The notes beneath the pieces were generated by a model that was not told the origin of the DNA, searched no databases, and saw only the letters and a list, made by a program, of their open reading frames with translations. Positions 1-64,000 of a DNA stretch of 64,000 bases are shown here, one piece after another (within the stretch, counting starts at the first letter, position 1; every line of letters begins with the position of its first letter). The stretch spans positions 1 to 64,000 of the forward strand of contig WGLV01000007.1 of the NCBI GenBank assembly GCA_016125385.1. The letters are read 5' to 3'. The DNA comes from a bacterium (lineage in GTDB: Bacteria > Hinthialibacterota > Hinthialibacteria > Hinthialibacterales > Hinthialibacteraceae). A program made the position numbers and the translations under genes.

Positions 1-306
1 ATCCCATGGAGACTCTCCTTTGCGGTCTAGTCACATAACTAGACTCTATAATAAAAGAAAAAGGAGCGAATTTCCAGCGAAAATTACACTCCCAGCAATT
101 TTTATCTCTTTTTATCTAGTCAAAGGCCAAAGTCGAGAAAAGAGCGGACGGTTTCTCGTCCGCTCTTTTTGTTTCAGCTAACCACGCCATCTTTTTTTTC
201 TCTCTCCCAGAAGACCGGACATTCAAGGGGGGGGTGAGCGCCTTGCGCGGACATTCCGTTTCATCGGACAACCCCTCCTGAATGACTCGGCAGCCGGCAT
301 TGCCAG
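1..306. other. Intergenic region before the first gene
   Basis: No convincing coding region. It holds a perfect 7-bp inverted repeat (GTCTAGT/ACTAGAC, 25-44), an AT-rich stretch, a strong hairpin terminator (139-170), and at about 222-285 a G-run/C-run stretch. That last stretch resembles part of the intergenic sequence at about 37,905-37,975: both have a GGGGGG..GAGCGC block and, some 30-40 bases later, TCGGACAACCCC(C)TCCT. The 131-codon minus-strand reading frame here has no recognisable domain and lies over the terminator, so it is not called. Confidence 0.6.
139..170. terminator. Rho-independent terminator, probably bidirectional
   Basis: An AGAGCGGACG/CGTCCGCTCT stem with a 6-base loop is followed by a T5 run on the plus strand and a T4 run on the minus strand. 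It can end an off-window plus-strand transcript and also the TPR/HEAT gene that reads towards it on the minus strand. Confidence 0.8.
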
Positions 307-1689
307 CTAGAGGCGGGTGAAAAGGTAGTAAATCAGGTAGCCGATGACTGAACATTGCAGAACCAGCAACAACCAGAATTGAAATCGTCCTGAAGCGGGA
401 AACTCGCCGCGTCCGGCGGCGGGTTTGATCTTCATGCGGTATAGCATGTCCTGCTGTTTCTGATAACGCCGCTTGACGGAGGCGATGGCGTCGCGGATGT
501 CTTCGCGGCATTCGCGGCAGCGCGGGTCGCCCGCCAGCATCTCCAGCTCGGGGGCCATGTCGATAGAGCCGAAGCGCCCCGCCACGCGCGCCACGATTCG
601 GGTGATAGAGGGCATGGGGTCATATAACCCCGCCTTCAACTTGTCGAGATACTCGCCGCGATCGAGTTTTTCAAAATACTCGTACGCCGCTTCGCGCACA
701 TACACCACCGGGTCTTCGATCAGGGGCAGAATCTTGGGTCCGGCGTCATACCCGAACGCGGTCTGATACCGGATGATGTTTTCGCGCACCGGCGCGGAAG
801 GCGAGTCGAGCATGGAAATCAACGCTTTCGAAATCTTGTCGGAGCCAAACTCGCGTAACGCGTGAATCTGGTGAAGCAGGCGCTCTTCATCGCCGTCGAA
901 CAATTTGGGCAGCGCCTCGTCGATCTGTTCTTCCAGCCGCTTGATATCGTCGAGCCGCAGCCGCGCGGCGAGAATCTCATCTTTTTCATTCAGCAGGCGC
1001 TCAAAAATCTTGCGTGAGAGGCTGATGCAGCGAGCCTCGACGAAATGCTCGCCGAGATCGAACAGAATCTTGGCGTCGAGGTCTTTTTCTTTCAGGATCG
1101 TTTCCGTGATGCGCCGGGCCGCGGCCACGCGGCCCTGTTTGATGTGACCCATCGCCAGCCAGTATTTTCCGCCCAGTTGAATCAACGGCTGGTGATCGCG
1201 CTCCAACAGGTTTTCAAACGTTTCAATCGCCTGTTCGTACAATCCCTGCTCAAACAGCGCGCGTCCCCACAGGCCCAGGCTGATGGGCTGTATGGGGCCG
1301 ACCATCGAGGCGCGGTGAAACAGCCTCGCCGATTCGCGGTAATCGGAGGTCTCAAACTGAAGCCGGGCGAGGTTTTCGAGAAACAGACTGCACGTGGGTT
1401 CCAGCTCGACCGCCTTGCCATACGCGTCGAGCGCCGATTCCTGAAGGCCTTTTTCGTGATAGGCGTAGGCGAGGTTAAAGTGACTCAAGGCGCAGCTGGG
1501 GTCGGTCTCGACCGCGCTCCGGTAGTGGGAGATGGCGTCGTCGATCCGGCCCTGGTTGAGGGAGTTGCGCCCGGCTTCGAGGTGTTGTTTCACCTCTTTT
1601 TTCACCATGAAGGTGAGTTTTTTACGGCCGGATTCTTCACGCGCTTCTTCGAGCGCGTTATCGGGAGCGGCTTTTTTGCGAAAAAACAC
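307..1689 (-). CDS. TPR and HEAT-repeat protein with C-terminal membrane anchor
   Basis: The 460-residue product is a likely protein-protein scaffold fixed to the inner membrane by its C-terminus. TPR-type helical pairs run from about residue 38 to 250 (for example the EAGRNSLNQGRIDDAISHYR unit). HEAT-like repeats follow at about 285-400, with phrases such as DSPSAPVRENI and EDPVVYVREAAYEYF. A single hydrophobic helix at about 437-457 is followed by only a few residues, so this is a tail-anchored topology. The start is a GTG at 1689 with AAGGA nine bases upstream; an ATG 27 codons further in is possible. No enzymatic domain is visible. It is transcribed alone and could terminate at 139-170. 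The family is not recognised beyond the repeats. Confidence 0.8.
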   Translation of the reverse strand: MFFRKKAAPDNALEEAREESGRKKLTFMVKKEVKQHLEAGRNSLNQGRIDDAISHYRSAVETDPSCALSHFNLAYAYHEKGLQESALDAYGKAVELEPTCSLFLENLARLQFETSDYRESARLFHRASMVGPIQPISLGLWGRALFEQGLYEQAIETFENLLERDHQPLIQLGGKYWLAMGHIKQGRVAAARRITETILKEKDLDAKILFDLGEHFVEARCISLSRKIFERLLNEKDEILAARLRLDDIKRLEEQIDEALPKLFDGDEERLLHQIHALREFGSDKISKALISMLDSPSAPVRENIIRYQTAFGYDAGPKILPLIEDPVVYVREAAYEYFEKLDRGEYLDKLKAGLYDPMPSITRIVARVAGRFGSIDMAPELEMLAGDPRCRECREDIRDAIASVKRRYQKQQDMLYRMKIKPAAGRGEFPASGRFQFWLLLVLQCSVIGYLIYYLFTRL

Positions 1690-1825
1690 GCTTTATTTTC
1701 CTTAACGGACGCCTGACAAGCCGCCCGGAACGGGTGATGGGATACTATCGTCATTCTAATAAGAAAGCGCGGTTCTGGCAATCAATCCGGCTGAGTATTT
1801 TTACGCGTGGGACGTGCAATGAAGA

Positions 1826-1850
1826 AAGGGACGCGGTATCCCGCGCCCCC
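1826..1850 (-). terminator. Terminator-like hairpin after the Gfo/Idh gene
   Basis: On the minus strand a GGGCGCGG/CCGCGTCCC stem with one mismatch is followed by TTTCTTC. It lies 36 bases past the stop codon of the oxidoreductase gene. The U-tract is short, so efficiency is uncertain. Confidence 0.4.
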
Positions 1851-1885
1851 GGTGTGCCTGAAACATCGATAAAAGCAGAAGACGT

Positions 1886-3136
1886 TTATTTACGCCCATA
1901 CAACTGATCCGCGCCCAACCCCTGCTGAATGGCGGGGATATAGGTTTCAAGTTCTTTCTGGACGGCGGGGTCGGTCAGATCGATAGTGACGCCTTTTTCA
2001 GCCGCCATATACGCCGCCATGGTCAGTTTGACGATTTCGTAGCCGTATTCGAGCGTCATCATGCCGTTCTGACCCTTAAGAAAGGCGTCGCCGGTGTCTT
2101 TGAGCTCGTCGGTATAGCCGTACACGTCGGCTTCGTTGTGATGAACCGCCAGCAGCCCGCGGCTGGAGGTCGATTTTTCAAGCGCGGTTTCGGCGTTGGC
2201 GGCGGCTTCGGCGGCTTCATCGCCGATGAAGATGGTCAGCGGCGCGACCAGCGAGTTGATCTCGAAGGCGTAACCCGGCCCCATGCCGTCCATGAAGACG
2301 CGCAGCCCCTGCTTTTCAAACATCCACGAGTTGGTGAACTGTGATTTCGACAGCTGGCCGGTTTCAGGATTTTTGTAAGTAATCATTCCGGTGGTGAAGT
2401 CTTCAGCGGGCGTTTTTTCATAATCGAGATCGAAGCGCTTTTTGAGAACCTCGCGGTAGCGCGGCAGCCCCCATTTCAGCAGCCCGACTTCGCACGACAC
2501 GCTGACCGGTTTCAGAAAATCGATCGGCTTGCCGAGGGGGTTGAGCGCGTACCAGCCCACTGCGATCGAGTGGCAGCCCATGTCGCTGAGCACGCCGCCG
2601 CCCTGGCGGGTCGGGTCCCAGAACCAGGCGCTGTGCGGCCCTGCGTGTTCTTCGGCGCAACGGGTGAGCGACATCGGCCCCATGGTGCGCTGCTGGGGCG
2701 CGAGCTGGGCGAGTTGAGCCTTGATGGGCTTCATGTGCAGCTGGTTTTCAAAATACGAAACGGGAATCCCGAGCTGATTGCCCAGTTCGACCACTCGTCT
2801 GGCTTCTTTCAGGTTGCGCGCCAGCGGCTTGTCGACGATCAGGCCCTTTAATTGAGCGCCCGCCTTCACCGCCGCCGCGATCTGTTCCATTACTTCCACG
2901 CGGGCGTAATTCACGCAGAACACCGCCACCGCGTCGACGTTTTTACACAGTTCTTCGATGGTCGGGTAAACCGTTGCGTCGCCCAGACCGCGTTCGCGGG
3001 CGTAGGCGGAGAGTTTGGGGCCGCTGTGAGGCGAATAGATTCCCGCCAGCTCAACGTTACGGACGTGTTCCATCGCCGCCGCCATGAAGTGACCCAGAAA
3101 ACCGCCGCCGATAAATCCCAGTTTCAGACGTTCCAT
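1886..3136 (-). CDS. Gfo/Idh/MocA-family oxidoreductase
   Basis: This is a 416-residue NAD(P)-dependent dehydrogenase of the glucose-fructose oxidoreductase/inositol dehydrogenase family, expected in the cytoplasm and likely acting on a sugar or inositol derivative. An N-terminal Rossmann fold starts with GFIGGGFLGH (residues about 7-16). The family EKP-type motif appears as DKPLA at about residue 102. The substrate-binding half carries GGGVLSDMGCHSIAVGW, matching the usual G-x-x-x-D-x-G-x-H signature. The ATG start at 3136 has GAGGG five bases upstream. No signal peptide is seen, although many relatives in such genomes are secreted through Tat. Substrate cannot be inferred from sequence alone. 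A second, unrelated-looking family member lies at 36,599. Confidence 0.88.
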   Translation of the reverse strand: MERLKLGFIGGGFLGHFMAAAMEHVRNVELAGIYSPHSGPKLSAYARERGLGDATVYPTIEELCKNVDAVAVFCVNYARVEVMEQIAAAVKAGAQLKGLIVDKPLARNLKEARRVVELGNQLGIPVSYFENQLHMKPIKAQLAQLAPQQRTMGPMSLTRCAEEHAGPHSAWFWDPTRQGGGVLSDMGCHSIAVGWYALNPLGKPIDFLKPVSVSCEVGLLKWGLPRYREVLKKRFDLDYEKTPAEDFTTGMITYKNPETGQLSKSQFTNSWMFEKQGLRVFMDGMGPGYAFEINSLVAPLTIFIGDEAAEAAANAETALEKSTSSRGLLAVHHNEADVYGYTDELKDTGDAFLKGQNGMMTLEYGYEIVKLTMAAYMAAEKGVTIDLTDPAVQKELETYIPAIQQGLGADQLYGRK

Positions 3137-3427
3137 GTGAACCCTCGCGTATGGACAGGATTAGTTGGTTCCATCTCGTTGCCGCACGATGCGAATCAGG
3201 ATGAACGCCTAGTGTACGCTTCCAGCCCCGCGCCCGTCAATTCGAGGCGAGCCAGGATGCCCGGATGTTCAATTCGCCGTACAGTTTTCCGGATCATCGC
3301 AAAAGTTTTTTTGAATTCTCGTACACTTTCGATCCTGGCCGGGCGTATTGTTATTGAAATGAATGGGCTGTGAGCCCGAACGACGCCCCGGCGGCCGCGA
3401 TGCGCGGCGGCTGAAACCGAACCGGAT

Positions 3428-4006
3428 ATGACCCAATCGCCCAGCGACGCCGTGCTGGTGAAAGCCGCCCTGCGCGGCGATGAAGCCAGCGCCGCCGCTC
3501 TCTACCGCCGCCACGCCGAAGCGCTTTACGCCGCCTGTTACCGGGTGACGCTCAACGCCGCCTTGGCCAACGACTGTACGCAGGAGGCGTGGATCAAGAT
3601 TTTCCGTCATCTGGAGCGCTTCGACGTCAGCGCTTCGTTCATCGCCTGGGCGCGCTCGATCGCCGTGCGCTGCGCCATCGACGAGGTGCGCAAGGCGTCG
3701 CGCCGGGCGGCGGTTTCGGTCGACGCGGGCGATGAGTTCCCTGAGTACAGTCTGAACGAGTCGGCTCGGGGCGAGACGGATGCGAATACGCTGCAAGCCA
3801 AACTGAGCGCCTGTCTGGGGTTGCTGTCCGGCGTACAGCGCGCGGCGTTTTCGATGCGCCATTATGAGGGCGCGAGTTACGCCGAGATCGCCGAAACCCT
3901 GGGCGTCGCCGAAGGAACCGTAAAAACGCATATTCACCGCGCCGCGCTGATTCTCCGGAAGGCGCTGGCGCCCTACGCAGAGGCAGGATATGAACGTGAA
4001 CGATGA
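3428..4006 (+). CDS. ECF-type RNA polymerase sigma factor
   Basis: A 192-residue sigma-70 family factor of extracytoplasmic-function size. Region 2 lies at about residues 20-95, with the DCTQEAWIKIFRHLERFD and SFIAWARSIAVRCAIDEVRK segments that contact core enzyme and the -10 element. Region 4 is at about 135-185, with the helix-turn-helix YAEIAETLGVAEGTVKTHI. Region 3 is absent, as expected for ECF factors. It overlaps the next gene by 17 bases. That gene encodes a single-pass membrane protein, the usual sigma/anti-sigma arrangement. The ribosome-binding site is weak. The activating signal is unknown; the third gene of the run (4696) is a plausible target or partner. Confidence 0.92.
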   Translation: MTQSPSDAVLVKAALRGDEASAAALYRRHAEALYAACYRVTLNAALANDCTQEAWIKIFRHLERFDVSASFIAWARSIAVRCAIDEVRKASRRAAVSVDAGDEFPEYSLNESARGETDANTLQAKLSACLGLLSGVQRAAFSMRHYEGASYAEIAETLGVAEGTVKTHIHRAALILRKALAPYAEAGYERER

Positions 4007-4667
4007 ACCATTGCGCGACGAATTTCTGACGCTCTACTTCGATCCCGATTCGCCGGAAGCGGACCGGACGCGCGAGCGCATCGAACAGGACGCCGCGTTG
4101 CGTGAAGAGTATGAAGCCTTCGCCGCCGCGATGAATCTCGCCCGCCGCTTTGAAGCGCCGGCCCAGAGCCCCTCCGCCCGCGTTGAAACCTTTGAAGCGG
4201 CGTGGAAGGCGTCGGGACGAGGGAAACGCACGGCGTCGACCGGCTGGCTGGGCGTTTCGTGGCGCGGCGCCACGATCTTCGCGCTCGGGACTTTCTGCGG
4301 CGTGCTCATTACTCTCGCCGCGTTTCAGCCGTCCGCCGCGGGCGGCGCGGGCGATGCGCCGAAAGAACTCGTCAGCGCGCCGCTTGACCGGGTGGCCGCC
4401 GATGACGAGCCGCTCACCATCGATGATTACGGCGGCTTCAAAACCGTACGCGGCGATGCGGTCAGGCAGGCCTATCCTCATCTCGAAAATCCCGTCGTGG
4501 TGGTCCAGCCCGACGCCAGCGGGTTGAGTCATAAAAGAGTCGTTCAGGGAACCATGAACAACGGCGCCGTTCAGGTGGTTCTCAACATAGAAAACGATTC
4601 ATCGATACCCCGCGATCCGCGATTTTCGGCCGAACGCGGCGCGCGATTGCTGTACGCGTCAAATTGA
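3990..4667 (+). CDS. Membrane protein, probable anti-sigma factor
   Basis: The 225-residue protein has a cytoplasmic N-terminal part of about 90 residues rich in acidic and basic helices, one hydrophobic segment at about 92-112 (ATIFALGTFCGVLITLAAF), and a periplasmic tail of about 110 residues. This matches ECF anti-sigma topology. The N-terminal part opens with DEPLRDEFLTLYFD, reminiscent of anti-sigma domains that hold sigma region 4, but the zinc-binding HxxxCxxC signature is missing, so the assignment rests on position and topology. Translation is coupled to the sigma gene by a 17-base overlap. The periplasmic part has no recognised domain. Confidence 0.7.
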   Translation: MNVNDEPLRDEFLTLYFDPDSPEADRTRERIEQDAALREEYEAFAAAMNLARRFEAPAQSPSARVETFEAAWKASGRGKRTASTGWLGVSWRGATIFALGTFCGVLITLAAFQPSAAGGAGDAPKELVSAPLDRVAADDEPLTIDDYGGFKTVRGDAVRQAYPHLENPVVVVQPDASGLSHKRVVQGTMNNGAVQVVLNIENDSSIPRDPRFSAERGARLLYASN

Positions 4668-4695
4668 AACGAAACGATAAACAAGGAGAAATATC

Positions 4696-6294
4696 ATGAA
4701 AAGCAATTGGATGCCGACTCTGGCGTTATGCCTGACGCTGATCGCCCCGGCGGCGGCGCTCGGTCAAAACGCCTCCCCCGCGCAGGCGGCTGAACCCGCC
4801 AATCTGCAGGTGGAGCAGTTAAAAGCCCTGCAGGATCAGATGCGGCAATTGATGGATGAACTGAAAAGCCGCCAATCCGATATGACCGAGCTGAAAAAAG
4901 AGATCGAGCAGGAGAGAGCGAAACAGGCAGACAAAAGCGCCGATCTTCAGGGACTGGGCGATACCGTCAAGCGCCTTCAGGAAGCGCTGATGAATCAGGA
5001 TGCGCTGGGCGGCGTTATCCGCAAGGCGCAGACCCTGTCGCCATTTGGATTAACCCAGCCTGTTCCCGAACAAAACGCGATTCCCGGTTCGCCCCCGCGA
5101 AACTATTACGGCCATATCGCGAACAACATCGGCGATAAAGACGTGATCGTTAAGGTGATCAAACTGCAACACGCGCCCGCCGACATGATGGTCGAACCCA
5201 TTCGTATGATCTTCGGCGATACGCTGATGGTGATTCCTCATCCTTCGTCGAGCGATCAGCTCATTCTTTCCGGCAAACAGGAGCAGATTGAAAAAGTCGA
5301 ACAGATTCTTCCATCGCTCGACGTTGCGCCCGGCAAATCGAACTTGGATGCGCCGCCCGTCGCGAATCTGGCCTTGCGCGTCTTCGCGGTGGAGAGCGGA
5401 AATAAGGGGAATGAAGAAGAGGTGTACGTGACGAACAGCGATGCGCGGACCGAGATCGACTTTCAACTTGAGTTGAGCTCGCCCAACGATCGCGCCGACA
5501 GCGCGAGCGCCCTGCCGATGGATGGAATCAAGGTGCTGACCAATACGTTGAGATCGGCCGGCGACCGTGTTATCACGACGATTCAGGGCCGGGCCGCTAG
5601 TGAAGACGCGATCAATCAATACATTGAGATGTACAAAACAGCCCTTCAGGCGGTTGTGGTGTCGCTTAACACGACGGCCCGCGATGTCTCGCGAGTCCAG
5701 CAGGGCTCCCGAAGCAGCGACTACCCCAACGTCCCGATTCCCGCCGAGGTGAGCGGTATCGTGAATCAGCTGCTGGGTGAATCCAATCACGTGGCGGGTT
5801 ACTGGTTCGGCAACGCCAGCATGCCGGGATCGTGCCTGGTTCCGCTCGGCGACTGGTCTTTGCGGCTTCAGACCGACTCTCAGCCGAATGATGAATTCCA
5901 GATGGAAATCACCCTGAGCCAGGGCGGCCGGGATGCAAGCGCCGACTCGGTTCCACGCATGGGCATGATGATGGGAAGTTCCTCAAGTTCCAGCGGTATT
6001 TCGAACAGCGCGGGTTGGAGTTCTGGCGGCGGTGGTTATGGCGGCGGCGCCATGCAAGCACCGCCTTCTTCCGGATTCGTATGGAAGCCATACGGAAGCG
6101 AAGATAACAATGTCATTCTGCAAAATTCCGTCAAAGGACGCATCGGCCGGCCTATCATCGTCGGGTATAACCGCCCGGGCGGCGTTCTGGGCGCGCTGGT
6201 GATTATTCCCGAAAGCGAATTCGCCGCGAATGGCGAGGGAAAGAAGGCCTCCGTCCTGTTCAGAGAAGACGCGGAACAGATTCAAAAAAATTGA
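4696..6294 (+). CDS. Secreted coiled-coil protein with secretin-type N-domain
   Basis: The 532-residue exported protein has a signal peptide (residues 1-23, cleavage near ALG/QN), a charged coiled coil at about 35-100, and a secretin N1/NolW-like domain at about 151-210. That domain shows the family pattern VIKLQHAPADMMVEPI..IFGD, a variable loop, then LILSGKQEQIEKVEQILPSLD. A second half of unknown fold (about 220-420) precedes a Gly/Ser-rich stretch (about 423-462) and a final beta-rich segment. The secretin outer-membrane channel domain is absent, so it is not a secretin itself. It lies 28 bases after the anti-sigma-like gene, with AAGGAGAAA before the ATG, and probably shares its transcript. 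It may be an envelope structural or sensing partner; function is not established. Confidence 0.75.
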   Translation: MKSNWMPTLALCLTLIAPAAALGQNASPAQAAEPANLQVEQLKALQDQMRQLMDELKSRQSDMTELKKEIEQERAKQADKSADLQGLGDTVKRLQEALMNQDALGGVIRKAQTLSPFGLTQPVPEQNAIPGSPPRNYYGHIANNIGDKDVIVKVIKLQHAPADMMVEPIRMIFGDTLMVIPHPSSSDQLILSGKQEQIEKVEQILPSLDVAPGKSNLDAPPVANLALRVFAVESGNKGNEEEVYVTNSDARTEIDFQLELSSPNDRADSASALPMDGIKVLTNTLRSAGDRVITTIQGRAASEDAINQYIEMYKTALQAVVVSLNTTARDVSRVQQGSRSSDYPNVPIPAEVSGIVNQLLGESNHVAGYWFGNASMPGSCLVPLGDWSLRLQTDSQPNDEFQMEITLSQGGRDASADSVPRMGMMMGSSSSSSGISNSAGWSSGGGGYGGGAMQAPPSSGFVWKPYGSEDNNVILQNSVKGRIGRPIIVGYNRPGGVLGALVIIPESEFAANGEGKKASVLFREDAEQIQKN

Positions 6295-6320
6295 TTCTCG
6301 ATGCACCATTGTCGAATGAA

Positions 6321-6349
6321 AGACGGCGGGGCGGCCCGCCGTCTTTTTT
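6321..6349 (+). terminator. Rho-independent terminator of the sigma-factor operon
   Basis: A perfect AGACGGCGGG/CCCGCCGTCT stem with a 4-base loop runs into a T6 run, 26 bases past the stop codon of the secretin-like gene. It ends the three-gene sigma operon. Confidence 0.9.
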
Positions 6350-6444
6350 CTTTTGTGGAATCGGGGGATGTTTTGTGTTCCGATTTGCGTTAAAGATGAT
6401 AGAATGAACGAAATACGTCATCACAACCGGGTAGGATGAAAACC

Positions 6445-6903
6445 ATGCCGTCCAAACGCTGTATGATCTGTGGAAACCTTCGCTCCATCGACGAGCGCAG
6501 CCTGTGTTGCGAAGCCTGCGAAGAGCAGGAACTCGACCTGCTGATCACCACCTACGCGTTTCTGCATTGCTCGAATCGCGATTTTTACCCTATTCCCGAA
6601 CTGGTAAAAGAGATTGAGCCGATCAATGGCATCCAGGTTTCATCCACCTTCATCCGCAGCTGGCTCAAAAAGCAGTGGCTTGAAAAAAACGACCGCGAAG
6701 AGGTCTGCGTACCCGGTTCCGTCGCCGAAAACCTGATGGAAAACGGCTTTTCGGTTAACACCGACCTGGTTGACGAGTTGCATCGCCGCCGCGACAACCG
6801 CTCCAAACACGATCCCAACGAATTCAAGAACAAACGCCCCGCCCAGGAATCCAAAGAAGCCCGCACCGGCATGATTTACATGGAAAAATTCCGCAAACAA
6901 TAG
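6445..6903 (+). CDS. Small zinc-ribbon protein of unknown function
   Basis: The product of 152 residues has an N-terminal four-cysteine knuckle, CMIC then CCEAC about 20 residues later, that should bind zinc. A mostly helical, winged-helix-like region follows (STFIRSWLKKQWLEKND), then a lysine/arginine-rich tail. The start was placed at the second ATG because AGG lies nine bases before it; the first ATG (6436) overlaps that site. The knuckle plus helical body resembles the small regulators annotated as flagellar YvyF-like or zinc-ribbon proteins, but identity is too low to name it. It stands alone between a terminator and a glycosyltransferase gene. Confidence 0.7.
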   Translation: MPSKRCMICGNLRSIDERSLCCEACEEQELDLLITTYAFLHCSNRDFYPIPELVKEIEPINGIQVSSTFIRSWLKKQWLEKNDREEVCVPGSVAENLMENGFSVNTDLVDELHRRRDNRSKHDPNEFKNKRPAQESKEARTGMIYMEKFRKQ

Positions 6904-7029
6904 CGGCCGGACGGCTCTCCCGCCCCCTGTGGAGCATAACCTGTCCCGCGTTCCCTCCGTTTTACCGTATACTCTCGAGAGATGCGCCACGCTGTACGCG
7001 AATGTTTCTTCAGCGTGTCAGGTGAAACT

Positions 7030-8184
7030 ATGACGGCTCAAACAAAATCAACCCGATCGGTGCTGCATGTCACCGCATCGCTGAAAGGCGGCGCCGCGCG
7101 TCACGCCATCCAGTTGGGCGAAGGCCTTCAGGCGCGTGGCTGGCGCGTCACGCTGGCCGCCCCGCGCGACGATCGCCAGACCGCCGAGCGTATCGCATCC
7201 GCAGGGGTATCGTATCATCGCCTCGGCGGGATGGGCCGGTTTCCGCTGCGGGCCGCGCTCGCGCTGAGACGCGCCGCGCTCTCCGGCGGGTACGATCTGC
7301 TGCACGTTCACGGTCATCGCGCCGCCATCCTGACTCGCGCCGCTTTGATGGGCGCGCCGTCCCCGCCGCCGCTGGTTTATACCGTGCATGGCTACCATCC
7401 GCCTCATTATCCCGGCGCATTGTCGAGGTTGTACGTCAACACGCTTGAACGGCTGCAATGCGGCCACACGGCGGCGTATATCAGCGTTTCAGGCAGCACT
7501 GAAGACGCGCTGCTGCGCGCCGTCCCCGCCGCCGCGGGCAAATGCGCCGTGATTCCAAACGCGATCGTAAGGCGCAACATTTCCAAAGAAGAAAAACGGG
7601 CGCTGCGGACGCGGACCCGCGAGGAATTAGGCATCCCGCTCGAGGCGTTCACCATCGGCGTGGTGGCGAGGCTTCAGTGGCAGAAGGGAATCGATCGCCT
7701 GTTGGAGGCGTTTCAATGGGCGGGGCGTGAATCGGACTTTCTGCTGATCGTGGGCGACGGCCCCCAGCGCGGCGCGTTGCGCAAAAAGGCGAACGGGCTG
7801 CAATACGGCAGGCGTTGCGTCTTCGCCGGGCCGGCGAGCGATGCGTATCCGTACTATTGCGCGATGGACCTGTTCGTATTGCCATCGCTGTGGGAAGGCA
7901 TGCCGCTTACCGTGCTCGAAGCGTGGGACGCGGGCGTTCCTGTGATTGCGACGGACGTGATCGGGTCTCGCGACGTGATTGTTGACGGCGTAAACGGCCT
8001 GCTGGCGCAAAATAACGCCGATGGAATCGCCGCCGCCATTCACCGGTTTCACAAAAATCCCGTGCTGGAAGGCGAATTGATCCGCGAAGGGTTAAACACG
8101 CTCGACGAACGGCACGATTTTTCACGCATGGTGGAGCGCGTCGAAGACGTCTACGCCCATGGTACAAAAACGCCGCCGGTCTGA
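7030..8184 (+). CDS. Family 4 glycosyltransferase
   Basis: A 384-residue retaining GT-B glycosyltransferase that probably moves a sugar from a nucleotide donor to a lipid-linked or surface glycan at the cytoplasmic face. The N-terminal acceptor domain opens with VLHVTASLKGGAARHAI. The donor domain holds GVVARLQWQKGIDRLLEAF and the E-x7-E signature within EGMPLTVLEAWDAGVPVIATD. The ATG at 7030 follows AGGTGA; an in-frame ATG at 6982 adds 16 residues without a ribosome site. A TATACT box at 6968-6973 could be its -10 element. No other glycan genes sit next to it, so the product is unknown. Its stop codon lies inside the hairpin that terminates the convergent nitroreductase gene. Confidence 0.88.
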   Translation: MTAQTKSTRSVLHVTASLKGGAARHAIQLGEGLQARGWRVTLAAPRDDRQTAERIASAGVSYHRLGGMGRFPLRAALALRRAALSGGYDLLHVHGHRAAILTRAALMGAPSPPPLVYTVHGYHPPHYPGALSRLYVNTLERLQCGHTAAYISVSGSTEDALLRAVPAAAGKCAVIPNAIVRRNISKEEKRALRTRTREELGIPLEAFTIGVVARLQWQKGIDRLLEAFQWAGRESDFLLIVGDGPQRGALRKKANGLQYGRRCVFAGPASDAYPYYCAMDLFVLPSLWEGMPLTVLEAWDAGVPVIATDVIGSRDVIVDGVNGLLAQNNADGIAAAIHRFHKNPVLEGELIREGLNTLDERHDFSRMVERVEDVYAHGTKTPPV

Positions 8185-8197
8185 TGACGGGCGGCGT
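8166..8197 (-). terminator. Nitroreductase terminator overlapping the glycosyltransferase stop codon
   Basis: On the minus strand an ACGCCGCC/GGCGGCGT stem is followed by a T5 run, 33 bases after the nitroreductase stop. The loop contains the convergent gene's TGA, so the last codons of the glycosyltransferase also encode this hairpin. Confidence 0.75.
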
Positions 8198-8229
8198 ACT
8201 GGTTGAGGCGTATTGGCTATTCCCTGACG

Positions 8230-8808
8230 CTAAAATCCACCTTCTTTGATGAATTCGCCGATCGGTTTGCGCTGGCTGGGAGCCTCGCGTTCGCGCATCG
8301 CTTCAGGCAGATCGTTTTTATCGCCCGGCTTGCCGATGGCGATCATGGCGTCGACGTGAAACTCATCGGGAATATTCAGCGAGACGCGCGCCTTTTCGGC
8401 GTCGAAGCCCGCCATCCCGTGCGCCGCCAGCCCCATGAAGACGGTCTGCAGCGCCAGGCTCTGCCACGCTGACCCGGTATCGAACGAGTGATTGGCGTTT
8501 GGTTTTCCATTGTGCTCGAAATTCTTGCGCGAAATCGCCACCAGCAATACCGCCGCGTTTTTACACCATTGCTGGTTAAACTCGATCAGCAGGTCGAAAA
8601 ACGTGTTCCACTGGGGCGTATCGCGTTTGGCGTACAGAAAAAACCATGGCTGGGCGTTGAATGACGAGGGCGCCCAGCGCGCCGCTTCAAACAGCGTCAT
8701 CAGTTCATCGTCGCGTATCGGTTCTCCTGAAAAGGCGCGCGGCGACCAGCGATTGATAAACCGATCGTCGATGGGGTAAACCGGCTGGCGAATCTGCTTG
8801 ATATCCAT
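8230..8808 (-). CDS. Nitroreductase-family FMN oxidoreductase
   Basis: A 192-residue cytoplasmic flavoprotein that reduces nitro, quinone or related compounds with NAD(P)H. The FMN-binding N-terminus has the family pattern RSPR as INRWSPRAFSGEPI, followed by ALFEAARWAPSSFNAQPWFFLYA. Length is normal for the short nitroreductase group. The C-terminal segment IAIGKPGDKNDLPEAMREREAPSQRKPIGEF is also typical. The ATG at 8808 has GGAG seven bases upstream. It is a single gene, divergent from floA and convergent with the glycosyltransferase. The physiological substrate is unknown. Confidence 0.92.
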   Translation of the reverse strand: MDIKQIRQPVYPIDDRFINRWSPRAFSGEPIRDDELMTLFEAARWAPSSFNAQPWFFLYAKRDTPQWNTFFDLLIEFNQQWCKNAAVLLVAISRKNFEHNGKPNANHSFDTGSAWQSLALQTVFMGLAAHGMAGFDAEKARVSLNIPDEFHVDAMIAIGKPGDKNDLPEAMREREAPSQRKPIGEFIKEGGF

Positions 8809-9113
8809 GAAGTTCTCCTTGTAATAAATCGGGCGGTTTGGTCGTAAGGGCTCAATGAAGCGGATTGCCGAGGCTGAAACACCAGTGTACTAGCCATCCT
8901 GCTTCCAGGCAAAACACGATCCGGCGGGGCAGGACCGTACGTACCGATTTATCCGTATTTCCAATGATCGGGATTACAGATAAAGCCCCGCGCGCGAAAT
9001 GAATTGTCAAAGCGCGCTGGATTGTTTACAATTGGAGCGCGTTGGAGATACTTTCGCGAATTCCATCCGTTCTGTTCTGGTATCCGTGCGTTACGCATAA
9101 GGAGAAAAAACCG
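8809..9113. other. Divergent regulatory region between nitroreductase and floA
   Basis: Carries the Shine-Dalgarno sites of both genes and a sigma-70-type promoter for floA (9004-9032). No additional gene is seen. Confidence 0.6.
9004..9032 (+). promoter_or_regulatory. Sigma-70-type promoter for floA
   Basis: TTGTCA and TACAAT are separated by exactly 17 bases. Transcription would begin near 9039, about 75 bases before the floA ATG. Confidence 0.6.
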
Positions 9114-10145
9114 ATGGGCCCTATCGATCCAAACACCATGACGTTTCTGATTCTGGCGCTGGTATTCGTCTTTCTGTTTTTGTTCGTGTATTTCATTCCG
9201 ATCCGGTTGTGGATCGCGGCTCTAACCTCGGGCGTTACGATCTCCCTGCTCTCGCTGGTGGGTATGAGGCTGCGCCGCGTTCCGCCCAGTTCGATCGTCA
9301 ATCCCCTCATTAACGCGACCAAGGCGGGGCTGACCCTTTCTACCAATCAGCTGGAAGCGCATTTTCTCGCGGGGGGCAATGTATACCGGGTGGTGCAGGC
9401 GTTGATCTCGGCCGACAAGGCGAACATTCCTCTGACCTTTGAACGCGCCGCCGCCATCGACCTGGCGGGCCGCGACGTATTCGAGGCGGTTCAGATGTCG
9501 GTGCGCCCCAAGGTGATCGACGCGCCCGACCCCAAACAGGGCGGCTATGACAAGGTCGCGGCGGTGGCGATGGACGGCATTCAGCTGCTCGCCAAAGCGC
9601 GAGTGACGGTGAAGGCCAACCTCGACCGGCTGGTGGGCGGCGCGACCGAAGAAACCATCGTCGCCCGCGTCGGAGAAGGCATCGTCACCACTATCGGCTC
9701 GGCGCAGTCGCACAAACAGGTGCTTGAAAACCCCGACCTGATCTCAAAGAGCATCCTCGATAAGGGCCTCGATTCAGGTACCGGCTTCGAGATTCTCTCC
9801 ATCGACATCGCCGACATCGACGTGGGCGAAAACATCGGCGCGAAACTGCAGATCGACCAGGCCAACGCCGACAAACAGATCGCTCAGGCCAAGGCCGAAG
9901 AGCGCAAGGCGATGGCGCTGGCTCAGGAGCAGGAAATGCGCGCCCGCGTCGAAGAGATGCGCGCCCGCGTGGTTGAGGCCGAAGCGCAGGTTCCGCTGGC
10001 GATTTCCGAGGCGTTTCGCAGCGGGAATCTCGGCGTGATGGATTACTACAATATCAAGAACGTCATGGCCGACACCCAGATGCGCGAATCGATCTCCGAT
10101 ACCTCCAAACCCAAAAAGCCGGAGGGCGACCAGCCGCATTCATAA
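9114..10145 (+). CDS. floA: Flotillin-like protein FloA
   Basis: The 343-residue membrane scaffold protein belongs to the FloA (UPF0365/YqfA) family, which organises membrane microdomains. A hydrophobic N-terminal hairpin (about residues 9-50: [19 protein letters not shown] then a second apolar stretch) is followed by the SPFH-like domain with the family phrases [37 protein letters not shown] and [16 protein letters not shown]-terminal alanine/glutamate-rich coiled coil ([30 protein letters not shown]) is also typical. The start was moved from an upstream ATG to 9114 because AAGGAG lies eight bases before it. The NfeD-type partner usually encoded next to floA is not adjacent here. Confidence 0.95.
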
Positions 10146-10180
10146 GCGGAATTCGCGGGTAGATAGATACACGGTATCGA

Positions 10181-10230
10181 AACAACGAAGGGGGCTGGAA
10201 TCATCCACGCCCCCTTTTGATTATCTGAAT
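10181..10230. repeat. Terminator-bearing direct repeat, left copy
   Basis: This 50-bp sequence recurs at 10,966-11,015 with three mismatches. It includes an AGGGGGC/GCCCCCT hairpin (about 10,189-10,216) with a T4 run, placed 43 bases after floA. It therefore works as the floA terminator and also marks the left edge of the higBA cassette. Confidence 0.9.
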
Positions 10231-10255
10231 TCAGCGAAAATGTGTATACTTTGAT

Positions 10256-10549
10256 ATGCGGATTATAGCGCGTGGTGTTCTCCGTGATTTCTGTTACCGG
10301 CATCCCGAATCCGAGCAGCCGTTGAAATCATGGTATAAATTCGTAACCCATGCTGATTGGAGCGCTCCTGCTGATGTAAAATTAGATTACCCGAAAGCGA
10401 GTATTCTGAAAGATAATCGAATCTGTTTTAACATCGGCGGCAACAAATACAGGCTGATTGTTCGAATTCATTATGAATACCGAATTGTGTATATCCGATT
10501 TATTGGAACGCACGCGGAATATGATTCAATTACCGCTGATACAATTTAG
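10256..10549 (+). CDS. higB: HigB-type toxin, mRNA interferase
   Basis: A 97-residue toxin of the HigB family, which cleaves mRNA in association with ribosomes. The start MRIIARGVLRDFCYRHPESE, the central ICFNIGGNKYRLIVRI and the following EYRIVYIRFIGTHAEYDSI are the family hallmarks; these contain the basic and aromatic residues used for RNA cleavage. The toxin gene precedes the antitoxin gene, the normal higBA order. A TATACT box ends only five bases before the ATG, so the message may be leaderless or nearly so, which would keep toxin synthesis low. The gene is visibly more AT-rich than its neighbours and lies between two copies of a 50-bp repeat, both pointing to acquisition. Confidence 0.93.
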   Translation: MRIIARGVLRDFCYRHPESEQPLKSWYKFVTHADWSAPADVKLDYPKASILKDNRICFNIGGNKYRLIVRIHYEYRIVYIRFIGTHAEYDSITADTI

Positions 10550-10557
10550 ATCAGACC

Positions 10558-10947
10558 ATGAGTAACGATATGAATATCAGACCAATCAAAACAGATGAAG
10601 ATTATCAGTCGGCGCTGGCTGAAATTGAGCGGCTTATGGATGCGCCTCTCAATTCACCGATGGGCGACCGACTGGATGTATTAACGACTCTGGTTGAAGC
10701 GTATGAAGAAAAGAATTTTACGATCGAGGAACCCGATCCTGTTGAAGCGATTTTACATAGGATGGACGCATTAGGACTTTCATGGGAAGACATGCAGAAT
10801 CTCATTGGGGCGGAAATACGGATCGCGGATGTACTGACGCGAAGAGAACCGCTTACGATTCCTGTGATTCGGAAAATTCATCAGGAGTTAAACGTCCCCG
10901 CTGAAATTTTGATCCAACCGTACCATCTGGAAAGCAGCGGAATATAA
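10558..10947 (+). CDS. higA: HigA-type antitoxin
   Basis: A 129-residue antitoxin with an N-terminal segment (IRPIKTDEDYQSALAEIERL) and a C-terminal XRE helix-turn-helix. The latter reads DPVEAILHRMDALGLSWEDM, then IGAEIRIADVLTRREPLTIPVIRKIHQ and LNVPAEILIQP. It should bind HigB and repress its own promoter. It starts eight bases after the higB stop codon; a second in-frame ATG lies four codons downstream, and neither has a strong ribosome site. The N-terminal phrase matches the longer HigA subgroup found with this toxin type. AT-rich codon use matches higB and differs from flanking genes. Confidence 0.93.
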   Translation: MSNDMNIRPIKTDEDYQSALAEIERLMDAPLNSPMGDRLDVLTTLVEAYEEKNFTIEEPDPVEAILHRMDALGLSWEDMQNLIGAEIRIADVLTRREPLTIPVIRKIHQELNVPAEILIQPYHLESSGI

Positions 10948-10965
10948 AACCTGCATCACATAAAA

Positions 10966-11015
10966 AACAACAAAGGGGGCTGGAATCATCCACGCCCCCT
11001 TTTGATTGTCTGGAT
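10966..11015. repeat. Terminator-bearing direct repeat, right copy
   Basis: Second copy of the repeat at 10,181-10,230: 42 bases with one mismatch, then two more mismatches over the last eight. Its hairpin (about 10,974-11,002) follows higA and is also oriented to stop the convergent M48 peptidase gene. Confidence 0.9.
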
Positions 11016-11030
11016 GACTTGCCGCATCGA

Positions 11031-11834
11031 TCACTTCCCCGCGAGTTTCTGTTTCACCGAGGCGAGGCCGCCGACCAGTTGCGTCTTTTGCTGTTTAAAC
11101 TCGCCGAACGACGCGATCAGCTTTTCCGCGGCCGCGATGCGATCCGGCGTGGGCGGGTGCGATGCGAACAGCGCGCCCATTCCCGCGCCGCCCGATTGCT
11201 GCTCCAGCGCGGCCAGTTTCTTGAAAAATGAAACCAGTGCGCCGGGGTCATAGCCCGCGCGATTCAGCAGGTAGACGGAGATCTCATCCGCCTGCGTCTC
11301 CGCGCTTCGGCTGTAGGCGCTGATGCCGCCTGACATCATCAGGCTGGCGGCGGTTTTCAGCAACGGCGCCGAGTTTTCGCCCAACACCATTTGCGCGACC
11401 ATCTGCGCGCCCATCTGCCGCGAGAGGCTTTCGGTGGGGTGGCGCTGTTCGGCGTGGCCCAGCTCATGGCCCATCACCGCCGCGATTTCCGCCTCGTTGT
11501 CCGCCGCCTGAATCAGACCGGTCTGGACGAACAGATGCCCGCCCGGAATGGCGAAAGCGTTCACCTCGGGGTCTTCAATCACGTAAAAGTGATAGTTGGC
11601 GTTGGGGTTCATCGAGACGGCCGTCAGCTTTTGACCGATGGCGTTGATGAAGCCGTTCACTTCGGTGTCGTTGACCTGTTTTTTCTGGCTGAGAATTTCC
11701 TGAGCGAGGTTGTTTCCCAGCTGAACCTCTTCTTGCGGCGAGATCAGATTAAAGTCGCCGAGCAGGTCGCCGGTGGCGCACCCCCAGCATACGGCCGCCA
11801 ACAGCGCGGCGATGGTAAGGCGGTTCGGTTTCAT
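11031..11834 (-). CDS. M48-family metallopeptidase, probably envelope-located
   Basis: The 267-residue zinc peptidase resembles BepA/LoiP-type proteases that act on misassembled outer-membrane proteins. HELGH at residues 123-127 gives two zinc-ligand histidines and the catalytic glutamate; the third ligand is probably Glu179 in SAETQADEISVYLL. NAFAIPGGHLFVQTGLI upstream and SHPPTPDRI near the C-terminus are family landmarks. The N-terminus is a signal sequence ending in WGC, possibly a poor lipobox, so it may be a lipoprotein. No TPR domain follows, unlike BepA. It is downstream of the DUF1318 gene with a 58-base gap, so the two are probably co-transcribed. Confidence 0.88.
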   Translation of the reverse strand: MKPNRLTIAALLAAVCWGCATGDLLGDFNLISPQEEVQLGNNLAQEILSQKKQVNDTEVNGFINAIGQKLTAVSMNPNANYHFYVIEDPEVNAFAIPGGHLFVQTGLIQAADNEAEIAAVMGHELGHAEQRHPTESLSRQMGAQMVAQMVLGENSAPLLKTAASLMMSGGISAYSRSAETQADEISVYLLNRAGYDPGALVSFFKKLAALEQQSGGAGMGALFASHPPTPDRIAAAEKLIASFGEFKQQKTQLVGGLASVKQKLAGK

Positions 11835-11892
11835 CCCTCATCCTCTCATTTCGCGCCCGGATTCATTCATGGGCGTTCGGGCAGCGCGGCGG

Positions 11893-12528
11893 TTACTTGT
11901 TTTTTTCGGCGTCTTCTTTCGTCTGTTGCGCCCAGGTGTCTTCGTCGACCTGATACCAGCGGCCTTCCTTCAACTTTTTGCGGATCGCCTTGGCGAAGAT
12001 GCCGCCGACGCGTTTGAGGTTTTTCTCATCGGCGTCGAGACCGTTGGCGCGCAGAATTTCGAGGTAGAGTTTTTCCCGATCCTTGTTTTCTTCCAGCACC
12101 AGCTTTTTCAGCGTGGTCATCGTTTTGAGATCGAGCCCCTCTTTTTTGCGCAGGACCAGATAGCCTTCCATGCCCTCGCCGAAGGTTCCATCGGCCATAT
12201 ACGGATCGATCTCTTTAAAGCGCTTGGTGCGGCTTTCGATGATTGCTTTCACCACCGGCGTGTTGATATCGATGTTGATATCCGAGTCATCGGCGGCGTA
12301 CGCCGAGACCGCGTCGATTCCGATGGCGATATAGCGTTTCTGCTGGCGAATCGCGGGGTCGAACGAACTGTTGAGCCCTTCGATGCCTTTACCCGTGCGC
12401 ACGCGGTCTTCAATCTCTTCCGCGGCTTTTTCGATCTGCGACGTGGGGAAATACACGTTCACCGTCAAACTGACGCAACTGACGCAAAGCCATCCAAGCA
12501 GAAACGTGATAACGCGCCGTTTTTGCAT
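11893..12528 (-). CDS. DUF1318 (YdbL-like) envelope protein
   Basis: A 211-residue exported protein of the DUF1318 family. The N-terminal hydrophobic segment ends in a Cys-containing stretch (LGWLCVSCVSLTVNVYFP), the last part being the family's conserved opening. A helical body contains AAEEIEDRVR. The start was set at 12,528, where the ATG has GGAGGA upstream; longer forms add 31 unlikely residues. In Escherichia coli the relative YdbL is encoded with YdbH and YnbE, an intermembrane phospholipid-transport system, but neither partner is visible here. Co-transcription with an M48 peptidase suggests an envelope maintenance role; this is inference. Confidence 0.78.
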   Translation of the reverse strand: MQKRRVITFLLGWLCVSCVSLTVNVYFPTSQIEKAAEEIEDRVRTGKGIEGLNSSFDPAIRQQKRYIAIGIDAVSAYAADDSDINIDINTPVVKAIIESRTKRFKEIDPYMADGTFGEGMEGYLVLRKKEGLDLKTMTTLKKLVLEENKDREKLYLEILRANGLDADEKNLKRVGGIFAKAIRKKLKEGRWYQVDEDTWAQQTKEDAEKNK

Positions 12529-12694
12529 GATAAAACATCCTCCGGAATATTTTTCACAGCCACAATGGTTTTTCAGATTGGGTGACCGGTTTCGCTTAAA
12601 CAAACATGCCGCGCGATTCATCCTGTTCAGGCGGCGTAAAGGTATTATCGTTCATTGTAGCAAGTTTTCTATATTATTCAGCAACGCTTCACAC

Positions 12695-12726
12695 AGAAAA
12701 AAAGGGGGCTGATCCAGCCCCCTTCA
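12695..12726 (-). terminator. Terminator of tpiA
   Basis: On the minus strand GAAGGGGGCT/AGCCCCCTT with a short GGATC loop runs into seven T residues, 24 bases past the tpiA stop codon. Confidence 0.85.
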
Positions 12727-12750
12727 TCCATTCGTATCTCGAGTTTCCGG

Positions 12751-13515
12751 TCAGACCGCGCCGCTGTTGTCGATGATGCCGTTGAACGAGTCGGCTTTCA
12801 GCGCCGCCCCGCCCACCAGCGCGCCGTCGATGTCGGGCTGGCCGAGCAGCTCTTTGGCGTTGTCGGCTTTGACGCTGCCGCCGTACTGAATGCGCACCGT
12901 CCGCGCGACGGAGTCATCATACAGTTTGGCGATCAGCCCGCGCGCGAAGGCGTGAACCGACTGCGCGTCTTCGGGCGTGGCGGTTTTACCGGTGCCGATG
13001 GCCCAGACCGGCTCGTAGGCGATGATCATGCTCTTGACCTGTTCGGGGGTGAGGCCCGCCAAGCCGCCGCGAAGGTGATCTTCGACCACTGCTTCGGTCT
13101 TGCCGGCTTCGCGTTCCTGTTCGGTTTCGCCGATGCACAGAATCGGAATCAGGCCGTTCTCAAAGGCGAATTTCACCTTTTCGTTGATGAATTCGTTGCT
13201 CTCTTTGAAGTAGGTGCGGCGTTCAGAGTGGCCCAGAATGACGTAGGCGCAGCCGCAATCTTTCAGAAACAGGGGAGAGATTTCGCCGGTAAACGCGCCG
13301 CCGGCCTTGGGGTACATGTTTTGACCGCCGAGGGCGATCTTCGACCCCTGAATTACCGCCGATACCTCGCGTAATGCGGTGAATGGGGGGCAGAATACGA
13401 TATCGACCGCGTCCGACTGGCCGTATTTGGCGAGTACGCCCTTGGCGAGTCCGGTGGCTTCGCTCGCGGCGCCGGCGTTCATTTTCCAGTTGCCTGCGAT
13501 GATCAACTTGCGCAT
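12751..13515 (-). CDS. tpiA: Triosephosphate isomerase
   Basis: The 254-residue TIM-barrel enzyme interconverts dihydroxyacetone phosphate and glyceraldehyde 3-phosphate in glycolysis and gluconeogenesis. All catalytic landmarks are present: Lys11 in GNWKMN, His96 in GHSERR, Glu168 in AYEPVWAIGTG, and the phosphate-binding loop GGSVKADNAKELL near the end. Length is normal. The ATG at 13,515 has GGAGACAG upstream. It is not linked to gapA or pgk, so it seems to be a single-gene unit, ended by its own terminator. Confidence 0.98.
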   Translation of the reverse strand: MRKLIIAGNWKMNAGAASEATGLAKGVLAKYGQSDAVDIVFCPPFTALREVSAVIQGSKIALGGQNMYPKAGGAFTGEISPLFLKDCGCAYVILGHSERRTYFKESNEFINEKVKFAFENGLIPILCIGETEQEREAGKTEAVVEDHLRGGLAGLTPEQVKSMIIAYEPVWAIGTGKTATPEDAQSVHAFARGLIAKLYDDSVARTVRIQYGGSVKADNAKELLGQPDIDGALVGGAALKADSFNGIIDNSGAV

Positions 13516-14065
13516 GAAGCTGTCTCCTTATGTTGTGTTTTTTGTTTCTTTGATATGGGCTGGTTTTCCAACAGTGTCGAGGCGGGGCGAAAACCGGGCG
13601 CCATCGCCATTTTATCATCATCCCGCGCGGCCACACAGACCAGCGGATATACCAACCATCACAATGAGATGTGCTTATATTTGGTGAAATATAAATCGAG
13701 AGGGGAACAAAAAAAAGCGGATGAGTTCGAGAAGAAGGGGGACGTCCTCTGTACTCATCCGGCAACAAGAGATAAGGAGAACGAAATTCGTTGGACGAAT
13801 TTCTCTTGTTTTCGTTGTGTCATTCGTTTAACGATTATGCAGCTCCAAAGTTGTGCGGCATCTTCGAATTCTCTGAATTTCCGCCGCCTGTCTTTAATCG
13901 TACCCGCGCCGCCAATCTTTGAACCGGGTAAATCTGGCGCGGCGACTGTTGTTGAATCTGATATTACTATATCAGGTAAACGAACAAACAACACATTTAT
14001 TTTGCAAATTCATTGAATTTTTCATTTTTACATTACTAATCTGTATGGTTTCTCGCGGCCTGTTT
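13516..14065. other. AT-rich intergenic region between ispF and tpiA
   Basis: No credible gene. A 153-codon plus-strand frame lacks domain signal and has unlikely composition. At about 13,766-13,808 two nested complementary arms (CAAGA/TCTTG and GAAATTCG/CGAATTTC) could form an imperfect hairpin. The rest is AT-rich and could hold the tpiA promoter and the end of the ispF transcript. Confidence 0.5.
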
Positions 14066-14548
14066 CTAATTTGTATATAACAATGCGGTAGCCATCGCGA
14101 GTAAACCTTTTTCCGGTTCAAACAGCACGTGCTCGGTACGAGTCGCCTTAATGCTGATTTCGTCGATGGTTACGTTCAACAATGCCGCCAGTTTCTCTCT
14201 CATCAGTGGAATGTGCGGCGCCATTTTGGGGCGTTCGGCGACGATGGTGCAGTCGATGTTGCCCACCTGATACCCCCTGGCTGAAATCATTTTCATCGTC
14301 GAACGCAGCAGGTCGAGGCTGTCGCATCCCTTGTATTGCGGGTCGGTGTCGGGAAAGTGTTTGCCAATGTCGCCCAGCGCCAGCGCGCCCAGCAGCGCAT
14401 CGATAATGGCGTGGGTCAGGGCGTCGGCGTCTGAATGACCGAGCAGCCCCTGCTCGTGGGGAATCTCGACGCCTCCCAGCACCAGCCGCCGGCCTTCGGC
14501 CCACTGGTGAAGATCGAAGCCGTAGCCAATCCGGAATGGAACGCTCAT
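14066..14548 (-). CDS. ispF: 2-C-methyl-D-erythritol 2,4-cyclodiphosphate synthase
   Basis: A 160-residue enzyme of the non-mevalonate isoprenoid pathway that cyclises the CDP-methylerythritol phosphate intermediate. Metal ligands Asp12, His14 and His46 are in GYGFDLHQW and DALTHAIIDALLGAL. GLLGHSDAD, GDIGKHFPDTDP and the C-terminal ISIKATRTEHV complete the family set. The ATG at 14,548 has GAGGAG eight bases upstream. The ispD gene, often fused or adjacent, is not next to it. No terminator was identified downstream. Confidence 0.97.
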   Translation of the reverse strand: MSVPFRIGYGFDLHQWAEGRRLVLGGVEIPHEQGLLGHSDADALTHAIIDALLGALALGDIGKHFPDTDPQYKGCDSLDLLRSTMKMISARGYQVGNIDCTIVAERPKMAPHIPLMREKLAALLNVTIDEISIKATRTEHVLFEPEKGLLAMATALLYTN

Positions 14549-14784
14549 ACTGAACTCCTCGATATTTTTTTGTCGCCAGAGAAATGTTCGGATACATCGT
14601 GGCGAAAATCAATTTTCCTTGTGATTTTCGCCGATTGGCGCCAAGGTTCATAACAACCATATCATTGTCAAACGCTATAAGCGTACAATTCACCGTCGCG
14701 CTCGTCGCCACATTCACGCGCGCATGATATTCCTTTAAGGGTAGTTGGTGAATGTATCCAGCTCATACCCGCCAGGAGGACGAT

Positions 14785-16935
14785 GTGAATCCTCGAATCC
14801 AGTTTTTCGCCGCCTTGACCATCGCGTTCACGATCGCGTTCACGCCGCTCGCTCATTCGTTTGAGCAGGAAGTCGACTCCAAAACCACCTACTCCGAGCA
14901 GAGCGTCGTGGGAACCCCGGTCAGCCTCGAAACGGGTCCGGGCGACTCGGTCTGGCTGTTGACTGAGTCGGCGCTGTATCGAATCGATGACAACAAGCCG
15001 ATTCGTATCGATGACCGCATGGGCGTCGCGATTCATCCCGGGATGAAAATGGCGGCGGTGAAAAGCGCGGGCGGCGGGCTGATTCTGGCGGATGAGAAGG
15101 GCTTTTATGTTTACTCGCCCGGGGGCAAACCCAATTTCTTCGAAACCGCCATCGGCCCGGTAAACTCGGCCGCCCTTTCGCCGATGGGCGATATCGTGCT
15201 GGCGGCTCAGGGCGGGCTCTACATCAAACGGCGGGGCTCGAACGACGTCGTCAAAATTGAAGAAGTTCCCGCGCCGGTTACTCTCGCTGCGGCGGGCCCC
15301 GACCGGCGGCTGGCGGCGGTTTCCGAAGGGAAACTCTGGACCTTCGACGGTCAGGATTGGCGCTTTGAGTGGATTCACGCGCTCATCGGTCCCGATCCAT
15401 CCGCGCTGGAATACGACGCGCAGGGCCGTTTGTGGATCGGTAACGCGGAGTGCATCCACTGGGTCTGGCCCGATGGACGCATCGAGCGGATCGACGGCTA
15501 CGACGGGCTTCCACGTAACCGCGTCACCGCTCTTTCAGCCGGGAACGACGGCTCGATGTGGATCGCGACCTTGCAAGGCGTGATCCGCTGGCGCAACGGC
15601 GAATGGAACGACTACGCCGGCCCGCGCTGGCAGCCCGGCGAGGTGGTTTCAGGCGTTGCGTCGTTGACCGACGGCGGCTGCGTGCTGGCCGACGACGTGG
15701 GGCTGGCGACGATCCGTATGGAACAATGGACGCTCGAAGAAAAAGCCCTCTATTACCATGAACAGGTATACCCGCGCCATGACCGCGATGGTTTGGTCGC
15801 CGACGTCGCGCTGACGCGGTCTCGCGATCCTCATCAGTACAAACAGCGTCCAACTGACAACGACGGCCTGTGGACCAGCATCTACCTCGCCGCGCTCTGT
15901 TTTCAATACGCCGTTGAAAAAGACCCTGAAGTCAAACAACTCGCATGGAAACACTTCGAGGCGCTTGAGCGGCTCGAAACCATCACGGGAACGCCGGGCC
16001 TCTTCGCGCGCTCGTTCGCCCGAGCCAGCGATTTCAGCGACACGGGCGGCGAGTGGCATCGCTCCAGCGACAACCAGTGGTACTGGAAGGGCGATACTTC
16101 GTCGGATGAACTGGTGGGACACATGTTCGTGTATCCGCTGGTGTATGACCTGCTCGCTGAAACCCGGGACGAGAAAGAGCGCGTTCACAATCTGGTTGAC
16201 CGCATCATGTCGCGAATCGTCGACAACGGGTATTACCTGATCGACGTGGACGGCGAACCCACCCGTTGGGGCGTCTGGGCGCCGGAAAAACTGAACCAGG
16301 ACCCCGAGTGGGCGCAGGAGCGGGGGCTCAACTCACTGCAGATGCTCTCGTTTCTCGCGGCGGCGCTGCATGTGACTGAAAACGAGCGCTATCACACCGA
16401 CTTCGTCCGGCTGGCGGCCAACGAGGGGTACGCCGCCAACACCATCAACCAGAAAATCACGCTGCCCTATGAAGATAATTATTCCGATGACGAACTGGCC
16501 TTTCTGCCTTATTACACTCTCTTTCAATACGATCCCGAACCGCGCCGCTGGGGAGAAACGTTCCGCACCAGCCTTCGGCGCAGCTGGAACGCGGTCAAAG
16601 ACGACAAGAGCAGCCTGTGGAACGTCATCGCCAGCGCCTGCCTCAACGAAAAACTGGGCGTCGGCGACGCGATCTGGACGCTGGAGGAATGGCCTCTCGA
16701 TCTGACCGACTGGCCGGTTCCAGTCGAGAGCCGCCTCGACGTCACCCTGAGCCGTTACGCCGATCGTTTCGGCCAGAAACAGATCGTCAACCTGCTTCCA
16801 CCCGATGAACGCCGCGTCATGCGCTGGAACGCCAACCCGTATGTAATCGGCGGTGGAAACGGCGGTTCGATCGACGATCCGGGCGCATGGCTGTTACCCT
16901 ACTGGATGGCCCGGTATCATCACCTGTTCGAATAA
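14785..16935 (+). CDS. Secreted propeller protein with C-terminal helical domain
   Basis: The 716-residue exported protein starts at a GTG preceded by AGGAGG at five bases; an upstream ATG (14,752) is less likely. A signal peptide ends near AHS/FEQ. Residues about 40-310 form repeated beta blades with the phrases DAQGRLWIGNAECIHWVW and AGNDGSMWIATLQGVIRW, as in the extracellular propellers of hybrid two-component sensors. The remaining 400 residues are helical and Trp/Tyr-rich (TDNDGLWTSIYLAALCFQYA, NQWYWKGDTSSDELVGHMF), resembling alpha/alpha-barrel glycan-acting proteins. No kinase is attached. It sits 21 bases ahead of an esterase gene, so a shared role in handling an extracellular polysaccharide is plausible but unproved. 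Confidence 0.75.
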   Translation: MNPRIQFFAALTIAFTIAFTPLAHSFEQEVDSKTTYSEQSVVGTPVSLETGPGDSVWLLTESALYRIDDNKPIRIDDRMGVAIHPGMKMAAVKSAGGGLILADEKGFYVYSPGGKPNFFETAIGPVNSAALSPMGDIVLAAQGGLYIKRRGSNDVVKIEEVPAPVTLAAAGPDRRLAAVSEGKLWTFDGQDWRFEWIHALIGPDPSALEYDAQGRLWIGNAECIHWVWPDGRIERIDGYDGLPRNRVTALSAGNDGSMWIATLQGVIRWRNGEWNDYAGPRWQPGEVVSGVASLTDGGCVLADDVGLATIRMEQWTLEEKALYYHEQVYPRHDRDGLVADVALTRSRDPHQYKQRPTDNDGLWTSIYLAALCFQYAVEKDPEVKQLAWKHFEALERLETITGTPGLFARSFARASDFSDTGGEWHRSSDNQWYWKGDTSSDELVGHMFVYPLVYDLLAETRDEKERVHNLVDRIMSRIVDNGYYLIDVDGEPTRWGVWAPEKLNQDPEWAQERGLNSLQMLSFLAAALHVTENERYHTDFVRLAANEGYAANTINQKITLPYEDNYSDDELAFLPYYTLFQYDPEPRRWGETFRTSLRRSWNAVKDDKSSLWNVIASACLNEKLGVGDAIWTLEEWPLDLTDWPVPVESRLDVTLSRYADRFGQKQIVNLLPPDERRVMRWNANPYVIGGGNGGSIDDPGAWLLPYWMARYHHLFE

Positions 16936-16956
16936 ATCTCCGGGGGAATAACGACG

Positions 16957-19206
16957 ATGCGATCCAGAACGATCTTCATCACGATTGGAGCCCTGATCAT
17001 CATGCAGGTGTTACAACTGTTCGCGATTCAACGCTCCCACGCTCAGCTCGCCAAGATCCATCGCAAGACGGTCGTGCTGTCGGTCGAGCCCTCGCTGGTC
17101 GTCCAGCCGGGCGGCTTTGATGTGACCGTCCAGCGTTTTGACCCCAATGCCGAGTTAACGCTCCGCCTGGTGAGCGGCGACGGCGCTTCATCCGACGAGG
17201 TACAGGTTCCCGCCGGCGCCGAGCTGTTTACCAGCCGGTTTGAGCCGGATACGAACGCGCATGGCGATTACGTCATCGAAGTCGAGTCGAAAACCGGCGG
17301 CGGCTTCGAGATCGTCGCGTCGATAAGCGTGGCGTATCTGCCCGACTGGCTTGACGGCGTACGCACCGCGATCGAGCGGCTGGAGGCGGTGGAAAAGAAA
17401 GGGCCCGAAGACCTGACCCGCGCCGCCTGGGCCGCGCTGGCTTACGCCGACGAAATGCTTGAACTCGCCAAAACGAGCGACGCGGGCGCGGCGTCAACCT
17501 TGTCGCGGCGGTTGCAGTTGTTGAAGATCATGGCTGATAACCTCGAAAAAGGCCGCAATACGTCTGAATCCGCGACTGGCTACCAGTTACGTGGATATCG
17601 CGATTCACTGGGCGGCGACATTCAGCCCTATTCGTTATACGTCCCCAAACAATATGACGCCGAGCGGCAATGGCCGCTGGTGGTGATGTTGCATGGCGCC
17701 TGGTCGAACCATCATCTCGGTTTGCGCCGCGTGTTCGGTCTGACCAATCGGCCCGGCGAGGATGACGCCGCCGCCAAACGTCGCATGCCCGAACTGCCTG
17801 ACCTGCCATATCTCGTCGTAGCGCCGAACGGCTATGAAACCCGTCTCTACGAGGGCTTCGCTGAAGACGACGTATGGCGCGTCATGGATGAAGTCCGCGC
17901 GATGTACAACGTCGATCCCGACCGCGTCTACCTGACGGGGCTCTCGATGGGCGGCGGTGGAACGATGAAGCTGGGGCTTCGGCATCCCGACCGTTTCGCC
18001 GCCATCGCCCCGGTGTGCGGCGCGGTGGTGAGCGACATGATCGATCCCAACGTCAAAGCCGAAATGCCCGCTTTTCAGAAGCGGCTGATCAATTCCGGTT
18101 CGGTGTTTCCTCTGGCTGAAAACGCGTTCGAACTGCCGGTTTATCTCATGCACGGGGGGGCGGACCCGGTGGTTCCGCCGCGCGTTTCGATCGACCTCAA
18201 CAAACGCCTTGAAGCGCTTGGCTACAATACCAGGCTCGACATCTATCCCGGCGTCGATCACGCCTCGTGGGAGCCAGGGTATAAAGACGCGCGGATCTTC
18301 GACTGGTTCAAACAATTCAAGCGCGATCCCAATCCGCGCCGCGTTATCTTCCGCACGGCGGCTTCCGGCGGCGATTCGGCGTATTGGGTGAGCGTTGACG
18401 ACCCCGCGAAAATCCGTGAATTCGCCGAGATTGACGCTCAGGCGAATCAGGGCGCCGTCGTGGTAAAAACCGCCAACGTCGATCGCCTGTCGCTGGAGTT
18501 CCCGGAGGCGTTGTTCAAAAAGGGCGCGCCGGTGTCTGTGACCATTGACGGCCAAGAAGCGCCCTCCGGACAAGGCGGTTCGAAGGCCTCGTACGCGCTG
18601 CAAGCGGGCAAGTGGGTCTCGGCGGCGGCGCCCGAGGAGGAGCCGTTGCGGCCCGAGCGCCACGGCCTCTTTGAACCCTTCTGGCTGAATCACCTCTACG
18701 CCTATGGCTCCGCCGGCTCTGAAAACGAAACCAAACTGGCCCGCGACGTGGCGTCGCTGCGTTCAAAGCCCGAGCCGATCTGGGATGTTCAGTGGGTGGT
18801 CAAACGTGACGATGCGCTGACCGAAGCCGATATGGCCGAACGCCATCTGGTGCTGGTTTCAACGCTCGGCGGCTCGTCGTTCCTGAAAAAACATCTCAGT
18901 GAGATGCCCTTTAAAGTGACGGATGCGGGCATCGAACTGGCGGGACGAACCATCGCCCCCGATCAGGGGCTGGTGTTGCTTATGCCCAACCCCGCCAATC
19001 CCCGAAAATACCTGCTGCTGATGGTTTCGATGACCGAAGACGGCTTGCGCGGTCTGATGAAATTCGCCGCCACGCCCATTCTGTTCTCAACCTGGCCCGA
19101 TGGCGATTTCGTGGTTTATGGCCCGCGTGGACACAAGTTATGGGGTGGGCTGTTTGACAAAAACTGGCGGGTGTCTGAAACCGGCGATTTTGCGATGAAG
19201 GAATGA
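16957..19206 (+). CDS. Secreted CE1-like alpha/beta-hydrolase esterase
   Basis: The 749-residue protein has an N-terminal signal or anchor (residues about 6-29), a beta-rich and a helical segment to about 205, and an alpha/beta-hydrolase domain at about 215-455. The catalytic triad is visible: Ser330 in GLSMGGGG, Asp403 in GGADPVVPP and His435 in PGVDHASWEP. The fold type matches feruloyl/acetyl-xylan esterases and PHB depolymerases (CE1-like). About 290 further residues form a C-terminal region that opens with RRVIFRTAASGGDSAYWVSV, seen in large esterases of environmental bacteria. It follows the propeller gene by 21 bases and is probably co-transcribed. Substrate unknown. Confidence 0.82.
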   Translation: MRSRTIFITIGALIIMQVLQLFAIQRSHAQLAKIHRKTVVLSVEPSLVVQPGGFDVTVQRFDPNAELTLRLVSGDGASSDEVQVPAGAELFTSRFEPDTNAHGDYVIEVESKTGGGFEIVASISVAYLPDWLDGVRTAIERLEAVEKKGPEDLTRAAWAALAYADEMLELAKTSDAGAASTLSRRLQLLKIMADNLEKGRNTSESATGYQLRGYRDSLGGDIQPYSLYVPKQYDAERQWPLVVMLHGAWSNHHLGLRRVFGLTNRPGEDDAAAKRRMPELPDLPYLVVAPNGYETRLYEGFAEDDVWRVMDEVRAMYNVDPDRVYLTGLSMGGGGTMKLGLRHPDRFAAIAPVCGAVVSDMIDPNVKAEMPAFQKRLINSGSVFPLAENAFELPVYLMHGGADPVVPPRVSIDLNKRLEALGYNTRLDIYPGVDHASWEPGYKDARIFDWFKQFKRDPNPRRVIFRTAASGGDSAYWVSVDDPAKIREFAEIDAQANQGAVVVKTANVDRLSLEFPEALFKKGAPVSVTIDGQEAPSGQGGSKASYALQAGKWVSAAAPEEEPLRPERHGLFEPFWLNHLYAYGSAGSENETKLARDVASLRSKPEPIWDVQWVVKRDDALTEADMAERHLVLVSTLGGSSFLKKHLSEMPFKVTDAGIELAGRTIAPDQGLVLLMPNPANPRKYLLLMVSMTEDGLRGLMKFAATPILFSTWPDGDFVVYGPRGHKLWGGLFDKNWRVSETGDFAMKE

Positions 19207-19395
19207 TGGACGATGCGCCGGCGGATGAATTAGGATAAAAATCTCAATTTTTAGACGAGCGCCGCGTTTAAACGATAAAATAAAAAGAGAAGATCTGATT
19301 TCCGGCTGACGGCCGGTCCGGCCGCCCGGTCGAGGTTTGCGTCTCCGCCTCATCTTTGCTGTGACGCCTTTGTCGCGGAGCGGGAGGTGACGTCT

Positions 19396-20412
19396 ATGAT
19401 GAAACCAATCGTTTGTTCTCTTATCACGCTCATGCTGAGCGGTGCGGCGGTGGTGTGGGCCGAACCGCTTGAACCCGTTAAACCGCAGGATCAGCCGACC
19501 CTGCAAAAACCCACCATCCCCGACGACGACGCCGGTCTCTCCAAGCCGCGCCCCTCGCGCAAGAGTTACGCGGAGCGCTATCGGGAGACCTATTCGTCCG
19601 ATACCTTCGCGAAGGATTACCGCGAAAATTACCGCAATAATCGAATCTTTCTGCACAGCTCGGATCGTTTGCACCGGTTTCTGAAAGACGTCGACCATCT
19701 GACCGGCGATTCGATTGACGCCGATGCGGATCTGGACCCTACCGATACGTACAAAGGGAAGAAGGACCTGAATGTGCCGCCCGCGGCGTCTGACCCCGGG
19801 CCCGAACCCCTGCCCGCCCCCAACGTGGTTTATCAGCGCAACGCGCAAACCGGCCCCGTGATGCGTCTGCCCGCCCAGTATTATTACGCGGCTGCGCGCC
19901 GGCTGGCCGAAAAACAAGCCGCTGAACGAGCGCGATCGGCCACAGGGGAGACTGACTCCGCTGCCGTACAAAGCGCTCCCGATGAGATTGGGCCGAGCGC
20001 TTCAGAACCCGAAGCCCGGGAAGCGGAACTGAAGTCGGCGGCTGAAATTCTGGCCGAACAGAAAAAGGCGATGTTCGCTTCGCGGAACTATTTTGAAGCG
20101 GCGCGGCGAGCTGAAGATATGCTGAACAGCAAGCCTGACGATGTGAAACTTCGCTATTCTTATGGCGTGGCGCTGTTCGCGACGGGAAAATACGACGCTG
20201 CGGCGAAAGCGATTCAGACCGCGCGCGAACAGGCGCACAATGCGGGAATCAAACTCCCCGCGTTCAGCGATTACTACTCGATCGAGGGTGATTACAGGCT
20301 TCATCTTCGTCAGTTGAAACGCTACGTCGAACGAACGCCCGGCGATGACGCCGCCGCCGCGTTGAACGACCTGATTCAGTCAATGGAAGACGCCGGCGAA
20401 CCAGCGCAATAA
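19396..20412 (+). CDS. Secreted protein with C-terminal TPR-like region
   Basis: A 338-residue exported protein of unknown function. The start at 19,396 has GGGAGGTGA just upstream; the earlier GTG overlaps that site. A signal peptide ends near VWA/EPL. Residues about 25-200 are low in predicted structure, rich in Pro, Arg, Tyr and Asp (YAERYRETYSSDTFAKDY). From about 215 there are helical pairs of TPR type (AEILAEQKKAMFASRNYFEA, LRYSYGVALFATGKYDAAAK). The gene is separated from the esterase by about 190 bases, so it may have its own promoter. A strong terminator follows. Confidence 0.72.
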   Translation: MMKPIVCSLITLMLSGAAVVWAEPLEPVKPQDQPTLQKPTIPDDDAGLSKPRPSRKSYAERYRETYSSDTFAKDYRENYRNNRIFLHSSDRLHRFLKDVDHLTGDSIDADADLDPTDTYKGKKDLNVPPAASDPGPEPLPAPNVVYQRNAQTGPVMRLPAQYYYAAARRLAEKQAAERARSATGETDSAAVQSAPDEIGPSASEPEAREAELKSAAEILAEQKKAMFASRNYFEAARRAEDMLNSKPDDVKLRYSYGVALFATGKYDAAAKAIQTAREQAHNAGIKLPAFSDYYSIEGDYRLHLRQLKRYVERTPGDDAAAALNDLIQSMEDAGEPAQ

Positions 20413-20434
20413 AGAAACCGTCCGTATGAAAATG

Positions 20435-20467
20435 AAAAAGCCCCGGTGTGTAGCCAGGGCTTTTTTC
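20435..20467 (+). terminator. Terminator after the secreted TPR-like gene
   Basis: AAAAAGCCC and GGGCTTTTTT form the stem around a 13-base loop, starting 23 bases after the stop codon. Confidence 0.75.
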
Positions 20468-20575
20468 ATGCGAAGTTAAAATAACAAAATAGGTTGTTGG
20501 TCTCTGAGCCTCCCTGTCGCGATCAAGTTTTTCCGTCTGTTGTATTAAACGCTGAATCCGTTATCAGTCAATATG

Positions 20576-20602
20576 AAAACCGCCCGTATGGGCGGTTTTT
20601 TC
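20576..20602. terminator. Bidirectional terminator after the LysM-M23 gene
   Basis: AAAACCGCCC and GGGCGGTTTT pair around a TAT loop, with T runs on both strands. It lies 35 bases past the stop codon of the minus-strand peptidase gene. Confidence 0.85.
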
Positions 20603-20636
20603 GTTTCGGTTTCGTCTTTCGCGCCGCCGGTCCGCT

Positions 20637-21887
20637 TCAACGGCGGCGGTTTGATTTATACGGCAGGTACTTCATCGGGTCGACCGCTTTGCCGTTTTTC
20701 CACACTTCAAAGTGAACGTGAGGGCCGGTGGCGAGACCGGTGCTGCCTGAATACGAGATCAGATCGCCCTGATTCACGTGCTGGCCGCGTTTGACCCGCA
20801 GTTTGGAGTTGTGCGCGTAAACGGTTTCAAGGCCGTTGTCGTGTTTGATTTTGACGTAATAGCCTTTGTTACCGCCCCAGCCCGAGTAGGTAACCACGCC
20901 GGGCAATACGGCCTTGACCGGAGTGCCCCGGTTGGCGCGGATATCGACGCCCCGGTGGAAGCGGTAATCGCCGCCGATGGGATGCTTGCGTAAGCCGAAG
21001 CCTGAGGTGATAACCGAGTTGTCGGTGGGGAAGGTCATTTGAGTGACCACGATCTTGATCATCGGGTCATTCGTGCCGGGGACGTAAACCTTGTCGCCAG
21101 GCTGCATGGATCGAGGGCTGATTTTGGGGTTATAGGCGACCAGTTTGCCGTGGTCGACGCCGAACTTTTCCGCGACCGTCCACAGGTTATCGCCGCTTTC
21201 GATGGTGTATTTCAACCCTTCGGCGGGAGGTTCGGGAGCGGCTTCAGCGATTTCTGGTTCGGGTTCATCAAAATCGGCGGGTTCGGGCGGAGTCCACTGC
21301 AGGGCGAATGAGGCTTTGGCAATGGTCAGGTTTTCATCGTCGTCGGCCCAGGTTTCCGGGGGCAGACCGGCGCTCGCCAGAATCATGGGAGGCAGCGACG
21401 ATTGCGCGAATACCGCCGGGTGAAGTTCATACGGAATCCGGGCGGGCATCATCGCCAGCCGTTCGTCGGACGACATATCGTCCTGCAGATCCCAACTGTC
21501 GGTGTTTTCGAGAGGGGCGTTTTCGGGTTGGCCGTGAACCAGCTCACGGAAGTTTCGTTCCGTGGTTGGTTGTGGCCAGCTGAAACCGAATGAAAGAATC
21601 ACGACCGCCAGAATTGCTCCTGTGGCAGCCGCGAGCCTCAACGATCGATCGACCGAAACACGCCTGCGTGGTTGCCGGGCCATGAATTCCACGGCCCAGA
21701 AATAGATAAACGACGCCGCCGTCAGCATGTGGCGTATTGTCCCCCTGGCGCTATTTTTCCTACGCTGCGGTTCCGCCGCGCCAATCTCAGGGTCACGGCG
21801 CACCGGTAACCCGAGAAAGTGGGCTTTTTCCTCAATGACTTCAAGCCATGAAGCCTGGGCCAGGATATTCCGTGTTCGCTGTTCCAT
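20637..21887 (-). CDS. LysM and M23 peptidase (cell-wall endopeptidase)
   Basis: A 416-residue peptidoglycan hydrolase or hydrolase activator. One membrane helix lies at about 86-104, a LysM domain at about 225-270 (YTIESGDNLWTVAEKFGV, YVPG), and a lysostaphin-type M23 domain at about 295-408. The zinc ligands His311, Asp315 and His392 are present, with His390 also conserved (FHRGVDI and GPHVHFEVW), so it should be an active enzyme and not a degenerate EnvC/NlpD-type activator. The ATG at 21,887 has a weak ribosome site; an internal ATG at residue 69 just before the membrane helix is a realistic alternative. It likely acts in the periplasm in cell-wall remodelling. Confidence 0.92.
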   Translation of the reverse strand: MEQRTRNILAQASWLEVIEEKAHFLGLPVRRDPEIGAAEPQRRKNSARGTIRHMLTAASFIYFWAVEFMARQPRRRVSVDRSLRLAAATGAILAVVILSFGFSWPQPTTERNFRELVHGQPENAPLENTDSWDLQDDMSSDERLAMMPARIPYELHPAVFAQSSLPPMILASAGLPPETWADDDENLTIAKASFALQWTPPEPADFDEPEPEIAEAAPEPPAEGLKYTIESGDNLWTVAEKFGVDHGKLVAYNPKISPRSMQPGDKVYVPGTNDPMIKIVVTQMTFPTDNSVITSGFGLRKHPIGGDYRFHRGVDIRANRGTPVKAVLPGVVTYSGWGGNKGYYVKIKHDNGLETVYAHNSKLRVKRGQHVNQGDLISYSGSTGLATGPHVHFEVWKNGKAVDPMKYLPYKSNRRR

Positions 21888-22029
21888 CGTGCTCTGAACC
21901 TTTTGGAATATCCCTCACTACCCTAACACGTTCGCATGCCGGACATGGGCCGGCCAACCGAACAGATAAACACGGCTACTAAAGCAGAATCACCTCACGA
22001 GATCAAGCAACCGCGACAATTCATTACAC

Positions 22030-22052
22030 GGGGTTGAAGCTACCCCTTTTTT
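22030..22052 (+). terminator. Orphan plus-strand terminator
   Basis: A GGGGT/ACCCC stem with a 7-base loop is followed by T6. There is no plus-strand gene between 20,412 and here. Confidence 0.6.
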
Positions 22053-22357
22053 CATGCCCTGTCAACCAAAAAGAACGGTTGCGGGCCCACGCCGGGAGAC
22101 CAGCGTAAATTTTGCTGACTCCCTCATTTATCGGCCGGCTTGCGTAAAACTCAAGCGCCGCTCTGTGGCCGGCCGGCTCCTCGCGGAGATGCGTCATGAA
22201 GCCATACGGCTCAAGCGAGAGAAAGTTTCAATATTCTTCTCCGGTTTTCGTGCGCCGTCCGGCTTGTTTCCGGCCCGCGTTCTCCGTTTTCCAATTATTT
22301 ATGGAAACAGGGCGAAAATCGGCTTGGCGGGGTGGGAGCGATATGCTACTTTGCGGT

Positions 22358-22363
22358 TATAAT
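22358..22363 (+). promoter_or_regulatory. Candidate -10 element for hpf
   Basis: A consensus TATAAT lies 68 bases before the hpf start. No good -35 hexamer is seen at the expected distance, so an activator or another sigma factor may be involved. Confidence 0.4.
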
Positions 22364-22431
22364 GAAATCAGTCATCGTTGAGGGACCGCAACCTTGAGAA
22401 ATCCACTTTGAACGCTTTGGAGGACGCGCGT

Positions 22432-22725
22432 ATGCAAATTTCGATCACCAGCCGCCGTCACTCGCTTTCCGATCACTTGAGGGAGTACGTCGAGAAAAAG
22501 ATTGAAAAACTGGGAAAATACGTACAGGGCGCTGGCGAAGCCCACGTCGTCATGGAGAGAAACGACACGGGACAAATCGTTGAAATCCGGTTTCATGGCC
22601 TTCACAAGATCATGCATGTTCGCGAGTTAGGGGATAACGTGCGCGGCTGCATCGACAAAGCGGTCGACAAGATTGAACAGCAGATCAAAAAACAAAAAGA
22701 AAAACTGGTCGAAAAACGGCCCTGA
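22432..22725 (+). CDS. hpf: Ribosome hibernation promoting factor (short form)
   Basis: A 97-residue HPF/RaiA protein that binds the 30S decoding region and inactivates ribosomes in slow growth. The beta-alpha-beta-beta-beta-alpha fold is clear in MQISITSRRHSLSDHLREYV, the AHVVMERNDTGQIVEIRFHG strand pair and the DNVRGCIDKAVDKIEQQIKK helix. The lysine-rich C-terminus (QKEKLVEKRP) stops there, so it lacks the dimerisation domain of long HPF. The start at 22,432 has GGAGG eight bases upstream; an in-frame upstream start adds 18 unlikely residues. It is followed after 39 bases by pta. Confidence 0.95.
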   Translation: MQISITSRRHSLSDHLREYVEKKIEKLGKYVQGAGEAHVVMERNDTGQIVEIRFHGLHKIMHVRELGDNVRGCIDKAVDKIEQQIKKQKEKLVEKRP

Positions 22726-22764
22726 TCGAGATGGAACTTCACATTTAAGAAAGGCGTATTGGCG

Positions 22765-23781
22765 ATGCACCCTCTGGACCGAATCTTCAAAGAAGCCAAG
22801 AACCAACCTCAAACCATCGTATTACCCGAAGCAACCGACCCACGCATGATTGAAGCAGCCCGGCGGGCGACGGACGACTCCATCGCCCGCGTTCTGTTGC
22901 TGGGCGACTCCGGCGCCATCGCCGAAGCCGCGGGCAAGGCGGGCGTCTCCATCGACGGAATCGAGGTCGCCGACCTCGGTTCTCACCCCCACAAAACGGA
23001 CTGGATCAACCTCTTCGCCGAACGCCGCCAGCATAAGGGCATGACGCCCGAAAAAGCGGCTGAAGTCATGAGCGACCCGCTTTATTTCGGCGCGATGATG
23101 GTGCGTGAGAGCGCCGCCGACGGCATGGTGGCAGGCGCGGTCAACGCTACCAGTAACGTGATTCGCGCATCGCTTTGGATGATCGGCCCCCAGAAGGGCA
23201 TATCGACCGTGTCGTCATGCTTTCTCATGATCGTGCCTGACTGCCCCTATGGCGCTGAAGGCACGATATGTTACGGCGATTGCGGCGTGGTGCCCGACCC
23301 CAACCCCGAACAACTGGCCGATATCGCCTTCGCCACCGCGCAGTCGATGGAAGCCCTCACCGGGGTCGAACCCATCGTCGCTATGCTGTCGTTCTCAACC
23401 TACGGCAGCGCCGACCATCCCCTGGTCGATAAAGTCAAAGAAGCCACCCGGATTGCGAAAGAGCGCTACCCCGATCTCAAAATCGACGGCGAACTGCAGG
23501 GCGACGCCGCCCTGATCGAAGCCATCGGCAAACGCAAAGCGCCCCAGAGCACCGTCGCGGGGCAGGCCAATACGCTGATCTTCCCCGATCTCAACGCGGG
23601 CAACATCGCCTACAAACTGACCGAGCGCCTCGCCCGCGCTGAGGCCTATGGCCCGCTGTTACAGGGGCTGGCTCTGCCGGTCAACGACCTTTCGCGCGGA
23701 TGCAGCGCCAATGATATCTACACCACGATCGCCATCACCGCGGTTCAGGCCCAGGCCGGCAAACGCCGCGCCTCGGCGTGA
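22765..23781 (+). CDS. pta: Phosphate acetyltransferase
   Basis: A 338-residue enzyme exchanging acetyl-CoA and acetyl phosphate. It is the short form with only the PTA_PTB catalytic domain, lacking the DRTGG/AAA N-terminal extension of enterobacterial Pta. Family phrases include TIVLPEATDPRMIEAARRA, MTPEKAAEVMSDPLYFGAMM, VAGAVNATSNVIRA, DGELQGDAAL, and near the end QGLALPVNDLSRGCS. The ATG at 22,765 was preferred over a TTG two codons earlier, based on AGAAAGG spacing. It is followed after 19 bases by ackA; together they form the acetate overflow/activation pathway and yield ATP from acetyl-CoA. Confidence 0.96.
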   Translation: MHPLDRIFKEAKNQPQTIVLPEATDPRMIEAARRATDDSIARVLLLGDSGAIAEAAGKAGVSIDGIEVADLGSHPHKTDWINLFAERRQHKGMTPEKAAEVMSDPLYFGAMMVRESAADGMVAGAVNATSNVIRASLWMIGPQKGISTVSSCFLMIVPDCPYGAEGTICYGDCGVVPDPNPEQLADIAFATAQSMEALTGVEPIVAMLSFSTYGSADHPLVDKVKEATRIAKERYPDLKIDGELQGDAALIEAIGKRKAPQSTVAGQANTLIFPDLNAGNIAYKLTERLARAEAYGPLLQGLALPVNDLSRGCSANDIYTTIAITAVQAQAGKRRASA

Positions 23782-23800
23782 TTGAAAGGGAGTTCGGCTG

Positions 23801-25069
23801 ATGAAAGTTCTTGTACTGAATTGCGGAAGTTCTTCCGTAAAATTTCAATTGATTGAAACCGACCTGCAGCGGATCGACCAGCAGGAAGAAGTCGTTCTCG
23901 CTCAGGGACTGGTTGAAAAAATCGGGTTTTCGCCGTCGATTCTGCGTTATCAGCGTCTTAATGAAAACCCGCTCAAAATGCCCGAGTTAAAAGACACGCT
24001 GCCCGCCCCCGACAAAGAACCCATCGAGGTCTTGGGGCATGAAGAAGCGATTCAATACGTCCTGAAGGTGCTGACCGACGCCGAGCGCGGCGTGGTGTCA
24101 TCGCCTGACGAGATCGACGCGGTCGGTCATCGCGTGGTTCACGGCGGCGAGCGTTTTCAGACCTCGGTGCTGATCACCGACGAGGTCGTCGAAGGCATCC
24201 ACGCTTGCGTCGAGTTCGCGCCGCTTCACAACCCCGCCAACCTGAAAGGCTATTACGCCTGCAAGGAAGTATTGCCCAATTGCCCTCACGTGGCGGTATT
24301 TGACACCGCGTTTCATCAGAGCATGCCGCCCAAGGCCTATCTCTATGGCCTCCCGTACGGCATCTACCAGAAACACGGCATCCGCCGCTACGGCTTTCAC
24401 GGCATCTCTCACCGCTACGTCTCGTACCGGCTGGGGCAGTTGACCGGCGTTCATCGCGATGAACTGCGCATCATCACCTGCCACCTGGGCAACGGGTGCA
24501 GCATGACGGCGCTCGATCATGGCCGGTCGGTCGATACCACGATGGGCTTTACCCCGCTGGAGGGGCTTCTCATGGGGACCCGCACCGGCGATATGGACCC
24601 CTCGATCATCCTCAGCATCGCCGCCAAAGAAGAACTCACCTGGGGCGAGGCTAACAGCCTGATGAACAAACACTCGGGCCTGCTGGGCATCTCGGGCGTT
24701 TCCAGCGACATGCGCGAGATCGAAAAAGCCGCCGCCGAGGGCAACGAACGGGCGAAACTTGCCCTCGATATGTTCTCTTACCGCATCAAGAAGTACCTGG
24801 GCGCCTACGCCGCCGCGATGGGAGGCGTCGATCACGTCATTTTCACCGGGGGAATCGGCGAAAATTCAGAAATGGTCCGCCGCGATTCATGTTTGGGCCT
24901 GGGATTCATGGGCGTCGAGGTCGACGAGCAGCGCAACAAAAAGTGCGTCGGTCACGAGGGCAAGATTTCCACCGAAAGCAGCCGGGTGGGCGTATGGGCG
25001 ATTCCGACCAATGAAGAGCTGGTCTTCGCACGCGACACCGTCCGTTGTATCGAGGGCGTCACGAAGTAA
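23801..25069 (+). CDS. ackA: Acetate kinase
   Basis: The 422-residue ASKHA-fold kinase converts acetyl phosphate and ADP to acetate and ATP, and the reverse. The N-terminal signature VLNCGSSSVKFQLIE, the catalytic-region motifs HRVVHGGERF, RRYGFHGISHRYVSY and GFTPLEGLLMGTRTGDMDPS, and the adenine-binding FTGGIGENS are all intact. Length fits the family plus a short insertion after residue 35. The ATG at 23,801 has GGGAG eight bases upstream. It forms a two-gene unit with pta, closed by the terminator at 25,132. Confidence 0.98.
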   Translation: MKVLVLNCGSSSVKFQLIETDLQRIDQQEEVVLAQGLVEKIGFSPSILRYQRLNENPLKMPELKDTLPAPDKEPIEVLGHEEAIQYVLKVLTDAERGVVSSPDEIDAVGHRVVHGGERFQTSVLITDEVVEGIHACVEFAPLHNPANLKGYYACKEVLPNCPHVAVFDTAFHQSMPPKAYLYGLPYGIYQKHGIRRYGFHGISHRYVSYRLGQLTGVHRDELRIITCHLGNGCSMTALDHGRSVDTTMGFTPLEGLLMGTRTGDMDPSIILSIAAKEELTWGEANSLMNKHSGLLGISGVSSDMREIEKAAAEGNERAKLALDMFSYRIKKYLGAYAAAMGGVDHVIFTGGIGENSEMVRRDSCLGLGFMGVEVDEQRNKKCVGHEGKISTESSRVGVWAIPTNEELVFARDTVRCIEGVTK

Positions 25070-25131
25070 GGGTCTGGACCGGTCGCGAAGATTAGCGATC
25101 GTTTCGCCTCCGCGATTTCAGAAGAATAACG

Positions 25132-25168
25132 CTCCCCGCCGGGTCCGCCCGCCGGGGAGTTTTTTTTG
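25132..25168 (+). terminator. Terminator of pta-ackA
   Basis: A long GC stem (CTCCCCGCCGGG / CCCGCCGGGGAG, imperfect) runs into T8, starting 63 bases past the ackA stop codon. Confidence 0.9.
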
Positions 25169-25220
25169 TGAGACCGGAGGCTGTGAATTGTCACCAGATA
25201 ATATAAATAGCGTCAATACA

Positions 25221-25252
25221 AAACGGGGCGGTGGAAATCCACCGCCCCGTTG
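25221..25252 (-). terminator. Terminator of rplM-rpsI
   Basis: On the minus strand AACGGGGCGGTGGA/TCCACCGCCCCGTT is followed by TT, 25 bases past the rpsI stop. The outer stem matches the hairpin at 35,381-35,408. Confidence 0.85.
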
Positions 25253-25276
25253 GCGTGATCGGATAAGAAGCCGCGA

Positions 25277-25672
25277 TTAGCGCTTGGAGAACTGGAAGCG
25301 CTTGCGGGCGCCCGGACGGCCGTACTTTTTACGCTCGACCATACGCGGGTCGCGGGTCAGGTGGCCGGCTTTTTTCAGCGCCGCGCGGTATTTGCTGTCA
25401 AACATGATCAGCGCGCGGGCGATGCCGTGGCGCAACGCACCCGCCTGGCCCGAAAGACCGCCGCCCGCCAGATTGACGTATACGTCGAACTTGCCGGCGG
25501 TGTCGGTGGCGACGAACGGCTGATTGACGATCATCTCCAGCGATTTGCGCATGAGGTAATCCGGCGCGGCCTTGCCGTTGATGACGATCGAACCGGATCC
25601 ATGCTTGAGATAGACGCGCGCGACGGAGGTTTTGCGCCGTCCCGTGCCGTATGAAATGTAGGATTCACCCAT
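25277..25672 (-). CDS. rpsI: 30S ribosomal protein S9
   Basis: A 131-residue ribosomal protein of the small-subunit head, whose C-terminal tail contacts P-site tRNA. Landmarks are [59 protein letters not shown], and the terminal FQFSKR tail. It lies ten bases after rplM on the same strand in the universal L13-S9 order. Confidence 0.98.
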
Positions 25673-25682
25673 GATAACCTCT

Positions 25683-26132
25683 CTAGTACCTGCTGCTCGC
25701 TACGGTATATGAAACCGGCATCTGGCCCGCGTGGGGATGGCGGTCGCCGCGATAAACGCGAAGCTTGGTCAACATTTTGCGGCCAAGGCGCGTCTTGGGC
25801 AGCATGCCCCAGATCGCCTTCATCAACACCTTTTCGGGCTTTTCGTCCATCGCGATGCGGTAAGGCTGCGATTTGAGTCCGCCCGGATACAGGGTGTGAT
25901 AGCGATATGGCTTTTTGTTGGCCTTATCACCGGTCAGCTTCACCTTGTCGGCGTTAATAATAATGACGTGGTCGCCGGTATCGAGAAAAGGCGTGTAGAT
26001 CGGCTTGTGCTTACCCGTGAGCAGTTTGGCCGCTTCACTGGCCAACCGGCCCAATACAACGCCGTTCGCGTCGATCAGGTGTACTTTGTGCGTCGATTTA
26101 ATTTCGTCTGGCGTGGCGATATGACTCTTCAT
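25683..26132 (-). CDS. rplM: 50S ribosomal protein L13
   Basis: A 149-residue early-assembly protein of the large subunit. Landmarks are [57 protein letters not shown] and [20 protein letters not shown], followed by [14 protein letters not shown]. It is the first gene of the two-gene ribosomal operon; the ATG at 26,132 has AAAGGGTTAA upstream. Its promoter should lie within the 207-base region shared with the divergent Thr/Pro-repeat gene. Confidence 0.98.
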
Positions 26133-26339
26133 GATTAACCCTTTTTAAACATAGTCACGCAAGAGGAAAAAGGTAGCCTCGGGCGGGAGTTCCGTCAAGG
26201 AGCCAGTCGGTCTCCAGGCGAAATTTTTTTTCTCCCTGTGTAAAAGGGAGTTGACCTCGTCGGCTTCAGGCGTAAATTATAAAAATCTATTTCTGACCAT
26301 TTTTTCTTGATTTCTTTCGTTTGAAGTTCACAACACATC

Positions 26340-29300
26340 ATGGGATATCTTCGCCGGATGGGATTTACGCTCCAAAGCCCCTTCGTCACAGGGGTAATTG
26401 TTTTCGCCGCGTTTTTCGGCGCGATGGCGTATTTCAACCAGGCGGCTCCACTCGTTCCACAGGTGGCGCCGCACAGCGCGACTCCCACGCCGACTCACAC
26501 GCCTTCGCCTCCCGAAGGCCCGTCACCAACCACGACTCCGACTCCGCTGGCGCCCACCGTTACCCGGACGCCCACGCCGCTTCCACCGTCGCCCACGTTT
26601 ACGCCGGCCTGGACGCCCGTCCCCGCACCCAGCACGACGCCGACTCAGGCCCCCAGCGCGACGCCATCTCCGGCGCCGACCGTGACGCCGTCTCCTGAAC
26701 CGTCGCTTACCCCCACGCCGTCCGCCACGCCAACGCCTCCGCCCAGCCCCACGCCGGAAGCGACCCAAACGCCGCCGCCTGCCAGTACGGCTACGCCCGC
26801 CGCCACCGAAACGCCCACGCCGGAGCCTTCGCTAACGCCGACGCAAACCGCTTCGCCCACGGCGACCCTGACGCCCAGCCCTTCGCCCGAGCCGACCCGG
26901 ACGCTCCCCCCGACTCCAACCGAAACCCCGGTTCCAACTGTAACGCCGACCCTGACGCCAACCGCGACCCCAACCGTTACGCCGACGCCGATCCCCACAC
27001 AGGTTCCGCTGAACTTTGCGCCGGTGTTTATTCCAGCGGCGTTGCCGGATTTCATTTTTCAACGGGGTGGAGAAGCGCAAGTTCAGTTCAGGGTCTATGA
27101 CCAGAACGGGGATGAGGTGTCAGTGACGGTCTCGCCGCTTGATGGGGCGAAAGAAGTCCGCGTCACGGCGTCGAGCCTGTTTCTTGACGTCGCGGTTACG
27201 CTGAATTCAACGCTCCCGCCGGGTGACTACACGCTGATGGTTTTCGCCAGCGATGGCCGGCTGTCGAGTTCTCTGAAGATCGCTTACCATATCGAAAGCG
27301 TCGAGCCGACGGAGACGCCCACCCCTGCGCCTGAACCCACCATGACGCCGACGGCGGTCCCCACAATGACTCCGAGCGCCACTCCAGCGCCGCCGGCCAC
27401 GTCGACTCCTGTGCCGACGCGGACGCCAATACCAACATACACTGCGGCCCCCGCGCCCACGCTCACGCCAGCGCCGACGCAAATTCCAACCGTGAAACCA
27501 TCGCCAACCTTCACTCAAACGCCGACTGTGACGCCCACGCCTCGTCCCGCGCCGAGCGCGACGGCCGCCAGAACGCCGACGCCGTCTCCCACGATGACGC
27601 CACGCATCGCGACTCCCACATTGACGCCGCGTGATACGCCGCCGCCAACTCCGACGGTGACGACGACTCCGACGGTGACGACGACTCCCGCCCCGCCGGT
27701 GTTGGCGCGCCTGCCTGACCTGCGCGTAATTGCTGGCGAAGCGCCAGTCGCGGTGTTGATGCCCGGCGATTTCGTCTTTGATCCAGACACGCCGCCGCAC
27801 GAATTGCGCTGGAGCGTTTCGGTTTCAGCCCGGGGCGTTACCGCTGAAGTCGGCGGCGATGGATGGTTGCGTGCGGGAGCCGATGAGCCGGGGATGTATT
27901 CCATTGGAGTTGAAGTTCACGATGACCGTTACACCGGCAGACGCGAACTCTGGTTGAAAGCGTCGCGCTTCATGCTTGGGCGGTTTTACGCTCAGCCGCC
28001 CATTGGAGCCGCGGGCGGAGAGCTCGCGGTAAAACACGAGTCGTTATGGACGACCCCGTTGATTGGCGCTGGCGCGGCTGACGCCCTGATCTGGACGGCG
28101 TCGCTGCAAGACGAGGCGATCGGGTTCGAACCGCTGGATGGCGGCTCCGGAGTGATCGAGACGACCGCCGACGCTGAACAATTGCAGGTCGCGGCGCTGA
28201 TCGCCCGGGCCGGGCCGTCATCAACGCCCCTCCCGCTGGCGAGTCCGTCTCCGTCATTGACTCCCGCGCCCAGCCGGACGCCGGTTTCCATCAAACCGTC
28301 CGCGACGCCAACGCCAGCCGTCGCGTTTGAATCCTGCGGCGAGCAGGCGCGTTTCATTAAGACTAAAACGCTGTCGACCGGACGTTCGCCGATCGATCTC
28401 GCGTCGTTTGATGTGAACCACGATGGGCGGCTCGACTTTCTCGCGGCGAATTACGGCGAAGCGTTCGCAACGTTGCTGCTCAGCGATGGCGAGACGTATC
28501 GCTCCAGCTCGCTGGCCTCGGGCGACGGTTGCCTGAACGCGTTGTGGGCCGATCTCGATCAAGACGGCGAATCCGACGCGATTCTGCTGAGCGGTTATGA
28601 CTCGATGCTCTCGTTTTACCGGGCTAGACCCGGCGGCGGTTTTGAACCGGAGCGCCGTCTGACGCTGCCCGGCCTGGTCAGCCTGCCCGAAGAGCGCTAT
28701 GAGTCGGCGCGCTTGCGCTTTATCGCGGCGGGGCGGTTCACCACACCTGGCGCCGGGACGCAACTCGCGGTGGCGCTGCCCGAGCATATTCTGATATTCC
28801 GCTATGACGGAGAATCGGGTGCGCTTTTATTGTCGAGAGACGTTCTGGTTCCATTCACCCCGCTTCATCTGAATGCGGCTGATATCAACGGCGACGGGCG
28901 CGATGAACTCGTGATCGCGTACGCCAACCCTGAAACGATGGGATTTTATTCACTGGGAGTTGAGGGTCTGGAGACGATCGCCGAACACTCGTTGAGCGAA
29001 GGCTTCTTCGGCAACGCGCCGCAGGACGTGTTGATTCGCGATCTGAATCGCGACGGAACGCCCGATGTGGCCGCGTTGACCTTTGACCGCTCCATTTTCT
29101 GGTGGACCGATCCGCTGACAATCGCCCGCGCTTACCCCGAACGAGTTCGCATGGTCGTCAACGATATGGACGCGGGCGACTTCGATGGAGACGGGGAAGA
29201 TGAACTGATTCTCGCCGGATACGACGTGGAACGGCAAACTCCCGCGCTGGGGATGCTCTGCGGCGAAGGATCCGGCCATTGGAGGGCTCTGACGGTGTCG

Positions 29301-29438
29301 CCTCTCTCTCAGGCATTCGCTATCGGGCGTCTTTATTCACTGGCCGTGACGGATATCAACGGCGATGGCAGGCTTGATTTCGTCCTGCTGAATCAGGCTG
29401 AAAACGAACTGGTGTTTTTTGAAAATCAGCCTCGTTAA
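26340..29438 (+). CDS. Giant Thr/Pro-repeat surface protein with FG-GAP repeats
   Basis: The 1032-residue protein is probably anchored in the membrane and displayed on the outside. A hydrophobic segment (about residues 12-32) is followed by two long TPTP-type low-complexity tracts, about 45-222 and 323-458. Between them lies an Ig/cadherin-like module (about 225-320: FQRGGEAQVQFRVYDQNGDE, GDYTLMVFASDGRLSSS). A second such module follows at about 460-545. The C-terminal 350 residues hold at least five FG-GAP/VCBS units with calcium-type loops DVNHDGRLDF, DINGDGRDEL, DLNRDGTPDV, DFDGDGEDEL and DINGDGRLDF, expected to form an integrin-alpha-like propeller. The Thr/Pro tracts look like O-glycosylatable stalks. 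The start is uncertain: another ATG lies six codons in, and no ribosome site is clear. Function unknown; adhesion is a reasonable guess. Confidence 0.8.
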   Translation: MGYLRRMGFTLQSPFVTGVIVFAAFFGAMAYFNQAAPLVPQVAPHSATPTPTHTPSPPEGPSPTTTPTPLAPTVTRTPTPLPPSPTFTPAWTPVPAPSTTPTQAPSATPSPAPTVTPSPEPSLTPTPSATPTPPPSPTPEATQTPPPASTATPAATETPTPEPSLTPTQTASPTATLTPSPSPEPTRTLPPTPTETPVPTVTPTLTPTATPTVTPTPIPTQVPLNFAPVFIPAALPDFIFQRGGEAQVQFRVYDQNGDEVSVTVSPLDGAKEVRVTASSLFLDVAVTLNSTLPPGDYTLMVFASDGRLSSSLKIAYHIESVEPTETPTPAPEPTMTPTAVPTMTPSATPAPPATSTPVPTRTPIPTYTAAPAPTLTPAPTQIPTVKPSPTFTQTPTVTPTPRPAPSATAARTPTPSPTMTPRIATPTLTPRDTPPPTPTVTTTPTVTTTPAPPVLARLPDLRVIAGEAPVAVLMPGDFVFDPDTPPHELRWSVSVSARGVTAEVGGDGWLRAGADEPGMYSIGVEVHDDRYTGRRELWLKASRFMLGRFYAQPPIGAAGGELAVKHESLWTTPLIGAGAADALIWTASLQDEAIGFEPLDGGSGVIETTADAEQLQVAALIARAGPSSTPLPLASPSPSLTPAPSRTPVSIKPSATPTPAVAFESCGEQARFIKTKTLSTGRSPIDLASFDVNHDGRLDFLAANYGEAFATLLLSDGETYRSSSLASGDGCLNALWADLDQDGESDAILLSGYDSMLSFYRARPGGGFEPERRLTLPGLVSLPEERYESARLRFIAAGRFTTPGAGTQLAVALPEHILIFRYDGESGALLLSRDVLVPFTPLHLNAADINGDGRDELVIAYANPETMGFYSLGVEGLETIAEHSLSEGFFGNAPQDVLIRDLNRDGTPDVAALTFDRSIFWWTDPLTIARAYPERVRMVVNDMDAGDFDGDGEDELILAGYDVERQTPALGMLCGEGSGHWRALTVSPLSQAFAIGRLYSLAVTDINGDGRLDFVLLNQAENELVFFENQPR

Positions 29439-29547
29439 ATCTCTGAGCCTCTTTTTCGCGCCCTGTATATAAAACCTTCCATGATGCGGCAATCCATCCC
29501 CGTGCGTAAAATGGCGATAATTATGGAGCTAAAACACTATAGCGTTG

Positions 29548-29556
29548 TGATATAAT
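29548..29556 (+). promoter_or_regulatory. Extended -10 promoter for the hybrid kinase gene
   Basis: TGATATAAT is a perfect extended -10 (TG-n-TATAAT), about 148 bases before the kinase start. Extended -10 promoters tolerate the poor -35 seen here. Confidence 0.5.
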
Positions 29557-29703
29557 AACGCAGCCTTGAAATTATGCGCGGGCAATCCATTTTTATGTCA
29601 GTAAGAGATTGCGTCGATAATGAAACTTTTGATGGATCAAAACCGGGCAATCGTGCTACTATTCCGCCAGATATTGTATTGATTTTTTCTATTGGACGCC
29701 CAA

Positions 29704-31707
29704 ATGACACTGGATTCGATCCGCATCAATCGCCTGTTCATGGTCTTTATTCTGTATGGATTGTTTCTTGTATCTATACAGGTTGGAGACGAATTCTTCG
29801 ATTTGGGCAAATACTGGGAAGGCGCATTCAACCTGATCGGTTGTGTGTTTTTCCTGTCCCTCTTCATATTTATCTGCCGTCATCAAATCCGCTTTAATCG
29901 AATTACCTTCATTTTTGGAATCCTGCTTTTTCTCGTTTTCATGTGGTTTGTGTTCGACTTTACTGAAGAAGTCCCCGAATTACGCAGCGTGCCAGTCTTC
30001 GGCGAAGACAGCCGGGTCCGGCGGTTTCTGGAAACGGTGATTCTGATCGGTATTTTATGGGTTTACCTGTTGGGGGTTTACCTGTCCCTGATAGAAATCA
30101 ACGACTATCGCGATCAGTTGGTTGGTGAAACCGCGAAACTTAAAGCCGTCGAAGAAGCGCTGAAGCAGGAATCGAATTTTACCCGGCAGGTGATCGAGAG
30201 CGCGGCGGAAGGCATGTGCGTCAATCACCGGGTTGAAGGGTCTCCCCACGCCCGCTTTACCTTATGGAACCGGCGCATGGAGGAAATCACCGGGTACACC
30301 CTTGAAGAGATTAATGAGCTAGGCTGGACCCCCACGATGTACCCCGAGCCCGAATATCAGAAAAAAGCCTTCGATCGCCTCGAAGCCATGCGCAATGGCG
30401 ATCACCTGTGCGCCGAAGAGTGGACCATCACTCGCTCGAATGGCGAAAAACGGGTGATTTCGATCTCGACCACGACGCTCTACATGGATGGGCTCGAACC
30501 GCACGTGCTGGCGGTGATGACCGACGTCACCGACAAAAAACAACTCGAGAGTCAGCTCGCCCAGGCGCAGAAAATGGAGGCGATCGGGACGCTGGCGGGC
30601 GGCATCGCGCACGACTTCAACAACATCCTGATGGGCATCATGGGCTATACCGACATCGTCGCGTCGCGCCTGCCGAAAGGCGGCGATTTGTGGAACTATC
30701 AGCAGTGCGTCATTCAGGCCGCGATCCGCGCCAAGGAACTTGTGCAGCAGATTCTGTCGTTCAGCCGCCAATCCGATGAAACGCGCAGACCGATGAACGT
30801 CGTCCCGCTGATTCGTGAGTCGCTCAAACTGCTGCGCTCCACCATCCCCGCCAATATTGAAATTCATGAAGACGTGTCGCCGCAATGCGGTCTGGTTAAC
30901 GCAAACCCGACGCTCATCCACCAGATCGTCATGAATCTCTGCACCAACGCCTACCAGGCCATGCGCGACCAGAACGGCGTGCTGTCCGTTTCAGTGAGAC
31001 CCCGCATCGTCGATAAGCCGATGCGAACCGTGGAAGGAACCTTCGCCGCGCCGGGCGATTATCTGATGATCGAAGTGCGCGACACCGGTGTCGGCATGCG
31101 TCCTGATATCCAGGAAAAAATCTTTGAACCGTATTTCACCACCAAGCGGGCTGGTGAAGGCACCGGCCTCGGGCTCGCCGTCGTGCATGGCGTGGTGAGC
31201 GGCATGGAAGGTTTTATCACTTTGGAGAGCAAGGTCGGCGAAGGCTCGGCGTTCGGCGTGTATCTGCCCGAAAACAAAGTGGACGATACCGCTTTGGACG
31301 CGCTTTTTGATGATACGCCGCCTGTGGGCGATGAGCGCGTCATGGTGATTGATGATGAAGAATCGCTGGTCAACCTGATGAACGCCATGCTGACGGAACT
31401 CGGGTATCAGGCGTTTCCGTTTAACGACCCCCAGGAAGCCATGCGGCGCTTTTTCGATGATCCTTCGTTCTACGATCTGGTGATCGTTGACATGACGCTG
31501 CCCCGGTTGACCGGCGAGCGCCTCGCCGCCCAGTTCTGGAGCGTCCGGCCCGAGTTGCCTGTCGTGCTCTGTACCGGCTATAACGAAACCATCAATGAAG
31601 ACCGGGCCAAATCGATCGGGTTCCGGGCTTTTTTAACCAAGCCGTTCACCAAAGCCGATCTGGCGCGCGTGGTGAGGCGTGCGCTTGACGATGAACCTTC
31701 CATCTGA
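29704..31707 (+). CDS. Membrane hybrid sensor histidine kinase
   Basis: A 667-residue sensor. Four hydrophobic helices occupy about residues 10-135 (including LFMVFILYGLFLVSIQV, LIGCVFFLSLFIFI and ILIGILWVYLLGVYL) with little periplasmic loop, implying sensing in or near the membrane. A short coiled coil leads to a PAS domain (about 155-280), a HisKA domain with the phospho-acceptor in GTLAGGIAHDFNNIL, and an HATPase domain with N box IVMNLCTNAYQAM, G1 DTGVGM and G2 GEGTGLGLAVV. A receiver domain at about 540-660 has acidic residues IDDEE, phospho-Asp in LVIVDMTLP and Lys in TKPF. The receiver is C-terminal, so phosphotransfer to a separate partner is expected. No response regulator is adjacent. 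The ATG at 29,704 is preferred over an upstream TTG. Confidence 0.93.
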   Translation: MTLDSIRINRLFMVFILYGLFLVSIQVGDEFFDLGKYWEGAFNLIGCVFFLSLFIFICRHQIRFNRITFIFGILLFLVFMWFVFDFTEEVPELRSVPVFGEDSRVRRFLETVILIGILWVYLLGVYLSLIEINDYRDQLVGETAKLKAVEEALKQESNFTRQVIESAAEGMCVNHRVEGSPHARFTLWNRRMEEITGYTLEEINELGWTPTMYPEPEYQKKAFDRLEAMRNGDHLCAEEWTITRSNGEKRVISISTTTLYMDGLEPHVLAVMTDVTDKKQLESQLAQAQKMEAIGTLAGGIAHDFNNILMGIMGYTDIVASRLPKGGDLWNYQQCVIQAAIRAKELVQQILSFSRQSDETRRPMNVVPLIRESLKLLRSTIPANIEIHEDVSPQCGLVNANPTLIHQIVMNLCTNAYQAMRDQNGVLSVSVRPRIVDKPMRTVEGTFAAPGDYLMIEVRDTGVGMRPDIQEKIFEPYFTTKRAGEGTGLGLAVVHGVVSGMEGFITLESKVGEGSAFGVYLPENKVDDTALDALFDDTPPVGDERVMVIDDEESLVNLMNAMLTELGYQAFPFNDPQEAMRRFFDDPSFYDLVIVDMTLPRLTGERLAAQFWSVRPELPVVLCTGYNETINEDRAKSIGFRAFLTKPFTKADLARVVRRALDDEPSI

Positions 31708-31757
31708 AGTCTCGTTTTTTCATGAATCATCCCCCCGCGTTCATCCGGGCCGGGCGC

Positions 31758-31763
31758 TATAAT
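31758..31763 (+). promoter_or_regulatory. Candidate -10 element for era
   Basis: A perfect TATAAT ends 41 bases before the era ATG. The -35 region is C-rich and poor. Confidence 0.4.
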
Positions 31764-31804
31764 CAACTCGGTTGCCTTATCACTTTCCTGAAACGCGGAT
31801 TTCC

Positions 31805-32716
31805 ATGAACTCATCAGAACACAAGTCCGGATACGCGGCGCTGATCGGCCGCCCCAACGTCGGTAAATCGACCCTGCTTAACGCGGTGTTGCGCCATAAA
31901 CTGTCCGCGGTGACGCCGCGCGCTCAAACCACCCGAAACCGCATCTTCGGCGTCTTCGATCGCGACGACTGCCAGATCGTATTTCAGGATACGCCCGGCA
32001 TTCTCGCGCCGCGCGACGCGATGCACGACTTCATGCTGACCGAAGCGGAAAACGCGTTGAGCGACGCCGACGTCGCGATATGGATCATCGATGGAACCAA
32101 GGGCGTCAACGAAGCCGAACGTTCGCTGACCATGAAGGCGCTGGAGGGACGCGGCCTTCCGCTGATCGTCGTATTCAACAAGATGGACGTCGTTCCGATG
32201 GAAAAGCGCGCCGAGCTGCAACAGCAGGAGGCGATCGCCGCCGAACTCAACCCCGCGTCGATTCACTATATCGCCGCGCTGTACGGCGATGGCGTCGAAG
32301 CGCTGCTTGACGATATTCTCAGCCACCTTCAGCCCGGCCCCAAGTTTTTTCCGCCCGAACAACTGAGCGACCGCGCCGAGCGCTTTTTCGTGGAAGAAAT
32401 CATCCGCGAAAAAGCCTTTCTGCTGTTGCATGACGAAGTGCCTTATTCGCTGGCGGTTCAGATCGAGACCATGAAAGAGCGCGGCAACGGCGTCACCGCC
32501 ATTCAGGCGGCGATTCACGTCGAGCGCGATTCACAAAAAGGCATCGTCCTCGGCCGGGGCGGCGCCATGATCAAACAGATCGGCACCGAAGCCCGAATCG
32601 AACTCGAAGAGTTTCTCGGCGTGAAGGTTTTTCTTGAGTTGTGGGTCCGCGTGACGCCCAAGTGGCGAAAAAAAGCCAATCGATTGAAAGAATTCGGCTA
32701 TGCGGAGAGCGATTGA
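31805..32716 (+). CDS. era: GTPase Era
   Basis: A 303-residue essential GTPase that binds the 3' end of 16S rRNA during 30S maturation. G1 is GRPNVGKST, G2 lies in RAQTTRNRI, G3 in QDTPGI and G4 in FNKMDV. The C-terminal KH domain holds KGIVLGRGGAMIKQIG and FLGVKVFLELWVRV. The start is set at 31,805 (MNSSEHKSGYAALIGRPNVG), since the 11 upstream in-frame codons have no family match. Length is normal. It stands alone, without the usual rnc or recO neighbours. Confidence 0.97.
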   Translation: MNSSEHKSGYAALIGRPNVGKSTLLNAVLRHKLSAVTPRAQTTRNRIFGVFDRDDCQIVFQDTPGILAPRDAMHDFMLTEAENALSDADVAIWIIDGTKGVNEAERSLTMKALEGRGLPLIVVFNKMDVVPMEKRAELQQQEAIAAELNPASIHYIAALYGDGVEALLDDILSHLQPGPKFFPPEQLSDRAERFFVEEIIREKAFLLLHDEVPYSLAVQIETMKERGNGVTAIQAAIHVERDSQKGIVLGRGGAMIKQIGTEARIELEEFLGVKVFLELWVRVTPKWRKKANRLKEFGYAESD

Positions 32717-32847
32717 GGTCACTGGCCTGAGCGGTTAAGTAAATTTTTATCTAACTTGCTCATCCTTATGGATTTTTAATGTTATATTGCATGTAATTGT
32801 TGATCCGGCGCGACCTAAATTTTATGATTGGAATTGTGTAAACTGTA

Positions 32848-32876
32848 TTGACATTGAATCGATCCCCTTTTAGACT
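32848..32876 (+). promoter_or_regulatory. Sigma-70-type promoter for the pseudopilin gene
   Basis: A consensus TTGACA and a TAGACT box are separated by exactly 17 bases, placing the transcript start near 32,883, about 40 bases before the ATG. Confidence 0.65.
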
Positions 32877-32922
32877 GGTTGCAGGGTTGATCTCGTAGGG
32901 TAGGTCATGGGGAGGTAAAGGC

Positions 32923-33510
32923 ATGCCCATCAAACCCGCGTTCTCCGCGGTGGAACTGTTGTTGGTGGCGGGAATCTCCGCCATCCTTGTGGCCATCGCC
33001 GTGCCCGGATACCTCGACGCCAAGGTTCGCGCTGAAGTCGTCGACGTGAAGTGGACCCTCAAGGTGATCAACGATGGCTTGATTCAATATCACCTCGAAT
33101 CAAGCGACTTCCCCGAAGCTCCCAGTATGCAGAGCCCCAAACCGCTGTTGCGTCTGTATGACGGCAACATGCTGACCCAGGAACCGGTCGACCGCTTTAA
33201 AAAAGGCCTGAAGGGCATGGGCGGTTTTTATGACGACGTCCTGATCGGTTACGATTACATCGACCCCAACAATCGTCTGTATCGCGGCTATCACGCGCGC
33301 CTCACCGCCAAGGTCGGCGTTCCGCGCTCCAGCTATAATTCAAAATACTGGATTCTGAAAAGCATTGGCCCCGATCAGACCGATTTCCGCGATGAGGCCC
33401 AGGGACGGCTCAGCGGCGTGCCGAACGAAATGGGCGTCGTCGATTACGACCCCACCAACGGAACCTTCAGTCTGGGTGAAATCACCCGCTCACAGTACGG
33501 CGTTTTCTGA
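32923..33510 (+). CDS. Type II secretion/type IV pilus pseudopilin-like protein
   Basis: A 195-residue secreted or pilus protein with a prepilin N-terminus: short basic leader, then AFSAVELLLVAGISAILVAI with the conserved Glu at position +5 of the mature form. The residue before the predicted cleavage site is Ala instead of the usual Gly, and FTLIE is replaced by FSAVE. After the helix comes AVPGYLDAKVRAEVVDVKWT, matching the DxxxAxVRAK element of the pilins at 41,278 and 42,092. The globular part is a short pseudopilin domain with proline- and tyrosine-rich loops. The T2SS machinery is not nearby. The gene has its own good promoter. Confidence 0.82.
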   Translation: MPIKPAFSAVELLLVAGISAILVAIAVPGYLDAKVRAEVVDVKWTLKVINDGLIQYHLESSDFPEAPSMQSPKPLLRLYDGNMLTQEPVDRFKKGLKGMGGFYDDVLIGYDYIDPNNRLYRGYHARLTAKVGVPRSSYNSKYWILKSIGPDQTDFRDEAQGRLSGVPNEMGVVDYDPTNGTFSLGEITRSQYGVF

Positions 33511-33535
33511 TTCGCGCCGGATAAATCGAACCTCT

Positions 33536-33576
33536 CACGGGCTGCGGGCGTTGCGCTTCGCGGCCCGTGTTGTGTT
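33536..33576 (+). terminator. Terminator-like hairpin after the pseudopilin gene
   Basis: CACGGGCTGCG and CGCGGCCCGTG pair with one mismatch around a 12-base loop, followed by TTGTGTTT. The T-tract is broken. Confidence 0.45.
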
Positions 33577-33665
33577 TAAGGGTTTTTATGGATTGCCTTC
33601 CCCCTCCGCTTCAAATACGCTGACAATCTAAACAACGTTGTTTCACACGAATTAGGAGGGGAAGA

Positions 33666-34289
33666 ATGTTGCAGGTGCTTTCATTTCCGGTTGGGGCGCT
33701 GATGGCGAATTGTCACGTCTTGTTTAACGCCGCCACCATGAACGGCGTGGTGATCGACCCCGGCGACGAGGGGCCGCGCATCGAAGCGATCTTGAAAGAA
33801 GATGGAATCACGCCGGTGATGATTCTCAACACCCACGGCCACGGCGACCACATCGGCGCCAACGCTCACCTCAAGAAAACCTACGGCGTTCCGATCATGA
33901 TTCATGAGGGCGACGCCGGCATGCTGACCGATCCGGAGGCGAATCTCTCGATCTTCATCGGGCTTGAAATCGTATCGCCGCCCGCCGATCGGATTCTTCA
34001 GGACGGCGACAAGATCGAGTTTGAAGAGTGGACTCTCGCGGTGCTTCACACGCCCGGCCACAGCCCCGGCGGCGTTTCGTTTTTCGTTGAAGACCGGTTG
34101 TTCAGCGGCGACGCGCTGTTCAAAGGCTCGATCGGACGCAGCGATCTGCCCGGCGCGTCGCATGAAACACTGATGGCCAGTCTGCGCGATAAACTGATGA
34201 CGCTGCCCGATGAGGTGGTGGTGTATCCGGGGCATGGCCCCAACACCACCATCGGCGACGAGCGCCGTGAAAACCCGTTTCTGATCTGA
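33666..34289 (+). CDS. Metallo-beta-lactamase-fold hydrolase (glyoxalase II-like)
   Basis: A 207-residue zinc hydrolase of the YcbL/glyoxalase II-like group. The dinuclear metal motif THGHGDHIGAN (H-x-H-x-D-H), a downstream His in HTPGHSPGG, Asp in FSGDALFKGSIGRSDLPG, and the final PGHGPNTTIGDERRENPF match the family order. Length is typical of the short YcbL group, which lacks the glutathione-binding C-terminal domain of true glyoxalase II. The ATG at 33,666 follows AGGAGGGG at a good distance. A thioester substrate is likely but not proved. It lies 35 bases ahead of the recombinase gene. Confidence 0.92.
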   Translation: MLQVLSFPVGALMANCHVLFNAATMNGVVIDPGDEGPRIEAILKEDGITPVMILNTHGHGDHIGANAHLKKTYGVPIMIHEGDAGMLTDPEANLSIFIGLEIVSPPADRILQDGDKIEFEEWTLAVLHTPGHSPGGVSFFVEDRLFSGDALFKGSIGRSDLPGASHETLMASLRDKLMTLPDEVVVYPGHGPNTTIGDERRENPFLI

Positions 34290-34324
34290 GGTTCGAGAAA
34301 TCAGTCGTTGCGGTATATATCGAT

Positions 34325-35263
34325 ATGAATGAAAAAGCCGAGCGCCCCAGGCCCAGGCCGCTGCATCCCCGCCTGCGTGAGTTTATCGACTACATGCGCA
34401 TCGAGCGGGGCGCGTCGGCCGCCACCTGCGACGCCTATCGACGCGACCTGCTTCAACATCTCGCGTTTCTCGAGCGGCGCGGCGCGGCGTTTCCCGAGGG
34501 CGTGACCTGTGAAGACGTATCGGCTTTTTTCGACGAATTGATGATCGAAGGGCTGCGGCCTTCCAGCATCGCGCGCAAGACTTCGGCGCTGCGCCGCATG
34601 TATCAGTATTTCGCGCAGGAAAAATACCTCGCCGAAGACCCCACCCGCCTGCTGCGCAACGCTTCCGCGCCCAAACGCTTCAAAGGCTCGCTCACTGAAG
34701 ACGAGATGCAACGCCTGATCGACGCCACTGAAAACGAACCCGACGACGCGTTGCGTCTGCGCGACCGCGCCATGATCGAGCTGATCTACGCCACCGGGCT
34801 GCGCGTGTCTGAACTGCTTTCGCTGCGGCCCGGCGACCTTAACTTTCAGTTCAACTATCTGCGCACGGTGGGCAAGGGAAACAAAGAGCGCCTGACGCCC
34901 TTTCACGAGCGCGCCGCCGCCAAGGTGACTGAATACCTGCGGCGCGGGCGGGCGGAGTTATGCCGTAAAGCCGACGGCGGCACGCTGTTCGTGAATCGCT
35001 TCGGCAAAAAACTCTCACGCATGGGGTTCTGGAAAACGTTGCGCAAGTACGCGCTGCTGGCGGGAATCACCGCAGAGCTGACGCCTCATACCCTGCGCCA
35101 CACCTTCGCGACTCATCTGCTCAACCACGGCGCCGACCTGCGCGTCCTTCAGGAGCTGCTGGGCCACTCCAGCATCAACACCACCGAGATCTACACCCAC
35201 CTCGACGAACGCCGCATGACCGAACTGCACAAACAATTCCACCCGAGAAATAAGAAGAAATGA
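34325..35263 (+). CDS. Tyrosine recombinase, XerC/XerD type
   Basis: The 312-residue site-specific recombinase probably resolves chromosome dimers at dif. The N-terminal SAM-like core-binding domain (about residues 20-105) is followed by the catalytic domain with Arg in ATGLRVSELLSL, Lys in VGKGNKERLTP, His-x-x-Arg in TPHTLRHTFATHLL, His in LGHSSI and nucleophile Tyr in TTEIYTHL. All catalytic residues are present. Length fits XerC/XerD with a short N-terminal extension. No integrase-like flanking signs (tRNA, att repeats) are seen, so a housekeeping Xer function is favoured. XerC and XerD cannot be told apart here. Confidence 0.93.
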   Translation: MNEKAERPRPRPLHPRLREFIDYMRIERGASAATCDAYRRDLLQHLAFLERRGAAFPEGVTCEDVSAFFDELMIEGLRPSSIARKTSALRRMYQYFAQEKYLAEDPTRLLRNASAPKRFKGSLTEDEMQRLIDATENEPDDALRLRDRAMIELIYATGLRVSELLSLRPGDLNFQFNYLRTVGKGNKERLTPFHERAAAKVTEYLRRGRAELCRKADGGTLFVNRFGKKLSRMGFWKTLRKYALLAGITAELTPHTLRHTFATHLLNHGADLRVLQELLGHSSINTTEIYTHLDERRMTELHKQFHPRNKKK

Positions 35264-35380
35264 GCAGATAAAACGCATCCGGCGGCTTCATCACAAAATG
35301 AACTTAACGATATGACCTATGCGGAACATACAGGTAAACACTTCACTGATTATCCTGAATTCCTTCCCCCCCCAACAAAC

Positions 35381-35408
35381 AACGGGGCGGTCGATCGACC
35401 GCCCCGTT
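35381..35408 (-). terminator. Terminator-like hairpin after the secreted protein gene
   Basis: A perfect palindromic AACGGGGCGGTCGA/TCGACCGCCCCGTT hairpin, 24 bases past the minus-strand stop codon, with TTGTTTGTT next on that strand. The outer 11 bases of each arm match the rpsI terminator. Confidence 0.65.
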
Positions 35409-35432
35409 CGCATTCGATATAATTCGGTTTGC

Positions 35433-36209
35433 TCAGTCCATCAGTTCCCATGAGTCGATGTTCGCCGGGTTTTCATCAACCGGAACGTCCGTCTGTTCAC
35501 CCGCGCGTAACAGCAGGTTATCAATATAAACCATGGTGTCGGCGGTGGAGTCGTTGTTCCAGATCGCGATGGCGTTGCTGCCGCCGGTCTCGGCCGATTC
35601 GATGCGGCGGAACAGAAACTCTTCGGCGATCATCACTTCGTCTCCGCCCACGGGCCTGACGTAGACCGAGTAACTGGAGTCGAGAATGCTCACCACGACG
35701 CGCAGGGCGAAGGTCGTCCCGTCGCGGTAATCGACGTCGGCCAGCCGTGCGTAAGTGCCGCCGCCCGCGAGGTCGCCGTTGCGCGCGTCGAATACGCCCT
35801 CGTTATACATACGAACCATGAATCCCTGTTCGTTGTAGTCGGGCGCGTTATTTCCGTTGAGGTTGTAATTGGCGGAATCAGAGAGACAGACGCCGACGTC
35901 GGCGTATGAATCCGCCGCGCCTTCATAGCGCATGGTCCAGGTCATGGTAAACAACCCCGTCTGCACGGGAATATCATAGACCACCCACTGAGTAAGCGCT
36001 CTGTTGGTGCGGACGATGGCCATCTCGCCGCCCGCGACGGTGAATGAGTCTGAAACGGTTCCATCCGTCCCGTCGCGCCAGTCCGAGATTTCCGTGAGAA
36101 TGCCGTTTCCGTATCCGTTAAAGTTATCTTTGGCGACTTGCGCCTGAGCGCTGGTAACGCACACGGCGCCAATGGCAACGTAAAGCAGAGTCTGGTATAA
36201 AGATTTCAT
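35433..36209 (-). CDS. Secreted protein of unknown function, jelly-roll-like
   Basis: The 258-residue exported protein starts at 36,209, where GGAGGA lies ten bases upstream; longer starts cover this site. The signal peptide ends near AQA/QVA. The mature part alternates beta strands with WVVYDIPVQTGLFTMTWTMR, GFMVRMYNEGVFDARN and YSVYVRPVGGDEVMI, in a pattern like laminin-G/concanavalin-type sugar-binding sandwiches. It ends with NIDSWELMD and no sorting signal. A carbohydrate- or surface-binding role is possible but unsupported by motifs. Confidence 0.65.
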   Translation of the reverse strand: MKSLYQTLLYVAIGAVCVTSAQAQVAKDNFNGYGNGILTEISDWRDGTDGTVSDSFTVAGGEMAIVRTNRALTQWVVYDIPVQTGLFTMTWTMRYEGAADSYADVGVCLSDSANYNLNGNNAPDYNEQGFMVRMYNEGVFDARNGDLAGGGTYARLADVDYRDGTTFALRVVVSILDSSYSVYVRPVGGDEVMIAEEFLFRRIESAETGGSNAIAIWNNDSTADTMVYIDNLLLRAGEQTDVPVDENPANIDSWELMD

Positions 36210-36598
36210 CTCAAATCGATCCTCCAAAGTGGAATGATTCACTCATGCGGGAGTGTGTTTATCGAATGAATTTTCTTTTAAGTGGCCTCCTTTGTTGAGT
36301 TTATCCGCACAAGCGAAGCTCTCGGTACTAGACCATGCGGCGGAACGAATGTCAATGAAAAATTTGTATATAAGCGTGGGTTACGGGGGAGAATATTTAA
36401 TTATGGTTAAAGAAAAATCGATTTTGGGTTAATTCAGGACCATGCATGCGGTTTTTTGATTTTTCTCATGAATGCCGGGACTTTTTTAACAGGTTGTAAT
36501 AAAATCCATTTTCTATATCATACACAGATTGAAATCGAGCCGGAGCCGATTCAATTCGATCGACCAAACGCTCAATCAACCCAGGAGGGCTGTTCGAT
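36210..36598. other. Intergenic region upstream of the second Gfo/Idh gene
   Basis: An AT-rich divergent region with no gene. It should hold promoters for the secreted protein (minus) and the oxidoreductase (plus). No single promoter stands out. Confidence 0.5.
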
Positions 36599-37618
36599 AT
36601 GAAAAAGATACGCGCTGCGGTCGTCGGTTGTGGAGCCATATCACACAACTGCCATCTGCCGGGTTATGCGGCGGATAAAAACTGCGAGATCGTCGCCGTC
36701 GCCGACCCGAACGATAAAAACCGCAAATCAGCCACAAGCAAGTTCGATATCGGCAGGGCCTACGCTTCTGTGGAAGAGATGTTCGAGAAAGAAGAACTCG
36801 ATTGCGTCAGCGTAGCCTCGCCCAACGCCTTTCACGCCGAACACGCCCTGCTGGCGCTGAAACACGGCTGTCACGTATTGTGTGAAAAACCGCTCTGCGC
36901 CACAAAGAAAAACGCCCAGGCCATCATCAAGGCGGTCGAAAAAACAAAGACCATCTTTATGACGGCGTTTACCCATCGCTACTTTCGCGGTAATGAAAAA
37001 GTGAAAAAAGCGGTCGAGGCGGGCAAGATCGGCAAGCCGTACATGATTCGCGTCCGCTTCGCTCACGAGGGGCCCATCGGCGGATGGGCGATGTCGAATT
37101 CATTTTACCAGCGCAACCAGGCGGTGGGCGGCGCGCTGTTCGACATGGGCATTCACGCCATCGATCTCGCGGCCTGGCTGATGGGGCCCATTGTCAAAGT
37201 CAACGCCATGACCGCTACGCTCGAAAAAGAGATCGAACTCGACGACAACGCCCTGTTGCAGTTCCAGTTCGCTAACGGAACGCTGGGCTACGCCGAAGCG
37301 GGCTGGACCAGCCGGCAGGGATTCGCGGGCTATGAGATCTACGGCAGCGAGGCCGCTATCATCGTCGATTACGGCGCCGGGACGGTCACTCAGATGAAAG
37401 GCCGCGTCAAACCCAACGGCGAGCGTCTCATCCGCAAGAAAGTGTTGGATACGAAGGCGCTTGAAGGCGGGTGGCCCGCCGAGTTGAAGCACTTTATTCA
37501 GTGCGTTCGCAAAAACGAACAACCCGCCGCCGACGTCTACGCGGGCGTCCATTCGCTCCAGGTGGCGCTGGGCGCGTATGAATCGAGTCTGAAGGGCAAA
37601 ACCGTTACGATTCGATGA
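36599..37618 (+). CDS. Gfo/Idh/MocA-family oxidoreductase
   Basis: A 339-residue NAD(P)-dependent dehydrogenase, typically acting on sugars, inositols or their oxidised forms. The Rossmann motif is VVGCGAISHNCHLPGYA. The catalytic-region motif is CEKPLCATKKNA, with the EKP signature intact, and GGALFDMGIHAIDLAAWLMG supplies the D-x-x-x-H pair. Length is normal. An AGGAGG site is ten bases before the ATG. Unlike the homologue at 1886, it has the classical EKP motif. It is monocistronic; the repeat-bearing region that follows separates it from the DUF1080 gene. Confidence 0.92.
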   Translation: MKKIRAAVVGCGAISHNCHLPGYAADKNCEIVAVADPNDKNRKSATSKFDIGRAYASVEEMFEKEELDCVSVASPNAFHAEHALLALKHGCHVLCEKPLCATKKNAQAIIKAVEKTKTIFMTAFTHRYFRGNEKVKKAVEAGKIGKPYMIRVRFAHEGPIGGWAMSNSFYQRNQAVGGALFDMGIHAIDLAAWLMGPIVKVNAMTATLEKEIELDDNALLQFQFANGTLGYAEAGWTSRQGFAGYEIYGSEAAIIVDYGAGTVTQMKGRVKPNGERLIRKKVLDTKALEGGWPAELKHFIQCVRKNEQPAADVYAGVHSLQVALGAYESSLKGKTVTIR

Positions 37619-37643
37619 TCCGATGACTGTTATTTCAGCTACC

Positions 37644-37680
37644 GCAGGGGCGGGTTTCAAACCCGCCCCCTGCAACCGGC
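37644..37680. repeat. Palindromic intergenic repeat, copy 1
   Basis: A 37-bp unit with the palindromic core GGGGCGGGTTT/AAACCCGCCCC followed by CTGCAACCGGC. Copy 2 at 38,017 differs at one base. It follows the oxidoreductase stop codon by 25 bases. Confidence 0.88.
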
Positions 37681-38016
37681 CGATTCTCTAATATCAACCG
37701 GTTATGTGTTTTCTTTTTTTCTTATTCGCCAAAATTCCATATCCGTTTCTCCATCAGTTCGCATCAGCGACCAACGGGAGCGCATGATTCGCATAATCCA
37801 AAAGATCGGGTGCGGGCACTGCCCGCCAGCGCCCAACGGAAGCGCTCGAAACACACAGCCCAAAGACACGACCCGGCCGCTGGCCGTTCTCCCACCGAGG
37901 ATCGGGGGGAGTTAGAGGGGGGAGCGCATTGAGCAGCCTTCGCGATTTGTCGGACAACCCCCTCCTTAGCCTCCCTCAAACTTTGGGGGAGGAAATCTTG
38001 CCTGGTCACACCCGGC

Positions 38017-38053
38017 GTAGGGGCGGGTTTCAAACCCGCCCCCTGCAACCGGC
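38017..38053. repeat. Palindromic intergenic repeat, copy 2
   Basis: Direct copy of 37,644-37,680 (36 of 37 bases). It abuts the terminator shared with the DUF1080 gene. The form resembles REP-like intergenic palindromes. Confidence 0.88.
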
Positions 38054-38057
38054 ATAG

Positions 38058-38090
38058 AAAAAAGGCTGGAGAATTTTCTCCAGCCTTTTC
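38058..38090. terminator. Bidirectional terminator after the DUF1080 gene
   Basis: AAAAAAGGCTGGAGA and TCTCCAGCCTTTT pair around a short loop, with T runs on both strands. It lies 27 bases past the DUF1080 stop codon on the minus strand. Confidence 0.85.
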
Positions 38091-38116
38091 GTTTGCGAGC
38101 ATGAATCGGGTTTGAC

Positions 38117-38746
38117 TTATTGTTCTTTGATCTCGATGTTCTTGAAGTAAGCCGCCTTCTTGTAATCGTTGCGCTGGAAGGCGATGTGGCCCTTGTCGGT
38201 GAGGTCGATGCCGAACTGGGTCATGTCGAGGTTGTCATAGACGGTTTCGCCGTTGATTTTCAGGGTCAGCTTTTTGCCAGCGTAAGTGACTTCAACGCTG
38301 TTCCATTCGCCGGTCGGCTTGGTGACCTTTTTGGCGGGAGATTTGAAAACGCCCTTTTCGGTGAACAGCGCGCCGGTGATTTTGGTTTCATGCTGATCGT
38401 CGTCATCGGCCAGCTGAATTTCCCATGATTTTTTGTAGATTTCTTTTTTCGGAGTGTGGATCAACAGGCCGCTATTGCCTTTTTTGTCGAATTTCACGTC
38501 GAACTTCAACGTAAAATCGCCGTATTCCTTCTCGGTGATCACGCCCCAGTAATCCCAGCCGCCGACCACCAGCGAGCCGTCGTCGCCGATCTTGGGACCC
38601 GCTTTTTCGAGGCCTTGAATCGTCCAACCAGTCAGGTCTTTCCCGTTGAAGAGAGAGACGAAGCCGTCGGCCGCCGCGGCGGTGAAAACAAGCGACACGG
38701 CCAGCAGACCGGCGGAAATCTGAATCCATTTACGCGTACTCAACAT
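38117..38746 (-). CDS. Secreted DUF1080 (3-keto-disaccharide hydrolase-like) protein
   Basis: A 209-residue exported protein of the DUF1080 family, a concanavalin-like fold in which members cleave 3-keto-glycosides. The signal peptide ends near TAAA/ADG. The mature start FVSLFNGKDLTGWTIQG is the classic family opening; SGLLIHTPKKEIYKKSWEIQLADDD and WNSVEVTYAGKKLTLKINGETVYD follow, then IDLTDKGHIAFQ and YFKNIEIKEQ at the end. The start at 38,746 has GGAGGAA upstream. In many planctomycete-like genomes these occur with Gfo/Idh oxidoreductases, which make the 3-keto sugar; one lies 0.5 kb away on the opposite strand. Confidence 0.93.
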   Translation of the reverse strand: MLSTRKWIQISAGLLAVSLVFTAAAADGFVSLFNGKDLTGWTIQGLEKAGPKIGDDGSLVVGGWDYWGVITEKEYGDFTLKFDVKFDKKGNSGLLIHTPKKEIYKKSWEIQLADDDDQHETKITGALFTEKGVFKSPAKKVTKPTGEWNSVEVTYAGKKLTLKINGETVYDNLDMTQFGIDLTDKGHIAFQRNDYKKAAYFKNIEIKEQ

Positions 38747-38839
38747 AACTTCCTCCAATGTCGAAGATGGTGTCAGGTATTCTCCCTGTTTTGGCCTTCA
38801 GGGTAAAGGTTTTCGATTATTCTCCGGGGGGCTTTACGC

Positions 38840-39286
38840 TCAATCCCCCGCGGAAGGTTCAAGCCGAAAGCCGACGCCGATGCGGTTCAACAGGTTCATC
38901 AGTCCGATGGCGTAGGTCAGGTCGGCCAGTTCCTTTGCGTTGAAATGCGCCAGCATGGCGTCGTAATCCGGGTCCGGCGCGTGAGTCTGCGCGACGTTCG
39001 TCAGGCTTTCCGTCCAGTTCAGCGCCGCGCGTTCGCGCTCGTCGTAAAGCGGGCTTTCACGCCAGACGGATAATTGATTCAGTTTGCGCTGGCTGACGCC
39101 CGCTTTCAGCGCGTCGTCCGAATGCATGTCGACGCAAAACGCGCAGCCGTTGATTTGCGAAGTCCGCAGATACACCAGATGAATCAGCGCCTCATCCAGC
39201 CCGCACCGCGCGATGTACTGGTGTAACTGAATGATCAGCTTGTATCCCTCGGGCGAGGCTTTACGATGATTGATTCTCTCGCTCAT
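38840..39286 (-). CDS. AhpD-like carboxymuconolactone decarboxylase-family protein
   Basis: A 148-residue all-helical protein of the AhpD/CMD superfamily. The redox-active CxxC is present in INGCAFCVDMHSDDALKAG, with the nearby His, so a peroxidase or disulfide-reductase type activity is likely. ERAALNWTESLT and ELADLTYAIGLMNLLNRIGVGF are family landmarks. The start at 39,286 has GAAGGAG upstream. It is on the same strand as the sulfatase gene, 51 bases after its stop codon, so it may be co-transcribed. The substrate or partner is unknown; most such proteins are poorly characterised. Confidence 0.92.
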   Translation of the reverse strand: MSERINHRKASPEGYKLIIQLHQYIARCGLDEALIHLVYLRTSQINGCAFCVDMHSDDALKAGVSQRKLNQLSVWRESPLYDERERAALNWTESLTNVAQTHAPDPDYDAMLAHFNAKELADLTYAIGLMNLLNRIGVGFRLEPSAGD

Positions 39287-39337
39287 GCTCAAGACTCCTT
39301 CCGGGCGAATGCGCCCGAAAGGCATCGTACCCGTCCT

Positions 39338-40996
39338 CTATTTTTTGATGTACCCGAGGTCGGTCAGATTCTCCATCTCTTCACGGCTCAGGCGGACCGA
39401 CGCGCGATCGAAGCCCGGCAACGAGAGCGACTCGCCCAGCTCGCGGTTGCGTTCAAACTCCGTTTGCAACGATGCCTTCATATCACTCATCGTTGTGGAG
39501 GCTTCTTCGGCTAGGTTGTTCGTTTCGCCCGGATCGGCGGCGAGATCGTAAAACTCCCAGTCGTCTTTTTGCGTCCACCAGACCAGCTTTTTTCCGTTTC
39601 GCAGAATCGCTTCCTTGTCGCTTTCATGCGGGCCGTGCTGAAGCCCCCCGCCGTGATGAAGGTAAACGGGCCGCCCGTCGAGATCGGGCGGCGCCTCGCC
39701 GGGAAGCAGAAATCCGGAGAGATCGGCTCCGCGCGAGAGCGCCAGCGGCTCGGCGCCGAACAGACCGCGTAACGTGGCGAAAATATCGGCGTGGCAGACC
39801 GGCGGTTCGGCGCGGCGGCCCATGATCAGCCGCGAGGGTTCGGTCACGATGGAGACGGTGCGTACGCTTTCCTCATAGAGCGTCGCGCCATGACCGTTCC
39901 AGCCATGTTCCCAGAATTCCTCGCCGTGGTCGGACATCGTCCAGAGCAGAGTGCGGTTCAACAGCCCCTGCCGCGCCAGTTCGGCCAATACCTGTCCGAT
40001 GCGGTGGTCGTCGATGGCGATCTCGGCCAGGTAAGCGTCCAGCTCCGGGTATTTCGTCATCCCGGTAAAGAGGCTGGCGTAGGGCTCGGCGGGGCGGTAG
40101 GGCTGATGGGGCGCGATGTAATGAAGATACAGAAAAAAAGGTTCGCTCAGCCGCTGAAGCTCGATCAGCCCTCGCGGCGTCACCTCGTGTTCGCGCACCG
40201 GGCAGTGATACCGGTCAAAGCCGTCGCTGAAGCCGTAGCGCGCGCTGATCTGGGCGTTGCTTGAGACGGCGGCGGTTTCATACCCCATCTCATGAAACCA
40301 TTGCGCCATCCGGGGGGCGTTGGGCCGCAGGCGGGCGCCGTCGATGGCGTGCCGTTCGGCTCCGTGTGCGACGGGATGAAGCCCGGTGAAGATCGTTCCG
40401 ACGCTGGGCCGGGTTGATGAAGACGCCCCGTACGAATTTTCAAAGGTGACGCCCAGGCTCGCCAGCATCTCCATGTGGGGCGCGATGGAAAAAGGGTGGC
40501 CGTAGGGTGGAGTGCAGTCGGCGCGTAACGCGTCGATCATCAGAAACACCACGTTCGGGTCATCGCCGCCGCGATGGGGCTTCGAGCGAAACCAACCGGG
40601 ATGAGGAGGCTCGGCCTGGTATTGAACGCCCGAAGCGGGGACCAGCAATACCACCGGTTTGCAGGCCTCAAGCTGGTCGACGGTCAGGTGGAGCGGTCCG
40701 CTATACGACGCGCGGCAGGTGAGGTAAAAACGCGAGGCGTCTTTCAGTTCATTGAATGGAATCGCGTCGCCGGCCGCGTTTTCAGCGGACCACTCAAGCC
40801 GCCAGTGTTTTAACTGCACGCGTCCCGTATCGAGCCGGGGCGGCGAATCGGCCACCGTCAGGGCGCCGGACCGGTATTCGACGACGCCGTTCGCCGTTCG
40901 CGCCGGATACAGGCCGACGATCTCGCCGGGGGCCTGGGCGCGGACGTTGAGAGTGAGACAAAGCAGGATGATGGCGCTGTATGACAATCGTATCAT
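39338..40996 (-). CDS. Sulfatase-superfamily phospho/sulfohydrolase lacking formylglycine cysteine
   Basis: A 552-residue exported protein with a signal peptide ending near VRA/QAP and a beta-sandwich-like N-terminal part (to about 145). The alkaline-phosphatase/sulfatase domain starts at NVVFLMIDALRADC. The position of the formylglycine signature reads SSSTRPSVGTIFTGLHP: no Cys, and no C/S-x-P-S-R. A Thr or Ser is available as nucleophile. Other metal-site elements are present (MSDHGEEFWEHGWNGHG, and the family ending WEFYDLAADPGETNNLAEE). It may hydrolyse phosphodiesters or phospholipid-like groups instead of sulfate esters, or act as a transferase. Length is normal for the group. Confidence 0.85.
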   Translation of the reverse strand: MIRLSYSAIILLCLTLNVRAQAPGEIVGLYPARTANGVVEYRSGALTVADSPPRLDTGRVQLKHWRLEWSAENAAGDAIPFNELKDASRFYLTCRASYSGPLHLTVDQLEACKPVVLLVPASGVQYQAEPPHPGWFRSKPHRGGDDPNVVFLMIDALRADCTPPYGHPFSIAPHMEMLASLGVTFENSYGASSSTRPSVGTIFTGLHPVAHGAERHAIDGARLRPNAPRMAQWFHEMGYETAAVSSNAQISARYGFSDGFDRYHCPVREHEVTPRGLIELQRLSEPFFLYLHYIAPHQPYRPAEPYASLFTGMTKYPELDAYLAEIAIDDHRIGQVLAELARQGLLNRTLLWTMSDHGEEFWEHGWNGHGATLYEESVRTVSIVTEPSRLIMGRRAEPPVCHADIFATLRGLFGAEPLALSRGADLSGFLLPGEAPPDLDGRPVYLHHGGGLQHGPHESDKEAILRNGKKLVWWTQKDDWEFYDLAADPGETNNLAEEASTTMSDMKASLQTEFERNRELGESLSLPGFDRASVRLSREEMENLTDLGYIKK

Positions 40997-41205
40997 GGTT
41001 CGTCTTTTTTATATTGATATCGCGGTTATCAAAATTATGTTCGTTTTGGACCTTGGTCCAATCGCCGAAAATGACAAGGAAACGTGATTTTCGGCACGGT
41101 TATTCTGAACGTAACTTTGGCGACACATAGAGTACAGAGAATCGTATCTCAACGCGGATGGGCTGGAACCGGTGTGGAAACCTGCTCAACGCGGGGGCCG
41201 TCCAT

Positions 41206-41232
41206 AAAAAAACGGGCGCGAAGCACGCCCGT
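41206..41232 (-). terminator. Terminator of the pseudopilin at 41,278
   Basis: On the minus strand ACGGGCGTG/CGCGCCCGT forms a short hairpin followed by T7, about 45 bases past the stop codon. Confidence 0.85.
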
Positions 41233-41277
41233 CACGGTAAAACAGAGTCATTGCGCGATGCAATATCATCTGTTTTT

Positions 41278-41919
41278 TTATTGAAGCCCGCCTCCCGACC
41301 TCATCATGATGTCTCCCTTGCTGACGATGCCGTTCGACGCGTTGTAGGGAACCCCGGCGCGGATGCCGGTGCTGGCGTATGATTCGCCGTCAGGACCGAA
41401 CGCGAACAGGATGTAACTTCCCTCGTTCAACTTGCCCACGCCTGTGCTGCCGTAATCGGCGCCCTTGATGGCGGGGTCGTTATCCACGTACAGATAAACC
41501 TCGTTGCCCTTCTGGCCGAATCGTTCCGAGTTTCCTGAACTTCGATCGCTGAGATAGTTGGGCACGAAGGGGTCTTGTGGAACCGAGCTCAGATATGAAA
41601 TCGGGCTGGTCAGCGGCGCCAATACATCGATCTGGCGGCGGGTGCCTTCGGGCAGGTCGCCCACGCCGTTGAATACGTCCTTGATTCGGTTGCGTCCGAT
41701 ATCGGTGTCGTCGTCCCAGAAATCGACCAGCAGCACGCCTCGATCGAGCCTCAGTTCCTCGATGGCGGTTGTGGTGGTCTTCATATCGGCGTAGGACCGG
41801 GCGACCTTGGCGCGAACCTGTGCGTTAAGGAAGTTGGGTACGGCGATGGCGGCGAGGATTCCAATGATCGCGACTACGATGAGCAGCTCAATGAGGGTAA
41901 AAGCGGAGCGTCGAGTCAT
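41278..41919 (-). CDS. Pseudopilin, type II secretion G-like (paralogue A)
   Basis: The 213-residue protein has a prepilin leader MTRRSA, then FTLIELLIVVAIIGILAAIA and AVPNFLNAQVRAKVARSYAD. The Glu at +5 is present; the residue before the cut is Ala in place of Gly. The mature domain is larger than E. coli GspG but similar in layout, with a GGDL/DxD-like loop region and a C-terminal segment NASNGIVSKGDIMMRSGGG. The start at 41,919 has GGAGGGAG upstream. It shares the leader, the AVPNFLNAQ helix and the NASNG(I/L).S.GD end with the neighbour at 42,092, so the two are tandem paralogues with separate terminators. Confidence 0.9.
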   Translation of the reverse strand: MTRRSAFTLIELLIVVAIIGILAAIAVPNFLNAQVRAKVARSYADMKTTTTAIEELRLDRGVLLVDFWDDDTDIGRNRIKDVFNGVGDLPEGTRRQIDVLAPLTSPISYLSSVPQDPFVPNYLSDRSSGNSERFGQKGNEVYLYVDNDPAIKGADYGSTGVGKLNEGSYILFAFGPDGESYASTGIRAGVPYNASNGIVSKGDIMMRSGGGLQ

Positions 41920-42000
41920 GGCTCCCTCCATTGAGTGTTTGATGAGCAGGTTATTACTTATATTGTAACCATTCGAGATTGAAACGAATCGCCGCTTCTG

Positions 42001-42020
42001 AAGTTATTACAAGTTATTAC
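42001..42020. repeat. 10-bp tandem repeat
   Basis: AAGTTATTAC occurs twice back to back, between the two pseudopilin genes and upstream of the 41,919 start. It may be part of the promoter of that gene. Confidence 0.7.
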
Positions 42021-42034
42021 AAACAGATGCGCAT

Positions 42035-42066
42035 AAAAAAACCCCACCGAAAACCGGTGGGGTTTT
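42035..42066 (-). terminator. Terminator of the pseudopilin at 42,092
   Basis: On the minus strand AAAACCCCACCGG/CCGGTGGGGTTTTTTT forms a clear hairpin ending in a T run, 25 bases past the stop codon. Confidence 0.88.
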
Positions 42067-42091
42067 GACGTTCGAATCTTCCCGGCGCGGC

Positions 42092-42766
42092 TTAACGTCC
42101 GCCGTGGTTATCCGTCATGAAACCGCCGCCTGAACGAAGATACAGGTCGCCGATGCTGTGCAGGCCGTTCGACGCGTCGTAGGGAATCCCCATACGGACG
42201 CCGTTCGATCCGCCGTAAACGTCCGGCGCGGCGGGGCCGAAACCGATGAGCATATAATCGCCCGGTTTCAGATTGTTTTTCGGTTCCAAGATCGTTCCGC
42301 CGTAGTCGTTGCCGGCGATTTCCGTATCGTTATCGATATACAGATACGTGTCGTTGCCCACGCGGCCGTACAACTCATTATGACCGCTGGTTTTGTCATT
42401 GATCGCGGCCGCAAATGGGTCACGAGGTACGGAAGACATATACGCGATCGGACTGGTGAGAGGCGCGAGCACGCATGTCTGGTTACGATTCCCCTGTCCA
42501 CCCGCGGAACCAACGTCGTTAAAAACGTCCTTGATCCGGTCCATACCCGTCGCGGTGTCGTCGTCCCAGAAATCGACCAGCATTTTGCCCTTATCCAGCG
42601 TGAGTTCCTGAACGGCTGTCAGGGTCGAGCGTAAATCGGCCTGCTGACGGGCGACCTTGGCTCGAATCTGTGCATTGAGGAAATTGGGGACGGCGATAGC
42701 GGCGAGAATGCCGATGATCGCAACAACGATTAGCAGTTCAATCAGGGTAAAACCGGACCTGCGCAT
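42092..42766 (-). CDS. Pseudopilin, type II secretion G-like (paralogue B)
   Basis: A 224-residue pilin-like protein with leader MRRSG and the canonical Gly before FTLIELLIVVAIIGILAAIA. AVPNFLNAQIRAKVARQQAD follows. Its body has the same layout as paralogue A (ELTLDKGKMLVDFWDDDT, CVLAPLTSPIAYMSSVPRDP, NASNGLHSIGDLYLRSGGGF). The start at 42,766 has GGGAGG upstream. The two copies keep DFWDDDT and LAPLTSPI.YLSSVP.DPF almost unchanged but vary in loops, so duplication followed by divergence is likely. In this kind of genome such pilins are numerous and may be substrate-like or minor pilins. Confidence 0.91.
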   Translation of the reverse strand: MRRSGFTLIELLIVVAIIGILAAIAVPNFLNAQIRAKVARQQADLRSTLTAVQELTLDKGKMLVDFWDDDTATGMDRIKDVFNDVGSAGGQGNRNQTCVLAPLTSPIAYMSSVPRDPFAAAINDKTSGHNELYGRVGNDTYLYIDNDTEIAGNDYGGTILEPKNNLKPGDYMLIGFGPAAPDVYGGSNGVRMGIPYDASNGLHSIGDLYLRSGGGFMTDNHGGR

Positions 42767-42894
42767 GATGAAACCTCCCACATGTTCAAATAATGTTGCA
42801 TAGGCAACAGAAAAATCATCATAAGATCAAGCGATATAATCATACCACGAATCGGGCAAAACAGTGAAGGGGGTAACAAAAAATAGTTTTCTAT

Positions 42895-44727
42895 TTAATC
42901 GATTGCCTGCTCGGAATAGGGGGTGACGACGTTGTAGGTTTTACTGATGCTTTGAATCTCTTCCATGATTTCCGGCTTTTCACCCACCTGAACCATCTGC
43001 CCAACGAGATTGTATATCTTGTGAAACGCCCAGCGCCGCGCGATCTCAAACGTTCCGTTGTCACGCTCGGGTATGGGCAGCCGCATGATGGTTTCCTTCT
43101 TCTCGTCAAAGGCCTCGCCTACCAGCCGTAACGTGAGCGAATCGAGCTCTTTGGGCAGTTTTCCCCACAGTTGCAGATCGCCCTTGAGAAACAGGTCGGG
43201 AAGCCGCTTGGGATATACCTCTCTGGTGTCGAGCTGGCCGAAATCGGCTTTGACCTGAAGCAGCACGGGGTCTTCGATGTAGCCGTAGATCGACTGGATG
43301 GTCAGGCTCAGGTCTTCACGCTCAGGCTCGAACGCGACCAGCCCGCGGTTGCGGAACGCCAGCATGTCGAGCAGATAGCGGTTCATCGGCTGGCCGGTTC
43401 CCAGGCAGAAGATCGAGGTGCTGGGCCCCAGGTGTTGAGTGAGATTATTGATAATATTGCGGCTGTCGACCACGCCTACTGTGGGGCGGCCGTCGCTGAA
43501 CAGAATCAGAATCAGAGGCCGCGCTCGCTCAACCCCGAGTTGAACCAGCGGCTCAAGCGATTTGTAAATGTCGGTGTGGCCTGACGATTCGAGGTCCTGA
43601 AGAAAGTCCCGCGCTTTTTGAACCGTGGTGGCGTCGATCGTCGCCAGCGTGTCGGTAAACATGTGGACGCTGCCTTTGAAGCCCACCACGTTAAACCGGT
43701 CGTTCGGGCGCAACCGGTCGAGCAGCGTCTCAACCTCGCGCTTGATCGAGTTAAGCCGCCGCCGCCCCATGCTGCGCGAGGCGTCGAGCACGAATACGAC
43801 GTCTTTGGGCAGCACTCGCAGGCGCTCGTCGGCTCCCTTGGGCCGAATGCGGATATGAAAGTAACCGTCGCCGCCCAGATGGTGGTAAGTTTCGAGCTGG
43901 ACGTCGAGCAAGTCGTCGAGTTTGACATACTTTTTCTCCATCTGCTCTTTGGCTTTCTGTTCAGAGGGCAGGGTGGAGGGCGCCTGGCTGGGTTGAAGCA
44001 GGTCGGGCGAGGGAAGCAGTTCGGTCACCGGCGGCAGCAGAATGGGCGCGTCATCGGGCCGGGCTTCGGGAGCGGGCGGCTCGGCGACCGCCAGCAGCGT
44101 GTCTTGAATGTCGCGCCGGACCGACGGTTCCGCGTCGAGCGACGGCGGCGCCAGGTTGGCGAGGATGCGGCGGCCCGAGCCGGTGCCCCGGCCCATCAGC
44201 GCCACTTTATTCTTCAAGCCGGGAGAATCCTGAATCGAGTCGGCCCCGGCGTTGCGCTCAAAGTCGCGCACCGCGCTCTTCCCCACATCGGTGGTGATGA
44301 GATCGCGCGCCGATTGATCGGCTGAAAACTGATCGCTGGTCAATCGCGACCGGGTGGGCAGGCTTTCATCGCCGAACTGGGGACCCGCCAGCGCGATTTC
44401 GTCCGCGACGGATCGCTGTTGCGCCCGCGATTGCTCTTCCACTTCACGCTCAAGGGCGCGTTCGCGTTCGTTCCGAAGTTGTTGCTGGGTTGGCCGTGAA
44501 ACGAAGTTGCGCGACTCAAGCCGGTCGAGCCTGACTTTGAACAGCGTTTCGAGTTTATCTTCCGTGTGGCTGGCGTCGTTGACGATGGTATTGAGCGAAA
44601 CCGCCATGAACAAGGCGTGCAGAATCAGCGACACGCCCAGCGCGATCCCCCACCGGCGGTCGAAGCCTCCGGATGATTTGCGCTGAAGCGCGGGGGCGGT
44701 CCGGGTTGCGTGTACGGCTGCGTTCAT
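42895..44727 (-). CDS. TonB-like-anchored VWA-domain protein
   Basis: A 610-residue inner-membrane protein, fourth gene of the exbB-exbD-TPR-VWA operon. After a basic N-terminus, one membrane helix (about 27-45) carries S33-x3-H37 in GVSLILHALFMAVSL, the arrangement that in TonB couples to ExbB/ExbD. A long periplasmic, charged and Pro-rich region (about 50-270) acts like a TonB/TolA linker. In place of a TonB or TolA C-terminal domain there is a beta strand region and a von Willebrand A domain (about 305-480) with complete MIDAS residues: DASRS (Asp315, Ser317, Ser319), Thr385 and Asp412 in FSDGRPT. A C-terminal domain of about 120 residues follows. The start at 44,727 lies seven bases after the TPR gene; upstream codons would overlap it. 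Confidence 0.85.
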   Translation of the reverse strand: MNAAVHATRTAPALQRKSSGGFDRRWGIALGVSLILHALFMAVSLNTIVNDASHTEDKLETLFKVRLDRLESRNFVSRPTQQQLRNERERALEREVEEQSRAQQRSVADEIALAGPQFGDESLPTRSRLTSDQFSADQSARDLITTDVGKSAVRDFERNAGADSIQDSPGLKNKVALMGRGTGSGRRILANLAPPSLDAEPSVRRDIQDTLLAVAEPPAPEARPDDAPILLPPVTELLPSPDLLQPSQAPSTLPSEQKAKEQMEKKYVKLDDLLDVQLETYHHLGGDGYFHIRIRPKGADERLRVLPKDVVFVLDASRSMGRRRLNSIKREVETLLDRLRPNDRFNVVGFKGSVHMFTDTLATIDATTVQKARDFLQDLESSGHTDIYKSLEPLVQLGVERARPLILILFSDGRPTVGVVDSRNIINNLTQHLGPSTSIFCLGTGQPMNRYLLDMLAFRNRGLVAFEPEREDLSLTIQSIYGYIEDPVLLQVKADFGQLDTREVYPKRLPDLFLKGDLQLWGKLPKELDSLTLRLVGEAFDEKKETIMRLPIPERDNGTFEIARRWAFHKIYNLVGQMVQVGEKPEIMEEIQSISKTYNVVTPYSEQAID

Positions 44728-44734
44728 ATCGCGT

Positions 44735-47212
44735 CTAATTCGTTTTGGCGGCGGGCGCGGCGATGTCTTTGTACTCCTCGCGCGCTTTCGCCGTCCAGGT
44801 CGAGTCGGGATACTTCTCCGCCAGTTCATCCATCAGCGTGGCGGCTTCGCCGGGTTGATCGAGTTTCAGGTGAGCGCCCACGGCGCGATACATGGCTTCC
44901 GGCGTCAGGCGGGGATGATCGAATAGAATCGCCACCCGCAAAAAGGCGTCGAGCGCCTCCTTGGTTTTGTTATGCCTGTCCAGCGAGCGGCCCAGGTCGA
45001 GGTATATTTTCGCTTCGAATTCCGGATCGGGGTTCGCCATGTCCTGCAGGCCGAGAAGGCTTTTTTCGAACAATTCAGCCGCTTTGGCGAAATCGCCCTT
45101 GCCTTCCAGCGCCTTGGCCAGCACCCAGTCGATTTCGGGCGTAAACAGGCTTTGGGGATATTTTTCGATGAAGGTCCGCGCGGTCTTCTCCGCGTCGTCC
45201 CAGCGTTTCAGGGCGATCAACTGGTTGCCTTGCGCGATGCGTGCGCGCTCGGTCACGGCGGGTTCGTCGTGCAGTTTCAGAATGGTTTCCGCCGTGTTGA
45301 GCGCGTCTTCATGGCGATCGTTCTCATCGGCGAACACCACCATCCAGAAGAGAATCTCCACCGGCACGTCGTTCTGCTTCGGGCCGGTCAGCACCGCCTG
45401 AAACTGGTCGTAGGCGTTCTGGTAATCCTCAGTCTGGTAATCGCAGAAGGCTCTGCGCAGTTTGACCTCTTCCGCCTGCTTGAAATCGGGATAGCGGTTC
45501 AATAACTCGCCATAGATTTCAGACGCTTTGGAGGGCAGTTCCTTCATCTCGTAGATGTACGCCGTCCAGTACAGCGCCTCCGGTTTGCGCTCATCGCCGC
45601 GTTCGGAATGAAGCAGCGCGGTCAGCGTGACGAGGGCGTCGTCGTATTGTTTCAGGTGATACTGCGCCAGCGCCTTGCGGTAGAGCGTGTCGTGCATCGA
45701 GGGCAGTTCGGGGTAGGCAGCGATCAGTTTATCGGCCAGTTCGATGGCCTGGGGATACTCCTTGGCGGCGAAGCGGGCGTTCGCCGCCCAGATCAGCGCC
45801 TGCTGGGCCCGGTCCGACCTGGAGTAATCGTTGTAATATCGCTCGAACGCCTGACTGGCTTCGGAATACTGCTCGTTGCGGTAAAGAAGATCGGCGCGCA
45901 GATACAGCGCGTCTTCATTGTACTGGCATTGTGGATCGGTCAGCTCGACCTGCTTGAGCTCTTCGATGGCGTCGCGGTAATTTTCTCGTTGCGCGTAGGT
46001 CTGCCCCAGCAGAAAATGCAGCTTTGCGGCGATGTCGGCGGCGATGCCGGTGCGCAGCAGGTTTCGGCACTCGACCTCGGCCTGATTGTAATCGCCGGAA
46101 AGGTAATACGACCACGCCAGTTGATACCAGGCCCGCGCGCGGTATTCACCCGCGTTGGGGTCGGCGATGGTCTCACGGAAAAAACCGACCGCGTCGGCGT
46201 ATTGTTTTTGCTGGTACGAACACGCGCCCTGCAGAAAGAGGATGCCGGGCAGCATGTCGGCGGGCAGGAACTGGGTTTTGAGCGCTTTCGCCACGTCGAG
46301 CGCGGCGGCGTAGTTCTCCTGCTGATATTCAGCCCAGGCGGCTCCGTATTGCGCCCGCGCGGTCTGCGATCCATCGGGGTGAGTCTGGGCGAAGGCGCGA
46401 TAGGCTTTGGCGGCGTCGGCGTACTGGTTCTGGCGGTAGAGAAGTTGCGCCGCCAGCAGCTGGGCGTCGCCCGGCAGCGAAGAGCCTTCTTCGATCTTGT
46501 AGTCGCCAGGTTTTTTCCATAATCCGTTCAACACTTCGATCGCGTCGCCGAGTCGATCCTGCTTGGCCAGCAACTCGCCCAGCAGAAAGGTGGAATACGC
46601 CGCGAAATCGCCCTTCGGATAATCCTTTTTGATGCGACGGTAAAACGTTTCGGCTTTGTCAGGCTGACCGAGCCGGTCGTAACATCGCGCTCCGTAAAAC
46701 AGAGCCGCTTCGATCAACGTCGGCGACTGGCTTTTTTCGATCACCTCAAGCAACCGGTTTAGGCCGCCTTCGGTGTCGCCGATCTTGTAGCCGATCTCGC
46801 CCAGCCGCAGCTGCGCGTCGAGCCGTTTTTCGCCTTGCGGAAACGATTCCAGCAGCTGCAACAGCGCGCCCCGCGCCTCCACCATGATGACCTTGGCGGT
46901 GAGCGGGTCCTGCTCGTTCAGGCTGGAGGCGTGCTGGTAAAGCGATTCGGCCTTGCGGAACAGCGCCGTTTCGCGGTTAGGCGAGCCCGGGTGCTTCTGC
47001 AGAAAGTCGTCATACTGGCGCGCCGCCGATTCATACATGCCGCGCTGGTAGAGGCCGTCCGCGAAGTCGAGGTCCTGCTGTTCCTGATAACTGGCGGTGT
47101 TGGTGACCGCCGCCGCCGGATTGGCGGTGGTTTGGGCGAGCGGAGAACCGCCCCCCGCCAGTGCGGCGAGCGCGAGCGTCGCGATGAGTTTCGTACGAGA
47201 GATGTCGATCAT
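44735..47212 (-). CDS. Exported TPR-repeat protein
   Basis: An 825-residue periplasmic protein with a signal peptide (ends near PLA/QTT) and about 17-20 consecutive TPR-type helical pairs covering nearly the whole length, such as YQRGMYESAARQYDDFLQKH, YRRIKKDYPKGDFAAYSTFL and YERYYNDYSRSD-type units. The pattern is like the CpoB/YbgF and BamD/YfiO group but much longer. It sits between exbD and the VWA gene in a probable operon, 19 bases after exbD and seven before the VWA gene. A role as a periplasmic scaffold linking the ExbBD motor to the cell wall is plausible. The start at 47,212 avoids overlap with exbD, but no strong ribosome site is seen. Confidence 0.85.
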   Translation of the reverse strand: MIDISRTKLIATLALAALAGGGSPLAQTTANPAAAVTNTASYQEQQDLDFADGLYQRGMYESAARQYDDFLQKHPGSPNRETALFRKAESLYQHASSLNEQDPLTAKVIMVEARGALLQLLESFPQGEKRLDAQLRLGEIGYKIGDTEGGLNRLLEVIEKSQSPTLIEAALFYGARCYDRLGQPDKAETFYRRIKKDYPKGDFAAYSTFLLGELLAKQDRLGDAIEVLNGLWKKPGDYKIEEGSSLPGDAQLLAAQLLYRQNQYADAAKAYRAFAQTHPDGSQTARAQYGAAWAEYQQENYAAALDVAKALKTQFLPADMLPGILFLQGACSYQQKQYADAVGFFRETIADPNAGEYRARAWYQLAWSYYLSGDYNQAEVECRNLLRTGIAADIAAKLHFLLGQTYAQRENYRDAIEELKQVELTDPQCQYNEDALYLRADLLYRNEQYSEASQAFERYYNDYSRSDRAQQALIWAANARFAAKEYPQAIELADKLIAAYPELPSMHDTLYRKALAQYHLKQYDDALVTLTALLHSERGDERKPEALYWTAYIYEMKELPSKASEIYGELLNRYPDFKQAEEVKLRRAFCDYQTEDYQNAYDQFQAVLTGPKQNDVPVEILFWMVVFADENDRHEDALNTAETILKLHDEPAVTERARIAQGNQLIALKRWDDAEKTARTFIEKYPQSLFTPEIDWVLAKALEGKGDFAKAAELFEKSLLGLQDMANPDPEFEAKIYLDLGRSLDRHNKTKEALDAFLRVAILFDHPRLTPEAMYRAVGAHLKLDQPGEAATLMDELAEKYPDSTWTAKAREEYKDIAAPAAKTN

Positions 47213-47231
47213 GGTTGAATGGGAGGCGCGT

Positions 47232-47669
47232 TTATTTCGCGGCCGGCCTGGTTTTGTCTTCGGGCGGCAGCGCGGCGAACGAGACGTTCCATACGCCTGA
47301 TTGCGCGCAGACGTCCAACAGGTTAATGGCGTTTTCAAACGTGGTGGCGCGGTCGCCGCGAATAATGACCGATTGGTCGGGAAAACGTTCGGCGATGCGC
47401 GACAACAGCGATTTCAGTTGCGATTCGGTGATCTCTTTCTGATTGACCACCATCGTGCCGTCAGCCTTCAGGTTGACGATCAGTTCGCCCATGGCGCGCT
47501 TGGGCGTGGTGGCTGAATCGGCGGTGGGCACGGTGATCGAAAGTTCGTTCTCCAACCGCGCGAAGACCGAGGTGGTGATAAAAAAGATCAACAGCAGAAA
47601 GATGATGTCGATCATCGGCGCCATGGGGATGGCGGGTTCTTCACGGGCGGCGCGGGAGAGAAAATTCAT
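47232..47669 (-). CDS. ExbD/TolR-family proton-channel subunit
   Basis: A 145-residue inner-membrane protein with a short cytoplasmic N-terminus, one membrane helix containing the essential Asp21 (MAPMIDIIFLLLIFFITTSV), and a periplasmic ExbD/TolR domain (LENELSITVPTADS, GELIVNLKADGTMVVNQ, VIIRGDRATTFENAINLLDVC). With ExbB it forms a proton-driven motor. It lies 16 bases after exbB on the same strand. ExbD and TolR cannot be separated here. The usual partners are TonB or TolA; here the likely partner is the VWA protein downstream. Confidence 0.95.
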   Translation of the reverse strand: MNFLSRAAREEPAIPMAPMIDIIFLLLIFFITTSVFARLENELSITVPTADSATTPKRAMGELIVNLKADGTMVVNQKEITESQLKSLLSRIAERFPDQSVIIRGDRATTFENAINLLDVCAQSGVWNVSFAALPPEDKTRPAAK

Positions 47670-47685
47670 GGCGAGTCGTCTCCCA

Positions 47686-48528
47686 TCAGGCTCGGGGGGC
47701 CGGTTTGGCCGCCGACGGCGCCTTGCGAACGGTCTTGCGCGTCGTGGTTTTCTGCGGCGAATGAGCGATCAGGTCGGCGGTTTCGACGGCGATCTCTTCC
47801 ACGCGCGCCACCAGCCCCTCCAGCTTGCCCCGGAAAAAGAAGAACAAGCCCATACTGGGGATGGCGACGATCAGCCCGGCGGCGGTGGTCACCAGCGCCT
47901 GCGCCACCGCGCTGGCCAGCGCCACCGGTTTGACCGCGCTGATGTCGAACGCGATAAAATTGAACGCCTGAATCATGCCGAGCACCGTGCCGAGCAAGCC
48001 CAGCATGGGCGCGATGGTGGCGATGTCGGATAGATAGCGCGCCTTGCGCATCATTGACTCCGCTTCGCGGCGGCCCACGGTCTCCATCGCTTCGGAGGCG
48101 TGTTCGGGCGAGCTGGCGGCGTGAGCGGCTCCCGCCGCGATCACCTTGGCCAGCATGGCGTTTGACCGTGAACACAACCGGGCGATCTCGTCGAGCTTTC
48201 GCTCGCGGGCGTAATTTCGGATCTGTGAAACCAGCGCGGGCGGCGCCAGCTGTTTTTCGGTAAAGATAAAGAGGTAATACACCGCCAGCGCCAGCGTCAG
48301 AATCGACAGCGCTCCAATAACCGCCATGACCCATCCACCCGCCTTGAGAAGGTCGAACAGCGTCATGCCGGAAGCTGCGTCCTCCGCCGCCGTCTCCACC
48401 GCGCCGCTGGCGGACGCGATGGTTCCGGGAGCCGCCTGGCCGAGCGCGTGCAGCGCCGGGGCGATGACCAGAAACAGAAACAGGCATGAGGCGGCGATCG
48501 TCAGATACGGGCGTCGGCGATGGTTCAT
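47686..48528 (-). CDS. ExbB/TolQ/MotA-family proton-channel protein
   Basis: A 280-residue inner-membrane protein. An extra N-terminal hydrophobic segment (TIAASCLFLFLVIAPALHAL) may be a signal sequence, as in long ExbB proteins. TM1 lies at about 60-85 (MAVIGALSILTLALAVYYLF), followed by a long cytoplasmic loop and the two conserved helices IAPMLGLLGTVLGMIQAF and AQALVTTAAGLIVAIPSMGL, whose threonines line the proton path. The lysine/arginine-rich tail (TTTRKTVRKAPSAAKP) is cytoplasmic. The start at 48,528 has AAGGA nine bases upstream; the longer frame upstream has no family match. It is the first gene of the four-gene operon. Confidence 0.94.
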   Translation of the reverse strand: MNHRRRPYLTIAASCLFLFLVIAPALHALGQAAPGTIASASGAVETAAEDAASGMTLFDLLKAGGWVMAVIGALSILTLALAVYYLFIFTEKQLAPPALVSQIRNYARERKLDEIARLCSRSNAMLAKVIAAGAAHAASSPEHASEAMETVGRREAESMMRKARYLSDIATIAPMLGLLGTVLGMIQAFNFIAFDISAVKPVALASAVAQALVTTAAGLIVAIPSMGLFFFFRGKLEGLVARVEEIAVETADLIAHSPQKTTTRKTVRKAPSAAKPAPRA

Positions 48529-48993
48529 TCGTCGAAATCCTTTGCGAAGAGATAGGGCGTCGTTCGATTGTTGGGGTGGGCGAAGCGGCCGAATGGATGA
48601 GAAACGCGATTCGGGCTGAGCCGGCGAACGCGCCGCGCCCGCCCCGGAAAAATCATTGTACGCTAAATGACCCGCCGCCAAAGCATCGTTCGGATCGAAC
48701 GGAAAACCTTGCCGCGCATACACGTACTCTAAACGAAAAAAACGGTCCAAACAACTTTCGGTAACGGGATGAAAAAGGCGATTCCCCGTTTTTAGTGGGC
48801 ATTGCGAGGACGTATCATCTGAATACGATTCAGCCCATTTCTCAAGTGAGCGCGAATTCTCTCCAACTGAATACGTAAAAACCGGGCTGTGAGTTGCGAA
48901 AAAAAGGATACAATGAGGCGATTCCATCCGTTTATTCCGTTGAACCCGCTGACATGGCGGCGCCATGACTGTGGTTGAGGGAGGGTGAACCGG
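48529..48993. other. Divergent regulatory region between exbB and the MscK-like gene
   Basis: No gene. It should drive both transcripts. A TACAAT box at 48,909-48,914 is a candidate -10 for the plus-strand channel gene, with no good -35. No promoter for the exbB operon is obvious. Confidence 0.5.
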
Positions 48994-51480
48994 GTGAAGC
49001 CGGTCTATTTCAATCGATTCATGTATGTATCCGCGGTCAATTCGCCCGCGTTGCGCCGTTTGGTTACGGTCTGCCTGTTCGCCGCATCGCTTGCCTGTAC
49101 CCCTCTCCTGCCTGTGGGAGCTCAGGCGGTCAGCGGCGTAACCCGCGAAGCCACCGTCTCGTCAGCCACCCCGCAGAATCGCGTTACCGCTGAACAGATC
49201 GAACAGCGGCGTCAGGATATTCAGGCGCAAGCCGGCAATATTCAAAAAAACCTTGAAGCCATCCAGCAGCGCCTGATCGAAGCCCAGCAGAACGTGGAAG
49301 CCGCGCGAAAAAAAGCGGAATCCGCCCAGAACGCAACGGCGGACGCCGTCGCCGAGTTTGATGCCGCCCAGCGGGCGCTCGACCGCCTGAATGAAGTTCA
49401 GCCTCCCGCGTTGACCGATCTTTATAAGCAACAATTACAGGTGATGCAGCGTATCGGTCTGCTTTACGACCGTCAGATCGCCGATCTCAACCAGGCGCAG
49501 ACCCTGCGCCAGACGCGCGCGCAACTGGATGAAAGTCTTGAAACGCTGCGCCGCGATGGACCGCCCGAAAAGCCGCCATACACCTTTCTTCAACTCGACG
49601 CCCTTCGCGATGAGGCCGCCATTCAGGCTGAAAAAAGCAGGGCGGCGGCCGATGCGCTGAAAACGGCGGAAGATCAGCTCCTGCAGGCGCGCAAACAGGC
49701 GGATGAAAACGACGCCGCGCTCAGCCTGCTCAAGGAAAGTTTTGAAAACGTCGCCGGACCTCCCAGCCCGCTTGATTCGGCCCGGCTGAGCCTCGCGCTG
49801 CTTGAAAAACGCCGGGCGCAGGAAGCCGTTCTGCTGGGAGAACTCGACCGCGATAACCAGCGCCTCAATCGTGAAATCGCAGAAAAGCAGCAGGCGTTGC
49901 TCGATCGGCGCGTAGAGCTCATTCAGAAAGAGACGCTGTTCCGCGAGGCGGAACTGAACGAGCAGCTTGATCGCTTGCAGGCGGAAGGCGACGCGCTTGA
50001 AGATCAGGTCGCCAAGGTGGTCGACGCGCAGAATAAAGCCGTCATTCAACTCGACGCCGCCCGCCGCAAAAGCGCCGCCGAACCGAGCCCCGTCAATCAG
50101 GAAACCGAACTCGCCTGTCAGCTTGAACGCGACGGTCTGCAGAAGCAGATCGAGTTTCTCAATGAGCGCCGCGGCTGGGTCAATGAGCGCATCGAACTCT
50201 GGAAGCGGCGATACGCCGTGTTTAACAACACCGCCACGCCCAAAGAACTGCGCGACTGGCTTGAGCATTCAAAAGACGCCGCCGCCGAAATCGAAAAACG
50301 CATTCCCGTGTTGCGCGACGCCGTGTTCGCCGAGGGCAAAAACCGCAACACCATTCAGGCGAAACTCGAAAACGTAAAAGACGACGCCGCGCTGCAGAAA
50401 ATTATTCAGCGTCAGATCGACGCTGAGGCCAAACTCATCCAATACTATTCCGAATACATCTCCGCGTATGACAACCTGCGCCGGCTTCACGTCAAACTGA
50501 GCAACGAAATTCAGAAAGCGACTGAAACCTGGTCGCTGAGCGAGGCGATCGAGGTCGCGGGCGAGAAGATCGGCGCCGTGCTCGATTACTCGCTGATGAA
50601 TTCACGTAACGAAGACGACGAGATCGTGGCGGTGCTGACCGTCCGCAAGGTGGTCTACGCGGTCATCTATCTTGTGATCGGCTTGTGGTTGGCGCGCTGG
50701 ATCAGCGTATGGCTGTTTCATCACCTGCTCCAGCGCTTCGGCGTCCACGAGGGCGCGGCGGTTGCGCTGCAGAAGCTGGCGTATTATCTGTTGCTGGTCA
50801 TCGTGATCAGTTACACCCTCAAGGCGGTTAACATCCCGCTCACCGCGTTCGCCTTTCTGGGCGGCGCGCTCGCCATCGGCATCGGGTTCGGCTCTCAGAA
50901 TATCCTGAACAATTTTATCAGCGGGCTGATTCTGCTGATGGAGCGTCAGGTACGCGTAGGCGATCTGATCCAGATCGAAGGCACGTCTGGCCGCGTGTTA
51001 AGCATTGGCGCGCGTTGCACCAAGGTGTTGACGTTCGACAACATCGATCTGCTCATCCCCAACAGCACCCTGCTTGAGACGCGCGTGATCAACATGACGC
51101 TGAGCGACAACGTGATCCGCGCGTCGGTCAGCGTCGGCGTGGCGTATGGAACCAACACCCGCGACGCCGCCAAACTGATTCTCAAGGCGGTTGAAGAACA
51201 CGGCCTGATACTCAAACACCCTGAACCCTATGTCCTGTTTGAGTCGTTTGGCGACAACTCGCTTAATTTCCTCGTTTATTTCTGGGTGCAGATGATCGAG
51301 CGCAACAACAGACTGGTTATTCAGAGCGACATTCGCCATCGCATCAACCGCCTCTTTGAAGACGCGGGCATCGTCATTGCATTCCCGCAGCGCGACGTTC
51401 ATCTCGACGCCGGCCATCCCATCCCGATCCGCATGGTGCGGGATGATGATTCATCCGGCTCGGGCGGCGCTTCCGCATAA
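48994..51480 (+). CDS. MscK-like mechanosensitive channel with long periplasmic coiled coil
   Basis: An 828-residue inner-membrane channel of the large MscS subgroup, opening under osmotic tension. A signal peptide ends near VGA/QAV. Residues about 60-480 are a coiled-coil-rich periplasmic region (for example IQAQAGNIQKNLEAIQQRLI). Membrane helices follow from about 545, and the MscS core reads FLGGALAIGIGFGSQNILNN, then FISGLILLMERQVRVGDLIQI and LLIPNSTLLETRVIN. The C-terminal cytoplasmic domain is short. A GTG at 48,994 with GGAGG at nine bases is preferred; a GTG at 48,985 abuts the site, and an ATG at 49,021 would shorten the signal peptide. It is divergent from the ExbB operon. Confidence 0.92.
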   Translation: MKPVYFNRFMYVSAVNSPALRRLVTVCLFAASLACTPLLPVGAQAVSGVTREATVSSATPQNRVTAEQIEQRRQDIQAQAGNIQKNLEAIQQRLIEAQQNVEAARKKAESAQNATADAVAEFDAAQRALDRLNEVQPPALTDLYKQQLQVMQRIGLLYDRQIADLNQAQTLRQTRAQLDESLETLRRDGPPEKPPYTFLQLDALRDEAAIQAEKSRAAADALKTAEDQLLQARKQADENDAALSLLKESFENVAGPPSPLDSARLSLALLEKRRAQEAVLLGELDRDNQRLNREIAEKQQALLDRRVELIQKETLFREAELNEQLDRLQAEGDALEDQVAKVVDAQNKAVIQLDAARRKSAAEPSPVNQETELACQLERDGLQKQIEFLNERRGWVNERIELWKRRYAVFNNTATPKELRDWLEHSKDAAAEIEKRIPVLRDAVFAEGKNRNTIQAKLENVKDDAALQKIIQRQIDAEAKLIQYYSEYISAYDNLRRLHVKLSNEIQKATETWSLSEAIEVAGEKIGAVLDYSLMNSRNEDDEIVAVLTVRKVVYAVIYLVIGLWLARWISVWLFHHLLQRFGVHEGAAVALQKLAYYLLLVIVISYTLKAVNIPLTAFAFLGGALAIGIGFGSQNILNNFISGLILLMERQVRVGDLIQIEGTSGRVLSIGARCTKVLTFDNIDLLIPNSTLLETRVINMTLSDNVIRASVSVGVAYGTNTRDAAKLILKAVEEHGLILKHPEPYVLFESFGDNSLNFLVYFWVQMIERNNRLVIQSDIRHRINRLFEDAGIVIAFPQRDVHLDAGHPIPIRMVRDDDSSGSGGASA

Positions 51481-51502
51481 ATTTTTTTCGGGTGTGAATA
51501 AG

Positions 51503-51511
51503 TTATCCACA
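51503..51511 (+). promoter_or_regulatory. DnaA box upstream of dnaB
   Basis: TTATCCACA, a perfect match to the DnaA consensus. A second, one-mismatch box in the opposite orientation lies at 51,548-51,556 (TGTGGATAT). Both are between the channel gene and dnaB. Confidence 0.6.
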
Positions 51512-51547
51512 GGGGAGGCTAAGCGCGCCGCGAACGCCGCTTTCGCT

Positions 51548-51556
51548 TGTGGATAT
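51548..51556 (-). promoter_or_regulatory. Second, near-consensus DnaA box
   Basis: ATATCCACA on the minus strand differs from TTATCCACA at the first base. The spacing to the perfect box is about 45 bases, in inverted orientation. Confidence 0.45.
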
Positions 51557-51671
51557 CTTGTGAAATGCCGTCTGACGGACGATGAGAAGGCTGATATATC
51601 CGCGAATTTAGTATTTCCACGCGCGGCGATCGGCGGTATGATGCCCCACTGACATGTTGGGTTGAGATCTC

Positions 51672-53072
51672 ATGGTAAAAACTCCGTCCTTACCGACGAC
51701 CGATCGTACTCTGCCTCATAATCTCGACGCGGAGCGCAAAACCCTCGGCGCGATGATTCGCGACCGCGAGGCGTTGCATCGCGCCCACGAGATTCTGGGG
51801 CGCGACGCGTTTTACCAGCCCAGCCACCAGATCATCTACGACGCCCTGATCGATCTCGATGCGCAAAGCATCGCCATCGACCTCACCACCCTCGCCGACG
51901 CCCTCGATCGCGGCGGGCGGCTCGAAACCATCGGCGGGCCTTTTTACATCGCCGAACTGGCGCAGAGCGTGGCCACCTCGGCCAACGTCGCCTTTCACGC
52001 CCGCATTGTGCGCCAGCACGCCATGCGGCGCATGCTGATCCGCCAGTGTTCGGAGATCATCCAGACCGCGTATGAAGGCGCCGATGAGGCGGAGATCATT
52101 CTCTCCGACGCCGAGGCCTCCATCTTCCGTCTGGCCGAGCAGCGCGGCGGGCGGTCATTCAACCCGGTGGGCAAGTTTCTCGACGCCGCGCTCGAGAAGA
52201 TTCAGATGGCGCAGGAACAGCAGGGCTCGCTCACCGGCCTGACCAGCGGGTTTCGCGACCTCGACGCCATGACCAGCGGGTTTCAGGCCTCCGACCTGAT
52301 CGTTCTGGCGGCGCGGCCCTCGGTGGGTAAAACCAGCCTGGTGCTCAATTTCGCCGAAGCGGCGGCGATGACGGGCGCGGGGGTGGGCGTGTTTTCGCTC
52401 GAAATGTCGTCCGAGCAGATCGCCGAGCGCGTGCTCTGTTCGCAGGCGCGCGTCAACCTGAAACACATGCGCTCCGGCTTTTTCACCCGGCGCGACGCCA
52501 ACCAGCTGCTCAAGACCGCCGCCGAGATTCACGACATGCCGCTGTATATCGACGACACGCCCAACTTGACGCCCACCGAGGTCATGAGCCGGGCGCGCCG
52601 TCTCAAGGCCGAGGTCCCCAGCCTGGGCATGATCATCATCGATTATCTTCAGTTGATGAGCTCGTCGCGCCGCAGCGACAACCGCCAGCAGGAGGTCGCC
52701 GAAATCTCGCGCGCCCTCAAGATTCTCGCCCGCGACATCAACGTGCCGATCATCGCCTGTTCGCAGCTCTCCCGTGCGGTTGAAAAGCGCGACGACCATC
52801 TGCCGCGCCTCTCCGACCTGCGCGAGTCGGGCGCCATCGAGCAGGACGCCGACCTGGTCGTCTTCATCCACCGCGAGCCGCTCAAGGGCGCGTACGAGGG
52901 CGACGAGGAAGACGTCGAGGCGGGCCAGCAGCATCACTTCACCTACAAACTGATCATCGCCAAACACCGCAACGGTCCGGTGGGCGAGGTCGACATCTAT
53001 TTCGCCAAGGAATACACCCGCTTCTTCGACGCCGCACGCGACGACCGCGACGACGAAGAAGTGCCCTTCTAA
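51672..53072 (+). CDS. dnaB: Replicative DNA helicase
   Basis: A 466-residue hexameric 5'-3' helicase that unwinds the fork. The N-terminal DnaB domain begins NLDAERKTLGAMIRDREALH and AHEILGRDAFYQPSHQIIYD. The RecA-like motor domain carries Walker A in RPSVGKTSLVLNFAE, H1a-H4 motifs including GVFSLEMSSEQIAERVLC, IIIDYLQLM, ACSQLSRAVEKR and LSDLRESGAIEQDAD, and the HRNGPVGE-containing end. Length is normal, with no intein. The ATG at 51,672 has a weak GAG site. Two DnaA-box-like sequences lie just upstream. Confidence 0.98.
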   Translation: MVKTPSLPTTDRTLPHNLDAERKTLGAMIRDREALHRAHEILGRDAFYQPSHQIIYDALIDLDAQSIAIDLTTLADALDRGGRLETIGGPFYIAELAQSVATSANVAFHARIVRQHAMRRMLIRQCSEIIQTAYEGADEAEIILSDAEASIFRLAEQRGGRSFNPVGKFLDAALEKIQMAQEQQGSLTGLTSGFRDLDAMTSGFQASDLIVLAARPSVGKTSLVLNFAEAAAMTGAGVGVFSLEMSSEQIAERVLCSQARVNLKHMRSGFFTRRDANQLLKTAAEIHDMPLYIDDTPNLTPTEVMSRARRLKAEVPSLGMIIIDYLQLMSSSRRSDNRQQEVAEISRALKILARDINVPIIACSQLSRAVEKRDDHLPRLSDLRESGAIEQDADLVVFIHREPLKGAYEGDEEDVEAGQQHHFTYKLIIAKHRNGPVGEVDIYFAKEYTRFFDAARDDRDDEEVPF

Positions 53073-53185
53073 GCGCCCCGCCGCGCTGGTTGGTCGCCAT
53101 CGTCCGGCGCCATCCCGGCGTATGGTCTACAAGGAATTCCCGCTAACAATCTTTCTCCGTTTCGGTATAGAGGGTTGCTTTTTTA

Positions 53186-53201
53186 ATTAACCCAGGTTAA
53201 T
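53186..53201. promoter_or_regulatory. Palindromic operator upstream of the DtxR/MntR gene
   Basis: ATTAACC and GGTTAAT surround a CA centre, a perfect 16-bp palindrome placed 31 bases before the regulator's ATG. Half-sites with GGTTA are typical of DtxR/MntR-family boxes, so autoregulation is likely. Confidence 0.55.
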
Positions 53202-53231
53202 GTAAATCATAAACCAAACGAGAGAACCGGG

Positions 53232-53906
53232 ATGATTGGAAGCGCGGGTGAAGACTATCTGAAGGCGATTTACCGGCTGAGCCAGCAGGGCGAGAGCGTC
53301 AGCCTGGCCTCCGTGGCCCAGCAGATGGAGGTCTCGCCGGCGGCGGCGACGAAGATGATGAAGCGTTTGTGCTCGCTGCGGCTGGCCGAGTACTCCCGCT
53401 CGGGCGGCGCGAAGCTGACCGGCGCGGGCCGCCGCGTCGCGCTTGAACTGATCCGCCATCACCGTCTAATCGAGATGTACCTGATGAAGGCGCTCGGCTA
53501 CCGCTGGGATGAAGTCCACGACGAGGCCGAACGGCTCGAACACGTCATTTCGGAAGAATTTGAAGAACGCATCGACGCCATGCTGGGCCGACCCACCCAC
53601 GATCCCCACGGTCAACCCATCCCCGCGAAGGATTTATCGCTGGTGGAAGATGAATGCGCGCCGCTTGACGCGCTGGCGCCGGGCGAGCGCCGCCGCGTCG
53701 CGTGGGTTAACGATCTCGACGCCGTGATGCTGCGCTACATGGGCGAGCTGGGCCTGTACCCCGGCGCCCGGGTGGAGTTGATTGAAGCCGAGCCGTACGG
53801 CGGCTCGCTGCGGATACGGGTCGACGGTGTGGAGCGGCCGGTGGGCCGTGAGCTCGCGGCCAATGTATTTGTTCATTGCGTGCGGAAGAAGGGGAGAAAA
53901 TCATGA
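53232..53906 (+). CDS. DtxR/MntR-family metal-dependent repressor
   Basis: A 224-residue iron or manganese sensor. The N-terminal winged helix (EDYLKAIYRLSQQGESVSLA, VAQQMEVSPAAATKMMKRLC) leads into a dimerisation domain with metal-site residues in RHHRLIEMYLMKALGYRWDE, then HVISEEFEERIDAML, and a C-terminal SH3/FeoA-like domain (about 150-220: MGELGLYPGARVELIEAEPY). Upstream is a palindromic operator candidate. The last codons overlap the start of the esterase gene by four bases (ATGA), and an NRAMP metal transporter comes two genes later. This context favours Mn or Fe homeostasis, with manganese more likely from the transporter type. Confidence 0.92.
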   Translation: MIGSAGEDYLKAIYRLSQQGESVSLASVAQQMEVSPAAATKMMKRLCSLRLAEYSRSGGAKLTGAGRRVALELIRHHRLIEMYLMKALGYRWDEVHDEAERLEHVISEEFEERIDAMLGRPTHDPHGQPIPAKDLSLVEDECAPLDALAPGERRRVAWVNDLDAVMLRYMGELGLYPGARVELIEAEPYGGSLRIRVDGVERPVGRELAANVFVHCVRKKGRKS

Positions 53907-55210
53907 AATACGCTCAACTTCTGATCGGCGCCGCCGCGTGGTTGGTTTTGTGCGGCGGCGGCGCGGCGATTAACTTCGCTTACGGCGGAGACCTCATCCA
54001 CCGCTTTGATTTCGGCTCGGGACCGGTCTCATCGGGAGCCGCCCGCGTTTCGCCGGATGACGTATACACGCCGCAACGCGGTTATGGCTTTTTGCCCGGC
54101 TATCAGCCCAAGGCGTCCGGCGCCGCCTGCGTGGGCGATCCCGTTTTTTATTTCACGATGGACGTCCCTGAAGGAAATTACACGGTCAGGCTGACGCTCG
54201 GCGGAGACGATGACGCCGTCGCCGTCGTCAAAGCCGAGTCGCGCCGCCTGATGCTGGCGCCAGTAGAGACCCGCGCCAGAGAGACCGCTGAGCGCGCGTT
54301 CACAGTAAACGTACGGAACAGCCACATCGGCCCCGATGAAGACGTCCGGCTTAAAAGCCGTGAGATCGGCGCGTTTCACTGGGACGATCGGCTGACGCTG
54401 GAGTTCAACGGAACCCGCCCCGCGTTGCGTTCGATGGAAGTTGAAAAAAACGATGACGCCGTCACGGTGTTTCTGGCGGGCGATTCGACCGTCACCGATC
54501 AGACGCAAGAACCGTGGTGCGCGTGGGGGCAGATGCTGCCGCGCTTTTTTGACGAGAACGCCGCCATCGCCAATCACGCCGAATCGGGCGAGACCTTGCG
54601 CGCCTTCGTGGGCGAGCGGCGGCTGAAAAAACTGCTGAGCCTCATCCGTTCCGGCGATTACCTGTTCATTCAATTCGCCCATAACGACATGAAGCGCGGA
54701 ACGCCCGAGCAGATCGGATACCGCGACTCGCTCGTCCAGTTTATTCATGAGGCGCGGGTGCGCGGCGCTACGCCCGTGCTGGTTACGCCGATGCACCGCC
54801 GCGCCTTCGATGAAAACGGGCTCATTCGCAACACCTTCGGCGACTATCCGGAGGTGATGCGCCAGACCGCCCGCGGCGAGGGCGTCGCGCTGATCGACCT
54901 CAACGCAATGAGCCGCGTATTATTTGAGGCGCTCGGCCCTGAAGGAACCCTCAAGGCGTTCGTTCATTACCCCGCTGGAACCTTTCCCGGTCAGGATGAA
55001 GCGCTGAAAGATAACACGCACTTCAATTCGTATGGCGCGTATGAGCTGGCCCGTTGCGTCGTCGAAGGGATTCGCGAGCGAGTCCCGCAACTGGCGAAGC
55101 ATCTGCGCGGCGGGGTGGAACGATTCGATCCCGCGCGGCCCGATCCCCCCGAGTCGTGGACCCTGCCGCCGAGCCCGATGAGTTCCATCGCCCGGCCCCC
55201 GGGCGGCTGA
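53903..55210 (+). CDS. Secreted rhamnogalacturonan acetylesterase-like SGNH hydrolase
   Basis: A 435-residue exported esterase of the CE12/SGNH group that would deacetylate pectin-type or related polysaccharides. A signal peptide ends near INFA/YGG. A beta-sandwich N-terminal domain (about 30-175: HRFDFGSGPVSSGAARVSPD) precedes the SGNH fold with block I GDSTVTDQ (Ser nucleophile), GRN-like block FIQFAHNDMK and block V DNTHFNSYGA with Asp and His. The start at 53,903 overlaps the regulator's stop as ATGA, so it is translationally coupled to a metal repressor. Its link with metal uptake is unexplained and unusual. Confidence 0.88.
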   Translation: MKYAQLLIGAAAWLVLCGGGAAINFAYGGDLIHRFDFGSGPVSSGAARVSPDDVYTPQRGYGFLPGYQPKASGAACVGDPVFYFTMDVPEGNYTVRLTLGGDDDAVAVVKAESRRLMLAPVETRARETAERAFTVNVRNSHIGPDEDVRLKSREIGAFHWDDRLTLEFNGTRPALRSMEVEKNDDAVTVFLAGDSTVTDQTQEPWCAWGQMLPRFFDENAAIANHAESGETLRAFVGERRLKKLLSLIRSGDYLFIQFAHNDMKRGTPEQIGYRDSLVQFIHEARVRGATPVLVTPMHRRAFDENGLIRNTFGDYPEVMRQTARGEGVALIDLNAMSRVLFEALGPEGTLKAFVHYPAGTFPGQDEALKDNTHFNSYGAYELARCVVEGIRERVPQLAKHLRGGVERFDPARPDPPESWTLPPSPMSSIARPPGG

Positions 55211-55290
55211 TCCGCGAAGATATCATTTCACGCTCTGATTGTTACACTGATGAAGCACCGGTATATACGCATCGCCTGGAGATTCACGCC

Positions 55291-57189
55291 ATGAGTACGC
55301 GTCAACGCGCCTCGCTTGAAGAAGTCCACCATTCCGTATCGGTAAAACACAAAAGCTGGCTGCGCCGGCTGTTCGCCTTCGTTGGACCCGCGTACCTGGT
55401 CAGCGTCGGCTATATGGACCCCGGCAACTGGGCCACTGACATCGAAGGCGGCGCCCGCTTCGGCTATACGCTGATCTGGGTGCTGTTGATGTCGAACTGG
55501 ATGGCGATTCTGTTGCAGACGCTCAGCGCCCGGCTGGGCATCGTCACCGGCCGCGATCTGGCTCAGGGCTGCCGCGCCGAGTATCCACCCGTCATCAATT
55601 TCATCCTCTGGATTCTGTGTGAAATCGCCATCGCGGCCTGCGACCTGGCCGAGGTGCTGGGTACGATCATCGGTCTGAAACTGCTGTTCGGCCTGCCGCT
55701 GATCTGGGGATGTCTGGTGACGGTGTTCGATACCTTTCTGTTGCTTTACATCCAGCGCTTTGGCATGCGCAAGATGGAAGCCTTTATCGTGATGCTGGTC
55801 GCCACCATCGGAAGCTGCTTCATCATCGAAATCTTTCTCGCCAAGCCCGACTGGGGCGGAATCGCAAGCGGGTTCATCCCCCATCTGGAACCCGGCGCAC
55901 TGTACGTCGCCATCGGTATGCTGGGCGCGACGGTGATGCCTCACAATTTGTACCTTCATTCCGCGCTGGTTCAAACGCGGCGCGTCTCTCACCTCGGCGA
56001 TGAAAAGGCCACCGCCTGCTGGTATAACTTCATCGATTCGGCGGTGGCGCTCAACGCGGCGTTTTTCGTCAACGCCGCCATCCTCATCATGGCGGCCGCC
56101 ACCTTCTGGACGCAGGGAATCGTTGTCAATGAAATCGAACAGGCGCACGGTATGCTCGAAACCCTGCTGGGATCGTCTATCGCGCCCACCGCGTTCGGTC
56201 TGGCGCTGCTCTGCGCCGGCCAGAGCTCGACGCTGACCGGAACCCTCGCCGGTCAGATCGTGATGGAGGGCTTCGTCCATATCCGGCTTTCGCCGTGGCT
56301 GCGGCGGCTTATCACGCGTTCGCTGGCGCTGATTCCCGCCGCGTCGGCGATTCTGATCTTCGGCGAGCAGGCGAGCTATCAGTTGCTCATCCTCAGCCAG
56401 GTGATTCTCAGCCTTCAGTTGCCGTTCGCCATCATCCCGCTGATTCATTTCACCAGCGAAAAATCGAAGATGGGGGGCTTCGCCAGCCCCGGCTGGGTCA
56501 AGGCGGTTTCGTGGGGGGTGGCCGCGATCATCGTCGCTTTGAACGGCAAACTGGTGTTTGACGCCGTGCTGGAATGGGCGTCGGCGGGCGGTTGGCTGTC
56601 GGTGCTTACGATTGGCGTTATCGTCCCCATCGTTGTGTTCTGTTTGGCGATTTTGTTCTGGATTACGGTCATGCCCTGGATCCGCGGCGGCCGCGCCTGG
56701 ATCCGTGAAGACCATAACATCGCCGAACAGGTTCTGGGCGAAATCAAGCATGAAACCTATAACCATATCGGCGTTGCGCTTGAGCGGGAGCCGCATGACT
56801 CGCAGGTGTTGAGCCGCGCGGTAACGATGGCGCGCCGGGAATCGGCGCGTTTGACGCTGATCCACGTCGTCGATACGCCTCAGACCCAGGTCTATGGCGA
56901 ACAGGCTTACGGCCATCACGCCGAAGACGACCAGACCTACCTCGATGAACTCGCCAGAGAACTCGAAGCCAGCGGTCTGTCCGTTGGCGCGATCCTCCGG
57001 TACGGAAACCCCGTCGACGAGATCGTCAAAGCCGCGAAAGAAGAAGAACTCGACATGCTGATTCTGGGGTCGCACGGCCACCGCTGGATGGGCGACCTGC
57101 TTTGGGGGCAGACGGTCGATCCGGTCCGTCACGCGTTGACGATTCCGGTCATGGTGGTCCGCGCACAGGAAACGGCATTAACGACATAA
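55291..57189 (+). CDS. NRAMP metal transporter fused to a universal stress domain
   Basis: A 632-residue inner-membrane importer of Mn2+ or Fe2+ driven by protons. The TM1 motif DPGNW (residues 43-47) and the TM6 motif ATVMPHNLY, with Ala and Met before Pro-His-Asn, are the metal-binding set of true Nramp importers. About 11 membrane helices run to about residue 470. The last 150 residues form a UspA domain, with NHIGVALEREPHDSQVLSRA at its start and GSHGHRWMGDLLWGQTVDPV as the nucleotide-binding G-2x-G-9x-G(S/T)-like loop. The start at 55,291 is the ATG with GGAG upstream; the longer frame overlaps the previous gene. Located after the Mn-type regulator and esterase, it is probably under the same control. 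Confidence 0.95.
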   Translation: MSTRQRASLEEVHHSVSVKHKSWLRRLFAFVGPAYLVSVGYMDPGNWATDIEGGARFGYTLIWVLLMSNWMAILLQTLSARLGIVTGRDLAQGCRAEYPPVINFILWILCEIAIAACDLAEVLGTIIGLKLLFGLPLIWGCLVTVFDTFLLLYIQRFGMRKMEAFIVMLVATIGSCFIIEIFLAKPDWGGIASGFIPHLEPGALYVAIGMLGATVMPHNLYLHSALVQTRRVSHLGDEKATACWYNFIDSAVALNAAFFVNAAILIMAAATFWTQGIVVNEIEQAHGMLETLLGSSIAPTAFGLALLCAGQSSTLTGTLAGQIVMEGFVHIRLSPWLRRLITRSLALIPAASAILIFGEQASYQLLILSQVILSLQLPFAIIPLIHFTSEKSKMGGFASPGWVKAVSWGVAAIIVALNGKLVFDAVLEWASAGGWLSVLTIGVIVPIVVFCLAILFWITVMPWIRGGRAWIREDHNIAEQVLGEIKHETYNHIGVALEREPHDSQVLSRAVTMARRESARLTLIHVVDTPQTQVYGEQAYGHHAEDDQTYLDELARELEASGLSVGAILRYGNPVDEIVKAAKEEELDMLILGSHGHRWMGDLLWGQTVDPVRHALTIPVMVVRAQETALTT

Positions 57190-57198
57190 GGGGTGTCC

Positions 57199-58383
57199 AT
57201 GAAATTCAGGTTGTCTCCATCAATCCAGACCGTCGCCGCATCCGTGTTGATTCAACTCTGCCTTGGTGGAATCTACGCCTGGAGCGTCTATACCCCGTTA
57301 TTAAAAGATGAATATGGACTGACGGGCTGGCAAACCGCCTCGGTGTTCGGCGGCGCCATCGCCGTCTTCGCCCTGTCGATGGTGGCGGGCGGGCGTCTGC
57401 TGCAACGCTGGACTCCCCGGCGATGCGCCGCGCTGGGCGCGCTGTTGTTTGGCGCGGGCTATGCGCTGGCGGGCGCGTCGGGCGGCTCGTACGCCGTGTT
57501 GCTGCTGGGCGTAAGCGGGCTTTCCGGCGCGGGAACCGGCTTTGGTTACCTCAGCGCGATCGCCAGTTGCGTGGGGTGGTATCCCGAACGGAAAGGGTTA
57601 ATCACCGGCGTCGCGGTCGCGGGGTTCGGCGGCGGTTCGATCCTGGTCGCCGCCGCGGCGGAACAAATGCTGACCTCGGGGGCGGGCGTTTTGTTCGTGA
57701 TTCCGGCTGTTGGGGTCGTGTCGGCGTTATTGATGGGGCTGGGCGCGTGGCGTCTTCATCCGCCCCCCCGGCGCGCACATTCCAGCGGCGCAACAGTCTC
57801 AGACAGCGTGATACGGACGTCCGCGTTCTGGGGCATGTCGCTGGGGATGTTCGCGGGGACCTTCGGCGGTCTGTTGATTATCTCAAACCTCAAGCCGATC
57901 GGACTGGCGGCGGGCCTCACTTCATCTCAGGCGAGTCATGGAATCGCCTGCTTCGCGGTGGGCAACGTCGGCGGGCGCATTCTCTGGGGAGCCATCTACG
58001 ACCGTATCGGCTGGCTGGCGCCGCCCGTCTCACTGTTAACGCTCGGCGCCGGGGCCTGGGTGATGCACGCGGCTCCCTCCTTGTGGATCTTTTACGCCGC
58101 CGTGATCTGCGCCGGGTTTTCGTTTGGAGGATGCTTTGTGCTATACGCCGCCCATGTCGCCGCGCTGTATGGCGTGGATCGCGTATCGGGCGTGTATCCC
58201 AAAGTGTTTCTGTCATACGCCGCTTCGGGAATCATCGGACCCGCCGCCGGCGGGCTGATCTTCGATCTCACCGCCTCGTACGCTCTCGCGCTCGAAATCA
58301 GCATGGCCATCGCCATTGTCAGCGGACTGGCGTGCTGGGGCCTGCTTCGCCCTCAATGCGCACTCGCCTCATCGCTGGAATAA
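57199..58383 (+). CDS. MFS transporter, oxalate/formate-antiporter-like
   Basis: A 394-residue permease of the major facilitator superfamily, OFA-like branch, with 12 hydrophobic helices. The first reads QLCLGGIYAWSVYTPLL, and the family motif between TM2 and TM3 is AGGRLLQRWTPRRC. NVGGRILWGAIYDRIGWLAP repeats the motif in the second half, as usual. It starts at 57,199, nine bases after the NRAMP stop codon, and is likely co-transcribed. Substrate unknown: related proteins move small carboxylates, but siderophore or other export cannot be excluded from the metal-related context. Confidence 0.9.
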   Translation: MKFRLSPSIQTVAASVLIQLCLGGIYAWSVYTPLLKDEYGLTGWQTASVFGGAIAVFALSMVAGGRLLQRWTPRRCAALGALLFGAGYALAGASGGSYAVLLLGVSGLSGAGTGFGYLSAIASCVGWYPERKGLITGVAVAGFGGGSILVAAAAEQMLTSGAGVLFVIPAVGVVSALLMGLGAWRLHPPPRRAHSSGATVSDSVIRTSAFWGMSLGMFAGTFGGLLIISNLKPIGLAAGLTSSQASHGIACFAVGNVGGRILWGAIYDRIGWLAPPVSLLTLGAGAWVMHAAPSLWIFYAAVICAGFSFGGCFVLYAAHVAALYGVDRVSGVYPKVFLSYAASGIIGPAAGGLIFDLTASYALALEISMAIAIVSGLACWGLLRPQCALASSLE

Positions 58384-58433
58384 GCCGTCAGAATAAATTC
58401 AAGTTGAAATTGTCCGGCGATATTCATTTCAAC

Positions 58434-58463
58434 AAAAAAACGCACCGGGTTTCGCCGGTGCGT
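58434..58463 (-). terminator. Terminator of the chemoreceptor gene
   Basis: On the minus strand an ACGCACCGG/CCGGTGCGT hairpin is followed by T7, 31 bases past the stop codon. The 8-base stem is the same as in the hairpin at 60,662-60,688. Confidence 0.88.
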
Positions 58464-58493
58464 TCATTTTGATCGCTGTTTCCATCGGATGAA

Positions 58494-60218
58494 TCAGAAT
58501 CGCGTGCTTGCCGCGGGCTCCGTCCAGTCTTCTATTCCGGTTTCTTCATGACTGTGGCCGTTGCCATTCCCATTCCCATTCCCATTTCCGAGATGAGACG
58601 GTCTGGTGGGTTGCATCGGCTTGAATTCGTTCACTCGAGAGTGGCCGAATGAGCCGGTCGAATGCGTTGAGATCGCCGATCTGGCCGGCGCGGGGGACCG
58701 ATGAGCGAAGCGGTCGTCAATCATGAAACGGGCGATCATCTCCTGAATGGTCTGTGCCTGTGACGCCAGCTCCTCACTGAACGACGCCAGCTGTTCGCTT
58801 GACGAGGAATTCTGCTGGGTGACCTGGTCGAGTTCGGAAACGGCGGTGCGGATCTGCCCGGCCCCGCGAGACTGCTCGTTGCATGAAGCGGCGATTTCTT
58901 CGACCAGGCGCGCCGATTCCTGAATGGCGGGCACCGCGCCCTGAATCAGCGAACCCGCGCGTTCCGCCTGGCTGACGCTGTCGCGCGCCAGTTCGCTGAT
59001 CTCTTTGGCGGCCGCCTGGCTGCGTTCGGCCAGTTTTCTGACCTCGACCGCCACCACGGCGAAGCCCTTGCCCATGTCGCCCGCGCGGGCGGCTTCGATG
59101 GCGGCGTTGAGCGCCAGCAGGTTGGTCTGGTCGGCGATTTCGTCGATGATGCCGATCTGGTTGGCGATGCGTTTCATGGCGTCGACGGTTCCGGCCACTG
59201 CGCGGCCCCCGTCTTCGGCTTCGCTCGCGGCTTTAACCGAGACGTTGTTGGTCTTGCTGGCGTTGCCGGCGTTCTGATCGATGGCGCAGGCCAGTTCTTC
59301 AATGGCCGCCGAGGTTTCTTCAAGGTTTGAAGCTTGTTCCGTGGCGCCGTTGGCCAGCGATTGGGCCGACGACGAAAGCTCTTCCGAGCTCGAAGCCACC
59401 TGTTCGACCGCCGACTGCAGGCCGGAGATCACCTCGGTCAGGCTTTCCGACATATGGTTCAGGGCCTTGGCCAGTTGACCGACTTCGTCTTTCTGATCGA
59501 TGTTGAGACGCTGGCGCAGATCGCCGTTCGCCACCGCTTCCGCGAAGCGCACGCCCCTGGCCAGCGGAGGCGCGATGCCCCGGATGATAAAGGTGACCAG
59601 GGCGGCGCCCAGAAGCACGCCGGTGACAATCACCGCGATGATCCAGAACAGCGCGCTGGCGTAAATCCCCTGCGCGCGAGTGGTTGCATCCACGCTACCG
59701 TCGACGTTCAATTTCGCCAGACCATCGAGAGTTGTGTTGATATTGTCGAAGATGGCTTTCGATTCGCCGCGACTCACCGTCTGGGCTTCGACTTGTTTGC
59801 CTGACTCTGACAGTTTGATAATTTCTTTGTTAATCGCCAGGTAAGACGCCCATTGCTGGTTGAATTGATCGTAGAGAGTTTTTTCTTCCGGCGAGTTGAC
59901 AAACGGTTCGTACATACTTTTATTCTTGCTGACTTCCCCCGCTACTTCGTTCATCCGCGCTTCATATTTCCCCATATCGTCCTGACTGGTGGAGAGGATA
60001 TGTTGCAGTTCAGCGACGCGGAAATCTGAAATATTGGTGTTCATCGCGGAGGTATAGCGCACGCTGGGCAGCCAGCTTCCGGCAATCTCGTCGGAAATCG
60101 TGTTTAGATTGCGCAACTCATAAACGCCAAATCCTCCAATCAGCATCATAAGCAGCATCATCAGGGAAAACGTGGTGAACAACTTGGTTGAAATGCGGAG
60201 GTCTTTGAAGCGGATCAT
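58494..60218 (-). CDS. Methyl-accepting chemotaxis protein
   Basis: A 574-residue inner-membrane chemoreceptor. TM1 lies at about 14-32 ([20 protein letters not shown]), a four-helix-bundle periplasmic sensor at about 35-190, TM2 at about 190-213, then HAMP ([20 protein letters not shown]) and a cytoplasmic signalling hairpin with the highly conserved tip [20 protein letters not shown] and [21 protein letters not shown] Gly-Asn-rich linker ([12 protein letters not shown]) and acidic end [17 protein letters not shown] follow. No NWETF-type tether is present. The start has GAGGAG eight bases upstream. No che genes are nearby, so it works with a distant array. Confidence 0.95.
58564..58590. repeat. 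In-frame hexamer repeat in the chemoreceptor gene
   Basis: CATTCC-type hexamers occur about four times in tandem and encode the Asn-Gly repeats of the C-terminal linker. A change in copy number would alter linker length without breaking the frame. Confidence 0.7.
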
Positions 60219-60714
60219 CGGGTGAACTCCTCTGAATTTGGTCTATGCAAATTCAATTTGAATTGCGCGAAGCCTCATCCGCAAACATGAGGCCATTTTT
60301 GGATTTTTTTTTCAGAGGGGTTTAATATGGCCTTTGTGAAATGTCAGATCGGTTCATAACGTGTTGTAATTGTTTGATGTTTTAAAAAGTCCAGCGAAAT
60401 GGAGGTCCAAAAAAAATGCTATCTGTCTCTAGATCGTCTCATGCAGCCTCTTGATCGAACCTCTATGAATTACTCCAGGAGTGGTGGTATTCATTATTCC
60501 AGTTACATTTTGGTAGCCCTGTAATCCTGTACGATACAGCAAGGCGGTTTGGCTGGCTTGAGATGGAATCTCACCAGGAGCATCTAGCCTGTCTACCACG
60601 GGGAGCGCGTTGTGTTCTGCTGTGGCGATCAGGGTGTTACTGATGTTTTGCGTCAAAAACAACGCACCGGCCAGAAGACCGGTGCGCCTGGACCCCAATT
60701 CAATCGATCTCTCG
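60219..60714. other. Intergenic region between chemoreceptor and fucosidase
   Basis: A 496-base gap with no recognised gene. The 89-codon minus-strand frame at 60,429-60,698 covers the fucosidase terminator and has no domain signal. The upstream half is AT-rich and probably holds the chemoreceptor promoter. The part at about 60,420-60,610 has an unexplained, gene-like base composition and might be a remnant. Confidence 0.5.
60658..60688 (-). terminator. Terminator of the fucosidase gene
   Basis: On the minus strand a CGCACCGG/CCGGTGCG hairpin is followed by TTGTTTTT, 27 bases past the stop codon. Confidence 0.75.
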
Positions 60715-62100
60715 TTACTTCAAAAACAGCTCCACGACAGGAATCTCGGTGTGCGGTTTCAGCACCGGAAAATCGAGCGTCAGGATGTCTTTCGCGACGC
60801 CTTCATAATCGGACTGCCAGTCAGGGCGGGAGGTGAAGCGTACTTCGGAAGCGTCGTTCAACAGTTGTGCATATTTGACCTTGCCCGCGAAGCCGGGCAA
60901 ATGCAGCTCGCCCATCGGCCATTCAAGAATATGAACATATAGCCGGTTCGTCGCGGGGTTGTAGGTCAACATCGTGTTATTGGGCGCTTTGAAATCCGCG
61001 GGCGCCTGCGTACAGCCATAGATGGAGCGGCTGTTGTACTTCATCCACTCGCCCATGCCCTGCAGCCGTTCCGTCGCGCGATAATCGAACGTGCCTCTCG
61101 CGGTGGGGCCGACGTTCAACAGCAGGTTGCCGCCCTTGCTGACCGTTTCAATCAACAGTGAAAGCAACTGGCGGGTGCTCTTCCAGCTGGTTTCGTCGCG
61201 GTAATACCCCCACGAGCCTGAAAACGTCTGGCAGGTCTCCCACGGAACTTTCTTGCCATCCACCTTCACCCAATCGAGCGGGATGAATTGTTCGGGGGTG
61301 CGGAAATCCCACCCGCCGGGGACGTCGAGCAGATCGAGACGGTCGTTGACGATGATATTGGGCTGCAGGCGGCGGATCATATCGAGCAGCTTTTCTGAAT
61401 GCCAGTCGTTGTGACCTTTGCCGTCGTCGCCCGGGTAAGAGAAATCGAGAAACAGGCAGTCGATCGTCCCGTAATTCGTCATCAGTTCCTGAACCTGGTT
61501 GTACAGATACTCCGCATACTTTTCCATATCGCGGTCTTTGTTCTTGGCGCGTTCTTCCTGATTGTCACGCAGCGGATGAACCCGGTCGATGGTGAAGTCG
61601 GGGTGATGCCAGTCGATCAGCGAGTAATAAAAGCCGACCTTCAACCCTTCGGCGCGAAACGCCTCGACCATCGGTTTGATCAGATCTTTTCCGTAGGGCG
61701 TATTGGCGGCTTTATAGTCGGTGTATTGTGAATCGAACAGACAGAAGCCTTCATGGTGTTTCGTCGTGATGACGAAGTATTTCATTCCGGCTTCTTTGGC
61801 GGCGTGGGCCCATTCTTTCGGGTTATACAAGTCGGGGTTGAACAGGTCGAAGTATTTCTGATACTCCTCGTTGGTCATCCGTTCATGATTTTTGACCCAT
61901 TCATGCCGGGCGGCTTCCGCGTACAGGCCCCAGTGGATGAACATGCCGAAGCGGGCTTCGGTCCACCATTTCATGCGTTGCTCTTTTTGTTCGGGCGTTT
62001 CCTTCCAGTCGAGCGCCCTCGACGGGACGGCGGAGATCAGAGAAAGCAGGATCGCCAGGGCGATCAATCCAGTTTTTCGCAATAGATAGTGGAGCGGCAT
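60715..62100 (-). CDS. Exported alpha-L-fucosidase, GH29
   Basis: A 461-residue secreted glycoside hydrolase removing terminal fucose from glycans. A signal peptide ends near SRA/LDW. The GH29 barrel has the family landmarks WWTEARFGMFIHWGLYAEAA, AGMKYFVITTKHHEGFCLFD, and YGTIDCLFLDFSYPGDD, where the Asp in FLDFSYPG is the likely nucleophile. The ending GGNLLLNVGPTARGTFDYRA is also typical. Length is that of the minimal form without an accessory binding domain, apart from a short C-terminal beta domain. The ATG at 62,100 has AAAGGA upstream. It could act with other envelope enzymes in host- or algal-glycan degradation. Confidence 0.95.
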   Translation of the reverse strand: MPLHYLLRKTGLIALAILLSLISAVPSRALDWKETPEQKEQRMKWWTEARFGMFIHWGLYAEAARHEWVKNHERMTNEEYQKYFDLFNPDLYNPKEWAHAAKEAGMKYFVITTKHHEGFCLFDSQYTDYKAANTPYGKDLIKPMVEAFRAEGLKVGFYYSLIDWHHPDFTIDRVHPLRDNQEERAKNKDRDMEKYAEYLYNQVQELMTNYGTIDCLFLDFSYPGDDGKGHNDWHSEKLLDMIRRLQPNIIVNDRLDLLDVPGGWDFRTPEQFIPLDWVKVDGKKVPWETCQTFSGSWGYYRDETSWKSTRQLLSLLIETVSKGGNLLLNVGPTARGTFDYRATERLQGMGEWMKYNSRSIYGCTQAPADFKAPNNTMLTYNPATNRLYVHILEWPMGELHLPGFAGKVKYAQLLNDASEVRFTSRPDWQSDYEGVAKDILTLDFPVLKPHTEIPVVELFLK

Positions 62101-62224
62101 GAGAGAATCCTTTCTTGATGAATTGAACGCCGCTCCTCTTGCGAACGGAGCGGCGGTGAACGCGTATCATACCAAAGGCGCGCCGTAAAGAATATGCGCG
62201 TTCCGGCGCGCCGCTTCGTTCGGC

Positions 62225-62254
62225 TTGGCCCGCGCCATCGGGAACGACTAGAAT
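62225..62254 (+). promoter_or_regulatory. Candidate promoter for the WecG-fusion gene
   Basis: TTGGCC and TAGAAT are separated by 18 bases, and the -10 ends nine bases before the ATG. The transcript would be almost leaderless, which fits the lack of a ribosome site. Confidence 0.4.
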
Positions 62255-62263
62255 GGTCTCGCT

Positions 62264-63895
62264 ATGGAGCGCGTGGAGATACTCGGCGTAGAGATCGATA
62301 ACATTGACAACCGCGAGGCGCTGGAGCGCGTCCGCGCCATGTTGCGTGAGGGCGGCCCTCACCAGATCGTCACGCCCGCCGTCGAACAGATTGTGTTGAC
62401 CCGCCGCGACGCCGAGTTTCGCGAGATCGTGCGTCAGGCCGCGCTGGCCGTGCCCGACGGCATGCCGGTGGTTTTCGCCTCGCGATGGAACCGAACTCCC
62501 CTCAAAGAACGCGTCACCGGAGTCGATCTCGTACCCGGCATCTGCCGCGTCGCCGCTGAAGAAGGCGCGTCCGTCTTCTTTCTCGGCGGTGAAGAAGGCG
62601 TCGCCGAAGCCGCCGCGCGCGTATTGAGTGAACGCGTCCCCGGCCTGAAGGTGGCGGGGACGTATTGCCCGCCCTTCGGATTCGAGCGCGATGAAGAGGA
62701 AAACCGCCGCGCCATCGAGGCGGTCCGCGCCGCGCGGCCCGGCGTGCTGTTCGTCGCGCTGGGGTGCCCCAGGCAGGAAAAATGGATTCACCGCCATCGC
62801 GATGAACTGGGCGCCACCGTCGCGATTGGAATCGGCGGGGCGTTTAATTTCATCACCGGGCGTGAAAAACGCGCGCCGGTCTGGCTGCAGAATCTCGGGC
62901 TGGAGGGCGTATACCGGCTCTGTCAGCGCCCGGGCCAGATATGGAAGCGCCTTATCATCAACGCGCCCTGTTTTCTCCTGCTGTATTTCGACCTGCTTAC
63001 CTACCGCGCGCAGAAGCGCCTCACCCGCTCCATCCGGCCGATGATTCTGGGGGCGGTCGACGCCCTGCTGGCCACGGCGGGGTTCGTCTTTTCGTACTGG
63101 CTCTACTTTCGCAGCGGCGCGTTTCAGACCAACGCCGATCCGTTCCCCGATCAACCGCTGCTGACCATGCCCGCGTACAGCGACCTGCTCGGCTTCGTCG
63201 CGCTGCTGGGCGTGGCGGCGCCTTTCATAAACCGGATGTATGAGCGCGACAAATACATCGCGCCATCCGGCCTGGCCTGGCGGTCGTTTCTTTCCGCCTC
63301 GCTGGCGGTCTTCATGCTGATCGGAGTCCAGTTTCTATTCAAAGGCGTATTTCACGCCTATCAGTTTCTCGGCTTTTCGCGCGTGGTGTTCGCGCTGTTC
63401 GGCGCATCGTTTTTCGCTCTGCTGCTCGGCTGGCGTTTCGCGTTTCGCGCCTTTGAACACGCGCTTCATCAGCGCGGCCTCAGTCTCGACCGCATCCTTA
63501 TCGTAGGCGTGACGCCTCTCGCGCTTCAACTGGCCGACGACATGCGCCAGCGGCCTGAATGGGGAAACCGCCCGCTGGGTTTTGTCGCTGAGCCTTCCAC
63601 CGCGCCGTCTGATGCTGAGACGCTGGGGCGCGTGGCCGACCTGCATCGCCTGTTGCCCGCGCGCAAGGTCGATGAAGTGCTGGTGGCTGATTCCGCGCTG
63701 CCCATCGCCGACCTGATTGAAGTGATTCGCGTCTGCCGCGAACACCGCGTCAAACTCAGCATCATTCCCACCCTGCACGAATTGCTGGGCGTTTCTTCCG
63801 AGGTGAAGCGGCTGGGCGGCGTGCGCGTCATCACCGTTGCGCTCGACGGCGCGTGGAACGCCCTGCAATCGCGCGAACGGGAGACGGAGCCGTGA
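62264..63895 (+). CDS. WecG/TagA/CpsF glycosyltransferase fused to sugar-transferase N-terminus
   Basis: The 543-residue protein joins two families. Residues about 1-245 are a WecG/TagA/CpsF (GT26) transferase that adds N-acetylmannosaminuronate-type sugars to lipid-linked intermediates, with VTPAVEQIVLTRRDAEF, VPDGMPVVFASRW and LGCPRQEKWIHRH. Residues about 265-540 match the N-terminal half of polyprenyl-phosphate glycosyl-1-phosphate transferases (WbaP type): several membrane helices and a CoA-binding-like Rossmann fold (ILIVGVTPLALQLADDMRQR). The catalytic C-terminal Bac_transf domain is absent, with the stop codon in its place. It works at the cytoplasmic face in surface polysaccharide synthesis. 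The next gene overlaps it by four bases. Confidence 0.88.
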   Translation: MERVEILGVEIDNIDNREALERVRAMLREGGPHQIVTPAVEQIVLTRRDAEFREIVRQAALAVPDGMPVVFASRWNRTPLKERVTGVDLVPGICRVAAEEGASVFFLGGEEGVAEAAARVLSERVPGLKVAGTYCPPFGFERDEEENRRAIEAVRAARPGVLFVALGCPRQEKWIHRHRDELGATVAIGIGGAFNFITGREKRAPVWLQNLGLEGVYRLCQRPGQIWKRLIINAPCFLLLYFDLLTYRAQKRLTRSIRPMILGAVDALLATAGFVFSYWLYFRSGAFQTNADPFPDQPLLTMPAYSDLLGFVALLGVAAPFINRMYERDKYIAPSGLAWRSFLSASLAVFMLIGVQFLFKGVFHAYQFLGFSRVVFALFGASFFALLLGWRFAFRAFEHALHQRGLSLDRILIVGVTPLALQLADDMRQRPEWGNRPLGFVAEPSTAPSDAETLGRVADLHRLLPARKVDEVLVADSALPIADLIEVIRVCREHRVKLSIIPTLHELLGVSSEVKRLGGVRVITVALDGAWNALQSRERETEP

Positions 63896-64000
63896 GCGGC
63901 GTGCGCCGCGTCGAACGCGCGCCGGAGGCCGTGCTCGACGCATGGCGGGAGGTTCTCGCCGGGCAGGCGCGCTATTCGTATTACCAGACGCCGCCGTGGG
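63892..64000 (+). CDS. FemAB/GNAT-like acyltransferase, N-terminal part
   Basis: A partial gene cut by the window end; only 36 codons are seen. It starts with a GTG whose last bases overlap the previous stop codon (GTGA), the usual tight coupling. The visible N-terminus (DAWREVLAGQARYSYYQTPPW) resembles the opening of FemAB-related or GNAT-fold proteins encoded in exopolysaccharide and PEP-CTERM loci, where an aromatic-Gln-Thr-Pro-x-Trp phrase recurs. The assignment is tentative, since no catalytic region is in view. Its position makes it part of the polysaccharide operon. Confidence 0.5.
   Translation, partial: MSGVRRVERAPEAVLDAWREVLAGQARYSYYQTPPW

Follow-up and report, generated by a model that had tools for sequence, protein, structure and literature searches.

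Organization of the operon

The window analysed here is a stretch of 64,000 nucleotides from a bacterium of the Hinthialibacterota (assembly GCA_016125385.1, contig WGLV01000007.1, positions 1 to 64,000). Between positions 48528 and 42895 it carries four genes, all on the minus strand, in the order exbB, exbD, TPR and VWA, separated by intergenic gaps of 16, 19 and 7 bases. A prior sequence-only reading had described four same-direction genes with these gaps; its coordinates and gaps proved exact, and Pfam matched all four families. The exbB gene (47686..48528, minus strand) encodes an ExbB/TolQ-type proton channel subunit of 280 amino acids (Pfam MotA_ExbB, E 8.9e-27) with a signal-like N-terminus and a periplasmic extension. 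Its product can be aligned with solved TolQ and ExbB chains and keeps the pore threonines of GTV and TTA and the proline after AI. The exbD gene (47232..47669, minus strand), of which the operon holds one copy, encodes 145 amino acids (Pfam ExbD, E 8.9e-27), and alignment with E. coli ExbD (PDB 6tyi) places the membrane Asp21 in its product.

The third gene (44735..47212, minus strand) encodes a TPR protein of 825 amino acids (Pfam TPR_6, 1e-43). Comparison of N-termini by eye indicated a Sec-type signal and no lipobox. AlphaFold2 modelled the protein as a single long superhelix of approximately 40 helices (mean pLDDT 89), and a Foldseek search with this model returned generic superhelix matches only, among them the Campylobacter flagellar scaffold 9hmf. 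The last gene (42895..44727, minus strand) encodes the VWA force-transducer-like protein of 610 amino acids (Pfam VWA, 5.3e-15). The idea that this gene might have its own promoter, raised earlier as a possible objection to a four-gene unit, found no support, as the gap before it is 7 bases, promoter-like sites occur at chance level and none of them lies upstream of the VWA start.

Anatomy of the VWA protein

The VWA protein begins with a single membrane helix (residues 24-46; 44590..44658, minus strand), identified by hydropathy and modelled over the same residues by AlphaFold2. The helix carries Ser33 and His37 exactly where the sequence-only reading had put them, and it carries no Asp. His37 is invariant (11/11) and Ser33 is present in 10/11 rows of an 11-row alignment (A1). 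The proposed likeness to the TonB helix motif holds in part: the SHLS motif retains its Ser and His but not its Leu (H+7) and second Ser (H+11). These two positions are Ser and Ile in the window and are unconserved among relatives, in which H+7 is usually Ser. The Leu and second Ser are reported as a feature of 'many' vWA force transducers and are not stated to be obligatory (PMC12204202), and this half of the motif is poorly conserved in Ton systems as well (PMC12215075).

The membrane helix is followed by a charged and proline-rich linker (residues 47-266; 43930..44589, minus strand), predicted to be disordered apart from one helix at residues 81-109. Its length is about 200 residues, and pLDDT in the AlphaFold2 model is mainly below 50 across residues 47-254, in keeping with the long linker proposed earlier. 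Within it lies a D-box-like strand, FKVRL (residues 63-67; 44527..44541, minus strand), that starts 26 residues past His37. The D-box of TonB (I45-T51) has an alternating hydrophobic/polar pattern and starts with I45 at His20 +25. Such an alternating strand begins +24 to +27 from the His position in 16/18 vWA relatives and, at that spacing, in 19/20 members of a second phylum, while a comparable strand occurs elsewhere in the linker at a background rate of 2.6% per comparable window; these frequencies are not p-values, because the relatives are non-independent samples.

From residue 267 onward AlphaFold2 modelled the protein confidently as a VWA domain (residues 309-470; 43318..43803, minus strand; Pfam 5.3e-15) and a C-terminal beta/alpha domain (42928..43317, minus strand) of the kind found in inter-alpha-trypsin inhibitor heavy chains. 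The MIDAS residues are complete, as had been claimed: D315, S317 and S319 (43771-43785), T385 (43573-43575) and D412 (43492-43494), all encoded on the minus strand, are invariant in the 11-row alignment and were found in all relatives read, partly by eye. Residues 252-607 match ITIH4 in a phmmer search (3e-29), and among solved structures the nearest folds are those of inter-alpha-trypsin inhibitor heavy chains (ITIH1, 6fpy; Foldseek 3.4e-23). The fold of the VWA and C-terminal domains and the MIDAS are thus shared with the heavy chains; unlike them, the bacterial protein has no VIT domain and is joined to a putative motor-docking helix. Pfam detected no TonB_C match in the VWA protein.

Other motor systems in the genome

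The genome maintains further members of the ExbB/TolQ/MotA superfamily. One contig (C22) holds a separate tolQ-tolR-tolA-tolB-pal locus, a second (C48) holds an exbB-exbB-exbD-tonB locus close to a plug-domain receptor, and a third (C5) holds MotA with two OmpA-domain genes. The TonB_C matches of the genome sit on C48 and C22. Together with the operon, these loci (L036-L038) bring the genome to at least four motor systems of the superfamily. As the Ton and Tol-Pal loci are complete and separate, the vWA arm is an additional machine that replaces neither.

Conservation of the operon

The gene-neighbourhood comparison suggested by the sequence-only reading recovered the same arrangement well beyond the window. 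The VWA gene is present in every searched genome of the window's class, and the full exbB-exbD-TPR-VWA order is found in most genomes of the class where contigs permit. In a second phylum (G290, G153) the VWA gene was detected in 58/68 genomes, including 37/38 good genomes, with one match per genome at the cut-off used, and all four genes stood in order on one strand in 22/22 loci examined with enough flank. Because the order recurs both in the window's class and in another phylum, it is not due to chance. In one genome (G004) a 142-aa ORF resembling a PIN-domain protein lies between the exbD and TPR genes (L040:9535-9963).

Four genomes (G005, G010, G012 and G013) keep the TPR and VWA genes together and carry an exbBD pair of the operon type elsewhere. 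In the exbD tree the distant G005 sequence nests within the operon clade with good support; all operon-type exbD sequences form one group with weak support (62/77). The operon is also complete in a divergent member found in a different genome (L063). Seven loci from small genomes of a third phylum (L187-L193) mostly show a TPR-VWA pair and the x3-H helix, with no adjacent exbBD and no D-box-like strand, and may be a distant offshoot of this system.

Two kinds of match were set aside. A 1564-aa frame (L048) that looked like a TPR-VWA fusion is probably a frameshift or an overlap rather than a real fusion, since the TPR end is out of frame and is followed by a normal VWA start with SLLIH. VIT-VWA proteins, with neither the helix nor the operon, account for the many matches of approximately 740 aa in other genomes; they were left out of the counts. 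Roughly 1 kb upstream of one such gene (G097), beyond an unrelated ORF, there is an ExbB-like ORF; ExbD was not detected at the locus (L114:2575-6270).

Coevolution of the helix with ExbB

Cryo-EM structures show TonB Ser16/His20 touching ExbB Ser34/Trp38 and TolA Ser18/His22 touching TolQ Ser28/Trp32 (PMC12215075). Mapping through the genome's own TolQ, itself aligned with solved TolQ, placed ExbB Ser75 of the operon (codon at 48304..48306, minus strand) at E. coli TolQ Ser28 and ExbB Ser34, the transducer-helix contact. The counterpart of ExbB Trp38 is Leu79 in the window, and the Trp is not conserved. His at position 37 of the VWA protein is not universal either, being replaced by Tyr in 23/54 rows. 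Across the 54 operons readable at both sites, the pairs of VWA residue 37 and ExbB residue 75 were His-Ser (26), His-Gly (4), Tyr-Gly (22), Tyr-Ala (1) and Gln-Gly (1), with no Tyr-Ser. Tyr therefore seems to be tolerated only when it faces a small ExbB residue, because His was found opposite Gly but Tyr never opposite Ser.

The association was evaluated on a phylogeny computed from TPR, VWA C-terminal and ExbD columns that excluded both trait sites. The His/Tyr site changed 7 times on this tree, and well-supported branches force at least 5 changes in the Tyr label. The Ser/Gly site changed 6 times, with at least 4 forced. Pagel's dependent model was preferred (LR 23.5, p = 1e-4). An underpowered independent-pairs sign test, with 5 pairs, gave a mean of 2.2 concordant and 0 discordant. 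As a control for specificity, all 1685 columns of the four genes were ranked by association with the His/Tyr state; the ExbB Ser75 column came first and Ile76 second. This evolutionary evidence suggests that the vWA helix occupies the position of TonB on ExbB.

Comparison with known systems

The sequence-only reading held that known analogues end in different domains. That statement has been overtaken by Williams-Jones et al. (June 2025; PMC12204202), who predicted 'vWA force transducers' of this architecture and gene neighbourhood, with function unknown. The idea of a motor-driven arm is sound, but it was previously published as a prediction. Judged on architecture and gene neighbourhood as published, the window's protein resembles the Tichowtungia-type members in its SHLS-type Ser/His helix, disordered motor-box linker and vWA end domain, and in its TPR, tolQ-like and tolR-like neighbours. 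It differs in several respects. The tolR-like genes are often paired in the vWA neighbourhoods of the PVC group (PMC12204202), whereas the present operon has a single exbD. The window's lineage appears to lie outside the phyla listed there (Proteobacteria, Planctomycetes, Verrucomicrobia, Bacteroidetes and Rhodothermaota), of which the second phylum with the operon could be one. Tichowtungia is an example without discernible TolA and TonB, unlike the window's genome with its Ton and Tol-Pal systems. Finally, in many relatives of the window's protein the His is replaced by Tyr and ExbB carries Gly. The protein is a conserved, motor-coupled vWA arm belonging to the family predicted in 2025; it shows a natural switch at the interface, and the residue-level support is new.

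The operon shares with TonB-ExbB-ExbD the motor, the S-x3-H helix, an equally spaced D-box-like strand and a long linker. It departs from that system in having a VWA module in place of TonB_C, a TPR partner and only half of the SHLS motif. With Tol-Pal (TolQRA) it shares the motor superfamily and transducer topology, but it has no TolB, Pal or TolA C-terminal domain.

Proposed mechanism and alternatives

With gene order, domain anatomy, conservation, D-box spacing, coevolution and coexistence with Ton and Tol-Pal observed as above, the best-supported reading is a proton-driven arm bearing a VWA domain and accompanied by a TPR partner, as was proposed from the sequence at the outset; the residue-level coevolution backs its coupling to the motor. 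We consider it probable that the operon specifies a dedicated trans-envelope machine that runs on protons and has a VWA arm, working in the following steps. ExbB and ExbD would form the inner-membrane motor. The VWA protein would act as the force-transducing arm, its membrane helix docking at the TonB/TolA site of ExbB, as coevolution suggests. The strand just past the membrane, by its motif and spacing, appears placed for capture by the ExbD periplasmic dimer in the manner of the TonB D-box. Carried by the flexible linker, the VWA module with its ITIH-like fold and MIDAS would cross the periplasm. The TPR superhelix, as constant partner of the VWA protein, is probably a scaffold or load adaptor, judging from gene linkage. 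Proton flow would then pull or release the VWA module, and the MIDAS metal would grip a partner. The terms 'adhesion domain' and 'TPR scaffold' are putative labels. Regarding the load, we tentatively suggest a contact with the outer membrane or with peptidoglycan that organises the envelope and is distinct from Ton import and Tol-Pal.

Other tasks for the arm appear less plausible. Sharing its motor class and docking geometry with TonB, the arm might energise an outer-membrane transporter or secretion channel through a MIDAS grip instead of a Ton box. We regard this as unlikely, given that the genome encodes a distinct Ton system, including TonB and plug-domain receptors, and that the relatives examined show no transporter linked to the operon. 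It might also drive a surface adhesin or gliding cycle, with the VWA module within, or pulling on, a focal adhesion, a role suggested in PMC12204202 by analogy with a Myxococcus VWA adhesin and in line with the adhesion precedent for VWA/MIDAS domains. The VWA domain is, however, anchored to the inner membrane, Agl/Glt-type genes were not seen next to the operon, and near-universality across a whole phylum fits a housekeeping role better, so that we consider this improbable.

A different proposal concerns the VWA protein itself, the force transmission of which is deduced: it might be a passive or regulatory partner of ExbBD, or replace ExbD as in the second published TolQ-vWA family. In that TolQ-only TPH-vWA family an Asp-bearing pore helix occurs without exbD or tolR (PMC12204202), whereas the operon has ExbD with Asp21 and a VWA helix without Asp. 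Since a helix residue also coevolves with the transducer-docking site of ExbB, we find a passive, regulatory or ExbD-replacing role very unlikely.

Few tasks powered by ExbB/ExbD motors have been characterised. A conserved vWA arm alongside Ton and Tol-Pal implies another energised process in the diderm envelope. On balance we favour the view that it represents a third envelope arm driven by protons, working independently of Ton and Tol-Pal, core and near-universal in at least two candidate phyla, and that its docking interface was repeatedly rebuilt, a His facing ExbB Ser giving way to a Tyr facing ExbB Gly. If so, a structural equivalent can stand in for the His that is essential in this class of motor. 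Because nature already offers the switch from His/Ser to Tyr/Gly, paired mutations could directly test the motor-transducer interface and what the essential histidine of TonB and TolA does.

Genes flanking the operon

The neighbourhood of the operon yielded no conserved gene for an outer-membrane partner. Upstream of exbB, on the opposite strand, lies a long gene for an MscS-type channel (window 48985-51480) whose N-terminal coiled region is large; the relatives' flanking loci gave no homolog of this gene. Two pilin-like (N_methyl) genes lie directly downstream of the operon (window 41278-42781), and a related gene is located just downstream of the VWA gene in G001, G002, G004 and G005. The downstream pilin-like gene was rejected as a member of the operon on account of its roughly 100 paralogs in the genome, in which 108 matches to the family were counted.
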